From Woeseia oceani (GTDB lineage: Bacteria > Pseudomonadota > Gammaproteobacteria > Steroidobacterales > Woeseiaceae): 64,000 bases of DNA. The stretch spans positions 1,415,001 to 1,479,000 of the forward strand of contig NZ_CP016268.1 in the NCBI RefSeq assembly GCF_001677435.1. The letters are read 5' to 3'. Below the pieces are notes generated by a model that was not told the DNA's origin, did no database searches, and saw only the letters and a list, made by a program, of their open reading frames with translations. Made by a program: the position numbers and the translations under genes. Below, piece by piece: positions 1 through 64,000 of this stretch. Every line of letters begins with the position of its first letter. Positions within the stretch are counted from its first letter, which is position 1.

Positions 1-1586
1 TCAAGCCCGACACGACGTTTCAGTACCGCTTCCCGGTTCGGCAGAACGGCAGTTACTGGTATCACAGCCACTCGGGTTTGCAGGAGCAGGTCGGTGTGTA
101 CGGCCCGCTGGTGATACATCCGCAGGACCCGGACCCGGTGCAGTACGACCGCGACTACGTTGTGATGCTGTCCGACTGGACATTCGATGACCCGCACCAT
201 GTTATGGGTCGCCTGAAGAAGATGGGTGATTACTATAATTATCAACGGCGAACCTTAAAGGACGTGCTCCACCCCGAGAGTGGAACACGGCGGGAGGCCT
301 TGCGGACCAAGCTGGCGTGGGACCGGATGCGGATGATGCAGTCCGATATCGCCGATGTGGGTGCGACCGCCTACACCTATTTGATGAACGGCCTGCACCC
401 GGCAGGCAATTGGACCGGCCTGTTTACCCCAGGCGAACGTGTACGGCTGCGCTTCATTAACGGTTCGGCCATGTCCATTTTCAATATTCGCATTCCGGGG
501 CTGGCCATGCAGGTCGTCGCTGCCGACGGGCAGAATGTTCAACCTGTGGTCACAGACGAATTTCAGATTTCTACGGCAGAAACCTACGACGTTGTCGTTA
601 CGCCAACGGAGGATCGTGCTTTCACTGTGATGGCAGAATCCATCGATCGCAGTGGTTTCGCGTCGGGCACACTGGCACCGAGAGCGGGACTGCGAGCGGC
701 GATACCAGCGCTGCGAAAACCACCAAAACTATCAATGATTGATATGGGCATGGACCACGGTGACATGGAAGTGGGTACGCCGACCAACGACGACAGCAAA
801 CAGAACAGCCCTGATCACAACACGATGAACCACGGAGCGATGAATCTCGGGAACCTGCCCCAGAGTGATGCCGACTTGGCAGGCATGGATCACAGCACGA
901 TGGATCATAGCGGTATGAACCACGGCAGCATGCTCAGGCGGGATGCTGATAGGGCCCGCATGGATCACAGTGCGATGAACCACGACAGCATGCCCGAGGA
1001 TGATACGGGCATGGAAGGTATGGGGCACGATGGTCATGACATGGGTGGCAACACTGGCCCGGTTATCGCGCGACACGGCCCCGATCAGCACGGTGCGGGC
1101 AATGCAGGCATAGCCGCCGTACAGCGCAATCGCCTCGGCGAACGGGGCATCGGACTGGAGGATGTGGAGCACCGGGTGCTCGTCTACACCGACCTCAAAC
1201 GACTGGCCAACGACTTCGATGACCGCCCTGCGGATCGCGAGCTGGAACTGCACCTGACCGGGCACATGGAGCGGTACATGTGGTCTTTCGACGGTGTGCA
1301 GTTTCATGAAGTGGATGGTCCGATTGAATTTAACTTTGGTGAACGACTGCGGCTGACGCTCGTGAACGACACGATGATGAACCACCCCATTCACCTGCAC
1401 GGCATGTGGCTGGAAATCGAGAACGGCCACGGCCGCGAAATTCCGCGCAAGCACACGATCAACGTCATGCCGGCATCGCGGGTCTCCATGTTGATCAATG
1501 CGGATGCGAAAGGCCGTTGGGCGTTTCACTGCCATCTCCTTTACCACATGGAGATGGGTATGTTTCGTGTTGTGCGGGTGAGTTGA
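1..1586 (+). CDS. copA: Copper-resistance multicopper oxidase CopA (5' truncated by window)
   Basis: The frame is open from base 3 with no start, so the signal peptide and first cupredoxin part lie outside the window. The frame enters at a cupredoxin copper site (Y-W-Y-H-S-H-S-G, bases 54-77). It ends with the C-terminal type 1/3 copper ligands H-P-I-H-L-H and H-C-H-L-L-Y-H-M-E-M. Between them, roughly bases 737-1065, is a Met/His-rich insert with many M-D-H-S-x-M and M-N-H-x-x-M units, typical of the CopA/PcoA branch and thought to bind Cu(I). CopA family enzymes are periplasmic and oxidise Cu(I). The gene is followed after one base by copB, so the two are translationally linked. An internal TTG at base 78 is not a real start because homology continues upstream of it. 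Confidence 0.95.
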   Translation, partial: KPDTTFQYRFPVRQNGSYWYHSHSGLQEQVGVYGPLVIHPQDPDPVQYDRDYVVMLSDWTFDDPHHVMGRLKKMGDYYNYQRRTLKDVLHPESGTRREALRTKLAWDRMRMMQSDIADVGATAYTYLMNGLHPAGNWTGLFTPGERVRLRFINGSAMSIFNIRIPGLAMQVVAADGQNVQPVVTDEFQISTAETYDVVVTPTEDRAFTVMAESIDRSGFASGTLAPRAGLRAAIPALRKPPKLSMIDMGMDHGDMEVGTPTNDDSKQNSPDHNTMNHGAMNLGNLPQSDADLAGMDHSTMDHSGMNHGSMLRRDADRARMDHSAMNHDSMPEDDTGMEGMGHDGHDMGGNTGPVIARHGPDQHGAGNAGIAAVQRNRLGERGIGLEDVEHRVLVYTDLKRLANDFDDRPADRELELHLTGHMERYMWSFDGVQFHEVDGPIEFNFGERLRLTLVNDTMMNHPIHLHGMWLEIENGHGREIPRKHTINVMPASRVSMLINADAKGRWAFHCHLLYHMEMGMFRVVRVS

Positions 1587-1587
1587 G

Positions 1588-2337
1588 ATGATGAAAATGA
1601 AGAGCCGACAATGGTTGCTGTTAACAGTCCTTTTGCTGACCTCGGCCGCGCATGCCGACCGCACTGCCGGGACACCGGACGACTGGGGGCCGCCTATGCA
1701 CAAGCCAGGCCCGTACTGGAAAGTGGCAGGTGATCGCCTTGAAAGCGGTATCGCCGATGGCGAAGACAGTTATGCCTGGGAAGCGCAGGGTTGGTACGGC
1801 TATGACTTCAATCGCTTGCGTTGGAAGACGGAAGGGGAAGGCAGAACCGGCAGTGCGCCTGAGCATGCCGAACTCCAGTTGTTGTTCAGTCGCTTGTTCG
1901 CACCTTACTGGGAATGGCAGTTGGGAGTGCGGCACGATTTCCGGCCCAGTGACGGTCGAAGCTTTCTTGTGGCGGGGCTTCAGGGCGTTGCACCGTACGA
2001 GTTTGAGATCGACGCTGCCGCGTTTGTCAGTGAGGACGGCGACGTTTCAATGCGTTTCGAAGCGGAGTACGAGTTGTTATTGACACAACGCTGGATTCTG
2101 CAACCGGGCTTTGCCGTGGATGCTGCGCTGAGCGGTGTACCAGAAGCCGGAGTTGCCAGCGGCGTAAACAGCAGTGAACTCGGCTTACGGTTGCGCTACG
2201 AAATGCGTCGTGAATTCGCGCCGTACGTAGGCATTGAGTGGCGACAGAGCTACGGCAATGCGGCCGATAGGCTACGAAGCGCGGGCGAGGAGACTTCAGC
2301 TACGTCTTTGGTTGCGGGTTTGCGTTTCTGGTTCTGA
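1588..2337 (+). CDS. copB: Copper resistance outer membrane protein CopB
   Basis: A 249-residue protein with a clear signal peptide (hydrophobic residues 8-21, cleavage near A-H-A-D). The mature part begins with a D-D-W-G-P-P-M-H segment, and it ends in alternating aromatic/hydrophobic residues finishing R-F-W-F, as expected of an outer-membrane beta-barrel. This matches the CopB/PcoB family, which works with CopA in periplasmic copper tolerance. The Met-rich N-terminal region present in some CopB proteins is missing, so this is a short form. The start ATG lies one base after the copA stop. Function is from family knowledge; copper binding by this short version is not shown. Confidence 0.92.
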   Translation: MMKMKSRQWLLLTVLLLTSAAHADRTAGTPDDWGPPMHKPGPYWKVAGDRLESGIADGEDSYAWEAQGWYGYDFNRLRWKTEGEGRTGSAPEHAELQLLFSRLFAPYWEWQLGVRHDFRPSDGRSFLVAGLQGVAPYEFEIDAAAFVSEDGDVSMRFEAEYELLLTQRWILQPGFAVDAALSGVPEAGVASGVNSSELGLRLRYEMRREFAPYVGIEWRQSYGNAADRLRSAGEETSATSLVAGLRFWF

Positions 2338-2486
2338 GCCTAAAGTGGCTTGGCGAGGCAGCGAATACTAGTCGCATTGAGATTCTTTGGTGCAAGCTGC
2401 TCTCGCCTGATTTCATTTATGCCAACCTGTTCTTCTCACCTGATTGCCGCGGACGGTAATAATCAGTGCTGCAAGCCTCAGGCGAC

Positions 2487-2954
2487 TCAGGCAAACGGCG
2501 ACAGGTACAAGCTTTCTTTCACTTCTTCCATGACGACGTAACTGCGCGACTCTGCGGCGGCCGGCAGTTCGTTCAGGATTGCACCCAGCAAACGACGGTA
2601 GTCGGTCATTTCGGTGATGCGGGCCTTGATCAGGTAATCGAATTCGCCGGACACCAAATGGCATTCCATGACCTCTGGAACGTTGGACAGCTTCCTTCCT
2701 ACGGTGTCAAACGTGTTGGCAGACTTGGCAGCCAGCTTGAATTCGACGAACACCAGCATCGGTTTGCCCAGTGCCCGCGGGTCAACGCGGGCGTAGTAGC
2801 CGCTAATGACGCCGTCGCGCTCCAGGCGTCGTACGCGTTCCGTACAGGGCGTCGCCGACAGGCCTATCCGCTCGGCCAACTCGGTCATTGAAATGCGGCC
2901 ATCGTGTTGCAAAACATCAAGTATTCGTCGGTCGGTTCTGTCGAGTTCGCGCAT
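2487..2954 (-). CDS. lrp: Lrp/AsnC-family transcriptional regulator
   Basis: A 155-residue protein from the ATG at 2954. The N-terminal winged helix (L-D-R-T-D-R-R-I-L, then T-E-L-A-E-R-I-G-L-S-A-T-P-C-T-E-R-V-R-R-L) is followed by a RAM ligand-sensing domain that includes E-C-H-L-V-S-G-E-F-D-Y-L. It is closer to true leucine-responsive Lrp than to AsnC. A TTG at 2990 would add 12 residues; the ATG is preferred because it starts directly at the conserved helix and has GAG upstream. It is transcribed divergently from dadA, and Lrp-type proteins commonly control dadA, so control of the shared promoter is likely but inferred. Confidence 0.93.
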   Translation of the reverse strand: MRELDRTDRRILDVLQHDGRISMTELAERIGLSATPCTERVRRLERDGVISGYYARVDPRALGKPMLVFVEFKLAAKSANTFDTVGRKLSNVPEVMECHLVSGEFDYLIKARITEMTDYRRLLGAILNELPAAAESRSYVVMEEVKESLYLSPFA

Positions 2955-2990
2955 TTCACTACTCGCGGTCAAAATAACGGGGTTTGGCAA

Positions 2991-3087
2991 TGGAATTCAC
3001 TGAAAAAGTATCATAAATAAACGAAAAACACTGCCATTAAGTCAATAAACTGCCAATTTTCAACAGCATAGTAGTGGATTGCCCGAC
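2991..3087. promoter_or_regulatory. Shared lrp/dadA divergent promoter region
   Basis: About 100 bases between the divergent starts are clearly more AT-rich than the flanking genes (runs such as AAAAAGTATCATAAATAAACG). They contain two TGCCA copies, near 3032 and 3051. Lrp proteins bind AT-rich DNA with poor consensus, so this is the probable site of self-control and of dadA control. I cannot place -35 and -10 boxes with confidence. Confidence 0.5.
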
Positions 3088-4398
3088 ATGCATGTAATCG
3101 TCCTTGGTAGCGGTGTTATCGGCACGACCACCGCGTGGTATCTGGCAGAGCAAGGCGCGAAAGTGACCGTGCTTGACCGCAAACCGGCGGTCGGCATGGA
3201 GACCAGCTTTGCGAACGCAGGTCAGGTATCGCCAGGGTATTCGACGCCGTGGGCTGCGCCGGGCATACCTCTGAAAGCCGTGAAGTGGCTGATGCAACGG
3301 CACGCACCCTTGTCGATACGCCCTGATGGCTCGCTGTTCCAGTGGCAGTGGATGTTGCAAATGCTGCTGAACTGCAACGCGGACCGTTACGCGGTAAACA
3401 AAGAGCGCATGTTACGGGTGTCGGCGTTTAGTCGTGAATGCCTGATCGAACTGCGTGAGACGCTGGGGCTGGACTACGAACAGCGCAGTCGCGGACTGAC
3501 GCAACTGTTTCGCAGTGAAGCGCAGTTCGATGCAGCTGTGCGCGACATCGATGTGCTGGAGGCCTGCGGCATCGAGTATGAATTGCTCGAGGGCGACAAA
3601 CTTGGGATCGCTGAGCCCGCATTATTGCGCGACGGCCAAAAACTGGCCGGTGGCCTGCGCTTACCGAATGATGAGACAGGCGACTGCCACAGCTTCACGA
3701 CACAGCTTGCGGAGCATGCCCGCGCGGCTGGCGTCGATTTTAAATTCGGTGTCGACATCGACGGCATGCGCGTTGAAGATGGCGTGGTTCAAGGTATGCA
3801 CGTTTGTATTGACGGCAGGAAAGTGCTGCTCCGTGCAGACCGCTACGTCATTGCGCTCGGCAGCTATTCACGGCCGTTAGCCAAAAGTATTGGTCTTGAT
3901 CTGCCTGTCTATCCAGTCAAAGGGTACTCGTTGACGGTGCCGTTGCTGGACGCTGATGCAGCGCCTGTATCCACCGTACTGGATGAGACTTACAAGGTGG
4001 CCGTGACGCGCTTCAATGACCGGGTGCGGGTAGGTGGCATGGCAGAGCTTGCTGGCTACGGGACCGAGTTGAATCCTCGCCGGAGGGAAACGCTGGAGAT
4101 GGTGCTGGAAGACTTGTACCCCGGCTGTGGTGATCTTGAGCAGGGCGAATTCTGGTCGGGCTTGCGGCCCATGACGCCGGATTCAACACCGATCATCGGT
4201 GAGACCGCCATACCCGGCGTATTCCTCAATACCGGTCACGGCACGCTGGGCTGGACGATGGCCTGTGGTTCAGCCAAATTGCTGTCCGACATTGTCGTTG
4301 GCAAACGCCCCACCATACGTTGCGACGACCTGAGTCTCAGTCGTTATGGGCGCAAGGCGTACCGGCGGCCCCGTGAGTGGAATCCTACGCCGGCGTAG
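3088..4398 (+). CDS. dadA: D-amino acid dehydrogenase small subunit
   Basis: An FAD-dependent dehydrogenase that deaminates D-amino acids (notably D-alanine) to 2-oxo acids and feeds electrons to the respiratory chain at the inner membrane face. Seen: Rossmann FAD motif at the N-terminus ([10 protein letters not shown]), then the DadA signature [10 protein letters not shown], the segment L-P-N-D-E-T-G-D-C, and a C-terminal [11 protein letters not shown]. At 436 residues it has the normal DadA length and aligns along its whole length with my memory of E. coli DadA. A TTG at 3079 would add three residues; the ATG at 3088 fits the family better. No alanine racemase (dadX) follows. Confidence 0.96.
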
Positions 4399-4450
4399 GC
4401 TGCCGCACAGTCGCGCGCATTGTTCAGCAGCTCACGCTCAGCTGAACAAT
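4384..4450. terminator. Two inverted repeats between convergent dadA and yccU-like genes
   Basis: First, a perfect 16-bp palindrome (arms CCTACGCC/GGCGTAGG, 4384-4399) overlaps the dadA stop codon. Second, a 10-bp perfect stem (ATTGTTCAGC, 4419-4428, with GCTGAACAAT, 4441-4450) has a 12-base loop and reaches into the end of the convergent gene. Neither has a T tract, so classic intrinsic termination is not proven. Placement between convergent genes suggests bidirectional termination or mRNA end protection. Confidence 0.5.
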
Positions 4451-4875
4451 CGGCTGTGCTCGATTTTCAAGCAGCGGTCCATGACCACCTCAATGCCGGC
4501 GTCTTCCGCCTTGTTTGCCGCGTTCACATCGCTGACGCCCAGTTGCAGCCAAAGAAAGGCCGGCTTATTCCGCAATGCCAGCAGCTCGTCGACGATGCCG
4601 GCCACGGCGTCGGAGCGGCGGAATACGTCAACCATCTGAAACTCGTCGGGTATGTCGGCCAGCGCCGCATAGACCCGTTCTCCGAGGATGGTTTGGTCAG
4701 CATCAAGTGTCGGGTTTACGGGAATGACCCGGTAACCCTTTTGCTGCAAATAGCGCATGACGCGATGACTGTCGCGATTGCCGCGCGGGCTGGCGCCGAG
4801 CATTGCTATCGTATCGGTGTCATCGAGTATTCTTCGGAGCTCGTTGTCGTCGTACTCATCTTGTGCGCTGCTCAT
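4438..4875 (-). CDS. CoA-binding domain protein (YccU-like)
   Basis: A 145-residue single-domain protein with a Rossmann-like CoA-binding fold. It has T-I-A-M-L-G-A-S-P near residue 25, then the V-I-P-V-N-P-T strand, and L-W-L-Q-L-G-V later. The length and order match the E. coli YccU family, related to the CoA-binding domain of succinyl-CoA synthetase. No catalytic partner is nearby and the physiological role of the family is not known to me. It faces dadA tail to tail and is divergent from the MaoC gene across about 255 bases. Confidence 0.85.
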   Translation of the reverse strand: MSSAQDEYDDNELRRILDDTDTIAMLGASPRGNRDSHRVMRYLQQKGYRVIPVNPTLDADQTILGERVYAALADIPDEFQMVDVFRRSDAVAGIVDELLALRNKPAFLWLQLGVSDVNAANKAEDAGIEVVMDRCLKIEHSRLFS

Positions 4876-5130
4876 AGTTTGTCCTACCAGAAATCGAAAT
4901 ATACTTTGCGTCTTGCTCGCACCGGTTGTTCGGGCGGGTGACCGGCGCCTGTATCTATACTAGCAACAACACGGCCGCACATCGTTACTGCGGGCTTCAA
5001 AGTTCGGGCCAGGTCACCGGCCGCGGATGGCGGGTGGCGCACGTGAATGGACGTCGTCCGTTTGCAACCGCGGCAAAGCCTACTATCATGCAGGACCCTG
5101 AATTAACCACAGTTTGTTGGGACCGATACT

Positions 5131-5580
5131 ATGCCGGGATTGTATTTCGAAGAGTTTGAGGTTGGCCGGGTCTTCGAGCACCCCATCCGCCGGACGGTCA
5201 CGGAGGCAGATAATGTCTGGTTCAGCGCACTGACCCACAATCCGCAGCCTTTGCACATTGATGCCGAATTCTGCAAGTCCACCGAATTTGGCCGGCCGCT
5301 GGTCAACAGTTGTTTGACCTTGTCGTTCATGGTGGGCATCTCCGTCAACGAGACCACCCTGGGAACGACAGTTGCCAATCTTGGCTGGGATGATGTCAAG
5401 TTCCCCAAGCCACTGTTTCACGGTGACACCATCCACGTTCAGACTGAAGTGCTGGAATTACGCGAAAGCAAGTCACGCCCGGATAACGGCATTGTCGTTT
5501 TCGAGCATCGCGCATTCAATCAGCACGATGAGTTGGTCGGCGTCTGCAAGCGTTCGGCGTTGATGTTGCGGAAACCGTAG
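5131..5580 (+). CDS. MaoC-family (R)-specific enoyl-CoA hydratase/dehydratase
   Basis: A 149-residue hot-dog fold protein. It carries the MaoC hydratase signature in the form [13 protein letters not shown] (near residue 33), with the usual Asp of the catalytic pair replaced by Thr-His-Asn context. It also has F-G-R-P-L-V-N-S and a core [10 protein letters not shown] strand. The stop codon TAG overlaps the GTG start of the next gene, a CitE-like lyase. MaoC plus CitE-like pairs are known as itaconyl-CoA or mesaconyl-CoA hydratase with (S)-citramalyl-CoA or beta-methylmalyl-CoA lyase. No CoA transferase is beside it, so the substrate is unproven. Confidence 0.85.
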
Positions 5581-6446
5581 TGAATCGCAGCTACCTTTTT
5601 GTCCCGGGCGACAGCGAGCGTAAGCTCGCCAAGGCACGTGACAGCGGTGCTGACGCGCTGATCGTCGATCTTGAAGATTCTGTTGCGCCCAACGGGCGTC
5701 CGGCCGCCCGTCGTCAGGCAGGCGAATTTCTTGCTGATCGTGCCGTGCAGGAATTGTGGTTACGCATCAATCCACTGGACTCCGAAGATGCTCTGCTCGA
5801 CTTGCGAGCAGCATTTCCCGGAGCGCCGCACGGTATTGTTTTGCCCAAGGCAAATGGTGCGTCAGACATCGCTCGGCTGGATGACTTGCTTAACGGTTTT
5901 GAAGCAGAACACGGCTTACCGATGGGGCAAACGAAGATCATGCCGCTGGTCACCGAGCGGCCGGAGGCGCTGTTTCGTTTGCATGAATACGCGGGCAGCA
6001 GCGAACGCTTAGCCGCCATGAGCTGGGGGGGCGAGGATCTCAGCGCGGCGGTAGGCGCGACCCGTAATCGCGACGAACATGGAAACTGGTTGGCACCGTA
6101 CGAACTGGCGCGCAGCCTTTGCCTGTTTGGTGCGGCGGCTGCCGGTGTCGATGCCGTCGACACTGTGTTTACCAACTTTCGCGATGTGTCCGGACTGGCA
6201 AGCTATGCCGCGGCAGCTCGCCGTGATGGCTTCAGTGGAATGCTGGCAATACATCCTGCGCAAGTCGCGGCGATCAATGCAGCGTTTACGCCGGGCAAGG
6301 ATGAAATACAACGTGCGCAGCGTATCGTCGCATTATTTGCAGATTCGCCTGATGCCGGTGCGCTGGGCCTTGATGGCGAGATGCTGGACAGGCCGCATCT
6401 GCTTCAGGCTGAGCGACTGCTGCGGCTTGTTAGCAAACTCAACTGA
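5580..6446 (+). CDS. CitE/HpcH-family CoA-ester lyase (malyl/citramalyl-CoA lyase-like)
   Basis: A 288-residue TIM-barrel protein of the citrate-lyase beta-subunit-like group. Seen: N-terminal R-S-Y-L-F-V-P-G-D, then D-A-L-I-V-D-L-E-D-S-V, W-L-R-I-N as the CoA/Mg region, and M-S-W-G-G-E-D-L-S-A as the metal-binding acidic segment. The I-H-P-A-Q-V motif is near the end. These enzymes cleave or hydrolyse 3-hydroxy-acyl-CoA esters such as malyl-CoA or citramalyl-CoA. True citrate lyase is unlikely because the alpha and ACP subunits are absent. The GTG start overlaps the upstream stop as TAGTG, implying coupling with the MaoC gene. Confidence 0.87.
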   Translation: MNRSYLFVPGDSERKLAKARDSGADALIVDLEDSVAPNGRPAARRQAGEFLADRAVQELWLRINPLDSEDALLDLRAAFPGAPHGIVLPKANGASDIARLDDLLNGFEAEHGLPMGQTKIMPLVTERPEALFRLHEYAGSSERLAAMSWGGEDLSAAVGATRNRDEHGNWLAPYELARSLCLFGAAAAGVDAVDTVFTNFRDVSGLASYAAAARRDGFSGMLAIHPAQVAAINAAFTPGKDEIQRAQRIVALFADSPDAGALGLDGEMLDRPHLLQAERLLRLVSKLN

Positions 6447-6482
6447 TCACTTTCAATAAAACCAACATAGACAGGAATTGCA

Positions 6483-8432
6483 ATGAGTACGATTTACGAT
6501 GTCAAAGCTGAAGTGGCCGCCGATACCTTGCTCGACAAGGCGGGGTACGAGGCAATGTATCGGGATTCGGTTGCTGACAACGAGGGCTTCTGGAAAAAAC
6601 AAGCCGCTATTGTTGACTGGATAAAACCCTTTAGCAAAGTAAAGGACGTTTCGTTTGCCCGCGAAGATCTGCACATACGCTGGTACTACGATGGCACGTT
6701 AAACGCCTGCTACAACTGTGTTGATCGTCACCTCGCCACCAAAGCAGATGACGTGGCGATCATTTGGGAAGGTGACGACCCACAACGTGATCTCAAGATC
6801 ACCTACAGAGAATTGCATAAACGCGTTTGTCGGTTTGCCAATGTCCTTAAGAAGCTTGGCGCAAAAAAGGGCGACCGAATAACGCTCTACATGCCGATGA
6901 TTCCGGAGGCAGCTGTTGCGATGCTGGCCTGTGCACGAATCGGAGCTGTGCACTCAGTCGTATTCGGTGGTTTTTCGCCGGATGCCTTGGCAGGTCGAAT
7001 TCATGACTGCGAATCAAATATTGTAATCACCGCGGACGAAGGTTTGCGAGGCGCCAAGAAAATCCCTCTGAAGGCCAGCGTGGATGCTGCCGCAGCGCAC
7101 GAGAGCGTAACGACCCTCGAGAAAGTGCTCGTGGTCCGCAATACCGGTGCAGACATCGAGTGGGACGCTGGTCGTGACCACTGGCTGCACGAAATGGAAG
7201 CTGAAGTTGACGATGATTGCCCTTGTGAGGAAATGTCGGCGGAAGACCCGTTGTTTATCCTTTATACCTCGGGGTCGACGGGCAAACCGAAAGGCGTACT
7301 GCACACGACGGGTGGTTATCTGGTCTATGCCGCGTTGACACATAAATACGTATTCGACTACAAGCCGGGAGATGTGTATTGGTGCACGGCAGATGTCGGT
7401 TGGGTTACGGGACATAGCTATATCGTCTACGGACCACTGGCCAACGGCGCTATCACGCTGATGTTCGAAGGCGTGCCAAATTACCCCAGCGCGTCGCGCT
7501 TTTGGGAAGTCTGCGACAAGCACCAGGTCAATATTTGCTACACCGCGCCCACGGCGATCCGCGCGTTGATGCGGGAAGGCGACGCGCCGGTTAAGAAAAC
7601 ATCGCGCGCATCACTGCGCCTGCTCGGGTCAGTGGGTGAGCCCATTAACCCGGAAGCCTGGGAGTGGTATTACCATGTTGTTGGCGATGAGCGCTGCCCG
7701 ATCGTTGATACCTGGTGGCAGACAGAAACGGGCGGCATCCTGATCAGTCCGTTGCCGGGCGCCACGGCTTTAAAACCCGGTTCGGCTACGCGACCGCTGT
7801 TCGGCATTCAACCCGCCATCGTCGACAGTGAAGGTGTCGAACTTGAAGGTGCTGCGGAAGGCAACCTTGTGATCAGCGATTCCTGGCCGGGCCAGATGCG
7901 TACGGTGTATGGCGATCATCAGCGATTCGTTGATACTTACTTCGCGACGTTTCCCGGCCGTTATTTTACCGGCGACGGTGCGCGTCGGGATAAAGACGGC
8001 GACTACTGGATTACAGGGCGTGTCGACGATGTGCTGAATGTGTCCGGGCATCGTATGGGCACCGCGGAAGTGGAAAGTGCGCTCGTTGCGCATCCGCAGG
8101 TGGCCGAGGCCGCTGTCGTTGGCTATCCGCACGACATCAAAGGGCAGGGCATCTATGCCTATGTCACATTGATGGACGGTGTCGCTTCCAGCGATGACCT
8201 GCGTTCGGAACTGGTGAAATGGGTTCGCAAGGAAATTGGTCCGATTGCGGCACCCGATCTGATTCAGTGGGCGCCATCGTTACCGAAGACGCGTTCCGGG
8301 AAGATCATGCGGCGCATTCTGCGCAAAGTAGCGGAGGATGAGTTCGGCAACCTTGGGGACACGTCGACACTGGCGGACCCTGGTGTTGTGCAGGACCTGA
8401 TCGACAACCGGATGAATCGCAGCTCAGACTGA
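6483..8432 (+). CDS. acs: Acetate--CoA ligase (acetyl-CoA synthetase)
   Basis: Converts acetate, ATP and CoA to acetyl-CoA through acetyl-AMP. It is 649 residues, normal for Acs. Seen: A3 core [11 protein letters not shown] near residue 261, W-W-Q-T-E-T-G-G in the substrate pocket region, and the C-terminal [11 protein letters not shown]. Lys607 in that motif is the residue that is acetylated to inactivate Acs in other bacteria. AGGA lies just upstream of the ATG. Only 36 bases separate it from the CitE-like lyase, so it may be the last gene of that operon. A different deacetylase-like protein is encoded at 17557. Confidence 0.97.
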
Positions 8433-8453
8433 TCTTCGGGATAGCGTATCCGA

Positions 8454-8484
8454 TAGCAGTGCACGACAGGCTCGTGCACTGCTA
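8454..8484. terminator. Perfect 13-bp hairpin between convergent acs and FHA gene
   Basis: TAGCAGTGCACGA (8454-8466) and TCGTGCACTGCTA (8472-8484) form a perfect 13-bp stem around a 5-base loop. It begins 22 bases after the acs stop and ends 20 bases before the convergent gene's end. No T tract follows on either strand. It is best read as a bidirectional, U-tract-poor terminator or an mRNA 3' stabiliser. Confidence 0.65.
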
Positions 8485-8504
8485 CTCACGCCGCCAGGCA
8501 GCGA

Positions 8505-9692
8505 TCAGGCAGCTTTGCCATCCTTGCGATCAACCCGCTTGTATTCGCCGATGTGCTTCTCGTAAGAACGCACGAATTCTTCGGCAATGTGTTGCGGGAA
8601 CGGTCCGCTACCACTCTTGGTTATGATGGGGTAGAGCTCGCAATAAAGCTGCCAGTACTTCGGTTTGCCGAACGTGCCCAGCAGTGGCTTGCGACCAAGC
8701 GTGCGATCGAAATTGTCCTGCAACTCGTCCGGGTCGAAGCGATCAGCGAATTCTTTGAACGAGGTCACCATCGCCTCGATGACAGCGTCTTGATGGAATT
8801 TGAGGTCGCGGCAGACTTCCTTGACGCTGTCAATCGGTCCCAGGTACTCGCCTTCCTTGCCGACCAGTAATTGCTTTATTGAGTCGTTGCAGTTCTCAGC
8901 CAGTTTTAACGGATTGTTGTGCCGCGGCAGCACCGTTGTCTGGTCGAGTCGGAACATACTCTTGAGGTTTGCCCGGCTTTCCAGCAGTTCCGATGTGCCG
9001 CTGACAAACTCGCGCAGAACCTGGCCGGCGTTTTGCATGATTTCCCGCGGGTCCATGGAGGCGTGTATATCATCCCTGTCAATCCCCGCGCCCTTCAAAA
9101 AAGCGGCGAACAGGTCGTCGTCGGCGGCGGCTTGATTGGCGACAGGCTTGGTTCTTGGTGTCGGTTTTGCCGGTGCGGTCGTTACTCGCGGACGTTCGCG
9201 TTCCATGCGGGTAGTGCCAAAGAGCGCGGACTGGAAGGCTTCGTCACCGGTGATTTCTTCTTCGTCGAGCAATTGAATGCCCGTACGCATGGGTTCTTCA
9301 GGTACCAGCTGGTCTACGTGTTCCGCAACAACTTGCTGGTCGGGTTCCATGGCGAGTGACAAGCTCTCGCCTTCATCAATGCTGACCAGCATCTCGAACT
9401 CGCCCATGCGCAGGCGGTCACCGCTGAACAAGCGACGGGGATTGCCTTTGCCGAGCGGCTCATCGGAGTCATTGACGAACAGCCCGTTCGTGCTGATGTC
9501 AGCCACGTAATAGGCGCCGTTCTTGTAATCGATAGCGGCGTGCCGGCTGGACACGAAGCGGTCGTTGTCCGGCAGTATCCAGTCGCTTTGCAGGCCACGG
9601 CCAATCGTGCCGCCAGTTTCGTTAAACTGTCGTTCGGCGTCGCCGGCCATCAGGCGTCGGTGTTCACTGGTGATTTTGAGTTGTAACGGCAT
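8505..9692 (-). CDS. Type VI secretion-associated FHA domain protein (TagH/Fha-like)
   Basis: A 395-residue protein. Residues about 25-105 form an FHA phosphothreonine-binding domain (G-R-G-L-Q-S-D-W, S-S-R-H-A-A-I, S-T-N-G-L-F-V-N). A charged linker follows. The C-terminal part (roughly 200-385) matches the T6SS FHA C-terminal family: A-G-Q-V-L-R-E-F-V-S-G, L-L-E-S-R-A-N-L-K, N-N-P-L-K, D-L-K-F-H-Q, then F-D-P-D-E-L and Y-W-Q-L-Y-C-E-L-Y. In known T6SS loci this protein binds phosphorylated partners during assembly. No other T6SS gene is in the window. It is divergent from the DUF1820 gene. Confidence 0.85.
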   Translation of the reverse strand: MPLQLKITSEHRRLMAGDAERQFNETGGTIGRGLQSDWILPDNDRFVSSRHAAIDYKNGAYYVADISTNGLFVNDSDEPLGKGNPRRLFSGDRLRMGEFEMLVSIDEGESLSLAMEPDQQVVAEHVDQLVPEEPMRTGIQLLDEEEITGDEAFQSALFGTTRMERERPRVTTAPAKPTPRTKPVANQAAADDDLFAAFLKGAGIDRDDIHASMDPREIMQNAGQVLREFVSGTSELLESRANLKSMFRLDQTTVLPRHNNPLKLAENCNDSIKQLLVGKEGEYLGPIDSVKEVCRDLKFHQDAVIEAMVTSFKEFADRFDPDELQDNFDRTLGRKPLLGTFGKPKYWQLYCELYPIITKSGSGPFPQHIAEEFVRSYEKHIGEYKRVDRKDGKAA

Positions 9693-9952
9693 CGTTCGCT
9701 TTGATCCCAGTTGTAAGGTCCGAGGGGCGTTATTCGGCCACAGTGCTCGATATCGGCATATTGTGCAGATTGCGGGCTAACCGTGCTGCCGAGCAGTTCA
9801 CACAAAACAGAGCGAAAACGACGCCGGACGTGGGGTCACTGCCTGGACTGAGCGGGCTTTCAGGGTGGAAAGTGGGCAGGCAAGCGCCGGAATTTTGCGT
9901 ACACTAGCGCCGGACGTGTGTCCTGAAGATTTACCGGATGTGGTTTAAGTCA

Positions 9953-10285
9953 ATGTCTAAAAAGAGAATTTTCAAGATTGTATTCATGAATCAGGGGCAG
10001 GTCTTCGAGATCTATGCGCGCAGCGTGGCGCACGGTGCACTGTTCGGATTCGTCGAAGTCTCTGAGTTGACCTTCGATGAACGCAGTTCGGTCGTGGTGG
10101 ATCCGGGGCAGGAGAAGATCAAGTCGGAATTTGCCGGCGTGAAATCGACCTATTTGCCCATGCACTCGATCATTCGCATCGACGAGGTGGATAAACAAGG
10201 CACCAGCAAGGTGTCGAAGCTCGAGGGCAGCAACGTCGCACAATTCCCGCTGCCGGTGTACACGCCCAGCGGCGACAAGCGCTGA
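9953..10285 (+). CDS. DUF1820 family protein
   Basis: A 110-residue basic protein starting M-S-K-K-R-I-F-K-I-V-F-M-N. It looks like the small DUF1820 family of gammaproteobacteria, conserved in length and with no known function. No signal peptide, membrane segment or metal motif is visible. The ATG at 9953 is chosen because family members begin this way; an in-frame ATG at 9938 would add five residues. The 260 bases upstream, shared with the divergent FHA gene, show only a possible TACACT -10 box near 9899. Confidence 0.8.
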   Translation: MSKKRIFKIVFMNQGQVFEIYARSVAHGALFGFVEVSELTFDERSSVVVDPGQEKIKSEFAGVKSTYLPMHSIIRIDEVDKQGTSKVSKLEGSNVAQFPLPVYTPSGDKR

Positions 10286-10378
10286 TTGAAACCGCAAATA
10301 TCCGTCACTGGTTCGATACTGGTCGCTCCGGTATCATCGCCAACCTTCCTTCCGCGCTAATTCAAGAGTCCTGTCAGT

Positions 10379-13300
10379 TTGGCCACAAAACCGTTTGATT
10401 CAACGGCAGTGAGCGGTAATTCGCTGCTCCTGTTGCCTGGCCAGAGCGCGTTGTCCGACTTCCGCTTGCAGAAAGCGCTGGCGGCCGTTCGGCAACGAGT
10501 GCCCGCGATCACGGCCCTGGCCTCTCGATACAGTTACTTCGTCAACCTGCACCGCGAGCTCAATGCCGGCGAACGATCCCGGCTGGAAGCATTGCTGCTG
10601 GCCGACGAACCGTTGGGCGAATTGCCGTCGACCGCGCAAACACTGGTCGTCGCGCCGCGTGCCGGCACCATCTCGCCATGGTCGAGCAAAGCGACGGACA
10701 TTGCGACGGCGTGTGGTATGGATGCCATCGAGCGCATAGAACGCGGTGTGACATACGCCCTGCAATCGAGTTCGCCGTTGTCGGCTGACGACGTACGGCT
10801 GGCGGGCGCCGCACTGATCGATCGTATGACAGAAGGCCTGCTGTTGTCCGAGGACGATGCGGCGGGTTTGTTTATTGCCGGCCAACCTGGCCGCAGAAGT
10901 ACCGTGCCATTGGCCAGCGATGGCCGTGCGGCACTGGTTGCAGCCAACGTCGCGCTGGGGCTCGCCCTGTCTGACGACGAGATCGATTACCTGCACGAAA
11001 ACTACACGCGTCTCAATCGTGAACCTAGCGATGCGGAACTGATGATGTTTGCACAGGCAAACTCGGAGCATTGCAGACACAAGATTTTTCGGGCGAGCTG
11101 GGTTATCGACGGTGACGAACGTAGTGAACAGCTGTTCGACATGATTCGCAGCACGACCGAGCGTACGCCTGGCGGCGTTCTGTCCGCTTACTCAGATAAT
11201 GCGGCTGTCATAGAAGGCTGGCGCGGCCAGCGATTGCTGGCGGACCCGATGAGTCGCGAATACGTCCTGAGTGACGAAGATATTCACGTACTCATGAAAG
11301 TCGAAACGCACAATCACCCGACAGCAATCTCGCCTTTCCCGGGTGCGGCGACCGGGGCTGGTGGTGAAATTCGTGATGAAGGTGCGACTGGCCTTGGCGC
11401 GAAGCCGAAGGCAGGCCTGACAGGCTTCAGCGTGTCGCATTTACGTATTCCCGATTATTCGCAGCCGTGGGAAGACGAGGTCGCACACCCGAAACGTATG
11501 GCGACGCCGTTGCAGATCATGCTCGAAGGGCCAGTTGGCGGCGCGGCGTTCAACAATGAATTCGGCCGGCCGAATCTCGCCGGTTACTTCCGTACCTACG
11601 AAACCCGATTACCGGGTATGTCCGAAAACGAACGTCACGGCTACCACAAGCCCATCATGATTGCCGGCGGCCTGGGCAATGTACGTGCCGAACATGCGGT
11701 AAAAATTGATGTGCCGGTCGGCGCGCGGGTAATCGTCATTGGCGGACCGGCGATGCTGATTGGCTTGGGCGGCGGCGCCGCATCGAGTGTTGCCAGTGGC
11801 ACCAGCTCGGAAGATCTGGATTACGCCTCCGTGCAACGGGGCAACCCGGAGATGCAACGGCGGGCCCAGGAAGTTATAGACCGCTGCTGGTCGATGGGCA
11901 GTGGCAATCCCATACTGCTGATTCACGATGTTGGTGCGGGTGGTTTGTCGAATGCCGTACCCGAAGCGGTCGATCACAGCAAACATGGTGCGCGGATAGA
12001 CCTGCGCAAGATTCCGAATGCAGAGCCCGGTTTGTCACCGATGGCGATCTGGTGCAACGAAGCGCAGGAACGTTACGTGCTGATCGTCGCTAAAGAGCGC
12101 ATGAACGAATTTGCAGCATTGTGTGAGCGTGAACGTTGTTTGATGGCTGACATTGGCGAACTGACCAATGACGGGCGACTACTGGTCATCGACAGCGAGT
12201 TCGACGAAAGCGTGGTCGATATGCCCATGGAAATGTTGCTTGGCAAAGCGCCGCAAATGACTCGCGACGTCGTGCGATTGCCAGAGATTGATACGCCGCT
12301 GGATACCGACGGGATCGAGCTGCGTGTCGCCGTTGAACGTGTGCTGCGTTTCCCGGCTGTTGCCGACAAGTCATTCCTGATTCATATCGGCGACAGGACG
12401 GTCGGCGGGCTTAGCGCACGCGACCAGCTGATTGGACCGTGGCAGGTTCCGGTCAGTGACGTCGCAATAACAGCGAGCGGCTTCAGCAGTACGACCGGCG
12501 AAGCAATGGCCATGGGTGAGCGTACTCCGCTTGCATCACTAAATGCGCCCGCATCGGGTCGCATGGCGGTCGGCGAAGCGGTTTGCAACATTGCGGCGGC
12601 GTCGATAGACAATATTTCAGATATACGCTTGTCCGCGAACTGGATGGCGGCCGCGGGACATCCGGGCGAGGACGCAAGGCTGTTTGATACGGTCAAGGCG
12701 GTCGGCCACGAGTTGTGTCGCGATCTCGGAATCGCCATACCAGTCGGCAAAGACTCTTTATCCATGCGGGCCGCGTGGGACGATGAGGGAGGCCAGCACG
12801 AAGTTGTGGCACCTGTGTCGTTAATCGTGACCGCTTTCGCGCCTGTCCGTGATATCCGGCGCCAGCTGACGCCACAGCTGCGTGCCATCGACGAGCCGAG
12901 CCGCTTGCTGTTGCTCGATCTCGGCGAAGGTGCAAACCGTCTCGGCGGTTCATGTCTGGCACAGGTATTCACTCGACACGGTGGTGCAACGCCAGACCTT
13001 GAGCACGCGTCCTTGCTCAAGAACTTCTTTGCAGCCGTGCAACAACTGAACAACGAAGGCTTGATACTGGCCTACCACGACCGTTCCGACGGTGGTCTGT
13101 TGGCGAGTGTCTGCGAAATGATGTTTGCCGGCCATCTCGGTGCTGCGCTGCATTTGCCGGGCTCTGAACAGGACCGCCTGCGGCAACTGTTCAACGAAGA
13201 ACTCGGCGCAGTCTTGCAAATTGCGGACAGCAAGCTTGCGGATGTGATGGGCGTGCTTGAAAGCCACGGTGTCGCATGGGTCGACGTTGGCAGTGTAGAG

Positions 13301-14302
13301 GCCGACCAGCAGCTGTCCATCTACGCCGATGACGAAGTTGTGCTGCGCATGGACCGCATTGAACTGCACCGGATCTGGTCTGAAACCAGTTTCCGCATGC
13401 GGGCGCTGCGTGACAATCCGGAAACGGCCCGGGAAGAATATGACCGCTTGCTGGATCGCGAAGACCCCGGCCTGAACGCCAAGCTGACGTTTGATCCCAG
13501 TGACGATATCGCCGCGCCGTTTGTCGGCGGCAACAAGCCACGTGTTGCTGTCTTGCGTGAGCAGGGCGTCAACAGTCAGGGAGAGATGGCGGCGGCATTC
13601 TTGCGCGCAGGCTTTGTTGCGGTTGACGTTCACATGAGCGACTTGCTGGAAAGCCGTGACGATCTTGCCAACTACCAGGGTGCGGTTGCTTGCGGTGGCT
13701 TCTCGTTCGGCGACGTGCTTGGCGCAGGTGGCGGCTGGGCGCGCTCCATTCTCTATCAGACTGTGTTGCGGGATCAGTTCGCTGAATTCTTTGCGCGAAC
13801 AGATTCGTTTGCGCTGGGTGTCTGCAATGGTTGTCAGATGCTGTCGCATTTGCGGGAGCTCATTCCCGGTAGTGCGCATTGGCCACTTTTCCTGGGCAAT
13901 CGCTCCGAGCAGTTCGAGGCGCGACTTAGTCTTGTTGAAGTCGGTGAGTCTTCGTCGATGTTTCTGCAGGACATGCAGGGCAGCCGCTTGCCGATTGTGA
14001 CGTCTCACGGGGAAGGTCGGGCGGTATTCGCCAGTCAGGCTCAACAGGCGGCAGCAGAGCCGCTCATAGCTTTGCGTTACGTTGACAACTACGGCTTACC
14101 GGCGGAGCGCTATCCGGCCAATCCCAATGGTTCCGTGGGCGGTGTTTGCGGGTTTGCGAATGCTGATGGTCGCGTCACGATCATGATGCCGCACCCGGAA
14201 CGCGTTGCGCGCACGGTGCAGCATTCATGGCATCCGTCAGAGTGGGGCGAAGATGGGCCGTGGTTGCGAATGTTTCGTACAGTACGGCGTACGCTCGGCT
14301 GA
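10379..14302 (+). CDS. purL: Phosphoribosylformylglycinamidine synthase
   Basis: The large single-chain PurL (1307 residues) that converts FGAR to FGAM with glutamine and ATP in purine synthesis. Seen in order: N-terminal domain ending at [11 protein letters not shown], the active-site H-C-R-H-K-I-F, the AIR-synthase-type motif [13 protein letters not shown], and a second copy of the ATPase half. The C-terminal class I glutaminase has nucleophile Cys in G-V-C-N-G-C-Q-M-L and catalytic His in P-H-P-E-R. The first possible start is TTG at 10379 and a GTG follows at 10409; neither has a strong Shine-Dalgarno site, so the start is uncertain by ten residues. Confidence 0.97.
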
Positions 14303-14326
14303 CTCAGAGCGTTGTCGGTCGCCGGC

Positions 14327-15019
14327 TCACTCTGACTCCAGCGCGCCGCCGTTACTTTCCTGCACAAAGAACCGACGCACCTTGATCGCGCGTGTGAGTT
14401 TGCCGCGCCGGACAAAGCACTGGTAGAACATGTCTTTCATGACTTCCAGCAATACCCCGGCCTGGGCGCGGTTCAATAAAGGCAATTCTTCCTCTGAGCT
14501 TGCGGCGAACAGGGTTTTCTTTATTGGTGCGAAGGAATCATCGTCAATTTCAGCGATTCGTTGCGCTTCCATAACTTCGTCGAATGCCCGCAACTTGCCA
14601 TCTTTACCCATTGTTTCGAACGCGCTCGCGCCGGCACGTCGGCACATGGATGCGAACGCATTGAAGTTGCTGTGCGTGTAACAGGACAGCGCTTCGCGAA
14701 AAAGCACCTCTGTTTGTTTGGGCAAATACGAAAACGGGAAGCGTTCTTTCGGGCGCTCCAGTTCCACGAAGTTCTGAAATAGTTCGACATTGTCATCGTT
14801 GTATTCTTTTACCGCAAAGCGCAGAAATACCGGCGCATTGCAGGCATCACAACGGTACACGAGCCCGACATGCTTGGGTTTCTCAGCCAGCAAGGTCGCT
14901 ACGTTGGGTACCGACTGTGGCGACATGTGCGAGTACACGTTGCAGTAGGGGCATTCGAGTCCGAACTGTTCGCTGGATTGCTGTAGCAGTCCGCGATCAC
15001 GCGCAAGGGTTATGCTCAT
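14327..15019 (-). CDS. DUF4145-like zinc-ribbon protein
   Basis: A 230-residue soluble protein. Near the N-terminus are two Cys pairs, C-P-Y-C (about residue 23) and C-D-A-C (about 56), that should form a zinc ribbon. The middle has E-V-L-F-R-E-A-L-S-C-Y followed by A-S-M-C-R-R-A-G-A-S-A-F-E, which resembles the DUF4145 helical core found in many stand-alone proteins and in some restriction or nuclease proteins. No nuclease motif is visible here. It is convergent with purL with only 24 bases between them. Function unknown. Confidence 0.65.
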   Translation of the reverse strand: MSITLARDRGLLQQSSEQFGLECPYCNVYSHMSPQSVPNVATLLAEKPKHVGLVYRCDACNAPVFLRFAVKEYNDDNVELFQNFVELERPKERFPFSYLPKQTEVLFREALSCYTHSNFNAFASMCRRAGASAFETMGKDGKLRAFDEVMEAQRIAEIDDDSFAPIKKTLFAASSEEELPLLNRAQAGVLLEVMKDMFYQCFVRRGKLTRAIKVRRFFVQESNGGALESE

Positions 15020-15115
15020 TGTTTCTTCTGCTTGCGCCGTCGGCTGGGCCGTGGCAATGGAGCCAGTATAGCGGCAGATTGACCGTTAACCGCAAAGCAT
15101 TTGGACATAATCCGC

Positions 15116-15790
15116 TTAAGTTTCAGTTTGCTGCTGTGGCCGCCAGCGACCTAGCGCGCGCTCAGCGGCAACGTTGGCCGGGCGGGCGATCAAGGCATCC
15201 CGGCTCAGACTGATGTCGTAGCGGGCGCCGTCTGCCATTGGCACGTATGTGGCTGTGCCGTAATAAGCATCGACGCCGGGCAGCAGCAGCGGGTAGCGTC
15301 TGGCAAGTTTCCACAAGTCAGCAGGGTTCTCGTCAGACAGCTGATGGACCGTCCGATGTTCATTGCGTTCACGATCAATTGACGTATAACGGCCGCTGAG
15401 ACGTTCCAGTCGATAGATCGGGTCCAGGCCGAAAATGGTCACGGGCGGCTGCCAGTTGATCAACCGCGCGTCGATCTGCCATTCGTCGCCGCGCAGCTCG
15501 AACAGGCGATCCTGCTCGTTGACTATCATCAGCCGTGCCTGGTATGTATCCGGCCCGGTCGCCCGAAATTCGATGCTGGAAATGATCTGTTCGGCCGTCA
15601 GTCGCTCATAGCTGAAATAGCTGAAAGTCAGCAAGATTGCCGTCGCGGCAATCGAGGCGGATATCAGGCAGCTGATGCAGGAGCTGCTCGCGCGTAACAG
15701 TCGCCCGTGACGCGTGCAGCGTACCGTTCGACCGAAAAACAACACTGCCAATAATGTAAATATTGCGGTGGTTGCGAGCAGGGCATTCAT
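15116..15790 (-). CDS. Uncharacterised membrane-anchored protein
   Basis: A 224-residue protein with two hydrophobic segments, about residues 4-20 and 38-58, joined by a short basic, Cys-containing loop. A soluble C-terminal part of about 160 residues includes W-Q-P-P-V-T-I-F-G-L-D-P-I-Y-R-L-E-R. Similar proteins in gammaproteobacteria have been labelled cation or multidrug efflux pump, but nothing here looks like a transporter with that topology. It lies 22 bases upstream of ettA's 3' end in the same orientation and may be read from the ettA promoter. Function unknown. Confidence 0.7.
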   Translation of the reverse strand: MNALLATTAIFTLLAVLFFGRTVRCTRHGRLLRASSSCISCLISASIAATAILLTFSYFSYERLTAEQIISSIEFRATGPDTYQARLMIVNEQDRLFELRGDEWQIDARLINWQPPVTIFGLDPIYRLERLSGRYTSIDRERNEHRTVHQLSDENPADLWKLARRYPLLLPGVDAYYGTATYVPMADGARYDISLSRDALIARPANVAAERALGRWRPQQQTET

Positions 15791-15812
15791 GGCATCTCCG
15801 GCCGCCGATCAA

Positions 15813-17486
15813 TCAGGCATCAAGTCGGCGGTATTTGATTCGGTGCGGTTGCGCTGCATCAGAGCCGAGACGTTTCTTGCGATCCTCTTCGTACTCTGTG
15901 TAGTTGCCCGCGTACCACGTTACCTGACTGTCACCTTCAAACGCGAGTATGTGTGTAGCGATTCGATCGAGGAACCAGCGATCATGCGAAATAACGATTG
16001 CAGAGCCGGGGAATTCCAGCAGCGCCTCTTCCAGCGCACGCAAGGTTTCGACGTCCAGATCATTGGTAGGTTCATCAAGCAGCAACAGGTTGCCACCAGC
16101 CTTCAGCATTTTGGCGAGATGCACGCGATTTCGTTCACCGCCGGATAACAAACCGATTTTCTTTTGCTGATCACCACCGCGAAAATTGAATCGGCCAACG
16201 TACGCGCGGGATGGCGTTTCATACTTGCCGACCTGGATGATGTCCTGACCTTCGGATATCTCTTCCCACACCGTCTTGTTGTCGTCAAGGCTGTCGCGAG
16301 ATTGATCAACGCTGGCGATGGTGACGCTTTCACCGATACGAATAGAACCGGAGTCCGGTTCCTGTGTGCCCGTAATCATGCGAAACAGTGTTGTCTTACC
16401 GGCGCCGTTGGGCCCGATGATGCCGGCAATGCCGCCGGCAGGCAGCGAGAAACTCAAGCCGTCCATCAGCAGTTTCTCACCAAACGCTTTGCGTACGTTG
16501 TCAGCGTCTATGACCACGTCACCCAGTCGCGGACCGGGCGGGATGTAGATTTCGTTGGTTTCGTTACGCTGCTGATAATTGCTGGAGGATAACTCGGCGA
16601 ACTGTCGCAAACGCGCTTTCGACTTGGCCTGTCGCCCCTTGGGATTGGAGCGTACCCACTCGAGCTCGGATTGCATGGCTTTGCGGCGGGCTTTCTCACC
16701 CGCTTCTTCATTGGCAAGACGTTGCTCTTTTTGTTCAAGCCAGGACGAGTAGTTGCCTTCCCAGGGGATGCCGTGGCCGCGATCAAGTTCGAGGATCCAG
16801 CCGGCGACGTTGTCCAGGAAGTAGCGATCGTGGGTCACGGCAATGACCGTGCCGGGGTATTCTTCGAGGAAGCGTTCGAGCCAGGCTACTGATTCAGCAT
16901 CAAGGTGGTTGGTTGGCTCGTCGAGCAGCAACATGTCGGGCTCCGAAAGGAGCAAGCGGCACAGGGCGACACGGCGACGTTCGCCACCGGATAGCTTGGT
17001 GACATCGGCATCCCACGGTGGCAGGCGCAATGCATCGGCGGCGACGTCGAGTTTTCGGTCGAGTTCCCAGCCACCGGCGGCTTCGATCTGGTCCTGCAGT
17101 TTGCCCTGTTCTTCGAGCAACGCGTTCATTTCGTCGTCGCTCATCGGTTCGGCAAACTTCATGCTGATATCGTTGAATCGATCCAGCAACGCTTTGACTT
17201 CCCCGACGCCTTCTTCGACATTGCCGCGCACGTCCTTCTCAGGGTCGAGCTCGGGCTCCTGCGGCAGGTAGCCTATGTTGATGCCTGGCTGCGGCCGGGC
17301 TTCACCTTCGAATTCCTTGTCGAGGCCCGCCATGATGCGCAGTAAAGTCGACTTGCCTGAGCCGTTCAGGCCGAGTACACCGATCTTCGCGCCAGGATAG
17401 AAGCTGAGGGAAATATCACGAATGATAAAGCGTTTCGGTGGCACAACCTTAGCCACCCGGTTCATTGTGTATATATACTGCGCCAT
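15813..17486 (-). CDS. ettA: Energy-dependent translational throttle protein EttA (ABC-F)
   Basis: A 557-residue ABC-F ATPase with two nucleotide-binding domains and no membrane domain. Seen: Walker A G-L-N-G-S-G-K-S and G-P-N-G-A-G-K-T, signatures L-S-G-G-E-R-R-R and L-S-G-G-E-R-N-R, Walker [10 protein letters not shown] in both halves, and an arm insertion in the first domain. It begins [11 protein letters not shown], as E. coli EttA does. EttA binds the ribosomal E site and slows early elongation when ADP is high. It is divergent from the deacetylase-like gene with 70 bases between starts. Confidence 0.96.
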
Positions 17487-17556
17487 GCCAATTCTTCAAA
17501 AAATAAAGTTGCCGCATTATCCGGTAAGCGGCAGCAATAGAAAACACCTGACCTGA

Positions 17557-18525
17557 ATGAGTGCCAGCCACGTGATTGCCAAACCTGTGTACGTGTACAA
17601 AGGTCAGCTGCTCGCCGCCTATGGCTTTGGTAGCGATCACCCCTTTGGTACAGACCGCCATGATGTCTTTCATCGGGCATTAACCGCCGCGACGCTCGGA
17701 AATCGCCTGCATTTCGCGGACCCTGCGACAGCGAACCCCGAGCAATTGGCGCTGTTTCACAGTGATGAATACATACGGCACGTAGAGCGAATGTCCGAAC
17801 AGGGCAGCGGCTTTCTGGATCACGGTGACACGCCGGTCGTACCGGGAATCTACGAGGCGGCGCTCACGGTTGTCGGTACGACGCTCGCCGCAACCGATGC
17901 GATCATGGCCGGCGACACCAGCAGGGCCTTCGTGCCTATTGCCGGTTTGCATCACGCATCGCGACTGGGGGCTGCTGGCTTCTGCGTATTCAACGATTGC
18001 GGCATTGCGATCGAATACCTGCGAAAGGAGTACGGCATCCGTCGAATCGCTTACGTGGATATCGACGCGCACCACGGTGACGGCGTTTACTACGGATTCG
18101 AAGACGACCCGGAACTGGTTTTTGCCGATACCCACGAGGATGGCCGCTTTTTGTACCCTGGCACCGGGGCTGCCTGCGAGACCGGTAAGGGTGAGGCGAC
18201 AGGCCGCAAACTCAATATTCCATTGCCAATGAACGCCGGTGACGAGGAATTTTTCGAGGCCTGGGAGCGCATTGTGGCGCTGCTGCATGAGATGCAGCCC
18301 GAGTTCATCATATTGCAGGCGGGTGCCGACGGGCTGGACGGCGACCCGATCACCCACCTCCGGTTTACCCAGGCCGTGCATCGACGCGCTACTGCGGACC
18401 TCTGCCGGATCGCCGATCGTTATGCCAGCGGTCGCTTGCTGGCTACTGGCGGCGGTGGCTACAACCGCAGCAACCTTGGCCGAGCCTGGACAGCCGTGGT
18501 CAAGGCAATGGTCGAGACGGAATAG
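17557..18525 (+). CDS. Histone deacetylase-like amidohydrolase (AcuC/HDAC family)
   Basis: A 322-residue zinc amidohydrolase. Active-site motifs are visible: the His pair in A-G-L-H-H-A-S, the zinc ligands D-I-D-A-H-H-G-D-G-V, and a later D-G-L-D-G-D-P ligand region. The transition-state Tyr is replaced or represented by the G-G-G-G-Y-N segment near the C-terminus. Bacterial members remove acyl groups from proteins (AcuC acts on acetyl-CoA synthetase in Bacillus) or from polyamines. The substrate cannot be read from sequence. acs is present about 10 kb away but not linked. Its start has no strong ribosome-binding site. Confidence 0.9.
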   Translation: MSASHVIAKPVYVYKGQLLAAYGFGSDHPFGTDRHDVFHRALTAATLGNRLHFADPATANPEQLALFHSDEYIRHVERMSEQGSGFLDHGDTPVVPGIYEAALTVVGTTLAATDAIMAGDTSRAFVPIAGLHHASRLGAAGFCVFNDCGIAIEYLRKEYGIRRIAYVDIDAHHGDGVYYGFEDDPELVFADTHEDGRFLYPGTGAACETGKGEATGRKLNIPLPMNAGDEEFFEAWERIVALLHEMQPEFIILQAGADGLDGDPITHLRFTQAVHRRATADLCRIADRYASGRLLATGGGGYNRSNLGRAWTAVVKAMVETE

Positions 18526-18648
18526 CGCAACAGCACCCGGCGCGGGCCAAGGATTGTGTACAATTGCCGCTCTTTTCCGCTGGCCTGGCCACTGTAGCCG
18601 GGCTTGCGGTGTTCGTTTCCGCCGCTCGCTCTACTGGAGATTCGTTGT

Positions 18649-19902
18649 ATGTTCGTTGAGACCGCCTCAATCGAGGAATTTGATGCTGATCTGTACGCTG
18701 CCATCGTTGCCGAAGCTCGCCGTCAGGAAGAGCACATTGAACTGATAGCCTCGGAAAATTACACCAGCCCGAGGGTGATGGAAGCGCAAGGTTCGGTGCT
18801 GACGAACAAATACGCGGAAGGTTACCCCGGCAAGCGATATTACGGTGGCTGTGAATACGTTGACGTCGCGGAGCAGCTGGCGATAGACCGGGCGAAGACC
18901 TTGTTCGGTGCCGATTACGCGAACGTGCAGCCGCATTCCGGCTCGCAGGCAAACGCGGCGGTTTGTCTGGCCTTGCTCAATGCCGGCGACACGATTCTTG
19001 GTATGAGTTTGTCGGACGGTGGTCATTTGACCCACGGTTCACCCGTGAATTATTCGGGCAAGCTGTTCAACGCGGTGCAATACGGCGTGGTCGCTGAAAC
19101 CGGACTGGTGGACTACGATCAGGTCGAAGCGCTGGCCAAGGAGCACAAGCCGAAAATGATCATTGCCGGGTTCTCTGCGTATTCGCGGGTGATGGACTGG
19201 CAGCGTTTTCGCGATATCGCTGACAGCGTTGGTGCGTGGCTGATGGTCGATATGGCACACGTCGCCGGTCTGGTAGCCGCTGGCCTGTACCCGAACCCGG
19301 TGCCGATTGCCGACGTTGTCACGACAACGACCCACAAGACTTTGCGCGGGCCGCGTGGTGGTCTGATCCTTGCAAAGCGCAACGACGAGATCACTAAAAA
19401 ATTCAACTCGCTGGTATTTCCGGGCACGCAGGGTGGCCCGCTGATGCACGTCATTGCCGGCAAGGCTGTTGCGCTGCTGGAAGCCATGAGTGACGACTTC
19501 AAGGCCTATCAGCAACAGGTCATCGACAATGCACGGAGCATGGCGGCGACCCTGACCGAACGCGGCTACCAGATAATCTCGGGCGGTACTGACAATCACC
19601 TGATGCTGGTCAGTCTGATCAAGCAGGACATTACGGGTAAAGACGCGGATGCGGCGCTGGGTCGCGCCAACATCACGGTTAACAAGAATACGGTTCCCAA
19701 TGATCCGCGTTCGCCGTTTGTGACCAGTGGCCTGCGCCTCGGTACGCCGGCAATTACCACGCGTGGTTTCGGCGTTGATGAGACCCGCGAACTCAGCAAC
19801 TGGATTGCCGACGTACTGGATGATATTGGCAATGAAGCGACCATCGATCGCGTGCGTGGGCAGGTGCTGGAACTCTGCAAACGTTTCCCCGTTTACGGCT
19901 GA
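18649..19902 (+). CDS. glyA: Serine hydroxymethyltransferase
   Basis: PLP enzyme interconverting serine plus tetrahydrofolate with glycine plus 5,10-methylene-THF. The protein is 417 residues, exactly the usual bacterial length. Seen: I-E-L-I-A-S-E-N-Y near the start, [11 protein letters not shown], and the PLP lysine in [14 protein letters not shown]. The ATG at 18649 is preceded by TGGAGA at good distance; a TTG at 18604 in the same frame is rejected. It starts a long forward run, with nrdR 24 bases downstream. Confidence 0.97.
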
Positions 19903-19926
19903 ATCAGCACTTCCTTTTGAGGCGCC

Positions 19927-20448
19927 ATGTACTGTCCGTTCTGCAGCCACGAAGAGACCAAGGTGATAGATTCGCGACTGGCTGCGGACGGCCGGCAAAT
20001 CAGGCGGCGTCGCCAGTGCCTCGACTGCAACGAGCGCTTTACGACTTTTGAGAGTGCGGAGCTCGTCATGCCGCGGCTGGCGAAATCCGATGGCCGCCGC
20101 GAGCCATTCGATGAAGAGAAAATGCGCAGCAGTATGCACCGTGCCCTGGAGAAGCGGCCGGTTCCGTCGGACGATTTTGAGCAGGCCGTCGGCCGTCTCG
20201 TGCATCGGCTGCGGACCATGGGCGAACGGGAAGTGCCGTCGCGGCTGGTGGGCGAACTCGTCATGGAAGAATTGCGCGAGCTGGATGAAGTGGCATACGT
20301 GCGGTTCGCGTCTGTTTACCGCAGCTTCCAGGACGTAACGGAGTTCCAGGAGGAAATTCGGCGTTTGCAGGAAATTTCAGACGCGACCGCGGCTCGCGAA
20401 CAGATGTCGCTGTTGCCGGAGCTGCTGGATACTCCAAAGAAGCGCTGA
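19927..20448 (+). CDS. nrdR: Transcriptional repressor NrdR
   Basis: A 173-residue repressor of ribonucleotide reductase genes. The N-terminal zinc ribbon has C-P-F-C at residues 3-6 and C-L-D-C about 28 residues later, followed by an ATP-cone domain starting [15 protein letters not shown]. NrdR senses ATP/dATP and binds NrdR boxes. No nrd gene is in the window. The location between glyA and ribD is standard for gammaproteobacteria. Confidence 0.96.
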
Positions 20449-20466
20449 GCGGCAGCGATCACCGAC

Positions 20467-21582
20467 ATGACTGACTTCACTCAACAGGATTTCCGTTGCA
20501 TGGCGCGTGCCTTGCAACTCGCGCGGCGTGGCGAATTCACCGCCCGGCCGAATCCCATGGTGGGATGTGTGCTGGCAGTTGGCGAGGAAATTATCGGCGA
20601 GGGCTGGCACGCGGAAGCCGGCGGGCCGCACGCTGAGGCGGCGGCACTGCTAGCTGCTGCTGATCGAGCACGCGGTGCAACCGCGTACGTGACGCTTGAG
20701 CCGTGCGCGCATACCGGCCGCACCGGGCCTTGTGCGGATGCATTGATCAGGGCCGGCGTCAAACGGGTGGTTGCGGCTGTGCAGGACCCGTTTCCAGCGG
20801 TGGCCGGTCAGGGATTCGCGAAATTGCGTGCTGCGGGCATGGCAGTCGACGTGGGGCTTATGCAGGACGCGGCGCGTGATTTGAATCGCGGCTTCTTGTC
20901 GCGCATCGAACGCGGCCGCCCCTTTGTGCGTTTGAAAATGGCGTCCAGCATTGACGGCGCCACGGCCATGACCGACGGCACCAGCCAGTGGATCACTGGC
21001 GCCGCAGCGCGTCACGATGTGCAGCGGTTGCGCGCTTTGTCGGGCGCTGTCTTGACCGGCGCCGGGACGGCCAGGGCGGACGACCCGCAACTGACTGTGC
21101 GGGATACCTTCCCCGGCGGGCGGCAGCCGTTGCGGGTGCTGCTCGATAGTCGCCTGACGGTCGAGCAGCGGGCCAGGATGCTGCAGGATGGCACGGCGAC
21201 ACTCGTATTCTGCGTCGACGACAGTGACAGGGAGCGCTTCGCCGCGACCAATGCGGAAATCGTCAAAGTGGCCGCTAAAGATGGAAGGCCATCGCTACCG
21301 GCTGTCTTAGAAGAACTGGCTTCCCGGCAGGTGAACGATTTGCTGGTCGAGGCCGGTCCGACCCTCGCCGGCAGTTTGCTCATGGCCGATCTGGTGGACG
21401 AACTTGTTATCTATCAGGCCGCCCATATCATGGGTAGTCAAACCAGGGGTCTGGTCGTAACGCCTGACTGGACAGAACTTCTGGACCGCTTGCCGCTCCG
21501 GATCACGGATCGGCGGGTCGTCGGTAGCGATTTTCGCATTACGGCCGAACCTGCAGCACGGCCTGCACACACTGGAAACTGA
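20467..21582 (+). CDS. ribD: Bifunctional riboflavin deaminase/reductase RibD
   Basis: A 371-residue two-domain enzyme performing the second and third steps after GTP opening in riboflavin synthesis. The N-terminal cytidine-deaminase-like domain holds zinc ligands H-A-E-A and [11 protein letters not shown]. The C-terminal reductase domain begins near [13 protein letters not shown] and includes [10 protein letters not shown]. It lies 18 bases after nrdR and 4 bases before ribE, so it is co-transcribed. Confidence 0.96.
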
Positions 21583-21586
21583 CTGA

Positions 21587-22222
21587 ATGTTTACCGGCAT
21601 CATTAAAGCCACCGGCCAGATCGCGGATTTGCAACCACGTGGCGGCGACCTGCGATTGCGGGTCAGCGCACCCGGCCTGCCATGGCAGGAGTACACACTG
21701 GGCGACAGTATTGCGGTGAATGGCGTGTGCCTCACGGCGGTGACCCTGGAGGCGGATGGATTTTCGGCCGACGTATCGAACGAAACGCTGAAGGTAACCA
21801 CGTTGTCGGCCTTGCGGCGCGGTAGCCGGGTGAACCTGGAACCTGCGCTGGCGCTGGGAGAGCGCCTCGGCGGCCACATGGTCAGTGGTCACGTCGACGG
21901 TATCGGGAAGATTCATTCGCGCAGCAACGACGCGCGTGCAGTGCGCTTCGAGGTCGCGGTGCCCACGGAACTTGGCCGCTACATCGCGCAAAAAGGTTCG
22001 GTAGCCGTCGATGGCGTCAGCCTGACTGTCAATGCGGTCAGCGGCGAATTGTTCGCGGTAACTATCATTCCGCATACCATAGATGAGACCATTATCGGCG
22101 ATTACCGCGTTGGTACCCCGGTCAACATCGAAGTCGACATGATGGCGCGTTACCTCGAGCGCCTGCTGGGCTCCGATGGCAAAATTTCCGAAGATTTCTT
22201 GAAGGCACATGGCTATGGCTGA
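21587..22222 (+). CDS. ribE: Riboflavin synthase alpha subunit
   Basis: A 211-residue protein with two lumazine-binding repeats, starting M-F-T-G-I-I and with the second repeat starting near [10 protein letters not shown]. It dismutates two 6,7-dimethyl-8-ribityllumazine molecules to riboflavin. Its last 14 bases overlap the start of the following ribB-type gene, a sign of coupled translation. Called ribC in E. coli and ribE in most annotations. Confidence 0.96.
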
Positions 22223-23360
22223 CAATACAACTCCGCATCCGGCTGCCGCCGGTATATCGTTTTCACCGATCGAAGAGATTGTTGCTGATATTCGCGACGG
22301 CAAAATGGTCATCATGGTGGACGATGAGAACCGCGAGAACGAAGGCGATCTGCTGATGGCTGCTGAGAAAGTGCGGCCGGAGGACATTAACTACATGGCG
22401 CGTTATGGCCGTGGACTCATTTGCCTCACGTTAACCCGGGAGCGTTGCAAGCAACTGCGTTTGCCGTTGATGGTTGACGACACTGACTTGCATCATGCGA
22501 CCAATTTCACGATTTCGATCGAAGCGGCAGAAGGCATAACCACTGGCATCTCGGCGCACGATCGTGCGCGCACCGTGCGCGCGGCGGTGGCGGCCGGAGC
22601 CAAAGCGGAAGACCTGCGTCAACCCGGGCATATTTTTCCGGTGATGGCACAGCCAGGCGGCGTATTGACCCGTGCGGGGCACACTGAAGCGGGCTGTGAT
22701 CTGGCCCGCCTTGCCGGGCTGGAGCCAGCCGCCACGATCGTGGAGATTCTGAATGAGGACGGCAGCATGGCGCGACGCCCGGACCTCGAAAAGTTCGCCC
22801 GTCTGCACAACGTGAAAATCGGTACGATTGCCGACCTTATCCGCTACCGGCTTGAGAAAGAACAGTTCATTGACCGGATTGCCGAGCAAAACGTGACGAC
22901 GGCGCACGGCGAGTTCAAATTGTACTGCTACGATGACCGAGTTAACCGCACTGTGCACCTGGCATTGGTGAAGGGCGACCTCAGTCAGACCAGTGATCCG
23001 CTCGTTCGCGTGCAGATACAGGATACGTTGGGGGATGTGCTGGGCGTGGTCAATTCACGTCTCGGCTGGCCGGTCAACGATGCTATCGAACGCATATCCC
23101 GGGAACCGGCTGGCGTGGTCATCGTATTGCGCGAGCAGGAGTCGTCTCGTGAATTGATGGAAGCGGTCAGTGAGTTGGCCAAACCCGATGACGAGTTGCG
23201 CAGCAAGCGCAGCGGAGAGGCAGTGCTGCGAACTTACGGTGTTGGTGCGCAGATACTGCGCGATCTGGGCGTCAACAGCATGCGCGTTCTGTCAGCGCCG
23301 AAACAAATGCAGGCGATCTCAGGGTTTGATCTCGAGATCACGGAATACGTAGAAAAATAG
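22209..23360 (+). CDS. ribB: DHBP synthase with degenerate GTP cyclohydrolase II-like domain (RibBX type)
   Basis: A 383-residue fusion. The N-terminal domain (about 1-205) is 3,4-dihydroxy-2-butanone-4-phosphate synthase, with the acidic loop [10 protein letters not shown] and the R-A-G-H-T-E-A motif. The C-terminal domain aligns with GTP cyclohydrolase II, but the zinc site that should read C-x10-C-x-C is replaced by a stretch around Q-D-T-L-G-D-V-L with no Cys. The catalytic Tyr/Arg region is also lost. It therefore probably supplies only DHBP, and a real RibA must be elsewhere. ATG at 22209 or 22215 both fit; it overlaps ribE. Confidence 0.93.
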
Positions 23361-23422
23361 AAGGAATTTGGCAGCCCGGCGCACAATTTCAGGTCAACTT
23401 GCGCGGCCCCGGAACAACAATT

Positions 23423-23896
23423 ATGGACAAGATAAAATCAACCGAAGGCGATTTGTTAGCGCGCGATATGCGCTTTACGATCGTTGCGGCACGCTTTAAC
23501 GACTTCATCGTCGAATCTCTGATTAAAGGTGCATTGTCGTGTTTGCGACGGCACGGCGCGGTGGATTCGGATATCGACATCGTGCGTGTGCCCGGCGCGT
23601 TTGAAATGCCGCTGGCTGTCGAGACGGTGGCCAAAGCGCGGCGTTGTGATGCAATTATTGCGTTAGGTGCTGTTATACGTGGCGGCACGCCGCACTTTGA
23701 CTATGTCTCTGGTGAATGCATTAGCGGCATTGCACGGGCAGGTCAAAACCATTCCATGCCGATTGGTTTCGGTGTGTTAACGGTGGACAGTATCGAGCAA
23801 GCTATCGAGCGGGCCGGCACCAAGGCTGGCAACAAGGGCGAAGAGGCAACGCTGGCGGTAATCGAGATGGTCAGTTTATTGCGCAAGCTGTCCTGA
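23423..23896 (+). CDS. ribH: 6,7-dimethyl-8-ribityllumazine synthase
   Basis: A 157-residue enzyme condensing DHBP with the pyrimidinedione to give lumazine; it forms pentamers or icosahedral shells. Seen: V-A-A-R-F-N-D-F at the N-terminal substrate site, V-P-G-A-F-E-M-P, G-A-V-I-R-G-G-T-P-H-F-D-Y with the catalytic His, and G-F-G-V-L-T. A TTG eight codons upstream is in frame, but the ATG at 23423 fits normal length. nusB follows after 36 bases. Confidence 0.96.
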   Translation: MDKIKSTEGDLLARDMRFTIVAARFNDFIVESLIKGALSCLRRHGAVDSDIDIVRVPGAFEMPLAVETVAKARRCDAIIALGAVIRGGTPHFDYVSGECISGIARAGQNHSMPIGFGVLTVDSIEQAIERAGTKAGNKGEEATLAVIEMVSLLRKLS

Positions 23897-23932
23897 TTTG
23901 CGTGGCAACAACACTCTAATGGATATAGCAAC

Positions 23933-24367
23933 ATGAGCAAGGCGCCAGGTCGCCGGGGACGAGCGCGCGAGCTGGTTGTGCAGGCCCTGTACCAAATGCA
24001 AATCAGCGGACATGACCGCAATGAGTTATTGCGTCAGTTTCATGAGCGGCCCGAGTTTGCGCGCGTTGAGGCCGAGTTCTTCGACGAAGCAGTGTTGACC
24101 GTTTGCGAGCAGCAGGCAGCATTCGAAGAAACAATTTCAGCGTATTCCGACCGCCCGGTTGTGCAGCTGGATCCTGTCGAGCGCGCGATACTGTTGTTGG
24201 GTATGTTCGAGCTGACATCGCGAATTGATATTCCGTATCGGGTGGTTATCAACGAATCGGTTAATCTCAGCAAGCGTTTTGGCGCGGTTGATGGCCACAA
24301 GTTCATCAATGCATTGCTCGATCGGGCAGCACCGGATCTGCGCGCAGCCGAAGCTCGCAAACCCTGA
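23933..24367 (+). CDS. nusB: Transcription antitermination factor NusB
   Basis: A 144-residue all-helical protein that joins NusE (S10) on boxA RNA in rRNA antitermination. Seen: R-R-G-R-A-R-E-L-V-V-Q-A-L-Y-Q near the N-terminus and the C-terminal E-S-V-N-L-S-K-R-F-G-A-V-D-G-H-K-F-I-N-A motif, which are the family hallmarks. Placement after ribH and before thiL is the usual proteobacterial order. Confidence 0.97.
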   Translation: MSKAPGRRGRARELVVQALYQMQISGHDRNELLRQFHERPEFARVEAEFFDEAVLTVCEQQAAFEETISAYSDRPVVQLDPVERAILLLGMFELTSRIDIPYRVVINESVNLSKRFGAVDGHKFINALLDRAAPDLRAAEARKP

Positions 24368-24387
24368 ATCCAAAAGTGGTGGCCGTC

Positions 24388-25359
24388 ATGGCGATCGATG
24401 AGTTCGAGCTGATAGACCGTTACTTTTGTCGCGAGACGGGTGCGGGTGTCGTGCTCGGTATCGGGGACGATGGCGCGCTGCTCGACGTGCCGTCAGGCCA
24501 GCAACTGGTAGCCGTTGTTGACACCAGTGTTGCCGGCGTACATTTTCCCTCCGGTCTTGATCCTGCTGACATAGGTTACCGGTCGGTCGCGGTTAACCTG
24601 TCCGACCTGGCAGCGATGGGGGCGAAACCCGCCTGGATGACGCTGGCGCTGACGTTGCCTGCATCGGAACCGGCGTGGCTGGAAGCGTTCGCAAATGGCT
24701 TGTTTGTTGCGGCGGATGAACACGGTGTCGCCCTCGTGGGTGGTGACACGACCCGCGGCAGCCAAATAGTGGTCAGCGTCCAGTTGCTTGGTTTGCTGCC
24801 TGCCAACACCGGCCTGCTGCGCAGCGGCTGTCAACCCGGGGATGGCATTTATGTCAGCGGAACACTGGGCGATGCGGCCGCCGGTTTGTCGTTGATACAG
24901 CAGGCCGCAGCGGAAAATGAGCTGACGGCACGGTTTCGTCGGCCCAGCGCCCGAGTGCAGCTTGGGCAGGCCGTCAACGGGATCGCCAGCGCCGGCATTG
25001 ATATTTCGGACGGATTGTTTGCGGACCTGCAACGCATTGTCGTCGCATCCGGCGTCGGCGCAACGATTGAACGAAGTCTGTTGCCGGTATCGGCGGCATT
25101 GGTCGACTTCGCCGGTGAAGAGTCGGCCAGGCGCTTCGCGCTGGAAGGCGGCGACGATTACGAACTGTGCCTTACAGTGCCTGTGGCAAAGGATGCGGAG
25201 TTTCGCCAGGTTGCCGCCGGGCTCGGCGTTGCCGTTACCCGCATCGGTTCGGCGGACAATGTTGCGGGCCTGCGCCTGACTGACGGTGGTCGTGTCGTTG
25301 AATATTCCAGTGCCGGCTACCGGCATTTCTCCAGTCAGGACACCGCCCAACATGACTGA
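24388..25359 (+). CDS. thiL: Thiamine-monophosphate kinase
   Basis: A 323-residue ATP-dependent kinase that makes thiamine pyrophosphate from thiamine phosphate. Seen: N-terminal G-I-G-D-D-G-A-L, then V-A-V-N-L-S-D-L-A-A-M-G-A, G-G-D-T-T-R-G, and D-I-S-D-G-L, all standard for the ThiL/PurM fold. GTG codons at 24376 and 24379 could start the protein four residues earlier; ATG at 24388 is chosen. Its last 8 bases overlap pgpA. Confidence 0.96.
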   Translation: MAIDEFELIDRYFCRETGAGVVLGIGDDGALLDVPSGQQLVAVVDTSVAGVHFPSGLDPADIGYRSVAVNLSDLAAMGAKPAWMTLALTLPASEPAWLEAFANGLFVAADEHGVALVGGDTTRGSQIVVSVQLLGLLPANTGLLRSGCQPGDGIYVSGTLGDAAAGLSLIQQAAAENELTARFRRPSARVQLGQAVNGIASAGIDISDGLFADLQRIVVASGVGATIERSLLPVSAALVDFAGEESARRFALEGGDDYELCLTVPVAKDAEFRQVAAGLGVAVTRIGSADNVAGLRLTDGGRVVEYSSAGYRHFSSQDTAQHD

Positions 25360-25837
25360 CCAACCATCGCTTGCCCGCACCGTCATGACCGACCCTGTGC
25401 ACTTTCTGGCCTTCGGTTTCGGTTCGGGTCTGGCACCGAAAGCGCCCGGCACGGCAGGCTCTGTGGCCGGGATACTGGTGGCATGGGCCTTTTTGCCATT
25501 GCCCATGACCCTGCGCCTTGCGGTCGGCGTCCTGATAGCACTGGTCGGTATCTGGATATGCGGCGAATCGGCGCGACGAATTGGCGTGCACGACCATCCC
25601 GGTATCGTCTGGGATGAGATTGCCGGTATTTATTTGACGCTGCTGGTCGTTCCCGCCCAAATCACTTGGTGGTTGGCCGCTTTTGGCCTGTTTCGCTTGT
25701 TCGACATCTGGAAGCCCTGGCCGATTCGGGACCTGGATCACAGACTGCACGGGGGGCTCGGAATTATGCTTGATGACCTCGCAGCTGCCCTGTATGCCGC
25801 ACTCGTGCTCGTATTCAGTGGTTGGCTTATGTCATGA
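25352..25837 (+). CDS. pgpA: Phosphatidylglycerophosphatase A
   Basis: A 161-residue membrane enzyme that dephosphorylates phosphatidylglycerol phosphate. Several hydrophobic segments flank the acidic motif V-W-D-E-I-A-G; N-terminal F-G-S-G-L-A-P-K-A-P-G-T-A-G-S and R-L-F-D-I-W-K-P-W-P are family hallmarks. The ATG at 25352 overlaps the end of thiL by 8 bases; a GTG further upstream inside thiL is rejected. thiL-pgpA is a common pair. Confidence 0.95.
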   Translation: MTDQPSLARTVMTDPVHFLAFGFGSGLAPKAPGTAGSVAGILVAWAFLPLPMTLRLAVGVLIALVGIWICGESARRIGVHDHPGIVWDEIAGIYLTLLVVPAQITWWLAAFGLFRLFDIWKPWPIRDLDHRLHGGLGIMLDDLAAALYAALVLVFSGWLMS

Positions 25838-25852
25838 AAAAGACGGAACTCT

Positions 25853-27160
25853 ATGACTGGCAAAGTCACCCCGCTAAAGCGCCCCAGCAATGTGCCGGCG
25901 AAGATTGGCAAGTACGTCATCATCAACAAGGTGGGGCAGGGTAGCACCGGGGTCGTCTATCTCTCGCATGACCCTTACTACCGCCGCGATGTTGCGATCA
26001 AGGTATACAACATCGAGGAAGATGCTGACGCCGATCGCGCGCGCGTTTCCCGCAAGATGTTCTTTAACGAAGCGCACATGGTTGGCATGTTGCAGCACCC
26101 GAACATCCTGCCAATCTACGATGCCGGCGAAGAAGACGGCAAATACTACGTAGTCACAGAACACATTCAGGGGGCACGCACGCTCTCCGCCTATTGCCGT
26201 CCCGATAACTTGCTGCGTGTCGACGATGTGGTAGAGATAGTCTACAAGTGCGCCAAAGCACTGCACTACGCGCACGGCCGCGGCGTTATTCATCGTGACA
26301 TCAAGCCAAGTAACATTATGCTGACGATCGACAACGACGTTCGCATCATCGATTTCGGCATTGCGATCTGCAACGACTCGGAAGTGTCGCGCATTGAAGG
26401 CATCGCCGGTTCACCCAGCTACATGTCGCCCGAACAAGTGCAGTCTGAAGAGCTGACATCCCGTTCGGACATTTACTCTCTCGGCGCGGTCTTGTACGAG
26501 CTGTTGACCGGGTTCCGCCCGTTCCGGGCAGACAACCTGTCGAAGTTACTGCACCAGATCGTTTACGCGACGCCGCCGCCGATACATACCTATCGCCCGG
26601 ATCTGCCTGAAGAGCTGGAAAATGTCGTCGCGATGACCATGCACAAAGAGGCAGCCAAACGTTGCGCGAGTGGCAATGCGCTCGCCGCGGATCTGACGCG
26701 CGTTTATCAGGACCTGCGAGCCAAGTACGACAGCCTCGACAATCAGGAACATTTTGATCTACTGCGTGCTTTGACATTCTTCCACGAGTTTTCTCACGCT
26801 GAAATCTGGGAAGTGCTGCGTGCCAGTGACTGGCATGAGTACAAGGACGAAGAAGACATCGTACGCGAAGGCGAGATGGACGATCGTTTCTATATCATTG
26901 TTGCCGGGCAGGCGTCAGTCGAAGCCAACCACAAGAAACTTGGGGTACTGGAGGCAGGCGATTGTTTCGGCGAAACCAGCTACGTGCGCGGTGCCAAGCG
27001 AACAGCTTCCATTCGAGCCACAGGCGCAGTGACAATATTGCGGGTCAGTTCGACCCTGATGGAGCAGGTATCGGCATCCTGCCAGCTACGCTTCAACAAG
27101 GTATTCCTACGCTCCCTGATCACCCGTTTGCAGGGTGATGGAAACGCCGAAACCTCCTGA
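25853..27160 (+). CDS. Hanks-type Ser/Thr protein kinase with C-terminal cyclic-nucleotide-binding domain
   Basis: A 435-residue soluble protein with no membrane segment. The kinase domain spans about residues 18-285 and looks complete: Gly-rich loop G-Q-G-S-T-G (28-33), Lys50, Glu74, H-R-D (147-149), Asn154, D-F-G (167-169), and S-P-E (192-194). The last 100 residues form a CNB/cAMP-binding-like domain with F-G-E-T-S and K-R-T-A-S-I, close to the phosphate-binding cassette F-G-E-x-x plus Arg. This suggests regulation by a cyclic nucleotide or allosterically, but binding is inferred. It begins 15 bases after pgpA, preceded by GGAAC, so it may be co-transcribed with the riboflavin run. Targets are unknown. 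Confidence 0.9.
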   Translation: MTGKVTPLKRPSNVPAKIGKYVIINKVGQGSTGVVYLSHDPYYRRDVAIKVYNIEEDADADRARVSRKMFFNEAHMVGMLQHPNILPIYDAGEEDGKYYVVTEHIQGARTLSAYCRPDNLLRVDDVVEIVYKCAKALHYAHGRGVIHRDIKPSNIMLTIDNDVRIIDFGIAICNDSEVSRIEGIAGSPSYMSPEQVQSEELTSRSDIYSLGAVLYELLTGFRPFRADNLSKLLHQIVYATPPPIHTYRPDLPEELENVVAMTMHKEAAKRCASGNALAADLTRVYQDLRAKYDSLDNQEHFDLLRALTFFHEFSHAEIWEVLRASDWHEYKDEEDIVREGEMDDRFYIIVAGQASVEANHKKLGVLEAGDCFGETSYVRGAKRTASIRATGAVTILRVSSTLMEQVSASCQLRFNKVFLRSLITRLQGDGNAETS

Positions 27161-27173
27161 GTCTCTGGTGCGA

Positions 27174-27410
27174 CTAATCGTCGCTGTCGAATTCCTGCAG
27201 AACCGACTCGCCACCAGCGCTTTTCAGCAATATTTCGACCCGCTGTTCGGCGTCTTTCAGCGCTGATTGACAGTTGCGTGTCAATTTCACTCCCTGCTCG
27301 AATTTCTGCATGGCTTTCTCGAGCGGCAGGTCGCCGCTTTCCAGCTCTTTTACCAGCGTTTCGAGCTGTTCCAGCGATTTTTCAAGGTCGATTTCTTTCT
27401 TGGCGCTCAT
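27174..27410 (-). CDS. xseB: Exodeoxyribonuclease VII small subunit
   Basis: A 78-residue, highly charged helical protein with the XseB pattern [20 protein letters not shown] followed by F-E-Q-G-V-K-L. It partners with XseA to degrade single-stranded DNA to oligonucleotides. In many relatives it precedes ispA and dxs; here its downstream neighbour is the convergent kinase gene, so it stands alone. The large subunit is not in the window. Confidence 0.93.
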
Positions 27411-27492
27411 GGAATTCCTGTCAGGCGTTGTGCGGATTCGGCTGTACGCTACCCTTGCAAGTGAGCACCGTCAACGAGACCTTTGGGCTGCG

Positions 27493-27546
27493 TTGACAAC
27501 ATCCGTGCCCGCGCATAAAGTGAGTCTCCGATTAGACTTAGTCTAA
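27493..27546 (+). promoter_or_regulatory. Candidate rubrerythrin promoter with palindromic operator
   Basis: TTGACA (27493-27498) is a perfect -35 box. CATAAA (27514-27519), 15 bases later, is a possible -10 with 4 of 6 matches and tight spacing. A perfect 15-bp palindrome, TTAGACT-T-AGTCTAA (27532-27546), would then lie over the start of transcription, 36 bases before the ATG at 27583. That position suits a repressor. The binding factor is not identified; the palindrome resembles but does not match the GACT...AGTC half-sites of IscR-type sites. Confidence 0.6.
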
Positions 27547-27582
27547 ATTGTTTTGGTACGAGTACGTTGGAGAGGAACAATC

Positions 27583-28002
27583 ATGTCTTTGAAAGGCAGC
27601 AAAACCGAGGGCAACCTGAAAGAAGCGTTTGCCGGCGAATCACAGGCTAACCGCCGTTATCTGTACTTTGCAGCAAAAGCGGATGTCGAAGGTTACAACG
27701 ATGTCGCGGCCGTATTCCGCTCAACGGCAGAGGGTGAAACCGGGCATGCGCACGGTCATCTGGAATACCTTGAGGAAGTAGGTGACCCCGCTACGGGTCT
27801 GCCGATCGGTGCAACGGCCGACAACCTCAAATCAGCCATTGCCGGCGAAACGCACGAGTACACGGACATGTACCCGGGTATGGCGAAAGCCGCTCGCGAA
27901 GAAGATTTCGACGAAATCGCCGACTGGTTCGAGACACTGTCCAAAGCCGAGCGTTCGCACGCCAATCGCTTCCAGAAGGCACTGGACGCATTGGACGATT
28001 GA
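27583..28002 (+). CDS. Rubrerythrin-family diiron protein, rubredoxin domain absent
   Basis: A 139-residue ferritin-like four-helix protein. Diiron ligands are visible as E-S-Q-A-N-R-R-Y in helix 1, E-G-E-T-G-H (ExxH-type) in helix 2, E-T-H-E-Y in helix 3, and K-A-E-R-S-H in helix 4. The C-terminal Cys4 rubredoxin domain of classic rubrerythrin is missing, so electrons must come from another protein. Rubrerythrins reduce hydrogen peroxide. GGAGAGGAA lies upstream of ATG 27583, which supports that start over an upstream TTG at 27553. It heads a three-gene run with an Fe-S protein and DUF3501. Confidence 0.93.
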   Translation: MSLKGSKTEGNLKEAFAGESQANRRYLYFAAKADVEGYNDVAAVFRSTAEGETGHAHGHLEYLEEVGDPATGLPIGATADNLKSAIAGETHEYTDMYPGMAKAAREEDFDEIADWFETLSKAERSHANRFQKALDALDD

Positions 28003-28014
28003 TGTACTGGCCGT

Positions 28015-28039
28015 GACTGCCCGGTGTTGCCGGGCAGTC
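28015..28039 (+). terminator. Perfect 10-bp hairpin between rubrerythrin and Fe-S gene
   Basis: GACTGCCCGG (28015-28024) pairs perfectly with CCGGGCAGTC (28030-28039) around a 5-base loop, 12 bases after the rubrerythrin stop. Only TTT follows at a distance, so termination would be partial at most. A likely role is to let the first gene be expressed more than the downstream two, or to protect its mRNA. Confidence 0.6.
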
Positions 28040-28073
28040 CGGTTTCTGCGGCCGCCCGTTCTGGAATTTCCCT

Positions 28074-29417
28074 ATGAGTAACAACGGCGACAGGCGCGAG
28101 GGCAGTCTCGAAGCCCCGACGCGGCATCCGCTGGCCTGGCAAACGGACGAGTTCTACGACCAGCAGGCGCTGGATACAGAGCTCGAACGGGTTTTCGACA
28201 TCTGCCACGGTTGCCGGCGCTGTTTCAATCTGTGTAACGCTTTCCCAACTCTGTTTGATGCTATCGACGCCTCGGACAGCATGGAGGTGGATGGCGTCCC
28301 GAAGGAAGTCTATTGGGACGTCGTGGATAACTGCTATCTCTGCGACATGTGTTACATGAGCAAATGTCCGTACGTGCCGCCGCACGAATGGAACGTCGAT
28401 TTTCCGCACCTGATGTTGCGTGCCAAAGCCAGCCGTTTTCGTGAGCAGGGTGCAAGCAAGCGCGACCGCATACTCAGTTCCACTGACAAGGTAGGGCGAT
28501 TTGCCGGTATTCCTGTCGTTGTGCAGACGGTAAACGCCAGCGCACGTAACAAGACCGCGCGCAAATTGCTGGAGAAAACGCTCGGTGTGCATCATGCCGC
28601 GCCATTGCCCGCTTACCATTCGCGCACGGCCCGCAAACGTCTGAAATCGCATCTCGAAGTGAAAGGTGATTCCGCCATTGCCGCAGGGGAAACCACTGGC
28701 AAGGTGGTCCTGTTCACAACCTGTTACGGCAACCGCAATATGCCGGCTCTTGCCGAAGACCTGGTTGCCGTGTTCGAACACAACGGCATAGCCGTCGCGC
28801 TGGCCGAGCAGGAAGTTTGTTGTGGCATGCCCAAACTGGAGTTGGGTGACTTACAGGCAGTCGCGAAGGCGAAAGAGAAGAACATCCCGGTATTGGCCGA
28901 TTGGGTCGAACGCGGCTGGGATATCGTCACACCCATTCCGTCGTGCACGCTCATGTTCAAACAGGAGCTGCCACTTATGTACCCGGAAGACGATTCCGTC
29001 AGCAAAGTTCGCAATGCGATGTACGATCCTTTTGAGTACTTGATGCTGCGGCACAAGCACGGCCAGTTGAAAACCGACTTCAAGAATTCACTGGGAACGA
29101 TTGCCTACCAGGTCGCTTGCCATTTGCGGGTGCAGAATATTGGTCTGAAGACCCGCGATGTACTGGCGATGGCACCTGATACAGAAGTGCAGGCCATTGA
29201 GCGTTGTTCCGGCCACGACGGTACCTACGCTGTAAAAAAAGAGTTTCACGAAATCTCCAAGAAAATTGCCCGGCCAGTGGTCAATAAGGTCAAGAAGGCG
29301 GCGCCGCAGCACTTTGCCAGTGACTGTCCGATGGCGGCCGACCAAATTGCACAGAGTCTGGATGACAACAGTGCAGAGCATCCACTCGCTTTACTGCGCC
29401 AGGCTTACGGAATCTGA
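28074..29417 (+). CDS. Heterodisulfide reductase/GlpC-like iron-sulfur protein
   Basis: A 447-residue soluble Fe-S protein. Two [4Fe-4S] motifs are clear: Cys44-47-50-54 and Cys87-90-93-98 (the last followed by Pro). The C-terminal half holds two CCG-type domains, seen as T-T-C-Y-G-N with V-C-C-G-M-P and P-S-C-T-L-M, then V-A-C-H-L-R with C-S-G-H-D-G and S-D-C-P-M-A. The second resembles GlpC. It should carry electrons, possibly to the rubrerythrin encoded just before it. The gene trio rubrerythrin, this protein and DUF3501 recurs in many bacteria, yet its reaction is not established to my knowledge. It is cytoplasmic; no signal peptide is seen. Confidence 0.88.
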   Translation: MSNNGDRREGSLEAPTRHPLAWQTDEFYDQQALDTELERVFDICHGCRRCFNLCNAFPTLFDAIDASDSMEVDGVPKEVYWDVVDNCYLCDMCYMSKCPYVPPHEWNVDFPHLMLRAKASRFREQGASKRDRILSSTDKVGRFAGIPVVVQTVNASARNKTARKLLEKTLGVHHAAPLPAYHSRTARKRLKSHLEVKGDSAIAAGETTGKVVLFTTCYGNRNMPALAEDLVAVFEHNGIAVALAEQEVCCGMPKLELGDLQAVAKAKEKNIPVLADWVERGWDIVTPIPSCTLMFKQELPLMYPEDDSVSKVRNAMYDPFEYLMLRHKHGQLKTDFKNSLGTIAYQVACHLRVQNIGLKTRDVLAMAPDTEVQAIERCSGHDGTYAVKKEFHEISKKIARPVVNKVKKAAPQHFASDCPMAADQIAQSLDDNSAEHPLALLRQAYGI

Positions 29418-29420
29418 TTC

Positions 29421-30005
29421 ATGCAAAAGCTAAGCAAAGATCAACTGTACAGCCTTGAAAAATATGCTGAAGTTCGTCCGCAATTTCGCAACGAAGTACT
29501 CGCTCACAAGCGCAACCGTCGCCTGGAGCTTGGCACTAATGCGACTTTGTATTTCGAAGACCGCATCACCGTGCAGTATCAGATTCAGGAGATGCTGCGG
29601 ATCGAGCGCATATTTGAGGCGGCGGGTATCAATGAGGAACTGGATGCCTACAATCCTTTGATACCGGATGGCAGCAACTGGAAAGCGACCTTTATGATTG
29701 AGTTCCCCGATGTGGATGAGCGTCGGGCAATGTTGAAACAATTGATCGGCATCGAAAATCGGGTCTGGATGCAGATCGGAACGGGGGATTTGATTCGACC
29801 GATCGCCAACGAAGACTTGCCGCGTTCAACGGACGAGAAAACCTCGGCAGTGCATTTCATGCGTTTCGAGTTGTCAGCTGCCGATGTCGCTGGCCTGAAA
29901 GCCGGTGGCGAACTGGCTGCCGGGATCGATCATGAGAATTACCAGGTGGAGGTGCGGCCAGTGCCCGCCAACGTTCGGCAGTCATTGCTCAATGACCTCG
30001 CTTGA
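29421..30005 (+). CDS. DUF3501 family protein
   Basis: A 194-residue soluble protein, 3 bases after the Fe-S gene, so tightly coupled. It starts M-Q-K-L-S-K-D-Q-L and contains R-P-Q-F-R-N-E-V-L-A-H-K-R-N-R-R-L and F-E-D-R-I-T-V-Q-Y-Q-I-Q-E-M-L-R, the DUF3501 core. No Cys cluster is visible. A conserved His, Arg and acidic residues could form a site, but no function is known. It is the third member of the rubrerythrin trio. Confidence 0.85.
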   Translation: MQKLSKDQLYSLEKYAEVRPQFRNEVLAHKRNRRLELGTNATLYFEDRITVQYQIQEMLRIERIFEAAGINEELDAYNPLIPDGSNWKATFMIEFPDVDERRAMLKQLIGIENRVWMQIGTGDLIRPIANEDLPRSTDEKTSAVHFMRFELSAADVAGLKAGGELAAGIDHENYQVEVRPVPANVRQSLLNDLA

Positions 30006-30158
30006 GTGAACGAGTGCCCGGGAAGAATTTCGCTGCGTACGAACTTCCAGCCAGAGGGTGGTTCTTGAGGTTGATTCCTCGGCCGTAAATCACTCAGACA
30101 AGCCTTCCATAAATCAGTAAACTGTCCCCGGATTTTTCCTTGCGGCGTTCCAGATCTA

Positions 30159-32045
30159 ATGAGTAAACGATACGATGCGGCGGACATCGAGGTCCTTAGC
30201 GGCCTTGAACCGGTACGCCGGCGGCCCGGTATGTACACCGATACTTCGCGGCCCAATCATCTGGCCCATGAAGTTATCGACAACAGCGTTGACGAGGCGC
30301 TGGCAGGTCATTGCAAGAAAATTGAGGTGACCCTCCACGAGGACGGCTCGCTCGAAGTCAGCGACGATGGCCGCGGCATGCCAGTTGATATTCACCCCAA
30401 AGAGAAAATACCGGGGGTCGAACTGATTCTTACCCGGCTGCATGCCGGCGGTAAGTTCAACAAGGACAACTACCAGTATTCTGGCGGACTGCATGGCGTC
30501 GGCGTTTCCGTTGTCAATGCATTGTCCAAGAACCTCGAAGTCTGGATTCGACGTGGCGGCAAGGAATACAACCTCAGTTTCGCCGATGGCAAAAAGCGCG
30601 GCAAACTGGAAGTTGTAGGTACCGTTGGCAAGGCGAACACGGGGACAACGCTGCGATTCTGGCCGGATCCGAAGTACTTCGATTCCCCCAAGATCTCCGT
30701 CAGCAAGCTCAAGCATGCGCTGAAGGCGAAGGCGGTACTTTGTCCGGGGCTGACGGTCCGCCTGACCATCGAAAAGCCGGAAGAAAAGCTGGAGTGGTGC
30801 TACTCCGGCGGTCTGGAAGAATACTTGCTGGAAGCGATAGACAGCAGCGAGTTTCTGCCGTCGGAGCCTTTTGCCGGCAGCATGACCGGTAAACACGAGG
30901 CGGTGGACTGGGCGCTGGTCTGGTTGACGGGAGAGGGTCAGCCGGTAGCGGAAAGTTACGTAAATCTGATTCCGACAGCGCAGGGCGGCACTCATGTCGC
31001 CGGACTCCGGACCGGATTGACCAACGCATTGCGGGCTTTTTGCGAGTTTCGTGGTTTGTTGCCGCGCGGCGTCAGTTTGGCTCCGGAAGACGTGTGGGAC
31101 GGTCTGTCTTTCGTACTCAGTACCAAGCTGGAGGATCCGCAGTTTTCGGGGCAGACCAAAGAACGCCTGTCGTCGCGCGAATCCGCGGCGTTCGTCACGG
31201 GTATCGTCAAAGACAGCTTTTCGTTGTGGCTGAATCAGCACCCGGAGAGTGGCGACCTGATTGCGCAACAGGCGATCAGCAAAGCCCAAAAGCGTCTGAA
31301 AGCCGCGAAAAAAGTTGTGCGCAAGAAGATCGTTTCAGGGCCCGCGCTGCCTGGCAAACTGGCCGACTGCACATCGCAGGAGCCGGAGCTCTGCGAATTG
31401 TTCCTGGTAGAGGGCGACTCTGCCGGCGGTTCAGCCAAACAGGCGCGTGACCGGAATACTCAGGCAATCATGCCGCTGCGCGGCAAGATTCTGAATACCT
31501 GGGAAGTCGATGCCGCCGAAATACTGGGTTCGCAGGAAGTACACGACATCAGCGTTGCGTTGGGCGTAGATCCGGCCACGCCGGATATTTCTGGCTTGCG
31601 TTATCACAAAGTGTGCATTCTGGCCGATGCTGACTCCGACGGTTTGCACATTGCAACCTTATTGTGCGCGTTGTTTCTGCGGCACTTTCCCAAGCTGGTT
31701 ACCGCGGGGCATGTGTATGTCGCCATGCCGCCGTTGTACCGCATCGATATCGGCAAAGATGTTTTCTATGCACTGGACGAGCCGGAACGTCAGGGCATCC
31801 TCGACCGGATCGAAGCTGAAGGTCGCCGTGGCAAACTTAGCGTTACGCGCTTCAAAGGTCTGGGCGAGATGAGTCCGGGCCAACTGCGGGAAACAACCAT
31901 GCACCGCGATACGCGCAGACTGGTGCAGCTGACTATCGACGAAAAAGAAAGTACAGACCAGCTAATGGATATGCTGCTGGCCAAGAAGCGTTCGGCAGAT
32001 CGCCGTACCTGGCTTGAGACAAAAGGCAACCTGGCGGAGGTCTGA
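30159..32045 (+). CDS. parE: DNA topoisomerase IV subunit B
   Basis: A 628-residue GHKL ATPase subunit that decatenates daughter chromosomes with ParC. Seen: [11 protein letters not shown] (ATP site), [23 protein letters not shown], and the TOPRIM motifs [10 protein letters not shown] and D-A-D-S-D-G. Length and the short C-terminus favour ParE over GyrB. It is 11 bases upstream of parC. Confidence 0.96.
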
Positions 32046-32056
32046 GGAATACCGGC

Positions 32057-34303
32057 ATGCAGAATCAACTTAATCTTGAAGGTGTCGAAAAGCAGGCGCT
32101 GAAGGACTACACCGAAAAGGCGTACCTCAATTATTCGATGTACGTCATCCTGGATCGCGCGCTGCCACAAATTGGCGACGGACTGAAGCCGGTGCAGCGG
32201 CGCATCATATACGCAATGAGCGAACTCGGTTTGTCCGCTGGCTCGAAGCCGAAAAAATCGGCACGTACCGTCGGCGACGTGATTGGCAAGTTCCATCCGC
32301 ACGGTGACTCCGCCTGCTACGAAGCGATGGTGCTCATGGCGCAGGAGTTTTCGTACCGCTATTCCATTATCGATGGTCAGGGTAACTGGGGTTCGACGGA
32401 TGACCCCAAGTCATTCGCCGCAATGCGTTATACCGAATCGCGTTTGAAGCCCTACGCCAAGAGTTTGTTGGCTGAGCTTGCGCACGGCACAGTCGACTGG
32501 GTTCCGAATTTCGACGGCACGATGGATGAACCCGTCGTTTTGCCGGCTCGTTTGCCCAATCTGTTACTTAACGGCACTACCGGTATCGCTGTTGGGTTGT
32601 CGACGGATGTTCCGCCGCACAATCTTCGCGAGGTGGTCAGCGCCTGCGTGCACCTGATCGATAAGCCCAAAGCGACGGTTGCAGACTTGATGAAACACAT
32701 CAAGGGCCCGGATTTCCCGACAGGCGGCGAACTGGTTTCTCCACACGATGATATTCGCGCCATCTACGAAACTGGCAACGGTACTTTGCGCTTGCGGGCT
32801 ACCTACAAAGTTGAAGATGGCGACATCGTCATTACAGCATTGCCCTACCAGATCGCCGGCTCGAAGGTGCTGGAACAGATTGCCGCACAAATGCGCAACA
32901 AGAAACTGCCATTGGTTGAAGATCTGCGTGACGAGTCAGATCACGAAGACCCGATTCGTTTGGTCATTACACCGAAATCCAGAAAGGTTGATGTTGAAGA
33001 ACTGATGTCTCATTTGTTCGCAACGACATCTCTCGAACGCACTGTTCGCGCCAACATGAATATCGTTGCGCTTGATGGCCGACCGCGCGCATTCAATTTG
33101 CACGGTTTATTGACTGAATGGCTGGCTTTTCGGCGTGACACTGTCACACGCCGCCTGAATCACCGTTTGCAGATCGTTGAAGATCGTCTGCACATACTTG
33201 ATGGCTTGCTGACGGCCTACCTCAATATCGATGAAGTTATCGCGATCATTCGCCAGGAAGACAAGCCCAAGCCTGTGCTGATGGAGCGTTTCGGGTTATC
33301 CGAGATTCAGGCTGAAGCAATACTGAATCTGCGACTTCGTAACTTGGCCAAGCTTGAGGAAATGAAGATCCGTGGCGAACAGGATGAGCTCAGCGCCGAA
33401 CGCAAGAAAATTGAAATGATTCTGAACAGTCCGGCACGGCTGAAGACTCTGATCAAGAATGAGTTGCTGGAAGATGCTGAGGCTTACGGTGATGCACGCC
33501 GCACCGTAATCGTCGAACGCGACACAGCCAAAGCTCTGGACGAAACTCAGTTGGTGGCAAGCGAGCCAGTAACAATCGTGTTGTCACAACGTGGCTGGGC
33601 ACGCGCCGCCAAAGGTCACGAAGTGGATCCGTTTGCGCTGAGCTACAAATCCGGCGATGGTTTTCTTGCTGCGGCGCGCGGACGCAGCAATCAGTTGGCG
33701 ATGTTTATCGACAGCAGTGGCCGGGTTTACAGTGCCAGTGCCCATACCTTGCCGTCAGCGCGCGGCCAGGGCGAGCCTTTGTCCGGGCGGTTCAACCCGC
33801 CGGACGGCGCTGGTTTCTGTGGCACTTTGATCGGCGAACCGAACGACAGGTGGGTACTGGCGAGCGATGCCGGGTACGGTTTTATAGCCAAACTGGATGA
33901 CCTGGTGTCGCGCAACAAGGCTGGCAAGGCGGTATTGCGCGTGCCCTCCGGCGGGCGTGCTGTGGTTCCGGCCCCGGTGCCCGCGGATGCTGAATGCCTG
34001 ATTGCTGCCGTCAGTTCTATCGGCCGCTTGTTGATCTTCGAGATGGACGACTTGCCGGAACTTGCGAAAGGCAAAGGCAACAAGTTGTTGAATATCCCGT
34101 CTAAAAAGTATCAGGCGGGTGAGGAACAGTTGGTGTCCGTTGCTGTTATTCCGGAAGAGGGCAATCTGCAGGTGCATACAGCCGCACGGACGATGACGCT
34201 GAAGTGGAATGACCTGGATGATTACTACGGCGAACGAGCCTTGCGAGGCAGTATGCTCCCGCAAGGCTGGCGCAAAGTAGAGAGATTGTCAGCCGATCAA
34301 TAA
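32057..34303 (+). CDS. parC: DNA topoisomerase IV subunit A
   Basis: A 748-residue cleavage-religation subunit. The catalytic Tyr is Tyr125 in [10 protein letters not shown]. The quinolone-resistance-determining region reads [10 protein letters not shown], with Ser85 and Glu89 at the positions of E. coli Ser80 and Glu84, i.e. the sensitive-type residues. The C-terminal domain is a short beta-pinwheel of ParC rather than GyrA type. It ends 12 bases from the convergent FimV-like gene. Confidence 0.96.
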
Positions 34304-34315
34304 CCGCCGCTGGTT

Positions 34316-36367
34316 TCAGCCTGCGTTGCTCTTTCGATTGTGCACGGCCGTGTCCATATCCATGTCGATCTCCAGATCGAACTCGTCGTCGCCACGTTCT
34401 GGCAACAAGGCCGTCATTGAGTCGTCCAGGCCGGCTTCCTGCGCTGTCTCCGGACTGTCGTTGTCAGCCGTGCGGCGCGCGGGCATTTCGGCCGTAATTT
34501 CGGCCGTTCCTTCGAGGTCTTCAGCCATGGACACCGAATTCGGGTCTTCATTGAATTCGCTCAGGCGTGCTTGCAGTTCACGTGCAGCTTGTTCGATCTC
34601 GTTGTTGAGTATCTGTGTCGCGGTCAACTCGTCCTCGTAATCCTGTTCCAGAATACGGTGATCGAACTCTGTGGTCAGGTCGAGCGGGCCCGGTTTGACC
34701 TGGGTCGAGTTCACTGGCTCGACCTGAATGGCCTGCAGGTCCCGGGTTGTAGCTGAGGATTCAAACTTCTGTTTGGATACATCGACAACCATCGACATGT
34801 CGTAGCCGGTTTCCGAATACTCCATCGTATCCGTGGCGCTATTTTGCTTCTCCATGACATCAGTGGGCAGTTCGTCGTTGTTGGACTCGCTTTCACCGAC
34901 CGTCAGGTCCAGTTCAGTGCCGTAGTCACCGGAAGCGGCGAAGTTGTAATCCAGCGCAACGTCAATATCGTCACTGCTGTCAAATCCTTTGCCGTCGCCC
35001 AGGTCTGCATCCAGTTGGTAGTCAGCCGATCTCGGTGTGGCGTCGGTAAGGCCAAGTTCGTCGTAGGCCGATTCTTCACCACGATCGCTGCTACGCCGGT
35101 TCAGCAACGATTCGTTGATCTGTGTTTCTTCCATGTCCGGAACGTGACCGAAACGTTCCCGCAAACGGCGACCAAAGAGTAGCAGTCCAAGGAACATACC
35201 TACGCCGGCAACGCCCAGCCAGACCAGCCAGGATTGAGCGGAGTCGTCAGCAGTCGTTACAGCGACAGGGGCTGGTATGGGTTGACGCTGAACAATCCGG
35301 GTATCCGGGATGCTCACTGTTGGCGCAACATTTTCCCGGGTATCTGCCACCGTCGGCGCGACGTTGGTTTGTGTTTCACTCACGGTCACTGCCGAGTCCG
35401 CTACGGGTGGTGTTTCGGCAGCGGCCGGAGTTGCGGCCAATGCTGGTTGGGCGGCAGTCGGTGTGTTACTTGCTTCTGGCAAACGTGTGGTGGCAGCCGC
35501 TGGTGGTGTTGCCGTGCCTTCAAGCACGCCGCGATAGGCTCTCGCTGTAGTCGGCTGCGTTGCCGCTGCTTGTACAGCCGGTACGCTTGGTGTTGCCACG
35601 TCTACAACGGACGTGGGGATAAGCAAGGTACTGCCGGCAATCAGGCGGTCGATATTGTTGTCCAGAAACGCTTCAGGGTTCGCCGCGTATATGGCGTCCA
35701 CGGAGTCCCAAAGCCGAAGCTTGCGATTCTCGATGCGCGCCACGATACCCGACAGGGTGTCGCCGGGCTGCACGTTGTAGCGGTCGCCAGCAACGACGGC
35801 TGGTGCGCTGGTTCGTCTGGTCGCCGGTGCCGCCAGGCTTCGACGGGTCGCCGTCGCGGGGCGGATTGCCGGTGCAGGGGAGCTGCCGGCCGGATTCGAG
35901 GCGATCGGCCGAGCGTCAGCCGATGACTGTTCAACCGTGCTTGGCGGATTCAGCAGCAATACATATTCGCGGCTTAGTCGCGCGGTATACGGGCAGTCGA
36001 TGGCGAGTTGCAGACTCATCATCGGTTCGCGCAATGCCGTATTGCCACGCAGAAGGATGCGCTGGCCATTCAACGAAACGATCGCACGGGTGATTTCAGG
36101 GACGCCGGCCATGGGAACGCCGGAGCGTAGATAAACGCATTGTTCGTTGATGCGTTCATTGGGCGCAAGTGCGTAGGCGATGCTTGCCCGTAGCGGCTGA
36201 CCCAGCGCCGATTCCAGTTGAATCTCACCGAGCTCAACCGCCATGCCCGGACTGGCCAGTAATGCGCAAATACTGCTGGCGGTAAAGGTGGATACGACCG
36301 CGGATCTGGCGGGGAATCGTTTCGCCTTGGCAGCTGACTTGCTGGTTTGGCTTTGCGCTTTTTTCAC
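34316..36367 (-). CDS. FimV-like protein with LysM domain (paralogue, no FimV C-terminal domain)
   Basis: A 683-residue protein starting with GTG. Residues about 25-45 are hydrophobic (signal/anchor). Then comes the FimV N-terminal domain V-E-L-G-E-I-Q-L-E-S-A-L-G-Q-P-L-R-A, a LysM peptidoglycan-binding domain (Y-N-V-Q-P-G-D-T-L, about residues 197-255), a Pro/Ala/Thr-rich stretch, one transmembrane segment near residues 380-400 and a very acidic cytoplasmic tail. It lacks the C-terminal TPR-like FimV domain seen in the full-length FimV at 46400. FimV proteins set cell-pole protein placement and type IV pilus activity. The FimX-like gene is just upstream on the same strand. Confidence 0.88.
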   Translation of the reverse strand: MKKAQSQTSKSAAKAKRFPARSAVVSTFTASSICALLASPGMAVELGEIQLESALGQPLRASIAYALAPNERINEQCVYLRSGVPMAGVPEITRAIVSLNGQRILLRGNTALREPMMSLQLAIDCPYTARLSREYVLLLNPPSTVEQSSADARPIASNPAGSSPAPAIRPATATRRSLAAPATRRTSAPAVVAGDRYNVQPGDTLSGIVARIENRKLRLWDSVDAIYAANPEAFLDNNIDRLIAGSTLLIPTSVVDVATPSVPAVQAAATQPTTARAYRGVLEGTATPPAAATTRLPEASNTPTAAQPALAATPAAAETPPVADSAVTVSETQTNVAPTVADTRENVAPTVSIPDTRIVQRQPIPAPVAVTTADDSAQSWLVWLGVAGVGMFLGLLLFGRRLRERFGHVPDMEETQINESLLNRRSSDRGEESAYDELGLTDATPRSADYQLDADLGDGKGFDSSDDIDVALDYNFAASGDYGTELDLTVGESESNNDELPTDVMEKQNSATDTMEYSETGYDMSMVVDVSKQKFESSATTRDLQAIQVEPVNSTQVKPGPLDLTTEFDHRILEQDYEDELTATQILNNEIEQAARELQARLSEFNEDPNSVSMAEDLEGTAEITAEMPARRTADNDSPETAQEAGLDDSMTALLPERGDDEFDLEIDMDMDTAVHNRKSNAG

Positions 36368-36605
36368 GGGCGGACTCCGTACTTTCTGGGTTCTCTGTTT
36401 CGCCCGTCAGGGGACGGACGAATCGCTCAAACACTGTGGCTTATTGATCCGCAGTCTAACCGTGTATTTTTTGTAGGAATATCGACCCGGTCAAAGTTTG
36501 GAATGCGCCGGATAGCCTGAGTATCGTCACGGAGAGTCAACTGTGAGCCAGTTCACAGTTTGACCGCGCCAGACAGCCTGTCGGGTTGCCGGCCCCCGGC
36601 CGGAA

Positions 36606-38705
36606 TCAGCCGTTAATCAATGCATCGTAACTCTTGGCTGCAACTCGTGGAGCCTCGGCAAGCACCACTTCAGGCTCATGCACATAATGGCCCTGCATGA
36701 AATGTACGCCCAGCTGGAACAAAACTGCCATGGCATTGGCGTTTTCCACACGTTCTGCGATGGTGAGAATGCGTCGTTCCTCGGCGGCTGCAGCGAGCCG
36801 GCGCACGTTTTCCTGCATTTCGGTATCGCTGGTCAGAGAATGCATCAGTTCGCCGTCAATCTTTATGAAGTCCGGTTTGAGCAGGTCGAGAATTTGTACT
36901 CGGTTGCGCTCTATTCCGCAGTGCGCCAGTGCGAACCCGATGCCAGCAGCACGGATATCGCTCGCAAGTGTTTGCGCCAGCTTTATATGCAGTGCTGCAT
37001 CGCGTTCAGAAATTTGCAGGCAAATGCGGTTTGCCGGCAGATCCCGCTTGCCCAGTTCTTGCGTGACCCACTCCGCGAGCGACGGATCTTTAAGCGACTG
37101 CCGCGAAAGACGAATAAAAACTCGTTCTGCTTTTTCTTCCAGGCAGAAATCCATAGACGCGGTAATGATCCAGCGATCAATGGTTTTCATCAGGTTGTTT
37201 CGTTCTGCGGCCGGCAGGAATTCGGACGGTAATACCGAGTTGCCTTGTTCATCCAGCATCCGCACGAGCATATCGAACATCGGGCCTGCTTCACTGCGCA
37301 ACCCGGCTATTGGCAGGTGTGCAACGCGAAAGCGGTTTTCCATGAGAGCTGATCGAATGTGTTTCACCCAGATCGCGTCGAAACGCCGCAGGCGAGTATC
37401 CTCGTTGTCGGTATCACTTAGGCAGACCCTGTTGCCGCCTGCGCTGCGACCTTCGCGCTTTGCGGTAATCACCGCGGCAATCTGTTCCTCAAGCGAGTTA
37501 AAGATCCCGCTAATCGCACAAATACCCACTGTACAGGTGAGGTGAATAGTCTGATTTGCAATGTCAAACGGAAATTCCCGAATGTAATCGACGAGTTGCT
37601 GACCCCATGCCTGTGCGTCCTGTTCACTGCCGCGCTCCAGCAAAACCATTAACATCGTGCCTTCAAAGCGACCGGCAAAGTCGCGTGGATGCAGCCGCAG
37701 CCGAATTTGTTCCGCGAGCTGCGCAAGTATGTCCTCGGAAGCAAGGATGCCTACGTCATTTTGAACGGTTGAAAAATGATCGGGCTGAATACAAGCCAGC
37801 ACATACATACCAGACGAGGGCTTGTTTGCGCTGCGTTTTTGCATGCGCTCCAGAAATTGCTGGCGGTGATAGAAAAGGGTGGTTGGATCGCGTTGTAGCG
37901 CGTCGTGAACCAGCTTCGTGGGTTCTTCGACTGCAGCAGGTCGCTGCGCAATTTCGATTTGCACGTGCGGGCCGTCTTCGAATTCCACCAACTGGAAGCA
38001 CAGCGCAAGTTTGGTTGATTCACCATTGGCAGTGTGTGCTTTGACATCGAGCTGATCTTCGGCCGGCCACTTGCCTTTCATCGTTGCTACAAGAGCGCCC
38101 TTGATGGCCGCATGACTCTCCGCTTCAAAGCTGTCCATCAGTGGCAGCCCGGCCACGTCGTCTTCATTCGCAGCTTTAAACAGTTCGACCCAGGCACTGT
38201 TCACACTGGTAATGATGCCGTCCTGTGCGTAGGCGATCGCACTTTCCGAGCGCTCCATATACTGGTGCAACTGACGCTTGTATTCGTTGGCAGCGTTGAC
38301 GGTCGAATTCAGGGCTCTCTCCAGCCGCAATGCACGCAGCTCCCGCTCCATGATTGCCAACCAGCGCGTCCGGTGATTCGTTGAAACGAGGTCGCGCGCA
38401 CCGTCTTTCATCGCGGCCTGGATGGCGGCTTCATCCGGTTCCGCCTGTACGGCAATAACCGGAAGCTCAGGGTGGTAGCTGTCTTTCTGACGGACAACCT
38501 GGCGCACCTCGTCCGGATAGCTGTCCTGGAAAAGGATGATGAGTTCCGTCTTGTTCTCGCTCAGTATCTTGTCGAGTTGGCTGGGGTCAGCTGCCCATTC
38601 GCAGTGGGCGGCATGGCCTGAGCTGCGCAATGTAACATTGACGCACTCAACGTCTTCCTGGTTGCGTGTCAGTACAGCAACGGAAATGCCGTGATTCTGG
38701 TTCAA
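36606..38705 (-). CDS. FimX-like REC-PAS-GGDEF-EAL protein with degenerate catalytic motifs
   Basis: A 699-residue protein. Domains in order: receiver-like (about 1-130, no clear phospho-Asp at the expected place), PAS (about 140-260), GGDEF (about 270-435), EAL (about 445-695). The GGDEF site reads G-R-F-E-G-T-M (345-351) and the EAL site reads F-D-M-L-V-R (477-482), so neither synthesis nor hydrolysis of c-di-GMP is expected. The EAL start F-R-V-A-H-L-P-I-A-G-L and E-F-L-P-A-A-E-R follow FimX, a c-di-GMP receptor controlling type IV pili. The start is TTG, supported by AGGA seven bases upstream. It is read in the same direction as the FimV-like gene 238 bases downstream. Confidence 0.85.
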   Translation of the reverse strand: MNQNHGISVAVLTRNQEDVECVNVTLRSSGHAAHCEWAADPSQLDKILSENKTELIILFQDSYPDEVRQVVRQKDSYHPELPVIAVQAEPDEAAIQAAMKDGARDLVSTNHRTRWLAIMERELRALRLERALNSTVNAANEYKRQLHQYMERSESAIAYAQDGIITSVNSAWVELFKAANEDDVAGLPLMDSFEAESHAAIKGALVATMKGKWPAEDQLDVKAHTANGESTKLALCFQLVEFEDGPHVQIEIAQRPAAVEEPTKLVHDALQRDPTTLFYHRQQFLERMQKRSANKPSSGMYVLACIQPDHFSTVQNDVGILASEDILAQLAEQIRLRLHPRDFAGRFEGTMLMVLLERGSEQDAQAWGQQLVDYIREFPFDIANQTIHLTCTVGICAISGIFNSLEEQIAAVITAKREGRSAGGNRVCLSDTDNEDTRLRRFDAIWVKHIRSALMENRFRVAHLPIAGLRSEAGPMFDMLVRMLDEQGNSVLPSEFLPAAERNNLMKTIDRWIITASMDFCLEEKAERVFIRLSRQSLKDPSLAEWVTQELGKRDLPANRICLQISERDAALHIKLAQTLASDIRAAGIGFALAHCGIERNRVQILDLLKPDFIKIDGELMHSLTSDTEMQENVRRLAAAAEERRILTIAERVENANAMAVLFQLGVHFMQGHYVHEPEVVLAEAPRVAAKSYDALING

Positions 38706-39026
38706 AATTCAGTCCTGCCGGCGACAAGCGAATCTTGCCCGGCCAGATTAATTAAAATAGGGGTCGCTTCAATTGCTCCGGGGGCAGAGTAGCCCCTAGG
38801 AGCCGCTTGATTCCGTGATGGCCATCAAGTTCTGCGACGCGGATCACGATCTACTATGTGAATCAGTCGCTTATTGGGTGCCGATCGAGGGCTCAGGGCT
38901 CCCCACAGGCTTGGTTTCGCCGCCAATGCGGAACGGGTATCATACGGCCGGCCGCGACACTGTGATTGCGGCCACATTTTTTGGCGTACCAGGCGCCGAC
39001 CCGCAAGGGGCCGGTGAAAAGAGCAC
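38706..39026. other. 321-base divergent region between fimX-like and efp, with one hairpin
   Basis: No convincing gene lies here; frames that open across it are shadows of efp. The clearest structure is a stem-loop at 38775-38803: GCTCC pairs GGAGC and GGGGC pairs GCCCC around an AGAGTA loop, with a small internal loop. It sits 70 bases upstream of the FimX-like start on the minus strand, or about 220 bases upstream of efp on the plus strand. It has no T tract. An AT-rich AATTAAAATAG at 38751-38760 may belong to a promoter. No known riboswitch is recognised. Confidence 0.5.
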
Positions 39027-39593
39027 ATGGCAAGCTATAGCACCAGCGAATTTCGCTCAGGACTGCGTTTCATTATGGACAATGATCCTTGCATCATTGT
39101 TGAGAACGAGTTCGTCAAGCCGGGCAAGGGGCAAGCGTTCAATCGCGTTCGTATCAAGAACCTCAAGACCGGCAAGACCGTCGACAAGACCTTCAAGTCC
39201 GGTGACAGCGTCGAAGCCGCTGATGTTGTCGATACCGAAATGCAGTACCTCTACAACGACGGTGAATTCTGGCACTTCATGGTGCCGGATACATTCGAGC
39301 AACACGCCGCCGACGAAAAAGCGGTTGCAGACGCGAAGGCCTGGCTCAAAGAGCAGGACATGTGCCAGATCACGCTATGGAATAACGTGCCGCTTATCGT
39401 GATGCCGCCCAATTTTGTCGAACTGGAAATTGTCGAAACGGATCCGGGCGTGCGCGGTGATACGGCCAGCGGCGGCGTGAAGCCCGCGAAGCTGTCGACC
39501 GGGGCGGTGGTACGAGTACCGTTGTTCGTTGAACAGGGTGAAGTGATTCGGGTCGATACCCGCTCTGGCGACTACGTTTCGCGCGTCAAATAA
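39027..39593 (+). CDS. efp: Elongation factor P
   Basis: A 188-residue translation factor that relieves ribosome stalling at polyproline runs. Three beta-barrel domains are expected; the tip loop reads V-K-P-G-K-G-Q-A, with Lys34 the residue that EpmA beta-lysylates. The C-terminus [13 protein letters not shown] is the family ending. It overlaps the convergent msrC gene by 8 bases. epmA, its modifying ligase gene, is two genes away on the other strand; epmB is not next to it. Confidence 0.97.
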
Positions 39594-40065
39594 ACGTCGT
39601 TTGCGCGCGGCTTTCCAGCAGCGCGCAATAGTCTCGGCACAGTCGTTCGATACCCGCCTGATCTTCGCTGCTGAAGCGCGACAAGTGCGGGCTATCGATG
39701 TCGAGAACTCCAACCACGGTGTCGTTGATCACCAGCGGCACGACCAGTTCCGAGCGTGATGCGGAGTCGCAGGCAATGTGGCCTGGAAATTCGTCCACGT
39801 TCTCAATTCGCAGCGAGCGTCGTTCGCTTACGGCTGTTCCGCAAACACCTTTCCCTACGGGTATCCGCGCGCAGGCTGGTTTGCCTTGAAACGGACCCAG
39901 CACGAGATCAGTGCCCCGTACGACGTACGTACCCAGCCAGTTGATGGCTGGCAATGCCTGCCAAAGCAGGGCAACGAAATTTGCAGTGTTCGCAAGTGCG
40001 TCGGGTTCATCGGCAGTCAGCGCATCAAGTTGCCGAGAGAGTAGAGGATAGTCTGTGTCGGTCAT
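39586..40065 (-). CDS. msrC: Free methionine-(R)-sulfoxide reductase (GAF domain)
   Basis: A 159-residue single GAF-domain enzyme reducing free methionine-(R)-sulfoxide. Cys65, Cys75 and Cys99 are present in [14 protein letters not shown] and G-H-I-A-C-D; their spacing (10 and 24) equals that of the catalytic Cys84/94/118 of E. coli YebR/MsrC. It is the last gene of the sco1-pcuC-psd-epmA-msrC run; its ATG overlaps the epmA stop as ATGA. Confidence 0.92.
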
Positions 40066-41057
40066 GTTGGTACTTTCACCGCGGTGATGGATTGAACCTG
40101 ACGCAGTTCCTTTGCGCCGGAATTGACCATGACCAAGCGGTCAAAGCCGATTGCGACGCCGCAGCAGGCGGGCAATCCGGAGCGTAGCGCAGCCAGAAAG
40201 TCCCGGTCCAGCGGTCTTATCGGTTTGTTCGTCCGGGCGCGCAGTTCCTGGTCGCTGGCGCAGCGAGATTCCTGTTCCTCTGCGTCGCTCAGCTCGTAGT
40301 AACCGTTGGCCAATTCCAGTTCGCCGAAGAATATTTCGAAGCGGTCGGCAGTGTTCGGATCACCCGGGCAAAGTCTTGCCAACGCACTCTGCGATGCCGG
40401 GTAATGGTGGAGGACAGTCAGCTTCTCCCGGTCAAAGCGTGTAGCAACCCGGTGCGTTAACAACAGGTCCAGCCAGGCGTCGCGGTCATCACCCAGCGCG
40501 CGCCGGAGGTGATCATCGGCATCGGCGGCAACTCGCAGTTCGTCCAGCGTGCTGCCATGTGGGTCTATCCCGGCGTAGCGCTGAAAAGCATCAGCGTATG
40601 ACAGGTAATTCGCGTCATCCAGACTTGTGTGTTGATCCAGTACGCGCGCGATGAAAGCGACCGTATGCTGCATCATTTCCTCAAAGGCTATTTCACGCCG
40701 ATACCATTCCACCATGGTGAACTCGGGTTGGTGCCTTGGGCCAACTTCGCCGTCGCGAAATACTTTGCCGATCTGGTAGATGTCCGGCCAGCCGGCTGCC
40801 AGCAGGCGCTTCATCGCGAACTCAGGTGAGGTGTGCAGGAAATAGGGCTGATCACCTCCTGCCTGCACCAGTGCGCGGATACTCTCAATTTGCGGGTCGC
40901 TGACGGCCGCGGCAGAGAGCGCGGGCGTCTCTACTTCAAGAACGCCGTGTTCGGCGAAAAATGCCCGCGCCGACCCCAGCATTCTTGCCCGGCACCGGGC
41001 TGTTTCGAGCGACGCTGTTGGCCGCCAGTCCGGCAAGGATTTAGTCTCGTCGTTCAC
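40062..41057 (-). CDS. epmA: Elongation factor P--(R)-beta-lysine ligase
   Basis: A 331-residue paralogue of class II lysyl-tRNA synthetase without an anticodon-binding domain, which attaches beta-lysine to EF-P Lys34. Seen: motif 2-like Q-I-G-K-V-F-R-D-G-E then H-Q-P-E-F-T-M-V-E-W-Y-R, and motif 3-like G-V-A-I-G-F-D-R-L-V-M. The normal EpmA length is about 325. It starts with GTG, overlapping the psd stop (GTGA). Proximity to efp supports the assignment. Confidence 0.95.
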   Translation of the reverse strand: MNDETKSLPDWRPTASLETARCRARMLGSARAFFAEHGVLEVETPALSAAAVSDPQIESIRALVQAGGDQPYFLHTSPEFAMKRLLAAGWPDIYQIGKVFRDGEVGPRHQPEFTMVEWYRREIAFEEMMQHTVAFIARVLDQHTSLDDANYLSYADAFQRYAGIDPHGSTLDELRVAADADDHLRRALGDDRDAWLDLLLTHRVATRFDREKLTVLHHYPASQSALARLCPGDPNTADRFEIFFGELELANGYYELSDAEEQESRCASDQELRARTNKPIRPLDRDFLAALRSGLPACCGVAIGFDRLVMVNSGAKELRQVQSITAVKVPT

Positions 41058-41929
41058 CGGGCTTTCGCATTGAATGTGGCGAGTTCTTCGCCCATTCGCA
41101 CCGGTCTGCCCTGATGCAGTGAATCACGCAGCGTGACCGTGCGCGGCAGCAGAAGAATTACTGTAGAGCCCATGTTAAACCAGCCCAGCAAGCCTCCCTT
41201 CGCGACGCTTCGCTTAGTCGGGCTGCCGCCAAGATCGAGTTGTTCGATCATGCCTTTGCGACGCGGACGGATTTCGCCAGTCCACGGAGTACTGATTGAG
41301 CCAACGTTCATGGCGCCAACGAATACGACAACAAACGGACCCATGTCCGATTCAAAATGGCAAATCAATCGTTCGTTGCGCGCGAATAAGCCAGGCAGGT
41401 GCGATACGGTAGCCTGATTGACACTGAACAAGTCGCCGGGAACGTAGCGCGCCGCTGTCAGCTGGCCGGCAAATGGGGCGTGCACCCGATGGTAGTTATG
41501 CGGCGCAAGGTAGATGGTTGCAAATTTGCCATTGTTGTAATGGTTTGCATCGTTCAGGTCTGTGGCAAGCAAGTCCCGCAATGTGTAGTAGTGGCCCTTC
41601 GCCTGAAACAGTCGTCCATGTGAAATTTTGCCAGCCTCGCTGATCGTGCCATCCACAGGGCAAGCCAGGACATCGGTTCCATCGGCAATGGGCCGCGCAT
41701 CGGCTTTCAGTTCGCGAATGAAGAACTTGTTAAACGAAGCGTAACCGTCCGGAACCGGGGCGTCGGCTTCCTGAGTATCCACTTTGAACAGTCGGACAAA
41801 GCCGCGGATCAGCAGATTCTTGACGGCGGTATTCCGGACACGCGTTAGCCGATAGACCATCGCGGTGATGCCGAATCGCGGCAGCAGGTATTGCAGGTAG
41901 ACGAACAACCGCGCTGTTATGTTACTCAA
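41054..41929 (-). CDS. psd: Phosphatidylserine decarboxylase proenzyme
   Basis: A 291-residue inner-membrane proenzyme that makes phosphatidylethanolamine. Autocleavage occurs at the Gly-Ser of N-M-G-S-T-V, where the new pyruvoyl group forms from the Ser; His-rich motif A-P-H-N-Y-H-R-V-H is the other active-site part. The start is TTG, overlapping the pcuC stop as TTGA; no nearer Met fits the E. coli Psd N-terminus. psd next to epmA is common in gammaproteobacteria, but its pairing with copper chaperones is less so. Confidence 0.95.
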   Translation of the reverse strand: MSNITARLFVYLQYLLPRFGITAMVYRLTRVRNTAVKNLLIRGFVRLFKVDTQEADAPVPDGYASFNKFFIRELKADARPIADGTDVLACPVDGTISEAGKISHGRLFQAKGHYYTLRDLLATDLNDANHYNNGKFATIYLAPHNYHRVHAPFAGQLTAARYVPGDLFSVNQATVSHLPGLFARNERLICHFESDMGPFVVVFVGAMNVGSISTPWTGEIRPRRKGMIEQLDLGGSPTKRSVAKGGLLGWFNMGSTVILLLPRTVTLRDSLHQGRPVRMGEELATFNAKAR

Positions 41930-42384
41930 TGTATGTCCTCGTGCATGGGCGGTGGTGCGTTGCGGGCGAAAAACTCGACGGGAGCGATAACGGCGTCGTG
42001 CTGACTGAGGTTGAACGTCAATGTGTCCACTGTGCCGGCGGTGACGGGTTCATGGGGCTGCATTAACATGAGATGAACACCACCTGGCTCCAGTTCAAGG
42101 GTTTCGCCCGCTCGTATCTCAATATTCTCCATAGCGCGCATACGCGCATGCCCGTCTTGCATCACGGTTTCGTGAATCTCTGCGTTCGCGAACAGTTTGC
42201 TGTGCACGCTCTCGATACGAATATCTTGCCCCGTGTTGTTGTGCACAGTGAGGTAAGCGACAGCCATACCGCTGGTGCCGACAGGTGCAAAGCCATACGT
42301 ATGGGTTATGACCAGCCCGTCTGGAGCAGGACTGCAGGCGCTCAGTGCCGCACAGCACAGCGCAATGGCTATTCGTCCTGTCAT
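41926..42384 (-). CDS. Periplasmic copper chaperone PCu(A)C, lipoprotein
   Basis: A 152-residue protein with a lipoprotein signal (L-S-A-C, Cys17). The copper site follows the H-x10-M-x21-H-x-M pattern: H-E-T-V-M-Q-D-G-H-A-R-M and later G-G-V-H-L-M-L-M-Q-P. PCu(A)C proteins carry Cu(I) to the CuA site of cytochrome oxidase, usually with a Sco protein. It overlaps both neighbours by 4 bases. Confidence 0.93.
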   Translation of the reverse strand: MTGRIAIALCCAALSACSPAPDGLVITHTYGFAPVGTSGMAVAYLTVHNNTGQDIRIESVHSKLFANAEIHETVMQDGHARMRAMENIEIRAGETLELEPGGVHLMLMQPHEPVTAGTVDTLTFNLSQHDAVIAPVEFFARNAPPPMHEDIH

Positions 42385-42995
42385 TTTCGGGAAATCAGGA
42401 TGGCGAGGTCGTTGACGAACGCGTCCACTGAATGCGGCGCCGAAAACAGCGCTGACAGTTCGGCAGCCGGATTCGTCAGCAGGACAGCGGTCGAATGGTC
42501 AACCACGTAGCTTGTGTCGCTTGTATTGGCCTTCTGGAAGTGTATGCCAAGATCGCTGGTCAGTTTCTGCAGTTCATCGATCTCGCCGCTAACGCCCGTA
42601 ACGTGATCGCCGAATATGTGTACGTAATCTGCCAGAACGTCCGCGGTATCGCGCTCCGGGTCGACACTGATCAGGACGATTTCCGGCAAGGGATCGACGC
42701 CGTTTTCGGCCAGGCGCTGGCGCGCGATCGACAGCTGTTGCAGGGTGGCCGGGCAAATATCGGGGCAATGCGTGAAGCCGAAAAACAGCAGTGTCCAGTT
42801 GCCGGCGAGTCGCTGATTGCCAAATGGCTGGCCGCGGTCGTCAAGCAGTTCGAACGGCGGCAGCGCGCGCGAGTCCGGCAGTACGGTCGCATCCTGCAAT
42901 GTCTGCGGCTGCACCGCTTTGCTCAGGAAGTAGCCGCCGCCGGCCAGACCCAGCACAATGAAAGTGCCAGCGATTATGTAGCGCATAGGTGTCAT
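42381..42995 (-). CDS. SCO1/SenC-family copper chaperone
   Basis: About 204 residues with an N-terminal membrane anchor (about 5-25) and a thioredoxin-like domain. Cu-binding residues are Cys77 and Cys81 in T-H-C-P-D-I-C-P and a His in V-V-D-H-S-T. Sco proteins act in CuA loading of cytochrome c oxidase. A TTG one codon earlier (42998) is possible, and an ATG at 42986 too. It heads the five-gene run of ATGA-type overlaps; its promoter must lie in the short gap before prmB on the other strand. Confidence 0.94.
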   Translation of the reverse strand: MTPMRYIIAGTFIVLGLAGGGYFLSKAVQPQTLQDATVLPDSRALPPFELLDDRGQPFGNQRLAGNWTLLFFGFTHCPDICPATLQQLSIARQRLAENGVDPLPEIVLISVDPERDTADVLADYVHIFGDHVTGVSGEIDELQKLTSDLGIHFQKANTSDTSYVVDHSTAVLLTNPAAELSALFSAPHSVDAFVNDLAILISRK

Positions 42996-43168
42996 CAATG
43001 CAGGTCGTCAGAAGGTATTGAGAGGCGGAGTTTAATGGATCCGGAGGCGACTTTCAGAACCCCGCGCAGGCCCGCTGATGTGTGGCCGGGTAAGCGCATT
43101 TGAATTGCGCGCGTGGTAGATTGCAACGCCAGCAGACAGGGCCCTACGTGCCGGAAGTGCAATCAGAC

Positions 43169-44104
43169 ATGCCGAACATGCCGACCAACAACACCTCGCC
43201 ATCACTGACGGTGGCTGCAATGATCGACGTTGTTGCAGAGCAGTTCGCGGCCGCCGAACTGACCTACGGGCATGGCACGGATAACCCCGTTGACGAAGCC
43301 GCGTGGCTGGTGTTTTCAACCTTGCAGCTCGATTTCGCATCGGCCGACTCCAGCTATCAGCGATTGCTCAATGCAGCCGAATGCAGCGCAGTGCTTGCGC
43401 TCGCTGAGCGCCGGGTCTCGGAGCGGATGCCACTGGCGTACCTGTTACGCAGCGCCTGGTTTGCGGGGCACGAATTCTACGTCGACGAGCGGGTACTCGT
43501 CCCGCGCTCGCCGCTGGCGGAACTCATACATGAACGGTTTGCACCATGGCTGGATCCGGACCGGGTTCGCCGTGCCGTCGATCTGGGGACCGGCAGTGGC
43601 TGCATTGCAATTGCCATAGCTCATGAGTTTCCGGATGCCAAGGTCGACGCCGTGGATATATCCGCCGATGCCCTGGCTGTTGCTGCCATCAATGTCGAGC
43701 GGCACGCGCTCGGTGAGCGGGTGCGTCTCGTCCAATCATCGTTCTTTGACGAGCTCGAAGGCGAGTACGAGCTGATAGTCAGCAATCCGCCCTATGTTGA
43801 TGAAGAAGATATGGATTCCCTGGCGCCGGAGTTCACCCACGAGCCGGCTTTAGGGTTGAGCGCCGGGGCTGACGGTCTGGATTCGGTGACAGTGATACTG
43901 CATGATGCGTGCCGCTTTCTCGCACCTGACGGCGTGCTGGTCGTTGAGGTAGGTAACAGTCAGGAAGCGTTGGAGAATCGCTTTCCAAAGGTACCGTTTG
44001 TCTGGCTCGAATTTGCCTACGGCGGGCAGGGTGTATTCCTGCTGACGCGGGAAGATCTGGACAGGCATGGCGAAGAATTCAGTCGAGCCGCTGAGGTGAA
44101 ATAG
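43169..44104 (+). CDS. prmB: Ribosomal protein L3 N5-glutamine methyltransferase
   Basis: About 311 residues. Seen: [36 protein letters not shown]-binding [13 protein letters not shown], and the catalytic N-P-P-Y. This is PrmB rather than PrmC, because of the G-H-E-F-Y-V segment. The ATG at 43169 puts the Y-G-H-G motif at the same place as in E. coli; in-frame TTG (43100) and GTG (43148) starts lie upstream. aroC follows after two bases. Confidence 0.94.
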
Positions 44105-44106
44105 AG

Positions 44107-45207
44107 ATGCCCGGAAATACATTTGGACGCATGTTTACGGTGACCACCTTTGGTGAAAGTCACGGGCTGGCACTGGGGTGCGTGGTTGACGGTTGCCCGC
44201 CGGGCATGGCTTTGTCGGAAGATGACATCCAGGCTGACCTCGAGCGACGCCGGCCCGGCAAGTCTCGGCATACCACGCAACGCCGCGAACCGGACAAGGT
44301 CAAGATTCTGTCCGGGGTATTTGAAGGCCTGACCACCGGTACGCCGATCGGGCTTTTGATCGAGAACACGGATCAGCGGTCGCACGACTACGGCGATATC
44401 AAGGACAAGTTCCGACCGGGCCATGCGGACTACACTTATCACCAGAAGTACGGCATCCGCGACTACCGGGGTGGTGGCCGTTCATCCGCCCGCGAGACGA
44501 CCATGCGGGTCGCCGCCGGGGCTATCGCTCGGAAGTACCTGGCGGAACGCCTAGGCGTCAGAATTCAGGGCTATCTCGCGCAGTTGGGCCCGATCCAGCT
44601 GGCGGCCGAGAACCTCGATATCGTCGACGAGAACCCGTTCTTTTGTGCCGATGCCGGCAAACTTGCGGAGCTTGAAGCCTACATGGACGAGCTGCGGGCA
44701 GCGGGCGATTCGATCGGCGCTAAGATCAGCATACTCGCCCAGGGTGCCCCGGTCGGTCTGGGCGAGCCCGTCTTTGACAAGCTCGAGGCCGATCTCGCGC
44801 ACGGTCTGATGAGTATCAATGCCGTGAAGGGCGTGGAACTGGGCGCAGGCTTTGCGGCTGTCAGCCAGAAAGGCAGCCAGCATCGCGATGAAATTTCTCC
44901 GGACGGGTTCAAAAAGAATGACGCGGGCGGTACCCTTGGCGGGATATCGTCCGGTCAGGACATACTCGCAAGCATTGCGTTGAAACCAACGTCCAGTATT
45001 TCGGTTGCCGGCCAGACAGTAGACAAAAAAGGGCAGGCATCTGAGATCGTGACGAAGGGTCGCCACGATCCGTGCGTCGGCTTGCGGGCAACGCCCATCG
45101 CTGAGGCGATGGTTGCTTTGGTACTTATGGATCACTACCTCAGACATCGTGCCCAGAATGCCGACGTAGTTGCCGGTACCCCGATCATTCCTGCGAGCAT
45201 TCGCTAA
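44107..45207 (+). CDS. aroC: Chorismate synthase
   Basis: A 366-residue FMN enzyme making chorismate from EPSP, last step of the shikimate path. Seen: [43 protein letters not shown], and [11 protein letters not shown]. All fit AroC of usual length. It is two bases after prmB, so probably read with it. Confidence 0.97.
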
Positions 45208-45273
45208 ACGTCAGTATGTGACGGATCAGCGACTCGCAACAGACCAGTCAAACAGAAGGAAGTAACAGGAATT

Positions 45274-46296
45274 ATGTCAGAGCCATTCGAAATCGCCGTT
45301 GTTGGTGCCACAGGTGCTGTCGGCGAGGCAATGTTGCAGGTGTTGTCGCAGCGCAAGTTCCCCGCCCGCAAGGTACATGCACTGGCCAGTGCACGTTCCG
45401 TTGGCAAGGAAGTGTCCTTCGGCAACCGCAAACTGATTGTCGAGGATCTGGCTGATTTCGACTTCTCGAAAGTCAAAATCGCTTTGTTTTCAGCGGGTGG
45501 GTCCGTGTCTGCGGAACACGCACCGCGCGCGGCTGCGGCCGGTTGTGTCGTCGTCGACAATACATCGCATTTTCGTCGCGACGACGACATTCCGCTGGTG
45601 GTTCCCGAGGTCAACGAGGACAAGATTGCCGACTATAAGACGCGCGGCATCATCGCCAACCCGAATTGCTCTACTATTCAGATGCTTGTAGCACTAAAGC
45701 CGATTCATGATGCGGCTAAGATTACCCGCATTAATGTCGCGACCTACCAGGCCGTGTCGGGCGCTGGCCGCAGTGCCGTCGAAGAGTTGGCACGGCAGGC
45801 GACTCAGTTGCTGAACGGGCGTCCGCTGGAGCTAAAAGGCGCAGCCAAGCAAATCGCGTTCAATGCCGTTCCGCACATTGACGAGTTCCAGGACAATCGT
45901 TACACCCGGGAAGAAATGAAAATGGTCTGGGAGACCCGCAAGATTCTCGGTGATGAGAGTATTGCTGTGAACCCGACTGCGGTACGTATTCCGGTGTTCT
46001 ACGGACATTCAGAGGCCATCCATCTCGAAACGGAAAGGAAGATCAGCGCCGAAGAAGTGTGCGAATTGATGCGTGCTGCACCGGGGGTTGAGCTGCGGGA
46101 TGGCTGTGAATTGGGAGCATATCCGACCGCCGTCACAGACAGTTCGGGCAATGATCCGGTATACGTAGGCCGGGTGCGTGAAGATATCAGTCATCCGCGT
46201 GGCATTAATCTGTGGGTTGTGGCTGACAATATTCGTAAGGGCGCGGCTCTAAATAGCGTCCAAATAGCTGAAATATTGGCGAAAAAGTATTTATAA
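45274..46296 (+). CDS. asd: Aspartate-semialdehyde dehydrogenase
   Basis: A 340-residue NADPH enzyme of the aspartate family pathway (lysine, threonine, methionine, DAP). Seen: G-A-T-G-A-V-G near the N-terminus, the active-site Cys132 in A-N-P-N-C-S-T, and the S-G-A-G-R-S-A-V segment. AAGGAAG precedes the ATG. Its position just before fimV and truA equals the Pseudomonas order. leuB, often beside asd there, is not here. Confidence 0.96.
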   Translation: MSEPFEIAVVGATGAVGEAMLQVLSQRKFPARKVHALASARSVGKEVSFGNRKLIVEDLADFDFSKVKIALFSAGGSVSAEHAPRAAAAGCVVVDNTSHFRRDDDIPLVVPEVNEDKIADYKTRGIIANPNCSTIQMLVALKPIHDAAKITRINVATYQAVSGAGRSAVEELARQATQLLNGRPLELKGAAKQIAFNAVPHIDEFQDNRYTREEMKMVWETRKILGDESIAVNPTAVRIPVFYGHSEAIHLETERKISAEEVCELMRAAPGVELRDGCELGAYPTAVTDSSGNDPVYVGRVREDISHPRGINLWVVADNIRKGAALNSVQIAEILAKKYL

Positions 46297-46399
46297 GCTA
46301 TAGTTCACCAGCGAATTGGGGTGAGCGTCCGAAAACCAAAAAACGAGGCTCCCGAGCGTGCACATCGGGCAAATATTCTGGGAGCCGGAGAAATTTATT

Positions 46400-49300
46400 A
46401 TGTCACGACGACTTAATCGTTCATGGATCTTGCTTGTCTGTTTATTGACGAGCGAGGTCTGGGCCCTCGGCCTCGGTGACATACGATTAAATTCAGCGCT
46501 CAATGAACCGCTTCGGGCAGAGATACAGCTGCTGTCCGCGACGCCGGAAGAGTTGCAGAACCTCAAGATCAACCTGGCCTCTGCGGAGGCCTTTGAACGT
46601 TACGGTATCGATCGGCCGTTGTATCTGTCGCGACTGGTTTTCAGCGTGCAGCAGAATGCCTCGGGCCATGTCGTCCGGGTTACCTCCAATGATCCGGTAA
46701 CCGAACCTTTCGTGACTTTCCTGGTGGAAGCCGAGTGGTCTCAGGGTCGCCTGCTGCGTGAATACACCGTGCTGCTTGATCCGCCCACGTTTGCACCACC
46801 ACCAGCGACAGCGAGTACAGAAACGGTTTCGGCCCCGCGCCAGGCGGCTCAAACCGATCGTGGTCGCATTGATCGTCCGGCCACACCAACGCCGCGGCAG
46901 TCAACCGCATCGTCAGCTGCCCGGTCTGACCAAAATGACAGTTTCGCCACCACGGCAGGTGGGGACTATCAGGTACGTCGTGGCGATACCTTGTGGCGCA
47001 TTGCCGAGCAAGTACGTACGGACAATCGTCTGAGCATGAACCAGACGATGCTGGCGATTTACCAAGCCAATCCCGATGCTTTCGCGGGCAATATAAATGT
47101 GTTGCGTGCGAATGCCCGATTGCGGATTCCCAGCGCCGACGAAATTTTCCGTATCAGCCGCGGCAACGCACTCAGCGAAATACAGCGCCAGAATCAGGCC
47201 TGGGACGGTGACGCGACAAGCGCCGCACCGCAAACAACACTGACACTGGTACCACCGGATGGCGAGCAGCGTCCGTACCAGGGCGCGACCAGTGGCAGCG
47301 ATGCGGCGACCGGCGCCGCAAACGCGGCTGCCCAGCAACGAATTCGCCAACTTGAGGAGCGGGTAAGTCAGCAGGAGTCTTTGCTGAATGTGCGCGACAA
47401 TGAGCTTGCCGAGCTGCGCTCAGAATTGACCCGGCTGCGCGAAGAACGCGCGGCGGCTGCCAATGCCAGCGACATGACCGAGCCGGCAGTTGAGCCGGAG
47501 GCTGCCCCTGAAGATCCTGCGGCAGAAATCTTTGTGGACGATGCGGAGGTGGCGGATTCGGCCACCGACCAGCCGGCAATCGAGAGTGAACCCGCAGAGG
47601 TTGCGGAACCGGCAGCGCCGCCAGCACCGCGTGTCAGCACGATCAGTCGCCAGGAGCCGGGGCTGGTCGATAAAATCATCGGTGCATTGACCGGTATATG
47701 GGGCATGATCGGCGCCGCATTGCTGATCGTCCTGGGTATTTTGGTCTGGTTCGCACGCCGCGCCAGTGGCGGTAGTGACGACGCAGATTCCACCGGTGTC
47801 TGGGATGCGCTGGACGCTGAAGATGAAGTCGACAGCGAGTCGCTGGCGTCTACGGAGCGACTGCGTGCCATGGCCCGTGACGACGACAGTTCGATCGTCG
47901 TGGTGGAGCAGCAAGGCGGTGATACTATCGCCGGCGAACCGACAGGCGACACGGTTGAATCGCCAGGATTGCATGAGACAGCCGACCCGGCTGCACCGGT
48001 ATCACTTGAAGACACGTTCTCCAGCGAAACTGCAATTAATCTTGATCAGTCGGATCCGGTTGCCGAAGCCGATTTCCACATGGCCTACGGTCTGTACGAT
48101 CAGGCCGCCGATCTGATTAACGGTGCGCTGGCTGTTGAGCCGCAGCGTACCGATCTGCTGGCCAAGTTGAGCGAGATCTATTTCGTCTGGGGCAACAGGG
48201 ACGGTTTCGTCGACGCCGCGACCCGTCTGGATGCGGCGCTGGGTGACGGCGATCGTGGTGTCTGGGACAAGATCGTCATTATGGGGCAGCAGATTGCCTC
48301 CGATCACGACATGTTCTCGAACGCGAGTACTGCGGGCGCTACTCGCGAAGTTGATTTGGATTTCGAGTCCAGCGGCGATGACGATGCAGCGCTCGACATA
48401 GATTTCGCCGGCGGTGGCCCTGACGGCGCATTCAGTGATGTCATCGATCTGGGCGACGGCGATAGCGATCAAGACGATGGCCTGTTTGGCTCGTCGTCTG
48501 ACGACGACAACGCGCTGGACTTCAGTTTTGACGATGAAGTTGATACGGGTGCATCGATAACTCAGGCGATGCCTGAGGGTGACGATGATGCGACCGTGGA
48601 ATCGCCGACGCTTGAATCGCCGACCGTTGAACAAACCGCCATTCGTGACGAAGCGGACAGCACCGATGGTACTTCACGGCTGCCGTCTCTTGCGGGTCTC
48701 GATGACCTCGATCTTGGCAGTCCTTCTGGCGATGCGACCGCTGAAATTGATTTGGATGACCTTGGTCTGGATCTGGATGGGCTCACCGATGATTTCGGTG
48801 ACGATGATGCGACGGGTAACCGGCTGGTCGACGACGAGCTTATAGAGACCGGCAGCAATCCAATGCTCGATATTGGCGAAGAGACGGGTACCGATATCGA
48901 TGTCACTGTCGAGAACAATCTGCTGGATGCTACGGGTGAGACCCAGGTATTGCCGGACGATTTCGCCATCGAAACGTCAACCAATATCGCGGCACAACTT
49001 GACGACGATGATGCAACGATGTTGGCGCCCGGTATGAGCTCAGCTGACGAACCCGACTTTGACTTTGCCAAGACAGAGGCTTTGCCGTCGGATTCTTTCG
49101 ATGACTCATCGCTGGATGCGACGACCGAATCACCGGGCTTGGCTGGCAGCACGGATATGGACCTGGATCTTGATGATCTGACCGCGGCGCTGAAGCTGAG
49201 CGAAGCGGGCGATACCGTCGAGCAGTTGCGCGATGATGCGACAGTCGAGCAACCGCGAATTGGCGGTAGCGATTTCGATGCAGATATCGACTTTGATCTG

Positions 49301-49531
49301 GGCCTGGGTGGCGACGATCCGACCCAGGCACTGGGGCCGGACGACGTATCGGACGAATTGCAGGAAGCGCGCACGATGACGGAGGTCGGTACCAAACTTG
49401 ATTTGGCCCGGGCCTATGTCGATATGGGTGATCCAAGCGGCGCGCGCAATATTCTTGACGAAGTGCTGGAAGAAGGCGACGAGTCACAACGTCAGCAGGC
49501 ACAGCAGTTGCTGGACTCGTTACCCAGCTAG
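46400..49531 (+). CDS. fimV: FimV, polar LysM membrane protein
   Basis: About 1043 residues. Order: signal peptide or anchor ending V-W-A, the FimV N-terminal domain (G-D-I-R-L-N-S-A-L-N-E-P-L-R-A-E-I), a LysM domain (Y-Q-V-R-R-G-D-T-L-W), a coiled coil (L-E-E-R-V-S-Q-Q-E, L-A-E-L-R-S-E-L), one transmembrane segment (W-G-M-I-G-A-A-L-L-I), a long Asp-rich cytoplasmic part, and the C-terminal FimV domain (G-T-K-L-D-L-A-R-A-Y-V-D-M-G-D). The ATG at 46400 follows GGAG; an upstream in-frame codon at 46358 is rejected. The protein is a polar organiser of type IV pili and chemotaxis in Pseudomonas. It is followed by a strong terminator. Confidence 0.94.
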   Translation: MSRRLNRSWILLVCLLTSEVWALGLGDIRLNSALNEPLRAEIQLLSATPEELQNLKINLASAEAFERYGIDRPLYLSRLVFSVQQNASGHVVRVTSNDPVTEPFVTFLVEAEWSQGRLLREYTVLLDPPTFAPPPATASTETVSAPRQAAQTDRGRIDRPATPTPRQSTASSAARSDQNDSFATTAGGDYQVRRGDTLWRIAEQVRTDNRLSMNQTMLAIYQANPDAFAGNINVLRANARLRIPSADEIFRISRGNALSEIQRQNQAWDGDATSAAPQTTLTLVPPDGEQRPYQGATSGSDAATGAANAAAQQRIRQLEERVSQQESLLNVRDNELAELRSELTRLREERAAAANASDMTEPAVEPEAAPEDPAAEIFVDDAEVADSATDQPAIESEPAEVAEPAAPPAPRVSTISRQEPGLVDKIIGALTGIWGMIGAALLIVLGILVWFARRASGGSDDADSTGVWDALDAEDEVDSESLASTERLRAMARDDDSSIVVVEQQGGDTIAGEPTGDTVESPGLHETADPAAPVSLEDTFSSETAINLDQSDPVAEADFHMAYGLYDQAADLINGALAVEPQRTDLLAKLSEIYFVWGNRDGFVDAATRLDAALGDGDRGVWDKIVIMGQQIASDHDMFSNASTAGATREVDLDFESSGDDDAALDIDFAGGGPDGAFSDVIDLGDGDSDQDDGLFGSSSDDDNALDFSFDDEVDTGASITQAMPEGDDDATVESPTLESPTVEQTAIRDEADSTDGTSRLPSLAGLDDLDLGSPSGDATAEIDLDDLGLDLDGLTDDFGDDDATGNRLVDDELIETGSNPMLDIGEETGTDIDVTVENNLLDATGETQVLPDDFAIETSTNIAAQLDDDDATMLAPGMSSADEPDFDFAKTEALPSDSFDDSSLDATTESPGLAGSTDMDLDLDDLTAALKLSEAGDTVEQLRDDATVEQPRIGGSDFDADIDFDLGLGGDDPTQALGPDDVSDELQEARTMTEVGTKLDLARAYVDMGDPSGARNILDEVLEEGDESQRQQAQQLLDSLPS

Positions 49532-49550
49532 CCGCAGGGCAGACACAACG

Positions 49551-49591
49551 ACGCCAGGTCTTGCGTATACGCATGCCTGGCGTTTTTTTTT
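49551..49591 (+). terminator. Intrinsic terminator after fimV
   Basis: ACGCCAGG (49551-49558) pairs with CCTGGCGT (49576-49583). The inside is itself nearly self-paired around TGCGTATACGCA. Eight or nine T residues follow. This is a textbook Rho-independent terminator, 19 bases after the fimV stop. Confidence 0.93.
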
Positions 49592-49655
49592 GGCAAAGCG
49601 CAGAACATAAGGTCTGCGACACTGTTAGCACTAACTAGCTCAGGGTATTCCGATC

Positions 49656-50444
49656 TTGCGTATCGCGATGGGTATTGAGTACGACGGAACAGCCTATAAC
49701 GGCTGGCAACGTCAACGTACCGGTCTGGGCGTTCAGGAGCTTGTCGAAAAGGCCTTGAGCAAGGTTGCCAATGAAGCTATTGAGACGACCTGCGCGGGCC
49801 GAACTGATACTGGCGTGCATGCGACCGGGCAGGTTGTGCATTTTGATACCTCCGCCGAGCGTGAAAGTCGTGGCTGGTTGCTGGGAGCCAACAGCAGTCT
49901 GCCGAACGATGTCAACGTTGTCTGGGTACAAGCCGTTAGCGACGATTTTCACGCACGCTACACAGCGACCGGGCGACGTTACCGATACCTCATCCTGAAT
50001 CGTTTGGTCCGTTCGTCATTGTTCCGCCACCGGGCCTGGTGGGTATACCGTCCGCTGGATGTGGCGCGGATGTCGGCGGCGGCCTTGCAGCTCATCGGGG
50101 AACACGATTTTTCGGCCTTTCGGGCTGCCGGATGTCAGGCGCGGACGGCGGTTCGGGAAGTTAGCAGTTTGCGTATTCATCGCCACTCGGACTGGCTTAT
50201 GATCGACATTGCGGCCAATGCCTTTTTGCAGCACATGGTTCGAAATATCAGTGGGTTACTGGTCGAAATAGGCACGGGCGATCGTGATCCGGCCTGGGCG
50301 ACCGAGGTGCTGGAGAGCAGGGACAGGACCTGTGGCGGTGTAGCGGCGCCAGCGCACGGTTTGAGCCTGGTCGGTGTTGAGTACCCGGCTGAATTCGGTC
50401 TGCCGGTACCGCCAACCCCTGTGCTGTTTCCAGGTGCCGATTAG
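49656..50444 (+). CDS. truA: tRNA pseudouridine(38-40) synthase
   Basis: A 262-residue pseudouridine synthase for positions 38-40 of the tRNA anticodon arm. The catalytic Asp is in C-A-G-R-T-D-T-G-V-H-A; A-M-G-I-E-Y-D-G-T-A-Y-N-G-W-Q-R-Q is at the N-terminus. The start is TTG, with AGGG upstream; an ATG at 49668 is the alternative. In Pseudomonas trpF lies between truA and accD, but here only 88 bases do. Confidence 0.95.
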   Translation: MRIAMGIEYDGTAYNGWQRQRTGLGVQELVEKALSKVANEAIETTCAGRTDTGVHATGQVVHFDTSAERESRGWLLGANSSLPNDVNVVWVQAVSDDFHARYTATGRRYRYLILNRLVRSSLFRHRAWWVYRPLDVARMSAAALQLIGEHDFSAFRAAGCQARTAVREVSSLRIHRHSDWLMIDIAANAFLQHMVRNISGLLVEIGTGDRDPAWATEVLESRDRTCGGVAAPAHGLSLVGVEYPAEFGLPVPPTPVLFPGAD

Positions 50445-50532
50445 CTTGTCGAGCTGGACCCTTATTTTATTTGTTAGAAACACTGCAAACGGAATTCTCC
50501 CTTGACGTTCAATTCGTTTATGATGCGAAGCC

Positions 50533-51396
50533 ATGAGCTGGTTTGAAAAATTAATGCCGTCCCGGATCAGTACCGAGAAGCGTACTCGCTCGGTGCCGCA
50601 GGGTATCTGGATCAAATGTCCGCAATGCGACGCTCAGTTGTACCGTACTGAGCTCGAACGCAATCTCATGGTGTGTCCGAAGTGTGAATACCACATGCGT
50701 ATCGGCGCACGTGACCGGCTGGAATATTTTCTGGATCCGGACTCGCTGAAAGAAATCGGTGGAAATCTTGAGCCGATGGACCCGTTGAAGTTCCGGGATA
50801 GCAAAAAGTACCGGGACCGTCTCAGCCAGGCACAAAAGAAAACGGGCGAAAAAGACGCTCTGATCGCCGCAAGTGGCACCTTGTTTGATCAGCCTGTTGT
50901 TGCGTGTGCATTTGAATTCAGTTTCATGGGTGGCTCCATGGGCTCGGTTGTCGGTGAGCGATTCAGTCGCGCAGCGCGGGTCGCAATGGACAGCAATGCA
51001 CCGTTAATCTGTTTCTCGGCCAGTGGCGGCGCGCGCATGCAAGAAGCACTGTTTTCGCTGCTGCAGATGGCGAAGACCTCCGCGGCGCTGACGATGCTGG
51101 GAGAAAAGGGCGTTCCGTTCATTTCGGTCTTGACCGACCCGACTACGGGTGGTGTCTCGGCGAGTCTCGCTATGCTTGGCGATATCAACATCGCAGAGCC
51201 AAAAGCACTGATTGGCTTTGCCGGTGCACGGGTGATCGAGCAGACAGTGCGGCAAACATTGCCGGAGGGTTTCCAGCGCAGTGAATTTCTCCTCGATCAT
51301 GGTGCGCTCGATATGATCATGGATCGACGCGTGATGCGGGTTGAAATCGCTGACTTGCTGGCCAAGCTGCAAAACCGACCGAATCCCGTCACCTGA
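50533..51396 (+). CDS. accD: Acetyl-CoA carboxylase carboxyltransferase subunit beta
   Basis: A 287-residue carboxyltransferase subunit making malonyl-CoA with AccA. Seen: an N-terminal zinc ribbon C-P-Q-C and C-P-K-C, then [24 protein letters not shown], and T-D-P-T-T-G-G-V. Length as in E. coli. No clear promoter pair is seen in the short truA-accD gap. Confidence 0.96.
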
Positions 51397-51458
51397 TTCA
51401 CCTGTTTGCCGTCAGGTCGTCGTTTGTGCCGACCCGTATCCCCAGTTGAAGCCGCGGC

Positions 51459-52742
51459 ATGCCAAACTCACAAGACACCGCACCCGTCACTGACTCGCTG
51501 GCCGTTTGGTTGCGCTGGCTTGAGACTTTGTCGGCCCATGAGATCGAGCTGGGGCTCGAGCGCGTACAAACCGTATTGCAACGGCTCGATTTGCCGCGAC
51601 CGAGGCGTGTCCTGCACGTTGCTGGTACCAACGGCAAAGGTTCCACCGTCGCGATGCTTGAAGCCCTCTATCTACAGCGTGGTGATTCCGTCGCCTGTTA
51701 CACGTCACCGCATGTCGTACGCTACAACGAAAGGATGCGTATTCAGGGTCAGGTGCTCGAGGATGCCGAGATTGTTGCCAGTCTGCGTCGCGTTGAAGCT
51801 GTGCGGGACGGTATTCCCCTGACGTATTTCGAATTCGGTACATTGGCGGCTTTCGTCGCATTTGCGCTGCGTCGCGCCGATGTGTGGGTGCTGGAAATCG
51901 GTCTCGGCGGCAGGCTCGACGCTGTGAATGCTCTGGATCCGGATGCTGCGGTGATCACTAATATTTCACTCGACCATTGCGACTGGCTGGGGCCGGATAC
52001 CGAATCCATTGCCCGCGAGAAGGCCGGTGTAATGCGCCGCGGTATTCCTGTCGTGTATGCCGCCGCACAACCGCCGGCGGCCATTGTCCGTATCGCTGAA
52101 GAATTGGCAGCCCGGCTGTACGTTGCGGGTCGTGACTACGAAGTGTCGGCGGAGGGGGGCAGCTGGAGTTATTCCGGCGCAGAGTTCAGCTTCACAGGTC
52201 TGCGCAAGCCTGGGCTGCATGGCCGCTTTCAAATCGACAACGCGGCTGGTGCGTTGACACTGTATACCCTGCTCGAAGGCGTCATCGATCCCGCAACGGT
52301 TGACCGCGCGTTTGCTCGCTTGCGTTTGCAAGGACGAATGCAGCGTATCGATACAACAAGGCATTGGCTGCTTGACGTTGCTCACAACCCGGGTGCGGCG
52401 CAAGTGCTGGCGGCGACGCTGCGCGAGGAATACCCGGGTCGGCGGCTGATTTTTGTCATGGGAGTCCTTGCGGATAAAGACCTGGCCGGGATTCTGCAAC
52501 CGGTTGTGGCGCTGGCCGATGCGTGGATCGCGGTAACCCCCGCAAATCCACGTGCGCTGCCAGCGTCAGCGCTGGCAGCGCGAATTGCCAATGTCGCCAA
52601 CATACCCTGTCGGATCGCGAATTCGGTTGCAGAGGGCCTAGGCATCGCCGAACGCATCGCTGGCGATGACGACCTGGTGGTGGTAACCGGCTCGTTCTTT
52701 ACCGTCGGTCCAGCAACCGAGGTCCTCGTGCCCGCTGCCTGA
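51459..52742 (+). CDS. folC: Bifunctional folylpolyglutamate/dihydrofolate synthase
   Basis: A 427-residue Mur-ligase-like enzyme that makes dihydrofolate and adds glutamates to folates. Seen: P-loop G-T-N-G-K-G-S-T, then Y-T-S-P-H, E-I-G-L-G-G-R-L-D-A-V-N and L-D-V-A-H-N-P. The accD-folC pair and the following dedD, cvpA, purF match the E. coli and Pseudomonas order. Confidence 0.95.
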   Translation: MPNSQDTAPVTDSLAVWLRWLETLSAHEIELGLERVQTVLQRLDLPRPRRVLHVAGTNGKGSTVAMLEALYLQRGDSVACYTSPHVVRYNERMRIQGQVLEDAEIVASLRRVEAVRDGIPLTYFEFGTLAAFVAFALRRADVWVLEIGLGGRLDAVNALDPDAAVITNISLDHCDWLGPDTESIAREKAGVMRRGIPVVYAAAQPPAAIVRIAEELAARLYVAGRDYEVSAEGGSWSYSGAEFSFTGLRKPGLHGRFQIDNAAGALTLYTLLEGVIDPATVDRAFARLRLQGRMQRIDTTRHWLLDVAHNPGAAQVLAATLREEYPGRRLIFVMGVLADKDLAGILQPVVALADAWIAVTPANPRALPASALAARIANVANIPCRIANSVAEGLGIAERIAGDDDLVVVTGSFFTVGPATEVLVPAA

Positions 52743-52792
52743 TGCTGGGCTATACTCGCGACCATCGCAAACCGGGAAATGTTGACGCAGCA

Positions 52793-53446
52793 ATGGATCG
52801 AGCACTGAAAGAACGCGTATTAGGCGCAATCGTACTGGTGGTTTTTATCGTGCTGGTAGTCCCGGTATTCCTGGACGGCCCGGTCGACGATGCTGAAGTC
52901 GTTAGTGAAACAGTTTTGCTGCCAGGCCAAAACGGTGTAAGCGGTCAGGAGCGAAAGCGCCAGACCATTGTGCTCGAGCGCGATCGTAATGAGCCTGTGC
53001 CGGGCGCAGTGTCCAATGTGCCGGACATGGCTGCTGAGGAGCCGTCGACGAGCGCCGCAGAACCGGTTGCCACTGCAACGCCAGCGGTTGAGCCGCCGCC
53101 GAAGAAGTTGCCGGCAACGGTTGTCGATGAGCCTCAGCCTTCCCGTGAGGAAGCCCCGGCGCCGGTTGTCGAGACGCAGAGCAGTGCGCCGGAACCAGCG
53201 GCGCAATCCAGCACCGGTATGTGGGCGGTGCAACTTGGAAGCTTCTCCAACAAAGCGAACGCAGAACGGCTGGCGGCATCGCTGCGCAGCCAGGGGTATG
53301 CCGCTTTCCTGAGTCAGCTCAGTAGCTCCGGCACGCAGTTGCACAGGGTGCGCATTGGCCCGCAGAAAGACCGCGAGAGCGCAGAGGCGGTCGCGAAACG
53401 GCTGGCCGCCGAAGGCCAGAATGGTCAGGTCGTGCCGCATCCATGA
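52793..53446 (+). CDS. dedD: DedD-like SPOR-domain protein
   Basis: About 217 residues: a short N-terminal cytoplasmic tail, one transmembrane segment (V-L-G-A-I-V-L-V-V-F-I-V-L-V-V-P, residues about 9-24), a Pro/Ala-rich linker, and a C-terminal SPOR domain (W-A-V-Q-L-G-S-F-S-N-K-A-N-A-E) that binds denuded peptidoglycan at the septum. ATG 52793 gives the usual family start; ATG 52742, overlapping the folC stop, would add 17 residues. Confidence 0.9.
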   Translation: MDRALKERVLGAIVLVVFIVLVVPVFLDGPVDDAEVVSETVLLPGQNGVSGQERKRQTIVLERDRNEPVPGAVSNVPDMAAEEPSTSAAEPVATATPAVEPPPKKLPATVVDEPQPSREEAPAPVVETQSSAPEPAAQSSTGMWAVQLGSFSNKANAERLAASLRSQGYAAFLSQLSSSGTQLHRVRIGPQKDRESAEAVAKRLAAEGQNGQVVPHP

Positions 53447-53545
53447 GGCACGGAAATCGAACGTCCCACGCTCGGACCGTTCTGCTAGAATCGTCGCCAG
53501 TTCGCCCCTGACTGTGCCACTCCTCGCCCAAAGTGCTCATACCTG

Positions 53546-54097
53546 ATGCCTGTAGCCGACATAGTTATCGCCGTCGCCGTTGTAATCTCGATCGTCGTTG
53601 GTTTTGCCCGTGGCTTCGTCAAGGAAGCCATTTCCGTCGCGTCACTACTGGTCGCTATCTGGGCCGCATTCAACATAGGGCCGCATGCCGCAACATTGAG
53701 CGCAGACTGGCTGAGTTCCAGTGCGATGCAGCTCTGGTTCGGTCGCGCCCTGATTTTTATCGTCGTCTTGGCAGTCGGTGGCCTGGTCGGGTGGGGCGTC
53801 GCGAAACTGGTGCGCTTGTCCGTGCTCAGCGGCATGGACCGGATGTTGGGAATGGGCTTTGGATTTTGCCGGGGCGTGGTGCTGGTCGCGGTGTTCATCA
53901 TTGGCGGACAATATGCCAGTTTTGATCAGGACAACTGGTGGCGCGAATCCCGTTTTATTCCTTACGCGAGCCAGGTATCAGACTGGCTGCGGGTAATGGC
54001 GCCGAAAGGCATGGAATTGTTGCAACAACAGCCCGGGCTACAGCAATCGTTGCCCATGGATTTGTCACAAACACTGACCAGAGAGAGGCCTGAGTAA
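53546..54097 (+). CDS. cvpA: CvpA family membrane protein
   Basis: A 183-residue protein with four hydrophobic segments (about residues 3-20, 25-42, 65-85, 100-120) and G-F-A-R-G-F-V-K-E in the first loop. It matches CvpA, named for colicin V production, whose molecular role remains unclear. It is 5 bases before purF, the E. coli order. Confidence 0.92.
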
Positions 54098-54102
54098 CGG
54101 CT

Positions 54103-55653
54103 ATGTGCGGAATTGTAGGAATGGTCGCTGCTCGGCCGGTAAATCAAAGTATCTATGATGCACTGACAGTCTTGCAGCACCGGGGGCAGGATGCTGCCGG
54201 TATTGCAACCTCCGGGCCCGATGGCTTGCGGGTACGCAAGAGCAATGGTCTGGTCAGGGATGTCTTCCACCAGCGGCACATGCTGCACCTGACCGGCAAT
54301 GTCGGCATGGGGCACGTCCGCTACCCGACAGCCGGCGGGGCACACACTGCGGAAGCGCAGCCGTTTTATGTGAATTCACCGTACGGCATCTGCCTGGCTC
54401 ACAATGGCAATTTGACCAACTACAAAGAACTTGCCGATTTATTGACCCGAGAGGATCGGCGGCACCTCAATACTGGCTCTGATTCAGAAGTCTTGCTGAA
54501 TGTATTTGCTCACGAGTTGCAGGGGCGGACAACCGGACGTGCCACGCCCGATCAGATATTTGATGCAGTTGCCGCGGTGCATGAGCGATGTTCGGGTGGC
54601 TATGCGGTTGTGGCGATGATCATTGGTCACGGTATCGTTGCGTTTCGCGACCCGAATGGTATCCGGCCACTGGTTATCGGCAAGCGCGAAACCGACAAAG
54701 GAACTGAATACATGGTCGCCTCCGAAAGTGTGGCGTTCGATATTCTGTCATTCGAGCGCGTACGCGATGTGCGTCCGGGCGAGGCCGTTTACATTGAGGA
54801 GGGCGGCGTACTGCACAGTCGCGAGTACTCGGGCGAGGTGCATCACACCCCGTGTATTTTCGAATTTGTGTACTTTGCCCGGCCGGACTCAATCATCGAC
54901 GAGCTGTCTGTGTACAAGGCACGTTTGCGCATGGGCGAGCAGCTTGCCGGTCAGATTGTCCGCGAATGGCCGGATCACGACATAGACGTTGTGATTCCTA
55001 TTCCTGACACGAGCCGGACGGCGGCCGTGCAGGTCGCGCATCACCTGGGCGCAAAGTACCGCGAAGGGTTTATCAAGAACCGTTACGTGGGCCGCACGTT
55101 CATCATGCCCGGGCAGGCTGAGCGGACTCAGTCTGTGCGCCGCAAGCTGAACGCAATCGATCTCGAATTCCGCGGCAAGAACGTGCTGTTGGTTGACGAC
55201 TCAATTGTCCGTGGCACCACATCGGGACAAATAATTCGCATGGCGCGAGACGCGGGCGCGCGCAAAGTGTACTTCGCTTCCGCCGCGCCACCGGTGCGTT
55301 ACCCGAATGTCTACGGCATTGACATGCCGGCGGCGAGTGAGTTGATCGCGAATGGCCGTAGCGATCAGGAAATTTGTGATCTCATCGGCGCCGACCGTTT
55401 GATCTACCAGAATCTGGATGGCCTGATACGTTCCGTTCGGCACGACAACTCGGCAATCACTGAGTTCGATACCTCGTGTTTCTCGGGAGAGTACGTTACG
55501 GGAGATGTCAGTCCCGAATACCTGCGCGCGCTGGAAGCGCAACGCAGCGATACCGCGAAATCCCATGCCGCCGCCGCGTTGATGGCGGGCGCCGGCAACC
55601 CCGGCGACGGCACTTCGACGCCTGGGACTACCGACACCGCCGTCGGGATGTAA
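54103..55653 (+). CDS. purF: Amidophosphoribosyltransferase
   Basis: A 516-residue first enzyme of purine synthesis. It starts M-C-G-I-V-G-M, so Cys2 is the glutaminase nucleophile after Met removal and there is no propeptide, as in E. coli. The PRPP-binding loop is in [13 protein letters not shown]. The C-terminal tail is Ala/Gly/Thr-rich. purL is also in this window but 40 kb away. Confidence 0.97.
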
Positions 55654-55752
55654 TTGCACCGATCCGCCGATTGGCGAGGCATCTCGCGATGTTCGGCGCC
55701 AAACTGCGGAGCGTCGCCCGCATCTGGTCATTTTCGTGGATAATTGGCAGGC

Positions 55753-56964
55753 ATGAACACCCGCATCATGATTATTGACTGCCAGCCTGAGTTCCGGACC
55801 TTGCTGATGCACCACGTCAACACCCATTTGCCGAGTGCAAGCATTTCGGAGTTTGATCCCGTTGCCAGTGGCCGCTTGCCCGTCAATTTTTCCGGCGCTG
55901 GCAATGACCTCGTCATCGTCGGTGACCGGCAAGGTGATTGCGATGGGCTGGATCTGCTGCGGCAGTTCAAGGCGATACGGAATTTTCCACCGGTACTTTA
56001 CCTGACGAAAACCGGTTCGGGAGGTCGTGCTGCGGCTTTGGCTGCCGGTGCGGACGCCGTTATGGATCGAGACAACATACGCCATGATGCATTTATCGTT
56101 GCGCTCAGCGATCTGTTGCGTTCGCGACAGCGTTCCGCATCGACCTCATCACTGTTCGTCGGCGACCTGCGTACCGGCATCAATCCATTGATTAAAGGCT
56201 ACCAACTGCAGCGCCGACTGGCGGCCAGCGCACACTCCGGTGTTTACCTGGCGAGAAAAGAGAGCTCACAACAAGACGTAGTTCTAAAGGTATTGCGGCA
56301 TGACCCGGATGGCGAAGACGGTCTTGGCGCGTTCGATCGTTTCTTGCAGGAATACGAACTGATTGCCGATATCCGGCACCCGAATATCGTGCGTATTTTC
56401 GATCTTGGTGTGAGTGACGATCATGCGCATATAGCGATGGAGTACGTTGCTGGCGGTGACCTGAAGGCCAGGATCGAAGCTGGCCTGAGCGTCACCGAAG
56501 CCGTCGACTTCGCCCGGCAAATAGCCAGTGCTCTCGAGCAAATTCACAAAGTCGGTATACTCCACCGCGACTTGAAACCCGGCAATATCATGTTACGGGG
56601 AGACGGCAGCCTTGCGCTGATCGATTTTGGCCTGGCCAAGCAAATGCGACTGCAGCAGGAAATCACGGACAGCGGCGAGATATTCGGCACCCCGTATTAC
56701 ATGAGTCCGGAGCAGGGGCGTGGCAAAGAGGTTGATCACCGCAGCGACATATACAGCCTTGGCGTGATCTTTTATGAAATGTTGACCGGCCAGAAGCCGT
56801 TTCGTGCAAGTAATGCGATGGGCATTATCTTCAAACACAGTGAAGCGCCTATCCCGTTGTTGCCGCCAAGACTCGCGGAATTCCAGGCGGTCCTCAATAT
56901 GATGCTCGCCAAGAAACCGGCTGATCGATTGCAAAGCGCGGCAGAGGTTGCAGAATGGTTGTAG
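55753..56964 (+). CDS. Receiver-like domain fused to Ser/Thr protein kinase, degenerate Gly loop
   Basis: About 403 residues, no membrane segment. Residues 1-125 look like a response-regulator receiver, but the phospho-Asp site reads V-I-V-G-D and the conserved Lys is an Arg (V-M-D-R-D), so ordinary phosphorylation is doubtful. The kinase (about 150-403) keeps Lys179, Glu200, H-R-D (271-273), Asn278, D-F-G (291-293) and M-S-P-E, yet the Gly-rich loop is A-A-S-A-H-S-G instead of G-x-G-x-x-G. ATP binding is therefore uncertain. ATG 55753 is chosen over TTG 55744. Its 3' end overlaps miaE by 10 bases, suggesting coupling. Targets unknown. Confidence 0.87.
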   Translation: MNTRIMIIDCQPEFRTLLMHHVNTHLPSASISEFDPVASGRLPVNFSGAGNDLVIVGDRQGDCDGLDLLRQFKAIRNFPPVLYLTKTGSGGRAAALAAGADAVMDRDNIRHDAFIVALSDLLRSRQRSASTSSLFVGDLRTGINPLIKGYQLQRRLAASAHSGVYLARKESSQQDVVLKVLRHDPDGEDGLGAFDRFLQEYELIADIRHPNIVRIFDLGVSDDHAHIAMEYVAGGDLKARIEAGLSVTEAVDFARQIASALEQIHKVGILHRDLKPGNIMLRGDGSLALIDFGLAKQMRLQQEITDSGEIFGTPYYMSPEQGRGKEVDHRSDIYSLGVIFYEMLTGQKPFRASNAMGIIFKHSEAPIPLLPPRLAEFQAVLNMMLAKKPADRLQSAAEVAEWL

Positions 56965-57590
56965 ACAACCTGGTGCCGGAAAACATCAGCGACTTTCTGC
57001 AAGTGGCAACGCCTGTGGCATGGTTGGAAGAGGCTGGCGAGCGATTGCCCGAGCTGTTGCTGGATCACGCCAACTGCGAACTGAAAGCCGCATCGAGTGC
57101 GCTTGGCATCGTGTACCGCTACCCGGAACGTGACAAATTGGTCTGGCGTATGTCGCGACTGGCGCGCGAGGAGTTGCGGCATTTCGAACAAGTGCGGCAA
57201 CTGCTGGCTGACAGGAACATTGCGTACGCACGTTTATCGGCGTCACGTTATGCAGGCACGCTGCACGAATGCGTACGTCGCGAAGAGCCCTTGCGGTTGC
57301 TGGATACGCTGATCGTCGGCGCGTTGATTGAAGCACGTTCCTGCGAACGCTTTGCCGCGTTGATACCTCGATTGCCGGATGACATCGCGCGCTTTTATCG
57401 CGGACTACTTGCCTCTGAGGCAAGGCACTTCGAACAATACCTCGGATTTGCTCGCGAGGAATGTGACGTGTCGGAAGCCGATTTGTCAGCCAGAATTGAC
57501 GAACTGCGTGCGTTGGAAAATGGGATTGTCTGCGAGCCGGATACGTTGTTCCGTTTTCACAGTGGCGTACCCGGCGCGACTAACGGCTAG
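56955..57590 (+). CDS. miaE: tRNA-(2-methylthio-N6-isopentenyladenosine) hydroxylase
   Basis: A 211-residue non-haem diiron enzyme that hydroxylates the ms2i6A37 side chain of certain tRNAs using oxygen. Diiron ligands: E-L-K-A-A-S near residue 42, R-E-E-L-R-H-F-E-Q (ExxH), E-A-R-S-C-E and S-E-A-R-H-F-E (ExxH). It overlaps the kinase gene by 10 bases and the convergent lpxH by 4. miaA and miaB are not in the window. Confidence 0.93.
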   Translation: MVVDNLVPENISDFLQVATPVAWLEEAGERLPELLLDHANCELKAASSALGIVYRYPERDKLVWRMSRLAREELRHFEQVRQLLADRNIAYARLSASRYAGTLHECVRREEPLRLLDTLIVGALIEARSCERFAALIPRLPDDIARFYRGLLASEARHFEQYLGFAREECDVSEADLSARIDELRALENGIVCEPDTLFRFHSGVPGATNG

Positions 57591-58315
57591 TCGGATCTCG
57601 GTATCGCGCTGAGCACAGGGCCAGCGTCGTCCCAGCGCACAACGCTGCCTTGTTCGTACCAGTCACCGAGCACAATTCGTGTCGCGGCTTGTTCGTCGAG
57701 GTGTATGGCGTGTACGGCGGGCCGATGGGTATGGCCGTGCAACATCAACTGCACACCGTGATGCTGCATGACATCCCTGATGGCCTGTGGATTCACGTCA
57801 GAAATCTTTTCGTCAAGTTCCCCGCTGTGCATGCTGCTGTCAGCACGTGCCTGCGCAGCAAACGCGAGTCGTTCGTCAAGAGACTTTTGTAACATCATTG
57901 CCTGCCAGGCCGGATCGCGGGTCATGCGGCGTACGGCTTGATACTGGTGGTCATCGGTGCAGTAAGCATCACCGTGACTCAGCAGAACGTCCTTGCCGTG
58001 TATCGTTTGTACAAGTGGGTCGGCGAGCAGGATCAGGCCGGTTTCTTCAGCGAAACGATCGCCGATCATGAAATCGCGGTTACCGTGCATGAAGTACACA
58101 GGGACGCCGTGCTCGACCAAGGCGCGCAGTTGTTGTTTGGTTTGCGCGTAATGCGGATTGGGGTCGTCGTCGCCAACCCACGATTCAAACAAATCGCCCA
58201 GAATGTAGAGTGCGTCCGCACTGCGCGCGTCAGTTACCAGAAAGCGTTCGAATTGCGCGGAAATTTCCGGTCGGGCAGCGTCGATATGCAGGTCGGATAC
58301 GAACAGGGTAGTCAC
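57587..58315 (-). CDS. lpxH: UDP-2,3-diacylglucosamine pyrophosphatase
   Basis: A 242-residue metallophosphoesterase of lipid A synthesis. Metal motifs: F-V-S-D-L-H-I-D, G-D-L-F-E-S-W-V-G-D-D, G-N-R-D-F, L-S-H-G-D and H-G-H-T-H-R. The start is GTG, giving M-T-T-L-F-V-S-D-L-H. It is 20 bases downstream of a cyclophilin gene, as in E. coli ppiB-lpxH. lpxH shows the organism has a lipid A outer membrane. Confidence 0.95.
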   Translation of the reverse strand: MTTLFVSDLHIDAARPEISAQFERFLVTDARSADALYILGDLFESWVGDDDPNPHYAQTKQQLRALVEHGVPVYFMHGNRDFMIGDRFAEETGLILLADPLVQTIHGKDVLLSHGDAYCTDDHQYQAVRRMTRDPAWQAMMLQKSLDERLAFAAQARADSSMHSGELDEKISDVNPQAIRDVMQHHGVQLMLHGHTHRPAVHAIHLDEQAATRIVLGDWYEQGSVVRWDDAGPVLSAIPRSD

Positions 58316-58335
58316 TGGCTCGGTCTCCGTTACGG

Positions 58336-58899
58336 CTAGGGGCGATAAGCTTTGGTAATGATCACCGGCGAAACCGGAACGTCTTGTGCGAAAGGACCGG
58401 CTGGCGCTGTCGGCATTTCGGCAATCTTGTCAACGACGTCCATGCCGTCAATGACGTAGCCAAAGACGGTATAGCCCCAACGGTTGGACTGTGGGTTCAA
58501 GCTTTTGTTGTCGGCGACATTAATAAAGAATTGCGCCACGGCTGTGTGCGGTGATTCTTCGCGTGCCATCGCTACCGTGCCGCGCAGGTTCGGCAGACCG
58601 TTGCCGGATTCGTTCGGAATGCCGCCTGCAGGCTCGCGCGGTTTCAGGTCGCGGTCGTAGCCGCCGCCCTGGATCATGAACCCGGGAATCACACGATGAA
58701 AAACGGTGCCGTCATAATAACCGTCATCAATCAGTTTCAAGACCTGTGTAACGGTCAGCGGTGCGCGCCGACCGTCCAGTTCGAGCAAAATATTGCCCTC
58801 GGTGGTCTCCAGCATGACCTGCGGATGCGCGGGCACAGTGTCGTCCGCTTGCGCGATGAGGGATGCGGCCAGTAAGAGAATGAGCAGGCTGGATTTCAT
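58336..58899 (-). CDS. Cyclophilin-type peptidyl-prolyl isomerase, exported
   Basis: A 187-residue PPIase with an N-terminal signal peptide (hydrophobic stretch to about residue 17, cleavage near A-Q-A-D). Cyclophilin motifs: F-H-R-V-I-P-G-F-M-I-Q-G-G, M-A-R-E, and Q-F-F-I-N. Periplasmic like PpiA in E. coli, though position next to lpxH is that of ppiB. ATG 58899 is chosen; an upstream in-frame codon at 58941 would spoil the signal peptide. Confidence 0.92.
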   Translation of the reverse strand: MKSSLLILLLAASLIAQADDTVPAHPQVMLETTEGNILLELDGRRAPLTVTQVLKLIDDGYYDGTVFHRVIPGFMIQGGGYDRDLKPREPAGGIPNESGNGLPNLRGTVAMAREESPHTAVAQFFINVADNKSLNPQSNRWGYTVFGYVIDGMDVVDKIAEMPTAPAGPFAQDVPVSPVIITKAYRP

Positions 58900-58992
58900 G
58901 ACACGGCTTCCATAAGCAGTACAGGTTCGCGACGATACCAAAGCAAGCTCCCCTTAAGAAGCGACGTGGGGGCAATTGCTTGTCCGCGTTGA

Positions 58993-59040
58993 TTGACCTC
59001 CTCGGGAGGCGGTCGTATTATCTGCCCCCCGTCGGGGCAG
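58993..59040 (+). promoter_or_regulatory. Promoter of the tRNA array with leader hairpin
   Basis: TTGACC (58993-58998) and TATTAT (59016-59021) are spaced by 17 bases, close to the sigma-70 consensus. A C-rich tract follows. CTGCCCC (59022-59028) pairs with GGGGCAG (59034-59040) right at or after the expected start point. GTCGGGGCA occurs both here (59031) and at the tRNA-Pro 5' end (59074). Confidence 0.8.
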
Positions 59041-59075
59041 GCCACAATTGTCGGCCCGGTCGGAACGGAGAATGT

Positions 59076-59152
59076 CGGGGCATGGCGCAGCCTGGTAGCG
59101 CATCTGCTTTGGGAGCAGAGGGTCGGGAGTTCGAATCTCTCTGCCCCGACCA
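59076..59152 (+). tRNA. tRNA-Pro (anticodon UGG)
   Basis: Full cloverleaf with encoded CCA. Acceptor CGGGGCA pairs TGCCCCG; anticodon stem TCTGC/GCAGA encloses TTTGGGA, anticodon TGG. 77 bases. First of the tRNA array. Confidence 0.97.
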
Positions 59153-59181
59153 TTCGTCCGCTGGTACGTCCGAGGAACTCC

Positions 59182-59258
59182 GCGCCCGTAGCTCAACCGG
59201 ATAGAGCATCGGCCTTCTAAGCCGAGGGTTGCAGGTTCGAGTCCTGCCGGGCGCGCCA
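59182..59258 (+). tRNA. tRNA-Arg (anticodon UCU)
   Basis: Full cloverleaf with encoded CCA. Acceptor GCGCCCG pairs CGGGCGC; anticodon stem TCGGC/GCCGA encloses CTTCTAA, anticodon TCT. 77 bases. 29 bases after tRNA-Pro. Confidence 0.97.
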
Positions 59259-59313
59259 GTATTATTGCGGGTACAGGCTGCCGCGGCAGGTTAGCGACAG
59301 TCGTGAAACAGTG

Positions 59314-59389
59314 GTGGGCGTAGCTCAGTTGGTAGAGCCCCGGGTTGTGATCCCGGTCGTCGTGGGTTCGAGTCCCATCGTCCACCCCA
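59314..59389 (+). tRNA. tRNA-His (anticodon GUG)
   Basis: Full cloverleaf with encoded CCA. Acceptor GTGGGCG pairs CGTCCAC; anticodon stem CCGGG/CCCGG encloses TTGTGAT, anticodon GTG. The base before the 5' end is G (59313), so the G-1 needed by tRNA-His and its partner C73 are encoded. Confidence 0.97.
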
Positions 59390-59541
59390 TTTCGCCACGC
59401 TGTCAGCACCGCCGGGATGCCGCCGGTCGGGAACAGGGCGAAGCGATCTTGAAAGTGGGCGGTTAGTGCCTCATTTTCCTGACCGCAGCGTCGTTCAAAT
59501 TGCGCAAGGCAACGCGCGAGCGGCATAGTCGTTGACGGATT

Positions 59542-59617
59542 GGGCCTTTAGCTCAGTTGGTAGAGCAGGAGACTCTTAATCTCTTGGTCCGGGGTTCGAG
59601 CCCCCGAGGGCCCACCA
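59542..59617 (+). tRNA. tRNA-Lys (anticodon CUU)
   Basis: Full cloverleaf with encoded CCA. Acceptor GGGCCTT pairs AGGGCCC with one G-U; anticodon stem GGAGA/TCTCT encloses CTCTTAA, anticodon CTT. 152 bases after tRNA-His; no convincing promoter in between. Confidence 0.96.
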
Positions 59618-59642
59618 ATCCGACACTTTCCGCCGGTGATTC

Positions 59643-59776
59643 TTGATTGCGCGAGCAAGCTCATTACAATGGGCCCGCACTCAGCCAGAGAGTCACAAAA
59701 GTCATTAACAGAGCCGGGTCAGGCCGTAATTTGCCGCACGATTGGTGCCCACGAGCAGCGGATCATCCGTTATACT
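59643..59776 (+). promoter_or_regulatory. Candidate promoters between tRNA-Lys and tRNA-Leu
   Basis: TTGATT (59643-59648) and TACAAT (59665-59670), 16 bases apart, form a good sigma-70-like pair. A second -10-like TATACT (59771-59776) sits 41 bases before tRNA-Leu, followed by a GC-rich discriminator, but no -35 fits. The tRNA-Leu gene, 200 bases after tRNA-Lys, may have its own start. Confidence 0.55.
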
Positions 59777-59816
59777 CGCCGGCTGGATGTGAGGCGTGAG
59801 CGCCACGGGCCAGGAA

Positions 59817-59902
<86 letters not shown>

Positions 59903-60059
59903 ACACCCTCTGGAAAGAAATTAATTCATTGAAAATAAAGTAGAAACTATCTCAATGCGCTTCTGGTCGAAGGCCACTGAGGCGCATTTTGGCGATGGTT
60001 TTCATTGACGAGCCTGTGTGGCCCCGCTGGGGCGGCACGTAGACAGAAAGGTACGCAAG

Positions 60060-61349
60060 ATGATGGTCACTGTGGAATCGACGGGAACGCTGGAACGGCG
60101 CATGCGCGTTGAGTTGCCTGCCGAGCGCATTGAAAAAGAAGTCGAATCGCGACTTCAGCGGGTCGCTCGTACCGCGAAAATCAAAGGTTTCCGCCCTGGA
60201 AAAATTCCCGCGAAAGTGGTTCGCAAGCATTACGGCGTTCAGGTTCGCCAGGAAGTGCTGTCCGATCTGATGCAGAAGAGCTACAGCGATGCGGTACAGC
60301 AGGAAAATCTGTCGCCCGCCGGGGGCCCGCAGATAGAGCCCGTATCGAGCGGCGACGGAGAAGATTTCGCCTATGTGGCAACGTTCGAGGTACTGCCGGA
60401 GGTCACTCTGACCGGCCTGGACAAGATCAAGGTTGAACGCCCGGTCGTTGAAATTGGTGATTCCGATTGCGACGAAATGCTCGAGAATCTGCGCAAACAG
60501 CGTGCGACCTGGGCAACTGTTGAGCGTGCCGCTAAGGACGGTGACCGGGTTATCGTCGATTTCGATGGCACCATCAACGGTGAATCCATTGCTGGTGGCA
60601 AAGGCGATGAAGTGCCTGTGGAACTCGGCAAAGGCCAGATGCTGCCTGATTTCGAGAAAGGCTTGAGCGGCGTCAAAGCGGGCGACGAGAAGACCATCAA
60701 GGTCAAGTTTCCGAAGGATTATCACGCCGAAGAGTTGCAGGACAAGAAAGTCGATTTTGCATTGAAGATTCATCGGGTTGAAGAGCAGGAGCTGCCGCCG
60801 CTTGATGACAGCCTTGCGGAAATGTACGGAGTTGCCGAGGGTGGCCTGGAGCGCCTGAAGCAGGACGTCTTGCAGAACATGCGCCGTGAAGTGGATGACA
60901 AGGTTCGCAATGACGTTAAAGAGCAGGTCATGGACGCGCTGCTGAAGTCCAATCCGATCGACGTGCCTAAGGCACTGGTTGATCAGGAGGCGCACTCGAT
61001 GCAGCACGAGGCAATGCGCCGGATGGGCGTTGAGGATCATTCGCAGGCGCCGCCGCGTGAGAACTTCAAAGAGGCTGCGGAACGCCGGGTACGGCTCGGC
61101 TTGTTGCTCCGCCAGTATCTGCAAGACCAGAAACTGTCAGTGGATGCGGGCAGGGTTCGATCACGCGTCGAAGAAATCTGCGCAAGTTACGAGAATGCCA
61201 GTGAGATGGTTGCAAATTACCTGAGTAATCCCCAACTCATGCAGCAGCTTGAACCGTTGGTGCTTGAAGAGCAGGCGGTCGAGCAGCTGGTTAAAGGCGG
61301 AACCGAGAAAGAAAAGAAAGTCGCATTCTCGAAATACATGAATGACTAA
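60060..61349 (+). CDS. tig: Trigger factor
   Basis: About 429 residues, ribosome-associated chaperone and prolyl isomerase. The ribosome-binding signature G-F-R-P-G-K-I-P is at the usual N-terminal place; the FKBP-like domain has D-R-V-I-V-D-F-D-G. ATG 60060 or 60063 are both preceded by AAAGG; an in-frame GTG at 60018 is rejected because E. coli Tig begins M-Q-V-S-V-E. clpP follows after 39 bases. Confidence 0.96.
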   Translation: MMVTVESTGTLERRMRVELPAERIEKEVESRLQRVARTAKIKGFRPGKIPAKVVRKHYGVQVRQEVLSDLMQKSYSDAVQQENLSPAGGPQIEPVSSGDGEDFAYVATFEVLPEVTLTGLDKIKVERPVVEIGDSDCDEMLENLRKQRATWATVERAAKDGDRVIVDFDGTINGESIAGGKGDEVPVELGKGQMLPDFEKGLSGVKAGDEKTIKVKFPKDYHAEELQDKKVDFALKIHRVEEQELPPLDDSLAEMYGVAEGGLERLKQDVLQNMRREVDDKVRNDVKEQVMDALLKSNPIDVPKALVDQEAHSMQHEAMRRMGVEDHSQAPPRENFKEAAERRVRLGLLLRQYLQDQKLSVDAGRVRSRVEEICASYENASEMVANYLSNPQLMQQLEPLVLEEQAVEQLVKGGTEKEKKVAFSKYMND

Positions 61350-61388
61350 GCCGGTCTATACACTGGACTTCTGAACAGGACTTACTTA

Positions 61389-62018
<630 letters not shown>

Positions 62019-62143
62019 GAATCTCAGTCGCTTGCAGCTCTACTTAAGCGAATGAGACATGGCGCTTTGCACGCTCAGGAATCGCGTGTTATATACACAG
62101 CAGTCGTAACAGACTGATTTTTGGATACAGAGGCAAGCTAATA

Positions 62144-63457
62144 ATGAGTGACGAGACCCGCGGCAAGAACGAGGACGGCAAGCTCCTCTACTGTTCTTTT
62201 TGCGGCAAGAGCCAACACGAAGTCCGCAAGCTCATCGCTGGACCTTCTGTATTCATCTGCGACGAGTGCGTCGAGCTGTGCAATGACATCATTCGCGAGG
62301 AGCTCGAAGACGCTACTGACAGCAATCGCGACAGCCTGCCGAAGCCACATGAAATCAAGGAAGTTCTTGATGAGTATGTGATTGGCCAGCAGCGCGCGAA
62401 AAAGGTGCTGTCTGTAGCGGTCTATAACCACTACAAACGCCTTGAAGACAGGGCGGGAGAGCGCAGCAAGGACGACGTCGAACTCGCGAAGAGCAATATT
62501 CTTCTTATAGGGCCAACCGGCTGCGGCAAGACCTTGTTGGCAGAGACGCTTGCGCGCCTGTTGAACGTCCCGTTCACAATCGCGGATGCGACGACGCTGA
62601 CCGAGGCTGGCTACGTCGGCGAAGACGTTGAAAACATTATCCAGAAGTTGCTGCAAAAATGTGATTACGACGTCGAGAAAGCGCAGACCGGTATCGTCTA
62701 CATCGACGAAATCGACAAAGTGTCGCGCAAGTCGGATAACCCGTCGATTACCCGCGATGTGTCGGGTGAGGGTGTGCAGCAGGCGTTGTTGAAACTCATC
62801 GAAGGCACCATTGCATCCGTACCGCCGCAGGGTGGACGCAAACATCCCCAGCAGGAGTTTCTGCAGGTTGATACCAGCAACATATTATTCATATGCGGTG
62901 GTGCTTTCGCCGGGCTGGAGAAAATCATTCTGAATCGCTCGTCGAAGAGCGGGATCGGTTTTGTAGCCGAGGTGAAGACCAGCGAAGACGAGCCGAGCAT
63001 TGGCGAGTTGCTGCACGAGGTTGAGCCGGAGGATTTGATTCGTTTCGGGTTGATCCCTGAGTTTGTCGGTCGTTTGCCAGTGGTCGCAACTCTGGAAGAA
63101 CTGGACGAGGAAGCATTGATCAGCATCTTGCTGGAACCGCGAAATGCCCTCACCAAGCAGTACAAGAAACTCTTCGATATGGAAGGCGTGGAACTTGAGT
63201 TCCGGGATGACGCGTTGCGGGCTGTTGCCAAACGGGCCATGAAACGCAAGACCGGTGCGCGCGGTTTGAGAACCATTCTCGAGAGTGTACTGCTGGATAC
63301 CATGTACGATTTGCCATCGTCAGCATCGGCCAAGAAAGTGGTCCTGGACGAGGCTGTCGTGGCGGGCGAGACCAAACCATACATTATTTATGAGTCGGAC
63401 GAGCCGTCGACAGTAAATATAGAGCAACAGCCGCGACCAACCGGTTCTGATCGCTAA
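62144..63457 (+). CDS. clpX: ATP-dependent Clp protease ATP-binding subunit ClpX
   Basis: A 437-residue AAA+ unfoldase. The N-terminal zinc domain has C-S-F-C and C-D-E-C; Walker A G-P-T-G-C-G-K-T, Walker B V-Y-I-D-E-I-D-K, pore loop G-Y-V-G and the ClpP-docking I-G-F loop are all present. 125 bases after clpP, with no obvious terminator between. Confidence 0.97.
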
Positions 63458-63484
63458 ACTCGACCGGGCTAGCCTGATCGGATT

Positions 63485-63513
63485 CCCCTCTGCCAGTTTG
63501 GCTGGCTGAGGGG
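63485..63513. terminator. Strong hairpin between clpX and lon
   Basis: CCCCTC (63485-63490) pairs with GAGGGG (63508-63513). Inside, GCCAG (63492-63496) pairs CTGGC (63502-63506), leaving one T-T mismatch. It starts 27 bases after the clpX stop. No T tract follows, so full termination is not certain. Confidence 0.55.
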
Positions 63514-63705
63514 GATGCAGCGGTTATCCGAGCCCCGCCTCAAGCCAATGCTCGGTTTGCCGATACCTAATCTGAACTTTAGCCCTGTTGATATTGCCGA
63601 ATTCGGACTTATGTCCCCACGTCAGCAGGCAGCGCGGGCCGCGCCGTATTATAGTCTGACTTGCAGACAGCGGTAGCTTCGCAATAACTAACGAGGGCAG
63701 TCTTT

Positions 63706-64000
63706 GTGACCGACGAAACTAAACCGGAAAATAGCGACAACTCCTTGATTGAACAAGAGACAACCGGGCGTATTCCGGTGTTGCCGTTGCGAGATGTGGT
63801 GGTCTACCCACACATGGTCATTCCGCTGTTCGTGGGACGCGACAAGTCCATCGTGGCGCTTGACCGTGCAATGAATGCCGGCAAAAAGATTTTGCTCATC
63901 GCGCAGCGCAAGGCCGACAAAGACGATCCGAAGCCGGGTGATCTGTACGACATCGGTACATTGGCCAGTATTCTGCAATTGCTCAAGTTGCCCGACGGCA
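63706..64000 (+). CDS. lon: Lon protease, N-terminal part (window end)
   Basis: The open frame starts at GTG 63706 after GAGGGCAG and runs off the window after 98 codons. After an acidic leader it reads I-P-V-L-P-L-R-D-V-V-V-Y-P-H-M-V-I-P-L-F-V-G-R, the Lon N-terminal substrate-binding domain. The order clpX-lon is standard. ATPase and protease domains lie beyond the window. Confidence 0.96.
   Translation, partial: MTDETKPENSDNSLIEQETTGRIPVLPLRDVVVYPHMVIPLFVGRDKSIVALDRAMNAGKKILLIAQRKADKDDPKPGDLYDIGTLASILQLLKLPDG

Follow-up and report, generated by a model that had tools for sequence, protein, structure and literature searches.

A 64,000-nucleotide stretch of Woeseia oceani DNA (from NZ_CP016268.1; hereafter the window) carries genes for a rubrerythrin, an Fe-S protein (RFO) and a DUF3501 protein in tight order. 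An earlier note described this order as one that occurs in other bacteria and suggested a peroxide or redox system of unknown reaction. What do the three proteins do together, and what controls them? The features of the locus, in window coordinates, are as follows.

27493..27521, + strand: sigma-70-like promoter TTGACA-17-TAAAGT, matching the consensus at 10 of 12 positions, immediately before the operator
27532..27546, no strand: operator TTAGACTTAGTCTAA, a perfect 7-1-7 palindrome conserved upstream of rbr, candidate site of an Irr/PerR-type Fur-family repressor
27569..27576, + strand: probable ribosome-binding site GGAGAGGA of rbr, by direct sequence reading
27583..28002, + strand: rbr, aerobic-type (single-domain) rubrerythrin, 139 aa, from Pfam Rubrerythrin, structure matches and conserved ligands
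28015..28039, + strand: hairpin with a 10-bp stem in the rbr-rfo spacer, conserved across spacers
28074..29417, + strand: rfo, HdrB/LutA/GlpC-like Fe-S protein, 447 aa, from CCG domain, fold and 15 conserved cysteines
29421..30005, + strand: DUF3501 protein, 194 aa, DUF3501 at 235.8 bits and a match to 3fjv

These coordinates confirm the position, order and spacing of the trio given earlier: the rfo stop codon ends at 29417 and DUF3501 starts at 29421, leaving a spacer of exactly 3 bases. The gene order, rightly noted there as occurring in other bacteria, is a published, named association (PMC5114695). The operator and the intergenic hairpin went unmentioned in the earlier note.

Conservation and identity of the three proteins

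The trio is associated far beyond chance. All three genes occur in 114 of 274 genomes of the class, one or two in nine and none in 151; the full trio is thus present in 114 of the 123 genomes with at least one of the families. This clearly refutes the notion that the families rarely co-occur and rules out chance co-location. The order RBR-RFO-DUF3501 is kept in 92 of 100 fetched loci, contig ends cutting six of the other eight. Six fetched loci without rbr were rejected as real exceptions because all end at contig edges; rbr lies on another contig in four (G067, G240, G215, G110) and was not found elsewhere in G191 and G260. There were no natural RFO-DUF3501 fusions among the 98 loci in which both genes were read (window included) or among a further 70 loci read; a few long open frames occur in genomes beyond these loci, G202 for example. 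Such fusions are reported in Nitrosomonas (PMC5114695). In 14 of 101 and 13 of 80 loci, rfo and DUF3501 are separated by a gene for an EncFtn-like protein, which the window locus does not have.

The rubrerythrin matches Pfam Rubrerythrin with 102 bits and has no rubredoxin domain, since the protein contains no cysteine at all, which bears out its description as a diiron rubrerythrin lacking that domain. Seven residues that we take, by analogy with classical rubrerythrin, to be the diiron ligands (E19, E52, H55, E89, E92, E123 and H126) do not vary across an alignment of 95 sequences. Its matches to structures of Burkholderia pseudomallei rubrerythrin (E 1e-73) and to sulerythrin (E 3.5e-51) are stronger than that to the two-domain enzyme 1b71 (E 1.8e-27). 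By similarity ranking, the basis of the class assignment, it is closer to single-domain forms such as sulerythrin than to classical rubrerythrin. A classical rubrerythrin that recently lost its tail was considered and rejected, as among 24 solved relatives the best 15 have lengths of 140–169 residues, which makes them single-domain by length. Two rubredoxin-domain matches are present in the host genome.

RFO has 15 conserved cysteines in an alignment of 98 sequences, in which its motifs CxxCxxCxxxC (C44, C47, C50, C54) and CxxCxxCxxxxCP (C87, C90, C93, C98) are 99–100% conserved; a Fer4_8 match falls under the Pfam cut-off. One CCG domain (residues 211–296, 51.5 bits) lies above its Pfam cut-off, and a second unit is indicated by alignment of model residues 209 to ~450 with HdrB and LutA and by the conserved C349, C378 and C418. 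LutA, EtfD and HdrB were matched by the model fold at Z 19–24, with its two CCG units arranged as in HdrB and LutA (Z 19.2–23.9 over 226–238 residues against LutA and five entries of HdrB). The CCG consensus motif is CX31-39CCX35-36CXXC. Neither unit has it in full: the first has C217, C249, C250 and C291 with M294 in place of the last cysteine, and the second only C349, C378 and C418. The two [4Fe-4S] motifs and CCG domains noticed earlier therefore stand, one CCG domain through Pfam and the other through fold and cysteines. RFO as GlpC proper was rejected (230.7 bits against a cut-off of 278, and 152.3 against 279.9), and no GlpA- or GlpB-like open reading frame was recognised by eye between 22 and 36 kb of the window.

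The DUF3501 protein matches 3fjv in sequence (E 2.2e-54) and in fold (Z 25.9). A control search detected the DUF3501 family in Sulfolobus acidocaldarius as well. Matches of this part of the model beyond 3fjv reach Z 6.7 at most, which is evidence neither of kinship nor of a new fold. Folded as a single sequence with no alignment, it gave a pLDDT of 36.9 and a pTM of 0.25. Of the three proteins whose complex the earlier note proposed to predict, the RFO-DUF3501 pair was modelled: the read-through model (pLDDT 89.8, pTM 0.81), a fusion through an artificial two-residue tether judged without interface scores, is compatible with docking of DUF3501 onto RFO.

Probable peroxide reduction and proposed electron supply

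By similarity ranking of its rubrerythrin and by the neighbouring rfo and DUF3501 genes, the trio belongs to the known aerobic-type rubrerythrin system, and we consider it probable that it works as a peroxide-scavenging unit. Activity and induction have been shown for homologues. A homologous single-domain rubrerythrin of Hydrogenobacter is a peroxidase required for aerobic growth (PMC3317640), the rubrerythrin/glpC cluster of S. solfataricus is up-regulated by H2O2 (PMC2739297), and bpss1837-1839 of B. pseudomallei are listed with its oxidative-stress genes (PMC4175613). Counting against this, one S. solfataricus rubrerythrin spot went up and two went down after H2O2 (PMC2739297). To call the reaction unknown is nevertheless too strong, because the homologue is a peroxidase and such clusters are reported to be oxidant-induced. 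The related statement that no function is established is only partly right: the Hydrogenobacter rubrerythrin, of this lineage, is a demonstrated peroxidase, while for RFO and DUF3501 we found no functional test in the literature examined.

We infer the following electron route. At its diiron site the rubrerythrin dimer would reduce both H2O2 and organic peroxides. RFO, which carries two [4Fe-4S] clusters as well as CCG units of the HdrB/LutA kind, would deliver the electrons, replacing the missing rubredoxin domain and drawing in turn on a reductase linked to quinol, ferredoxin or NAD(P)H. DUF3501 may bind RFO and present it to rubrerythrin, or may protect or assemble the metal site.

A different division of labour, somewhat unlikely in our judgement, would have the rubrerythrin fed by general carriers such as FNR or stand-alone rubredoxin, with RFO and DUF3501 doing a separate co-regulated job, for example repairing the diiron site or loading it, or removing a small molecule that has been oxidised. 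HdrB clusters act on disulfides, and the resemblance of the RFO CCG units to HdrB would suit such a job, just as the host's rubredoxin-domain matches would suit a general carrier. Genome G064 has rubrerythrin and DUF3501 with no match in the RFO search, and G032 has a rubrerythrin (80% identity) with no match to RFO or DUF3501. The Hydrogenobacter enzyme is active in vitro with NADPH and FNR alone, without RFO (PMC3317640), and Thermoproteales are reported to have RBR-DUF3501 without RFO (PMC5114695). These cases also counter the strict form of the self-contained electron path proposed in the earlier note, a path that PMC5114695 puts forward in much the same terms. Set against general carriers is the tight linkage of the two genes, which a general carrier would not need: among 118 genomes with aerobic-type rubrerythrin, 115 also have RFO, and of the 94 fetched loci that include rbr, 92 have rfo next to it. 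We favour RFO as the candidate donor to the diiron site.

A candidate operator and its putative regulator

The palindrome occurs upstream of rbr in 73 of 95 loci (window included; 0.65 in shuffles) and in 44 of 68 loci of a second set, whereas it was found in 0/95 and 0/68 loci downstream and 0/93 and 0/66 inside rfo. TTAGACTNAGTCTAA has a single perfect match in the whole genome, the operator site itself. In the host genome the box, with at most one mismatch, is rarer than its reversed control (3 against 32). Over 40 relatives the totals are similar, 70 boxes against 51 for the control; this count is not high, and it is the positions of the boxes that carry the evidence. Twenty-four of the 70 precede rbr, 17 ftsH, five katG, three msrP and one the regulator gene described below, and one lies, weakly, before a gene for a MauG/MbnH-type di-haem enzyme, 196 bases away. 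Nineteen have no assigned neighbour; in a family search, the box neighbour in L154 gave a rhodanese-like match under the cut-off and those in L167 and L195 gave none. The promoter match is weak alone, because two such sites occur in the region against 1.3 expected, yet its placement relative to the operator would fit repression. In the rbr-rfo spacer, a stem of at least eight perfect pairs is found in 56 of 92 loci against 2.2 expected in shuffles, with a mean folding z of -3.4 for these spacers.

A Fur-family Irr/PerR-like regulator accompanies 66 of the 73 box-bearing loci and four of the 22 box-less ones, counts that ignore kinship. In the host genome its gene lies at 2495346-2495756 on the minus strand. 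Its gene adjoins the trio in 4/101 and 7/80 loci; in L247 and L248, where it is adjacent, no box of at least 9/10 was found. In an ungapped alignment to 2fe3 the regulator keeps H34, D82, H88, H90 and D101, the five residues that bind the regulatory metal in B. subtilis PerR. It scores under the NCBIfam cut-offs for IrrA (128.3 against 150), Irr (118.8 against 170), PerRA (89.8 against 200), PerRB (65.2 against 250) and two further PerR families (53.9 against 180 and 32.8 against 200).

Membership of the trio, its co-occurrence, the operator with its links to the regulator and to other peroxide genes, and the hairpin are read from sequence comparison. On this basis a repressor that senses peroxide or iron appears to control the trio through a conserved DNA site, and the operator, together with the putatively co-regulated genes, firmly assigns the trio to defence against peroxide or iron stress. 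These peroxide-type genes and the peroxidase and induction data of homologues lend good support to the earlier reading as a peroxide or redox system. While the trio itself is known, this regulatory layer is probably unreported: the text of PMC5114695 mentions no regulator of the Irr/PerR kind (neither 'PerR' nor 'promoter' appears in it), and a literature search with several spellings of the box returned no papers.

For repression and stoichiometry we infer that a repressor of the Irr/PerR branch would bind TTAGACTTAGTCTAA at the transcript start and be released when peroxide inactivates it or, alternatively, on a shift in the iron/heme state. Rubrerythrin would be made in quantity, and the hairpin after rbr would hold the RFO-DUF3501 pair at a lower level.

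Irr/PerR-type control and the ferritin-like fold would also suit a cluster whose main task is to oxidise iron, using peroxide for this, and to store or buffer it, a reading we regard as improbable. In its favour, Irr is an iron/heme regulator in alphaproteobacteria that binds the promoter of the rubrerythrin-like mbfA (PMC3413700), B. pseudomallei rubrerythrin is promiscuous for Mn, Co and Fe (PMC12585693), and the EncFtn-like gene is inserted in some loci. The window locus, however, has no such gene, the recognised box partners (katG, msrP, ftsH and the di-haem peroxidase-like enzyme) belong mostly to oxidant defence, and no bacterioferritin or heme-synthesis gene was recognised by eye beside the 70 boxes, 19 of them unassigned.

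We also think it unlikely that a different regulator binds the palindrome and that shared ancestry explains its correlation with the Irr/PerR-like gene. The operator-regulator pairing comes from sequence counts that take no account of kinship, 11 of 95 loci are discordant (seven box-bearing without a detected regulator, four box-less with one), and the host's own regulator gene has no box in front. Pointing the other way, regulator and rbr are divergent neighbours in L229, L232, L261 and L271, and the G295 box precedes the regulator gene itself. A 7-1-7 geometry is expected for Fur-family dimers, and the operator has its core, TTAGA-N5-TCTAA, in common with Irr boxes.

Keeping the Irr/PerR-like repressor, we put forward a more specific proposal only tentatively, at less than even confidence. 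The gammaproteobacterial trio may be the core of an unreported Irr/PerR-like peroxide/iron regulon with ftsH, katG and msrP. RFO-DUF3501, as a tight complex scarcer than rubrerythrin because the hairpin throttles the operon, might serve as catalytic reductase for the diiron peroxidase pool, taking the part that a covalently attached rubredoxin plays in the anaerobic enzyme.

Relation to known systems

The trio is common (114 of the 274 genomes) and has also been reported from mitochondria in several protist lineages (PMC7050145), yet two of its three proteins are without a functional test in the literature examined. A candidate repressor, a defined site on the DNA and a predicted pairing of RFO with DUF3501 can now be named.

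The closest known system is the 'aerobic-type rubrerythrin - RFO - DUF3501' association of Cardenas, Quatrini and Holmes (2016; PMC5114695), with the same three families adjacent and a rubrerythrin without rubredoxin domain; GlpC is the closest among named families to its RFO, as here, and we noticed no difference in the proteins. The three-component system of Andalucia godoyi mitochondria (PMC7050145) likewise has all three proteins with a coherent distribution, but its genes are unlinked and the products are predicted to be mitochondria-targeted. Ferriperoxin (Fpx) of Hydrogenobacter thermophilus (PMC3317640) and sulerythrin are single-domain rubrerythrins of the same lineage as the window protein; peroxidase activity was measured for Fpx with NADPH-FNR as donor, whereas that of the window protein is predicted by analogy. 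RFO shares fold and cluster motifs with GlpC, LutA, HdrB and EtfD, differing in lying beside rubrerythrin and in scoring under the GlpC cut-offs; by eye, no GlpA/GlpB- or Hdr-like neighbour was recognised.

For control, the nearest parallels are the Irr-regulated mbfA and ccpA of Rhodobacter sphaeroides (PMC3413700), with a Fur-family repressor, a promoter-near palindrome and rubrerythrin-like or peroxidase targets, as proposed here, and the deltaproteobacterial classical rubrerythrin under predicted PerR control (PMC545781), likewise with a Fur-family repressor and palindrome. Both concern another class and another type of rubrerythrin, and the deltaproteobacterial PerR boxes (PMC545781, Table 7) do not resemble the window box. 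The candidate target set here, unlike that of the Irr and PerR cases, joins the trio with ftsH, katG and msrP.

The trio and its distribution

The window sits within a single contig of 4.06 Mb. The named sequences nearest to its DUF3501 protein include several assigned to Woeseiaceae or Woeseia, so the host probably belongs to this gammaproteobacterial family. Coordinates and family searches, the latter recovering rubrerythrin, one CCG domain and DUF3501, bear out the earlier note's claim of a trio of rubrerythrin, Fe-S protein and DUF3501 protein.

Features at the window locus
27532-27546: operator TTAGACTTAGTCTAA, a perfect 7-1-7 palindrome, 36 bases 5′ of the rbr start codon
27583-30005, + strand: trio rbr-rfo-DUF3501 (139, 447 and 194 aa)
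28015-28039: hairpin with a 10-bp stem, in the rbr-rfo spacer

The gene order, which the note had thought familiar from other bacteria, is indeed a published association. PMC5114695 defines an aerobic-type rubrerythrin lineage (RBR) with the Fe-S protein RFO and DUF3501, counts all three together in 185 genomes and already proposes that RFO makes up for the lost rubredoxin domain; the trio is also described in mitochondria (PMC7050145) and Acidihalobacter (PMC7760498). That the window trio belongs to this known system is virtually certain.

The three families are common together. Among 274 genomes drawn from the host's class, DUF3501 was found in 119, RFO in 119 (E ≤ 1e-60) and aerobic-type rubrerythrin in 118 (at least 79% identity; matches at 46–54% identity were excluded from this count); 114 genomes had all three, nine had one or two and 151 had none. 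We fetched 100 loci out of the 118 other genomes with DUF3501, and 92 showed the order RBR-RFO-DUF3501 on one strand. Two had an RBR-DUF3501 arrangement, and the six without rbr each lay at a contig end. In one genome of the RBR-DUF3501 type (G088), RFO adjoins a second rbr on another contig; a search of the other (G064) found no RFO. At L104 (from G064), L272 and L284, RBR and DUF3501 are paired with no RFO gene alongside, which makes these loci natural tests of RFO as electron donor. A divergent RFO-like protein (G212:C76:15194-16480, 50% identity) occurs in a genome that has the regulator described below and gave no rubrerythrin or DUF3501 match. Directly 5′ of the window trio, positions 25853-27160 encode a Ser/Thr protein kinase whose C-terminal region, by eye, resembles a cyclic-nucleotide-binding domain.

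Protein models and function

RBR lacks any cysteine, and its nearest structures by similarity ranking are those of the single-domain rubrerythrin of Burkholderia pseudomallei, and also sulerythrin. RFO has two conserved four-cysteine motifs and seven more conserved cysteines spread over two CCG-type units. Its top named models are GlpC, with scores below cut-off. In fold comparison the structure predicted for RFO aligns with LutA (Z 23.9, 2.1 Å over 226 residues), with EtfD (Z 22.1, 3.5 Å over 360 residues) and with HdrB (Z between 19.2 and 19.6). DUF3501 has a solved relative of unknown function, 3fjv (Z 25.9, 2.0 Å over 190 residues).

In the window, rfo and DUF3501 share a reading frame with just TGA and TTC between them, so a read-through fusion could be modelled (19 other paired and 64 unpaired alignment rows), giving pLDDT 89.8 and pTM 0.81. 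As RFO by itself accounts for 0.695 of the fused chain, a pTM above about 0.7 points to some confidence in how the two domains are positioned against each other, although the artificial tether weakens this. DUF3501 might tentatively be viewed as an adaptor on RFO.

The reaction, which the note had called unknown, is half known. The homologue ferriperoxin (Fpx) of Hydrogenobacter thermophilus is a peroxidase with NADPH-FNR, and its disruptant was unable to grow in air (PMC3317640). In Sulfolobus solfataricus a rubrerythrin cluster including the glpC-like SSO2643 (listed value 5.165) is described as up-regulated after H2O2, although rubrerythrin protein spots shifted in both directions (PMC2739297). 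An oxidative-stress gene table for B. pseudomallei gives 3.37 for bpss1837 (hypothetical), 3.31 for bpss1838 (ferredoxin) and 3.36 for bpss1839 (rubrerythrin) (PMC4175613); we infer that bpss1837 is the DUF3501 gene. The trio very probably serves peroxide defence, and the chances that RFO is the electron donor are about even.

Hairpin and EncFtn-like insertions

Across 92 loci, the window included, with rbr-rfo spacers of 45 to 280 bases, 56 spacers contain a perfect stem of at least eight pairs, against 2.2 expected, and the mean folding z is −3.4. Most are not typical terminators, since only 23 have a T-rich tail. By contrast, 49 of 98 loci have no more than 25 bases separating rfo from DUF3501. 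RBR output may thus exceed that of the rfo-DUF3501 pair.

At 14 of 101 loci a gene for an EncFtn-like protein (encapsulated ferritin) is inserted after rfo and ahead of DUF3501, and 13 of 80 loci of a named set also carry it, L253 being the exception with the gene 3′ of DUF3501. It may function without its shell, since encapsulin had no match in 10 of the 13 EncFtn-bearing genomes searched (G067 left out) and one copy has no recognisable targeting tail.

EncFtn-like genes at trio loci
L098, L111, L110, L068, L086, L077, L062, L075, L069, L053, L087, L044, L050, L103: insertion between rfo and DUF3501
L235:4628-4933: copy ending without a recognisable targeting tail

Operator, candidate regulator and regulon

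Immediately upstream of the operator is a promoter-like TTGACA-17-TAAAGT, and TTAGACTNAGTCTAA has a single perfect match genome-wide, at the operator. Scored as TTAGA-N5-TCTAA with 9 or 10 of 10 positions, the box precedes rbr in 73 of 95 loci, against 0.65 in shuffled sequences; these 95 are the window and 94 fetched loci, each holding rbr and 121 or more bases of sequence ahead of it. The box was found in 0/95 equal-length stretches 3′ of DUF3501 and 0/93 within rfo. The named set, which probably overlaps in part with this one, given that some contigs agree in length, gave 44 of 68 usable loci against 0.35 in shuffles.

The host genome has three Fur-family matches. One, L003, ranks by score with Irr, IrrA and PerR, without reaching the cut-off of any model listed, and retains the five residues that align with the metal ligands of Bacillus subtilis PerR. 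Its homologues (E ≤ 1e-18) occur in 86/119 genomes with DUF3501 versus 24/155 without. Box and regulator coincide at 66 of the 95 loci, with neither at 18, the box alone at seven and the regulator alone at four (Fisher 2e-10, relatedness ignored). The regulator gene adjoins the trio in 4/101 loci and, in the named set, in 7/80, four divergent from rbr and two (L247, L248) without a good box. The stretch examined around the host's own regulator gene contains no box. Irr/PerR-type control of the trio by this candidate is likely.

The pattern TTAGAMNNNKTCTAA occurs 70 times over 40 relatives, host included, against 51 for the reversed control, and in 35 genomes. Rbr follows 24 sites, one per genome, and ftsH follows 17, within the rlmE-ftsH spacer.

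Host ftsH box
G000:C1:2262475-2262489 (L006:1501-1515): rlmE-ftsH spacer

We know of no peroxide- or iron-linked Fur-family control of the FtsH protease. Among the remaining 29 sites, five precede catalase-peroxidase katG (L147 and L189 by family search; L159, L161 and L199 by translated starts) and three precede the methionine sulfoxide reductase subunit gene msrP (L193 by family search; L187 and L190 by their starts). In these last three, all of one genus, the box lies 17 bases upstream of the msrP start. One site (L166) precedes the Irr/PerR-like regulator gene itself. A weak case is L156, where 196 bases separate the site from a gene for a di-haem enzyme of the MauG/MbnH type. No gene was assigned to 19 of the 70, some of which fall inside genes.

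Literature searches, in the text available, found no published link of the box or an Irr/PerR regulator to the aerobic-type trio. Rhodobacter Irr binds mbfA and ccpA (PMC3413700). Classical rubrerythrins are under predicted PerR control, with boxes that differ from the trio's (PMC545781). To the known system the analysis adds an operator with its candidate regulator, a small regulon and a hairpin.
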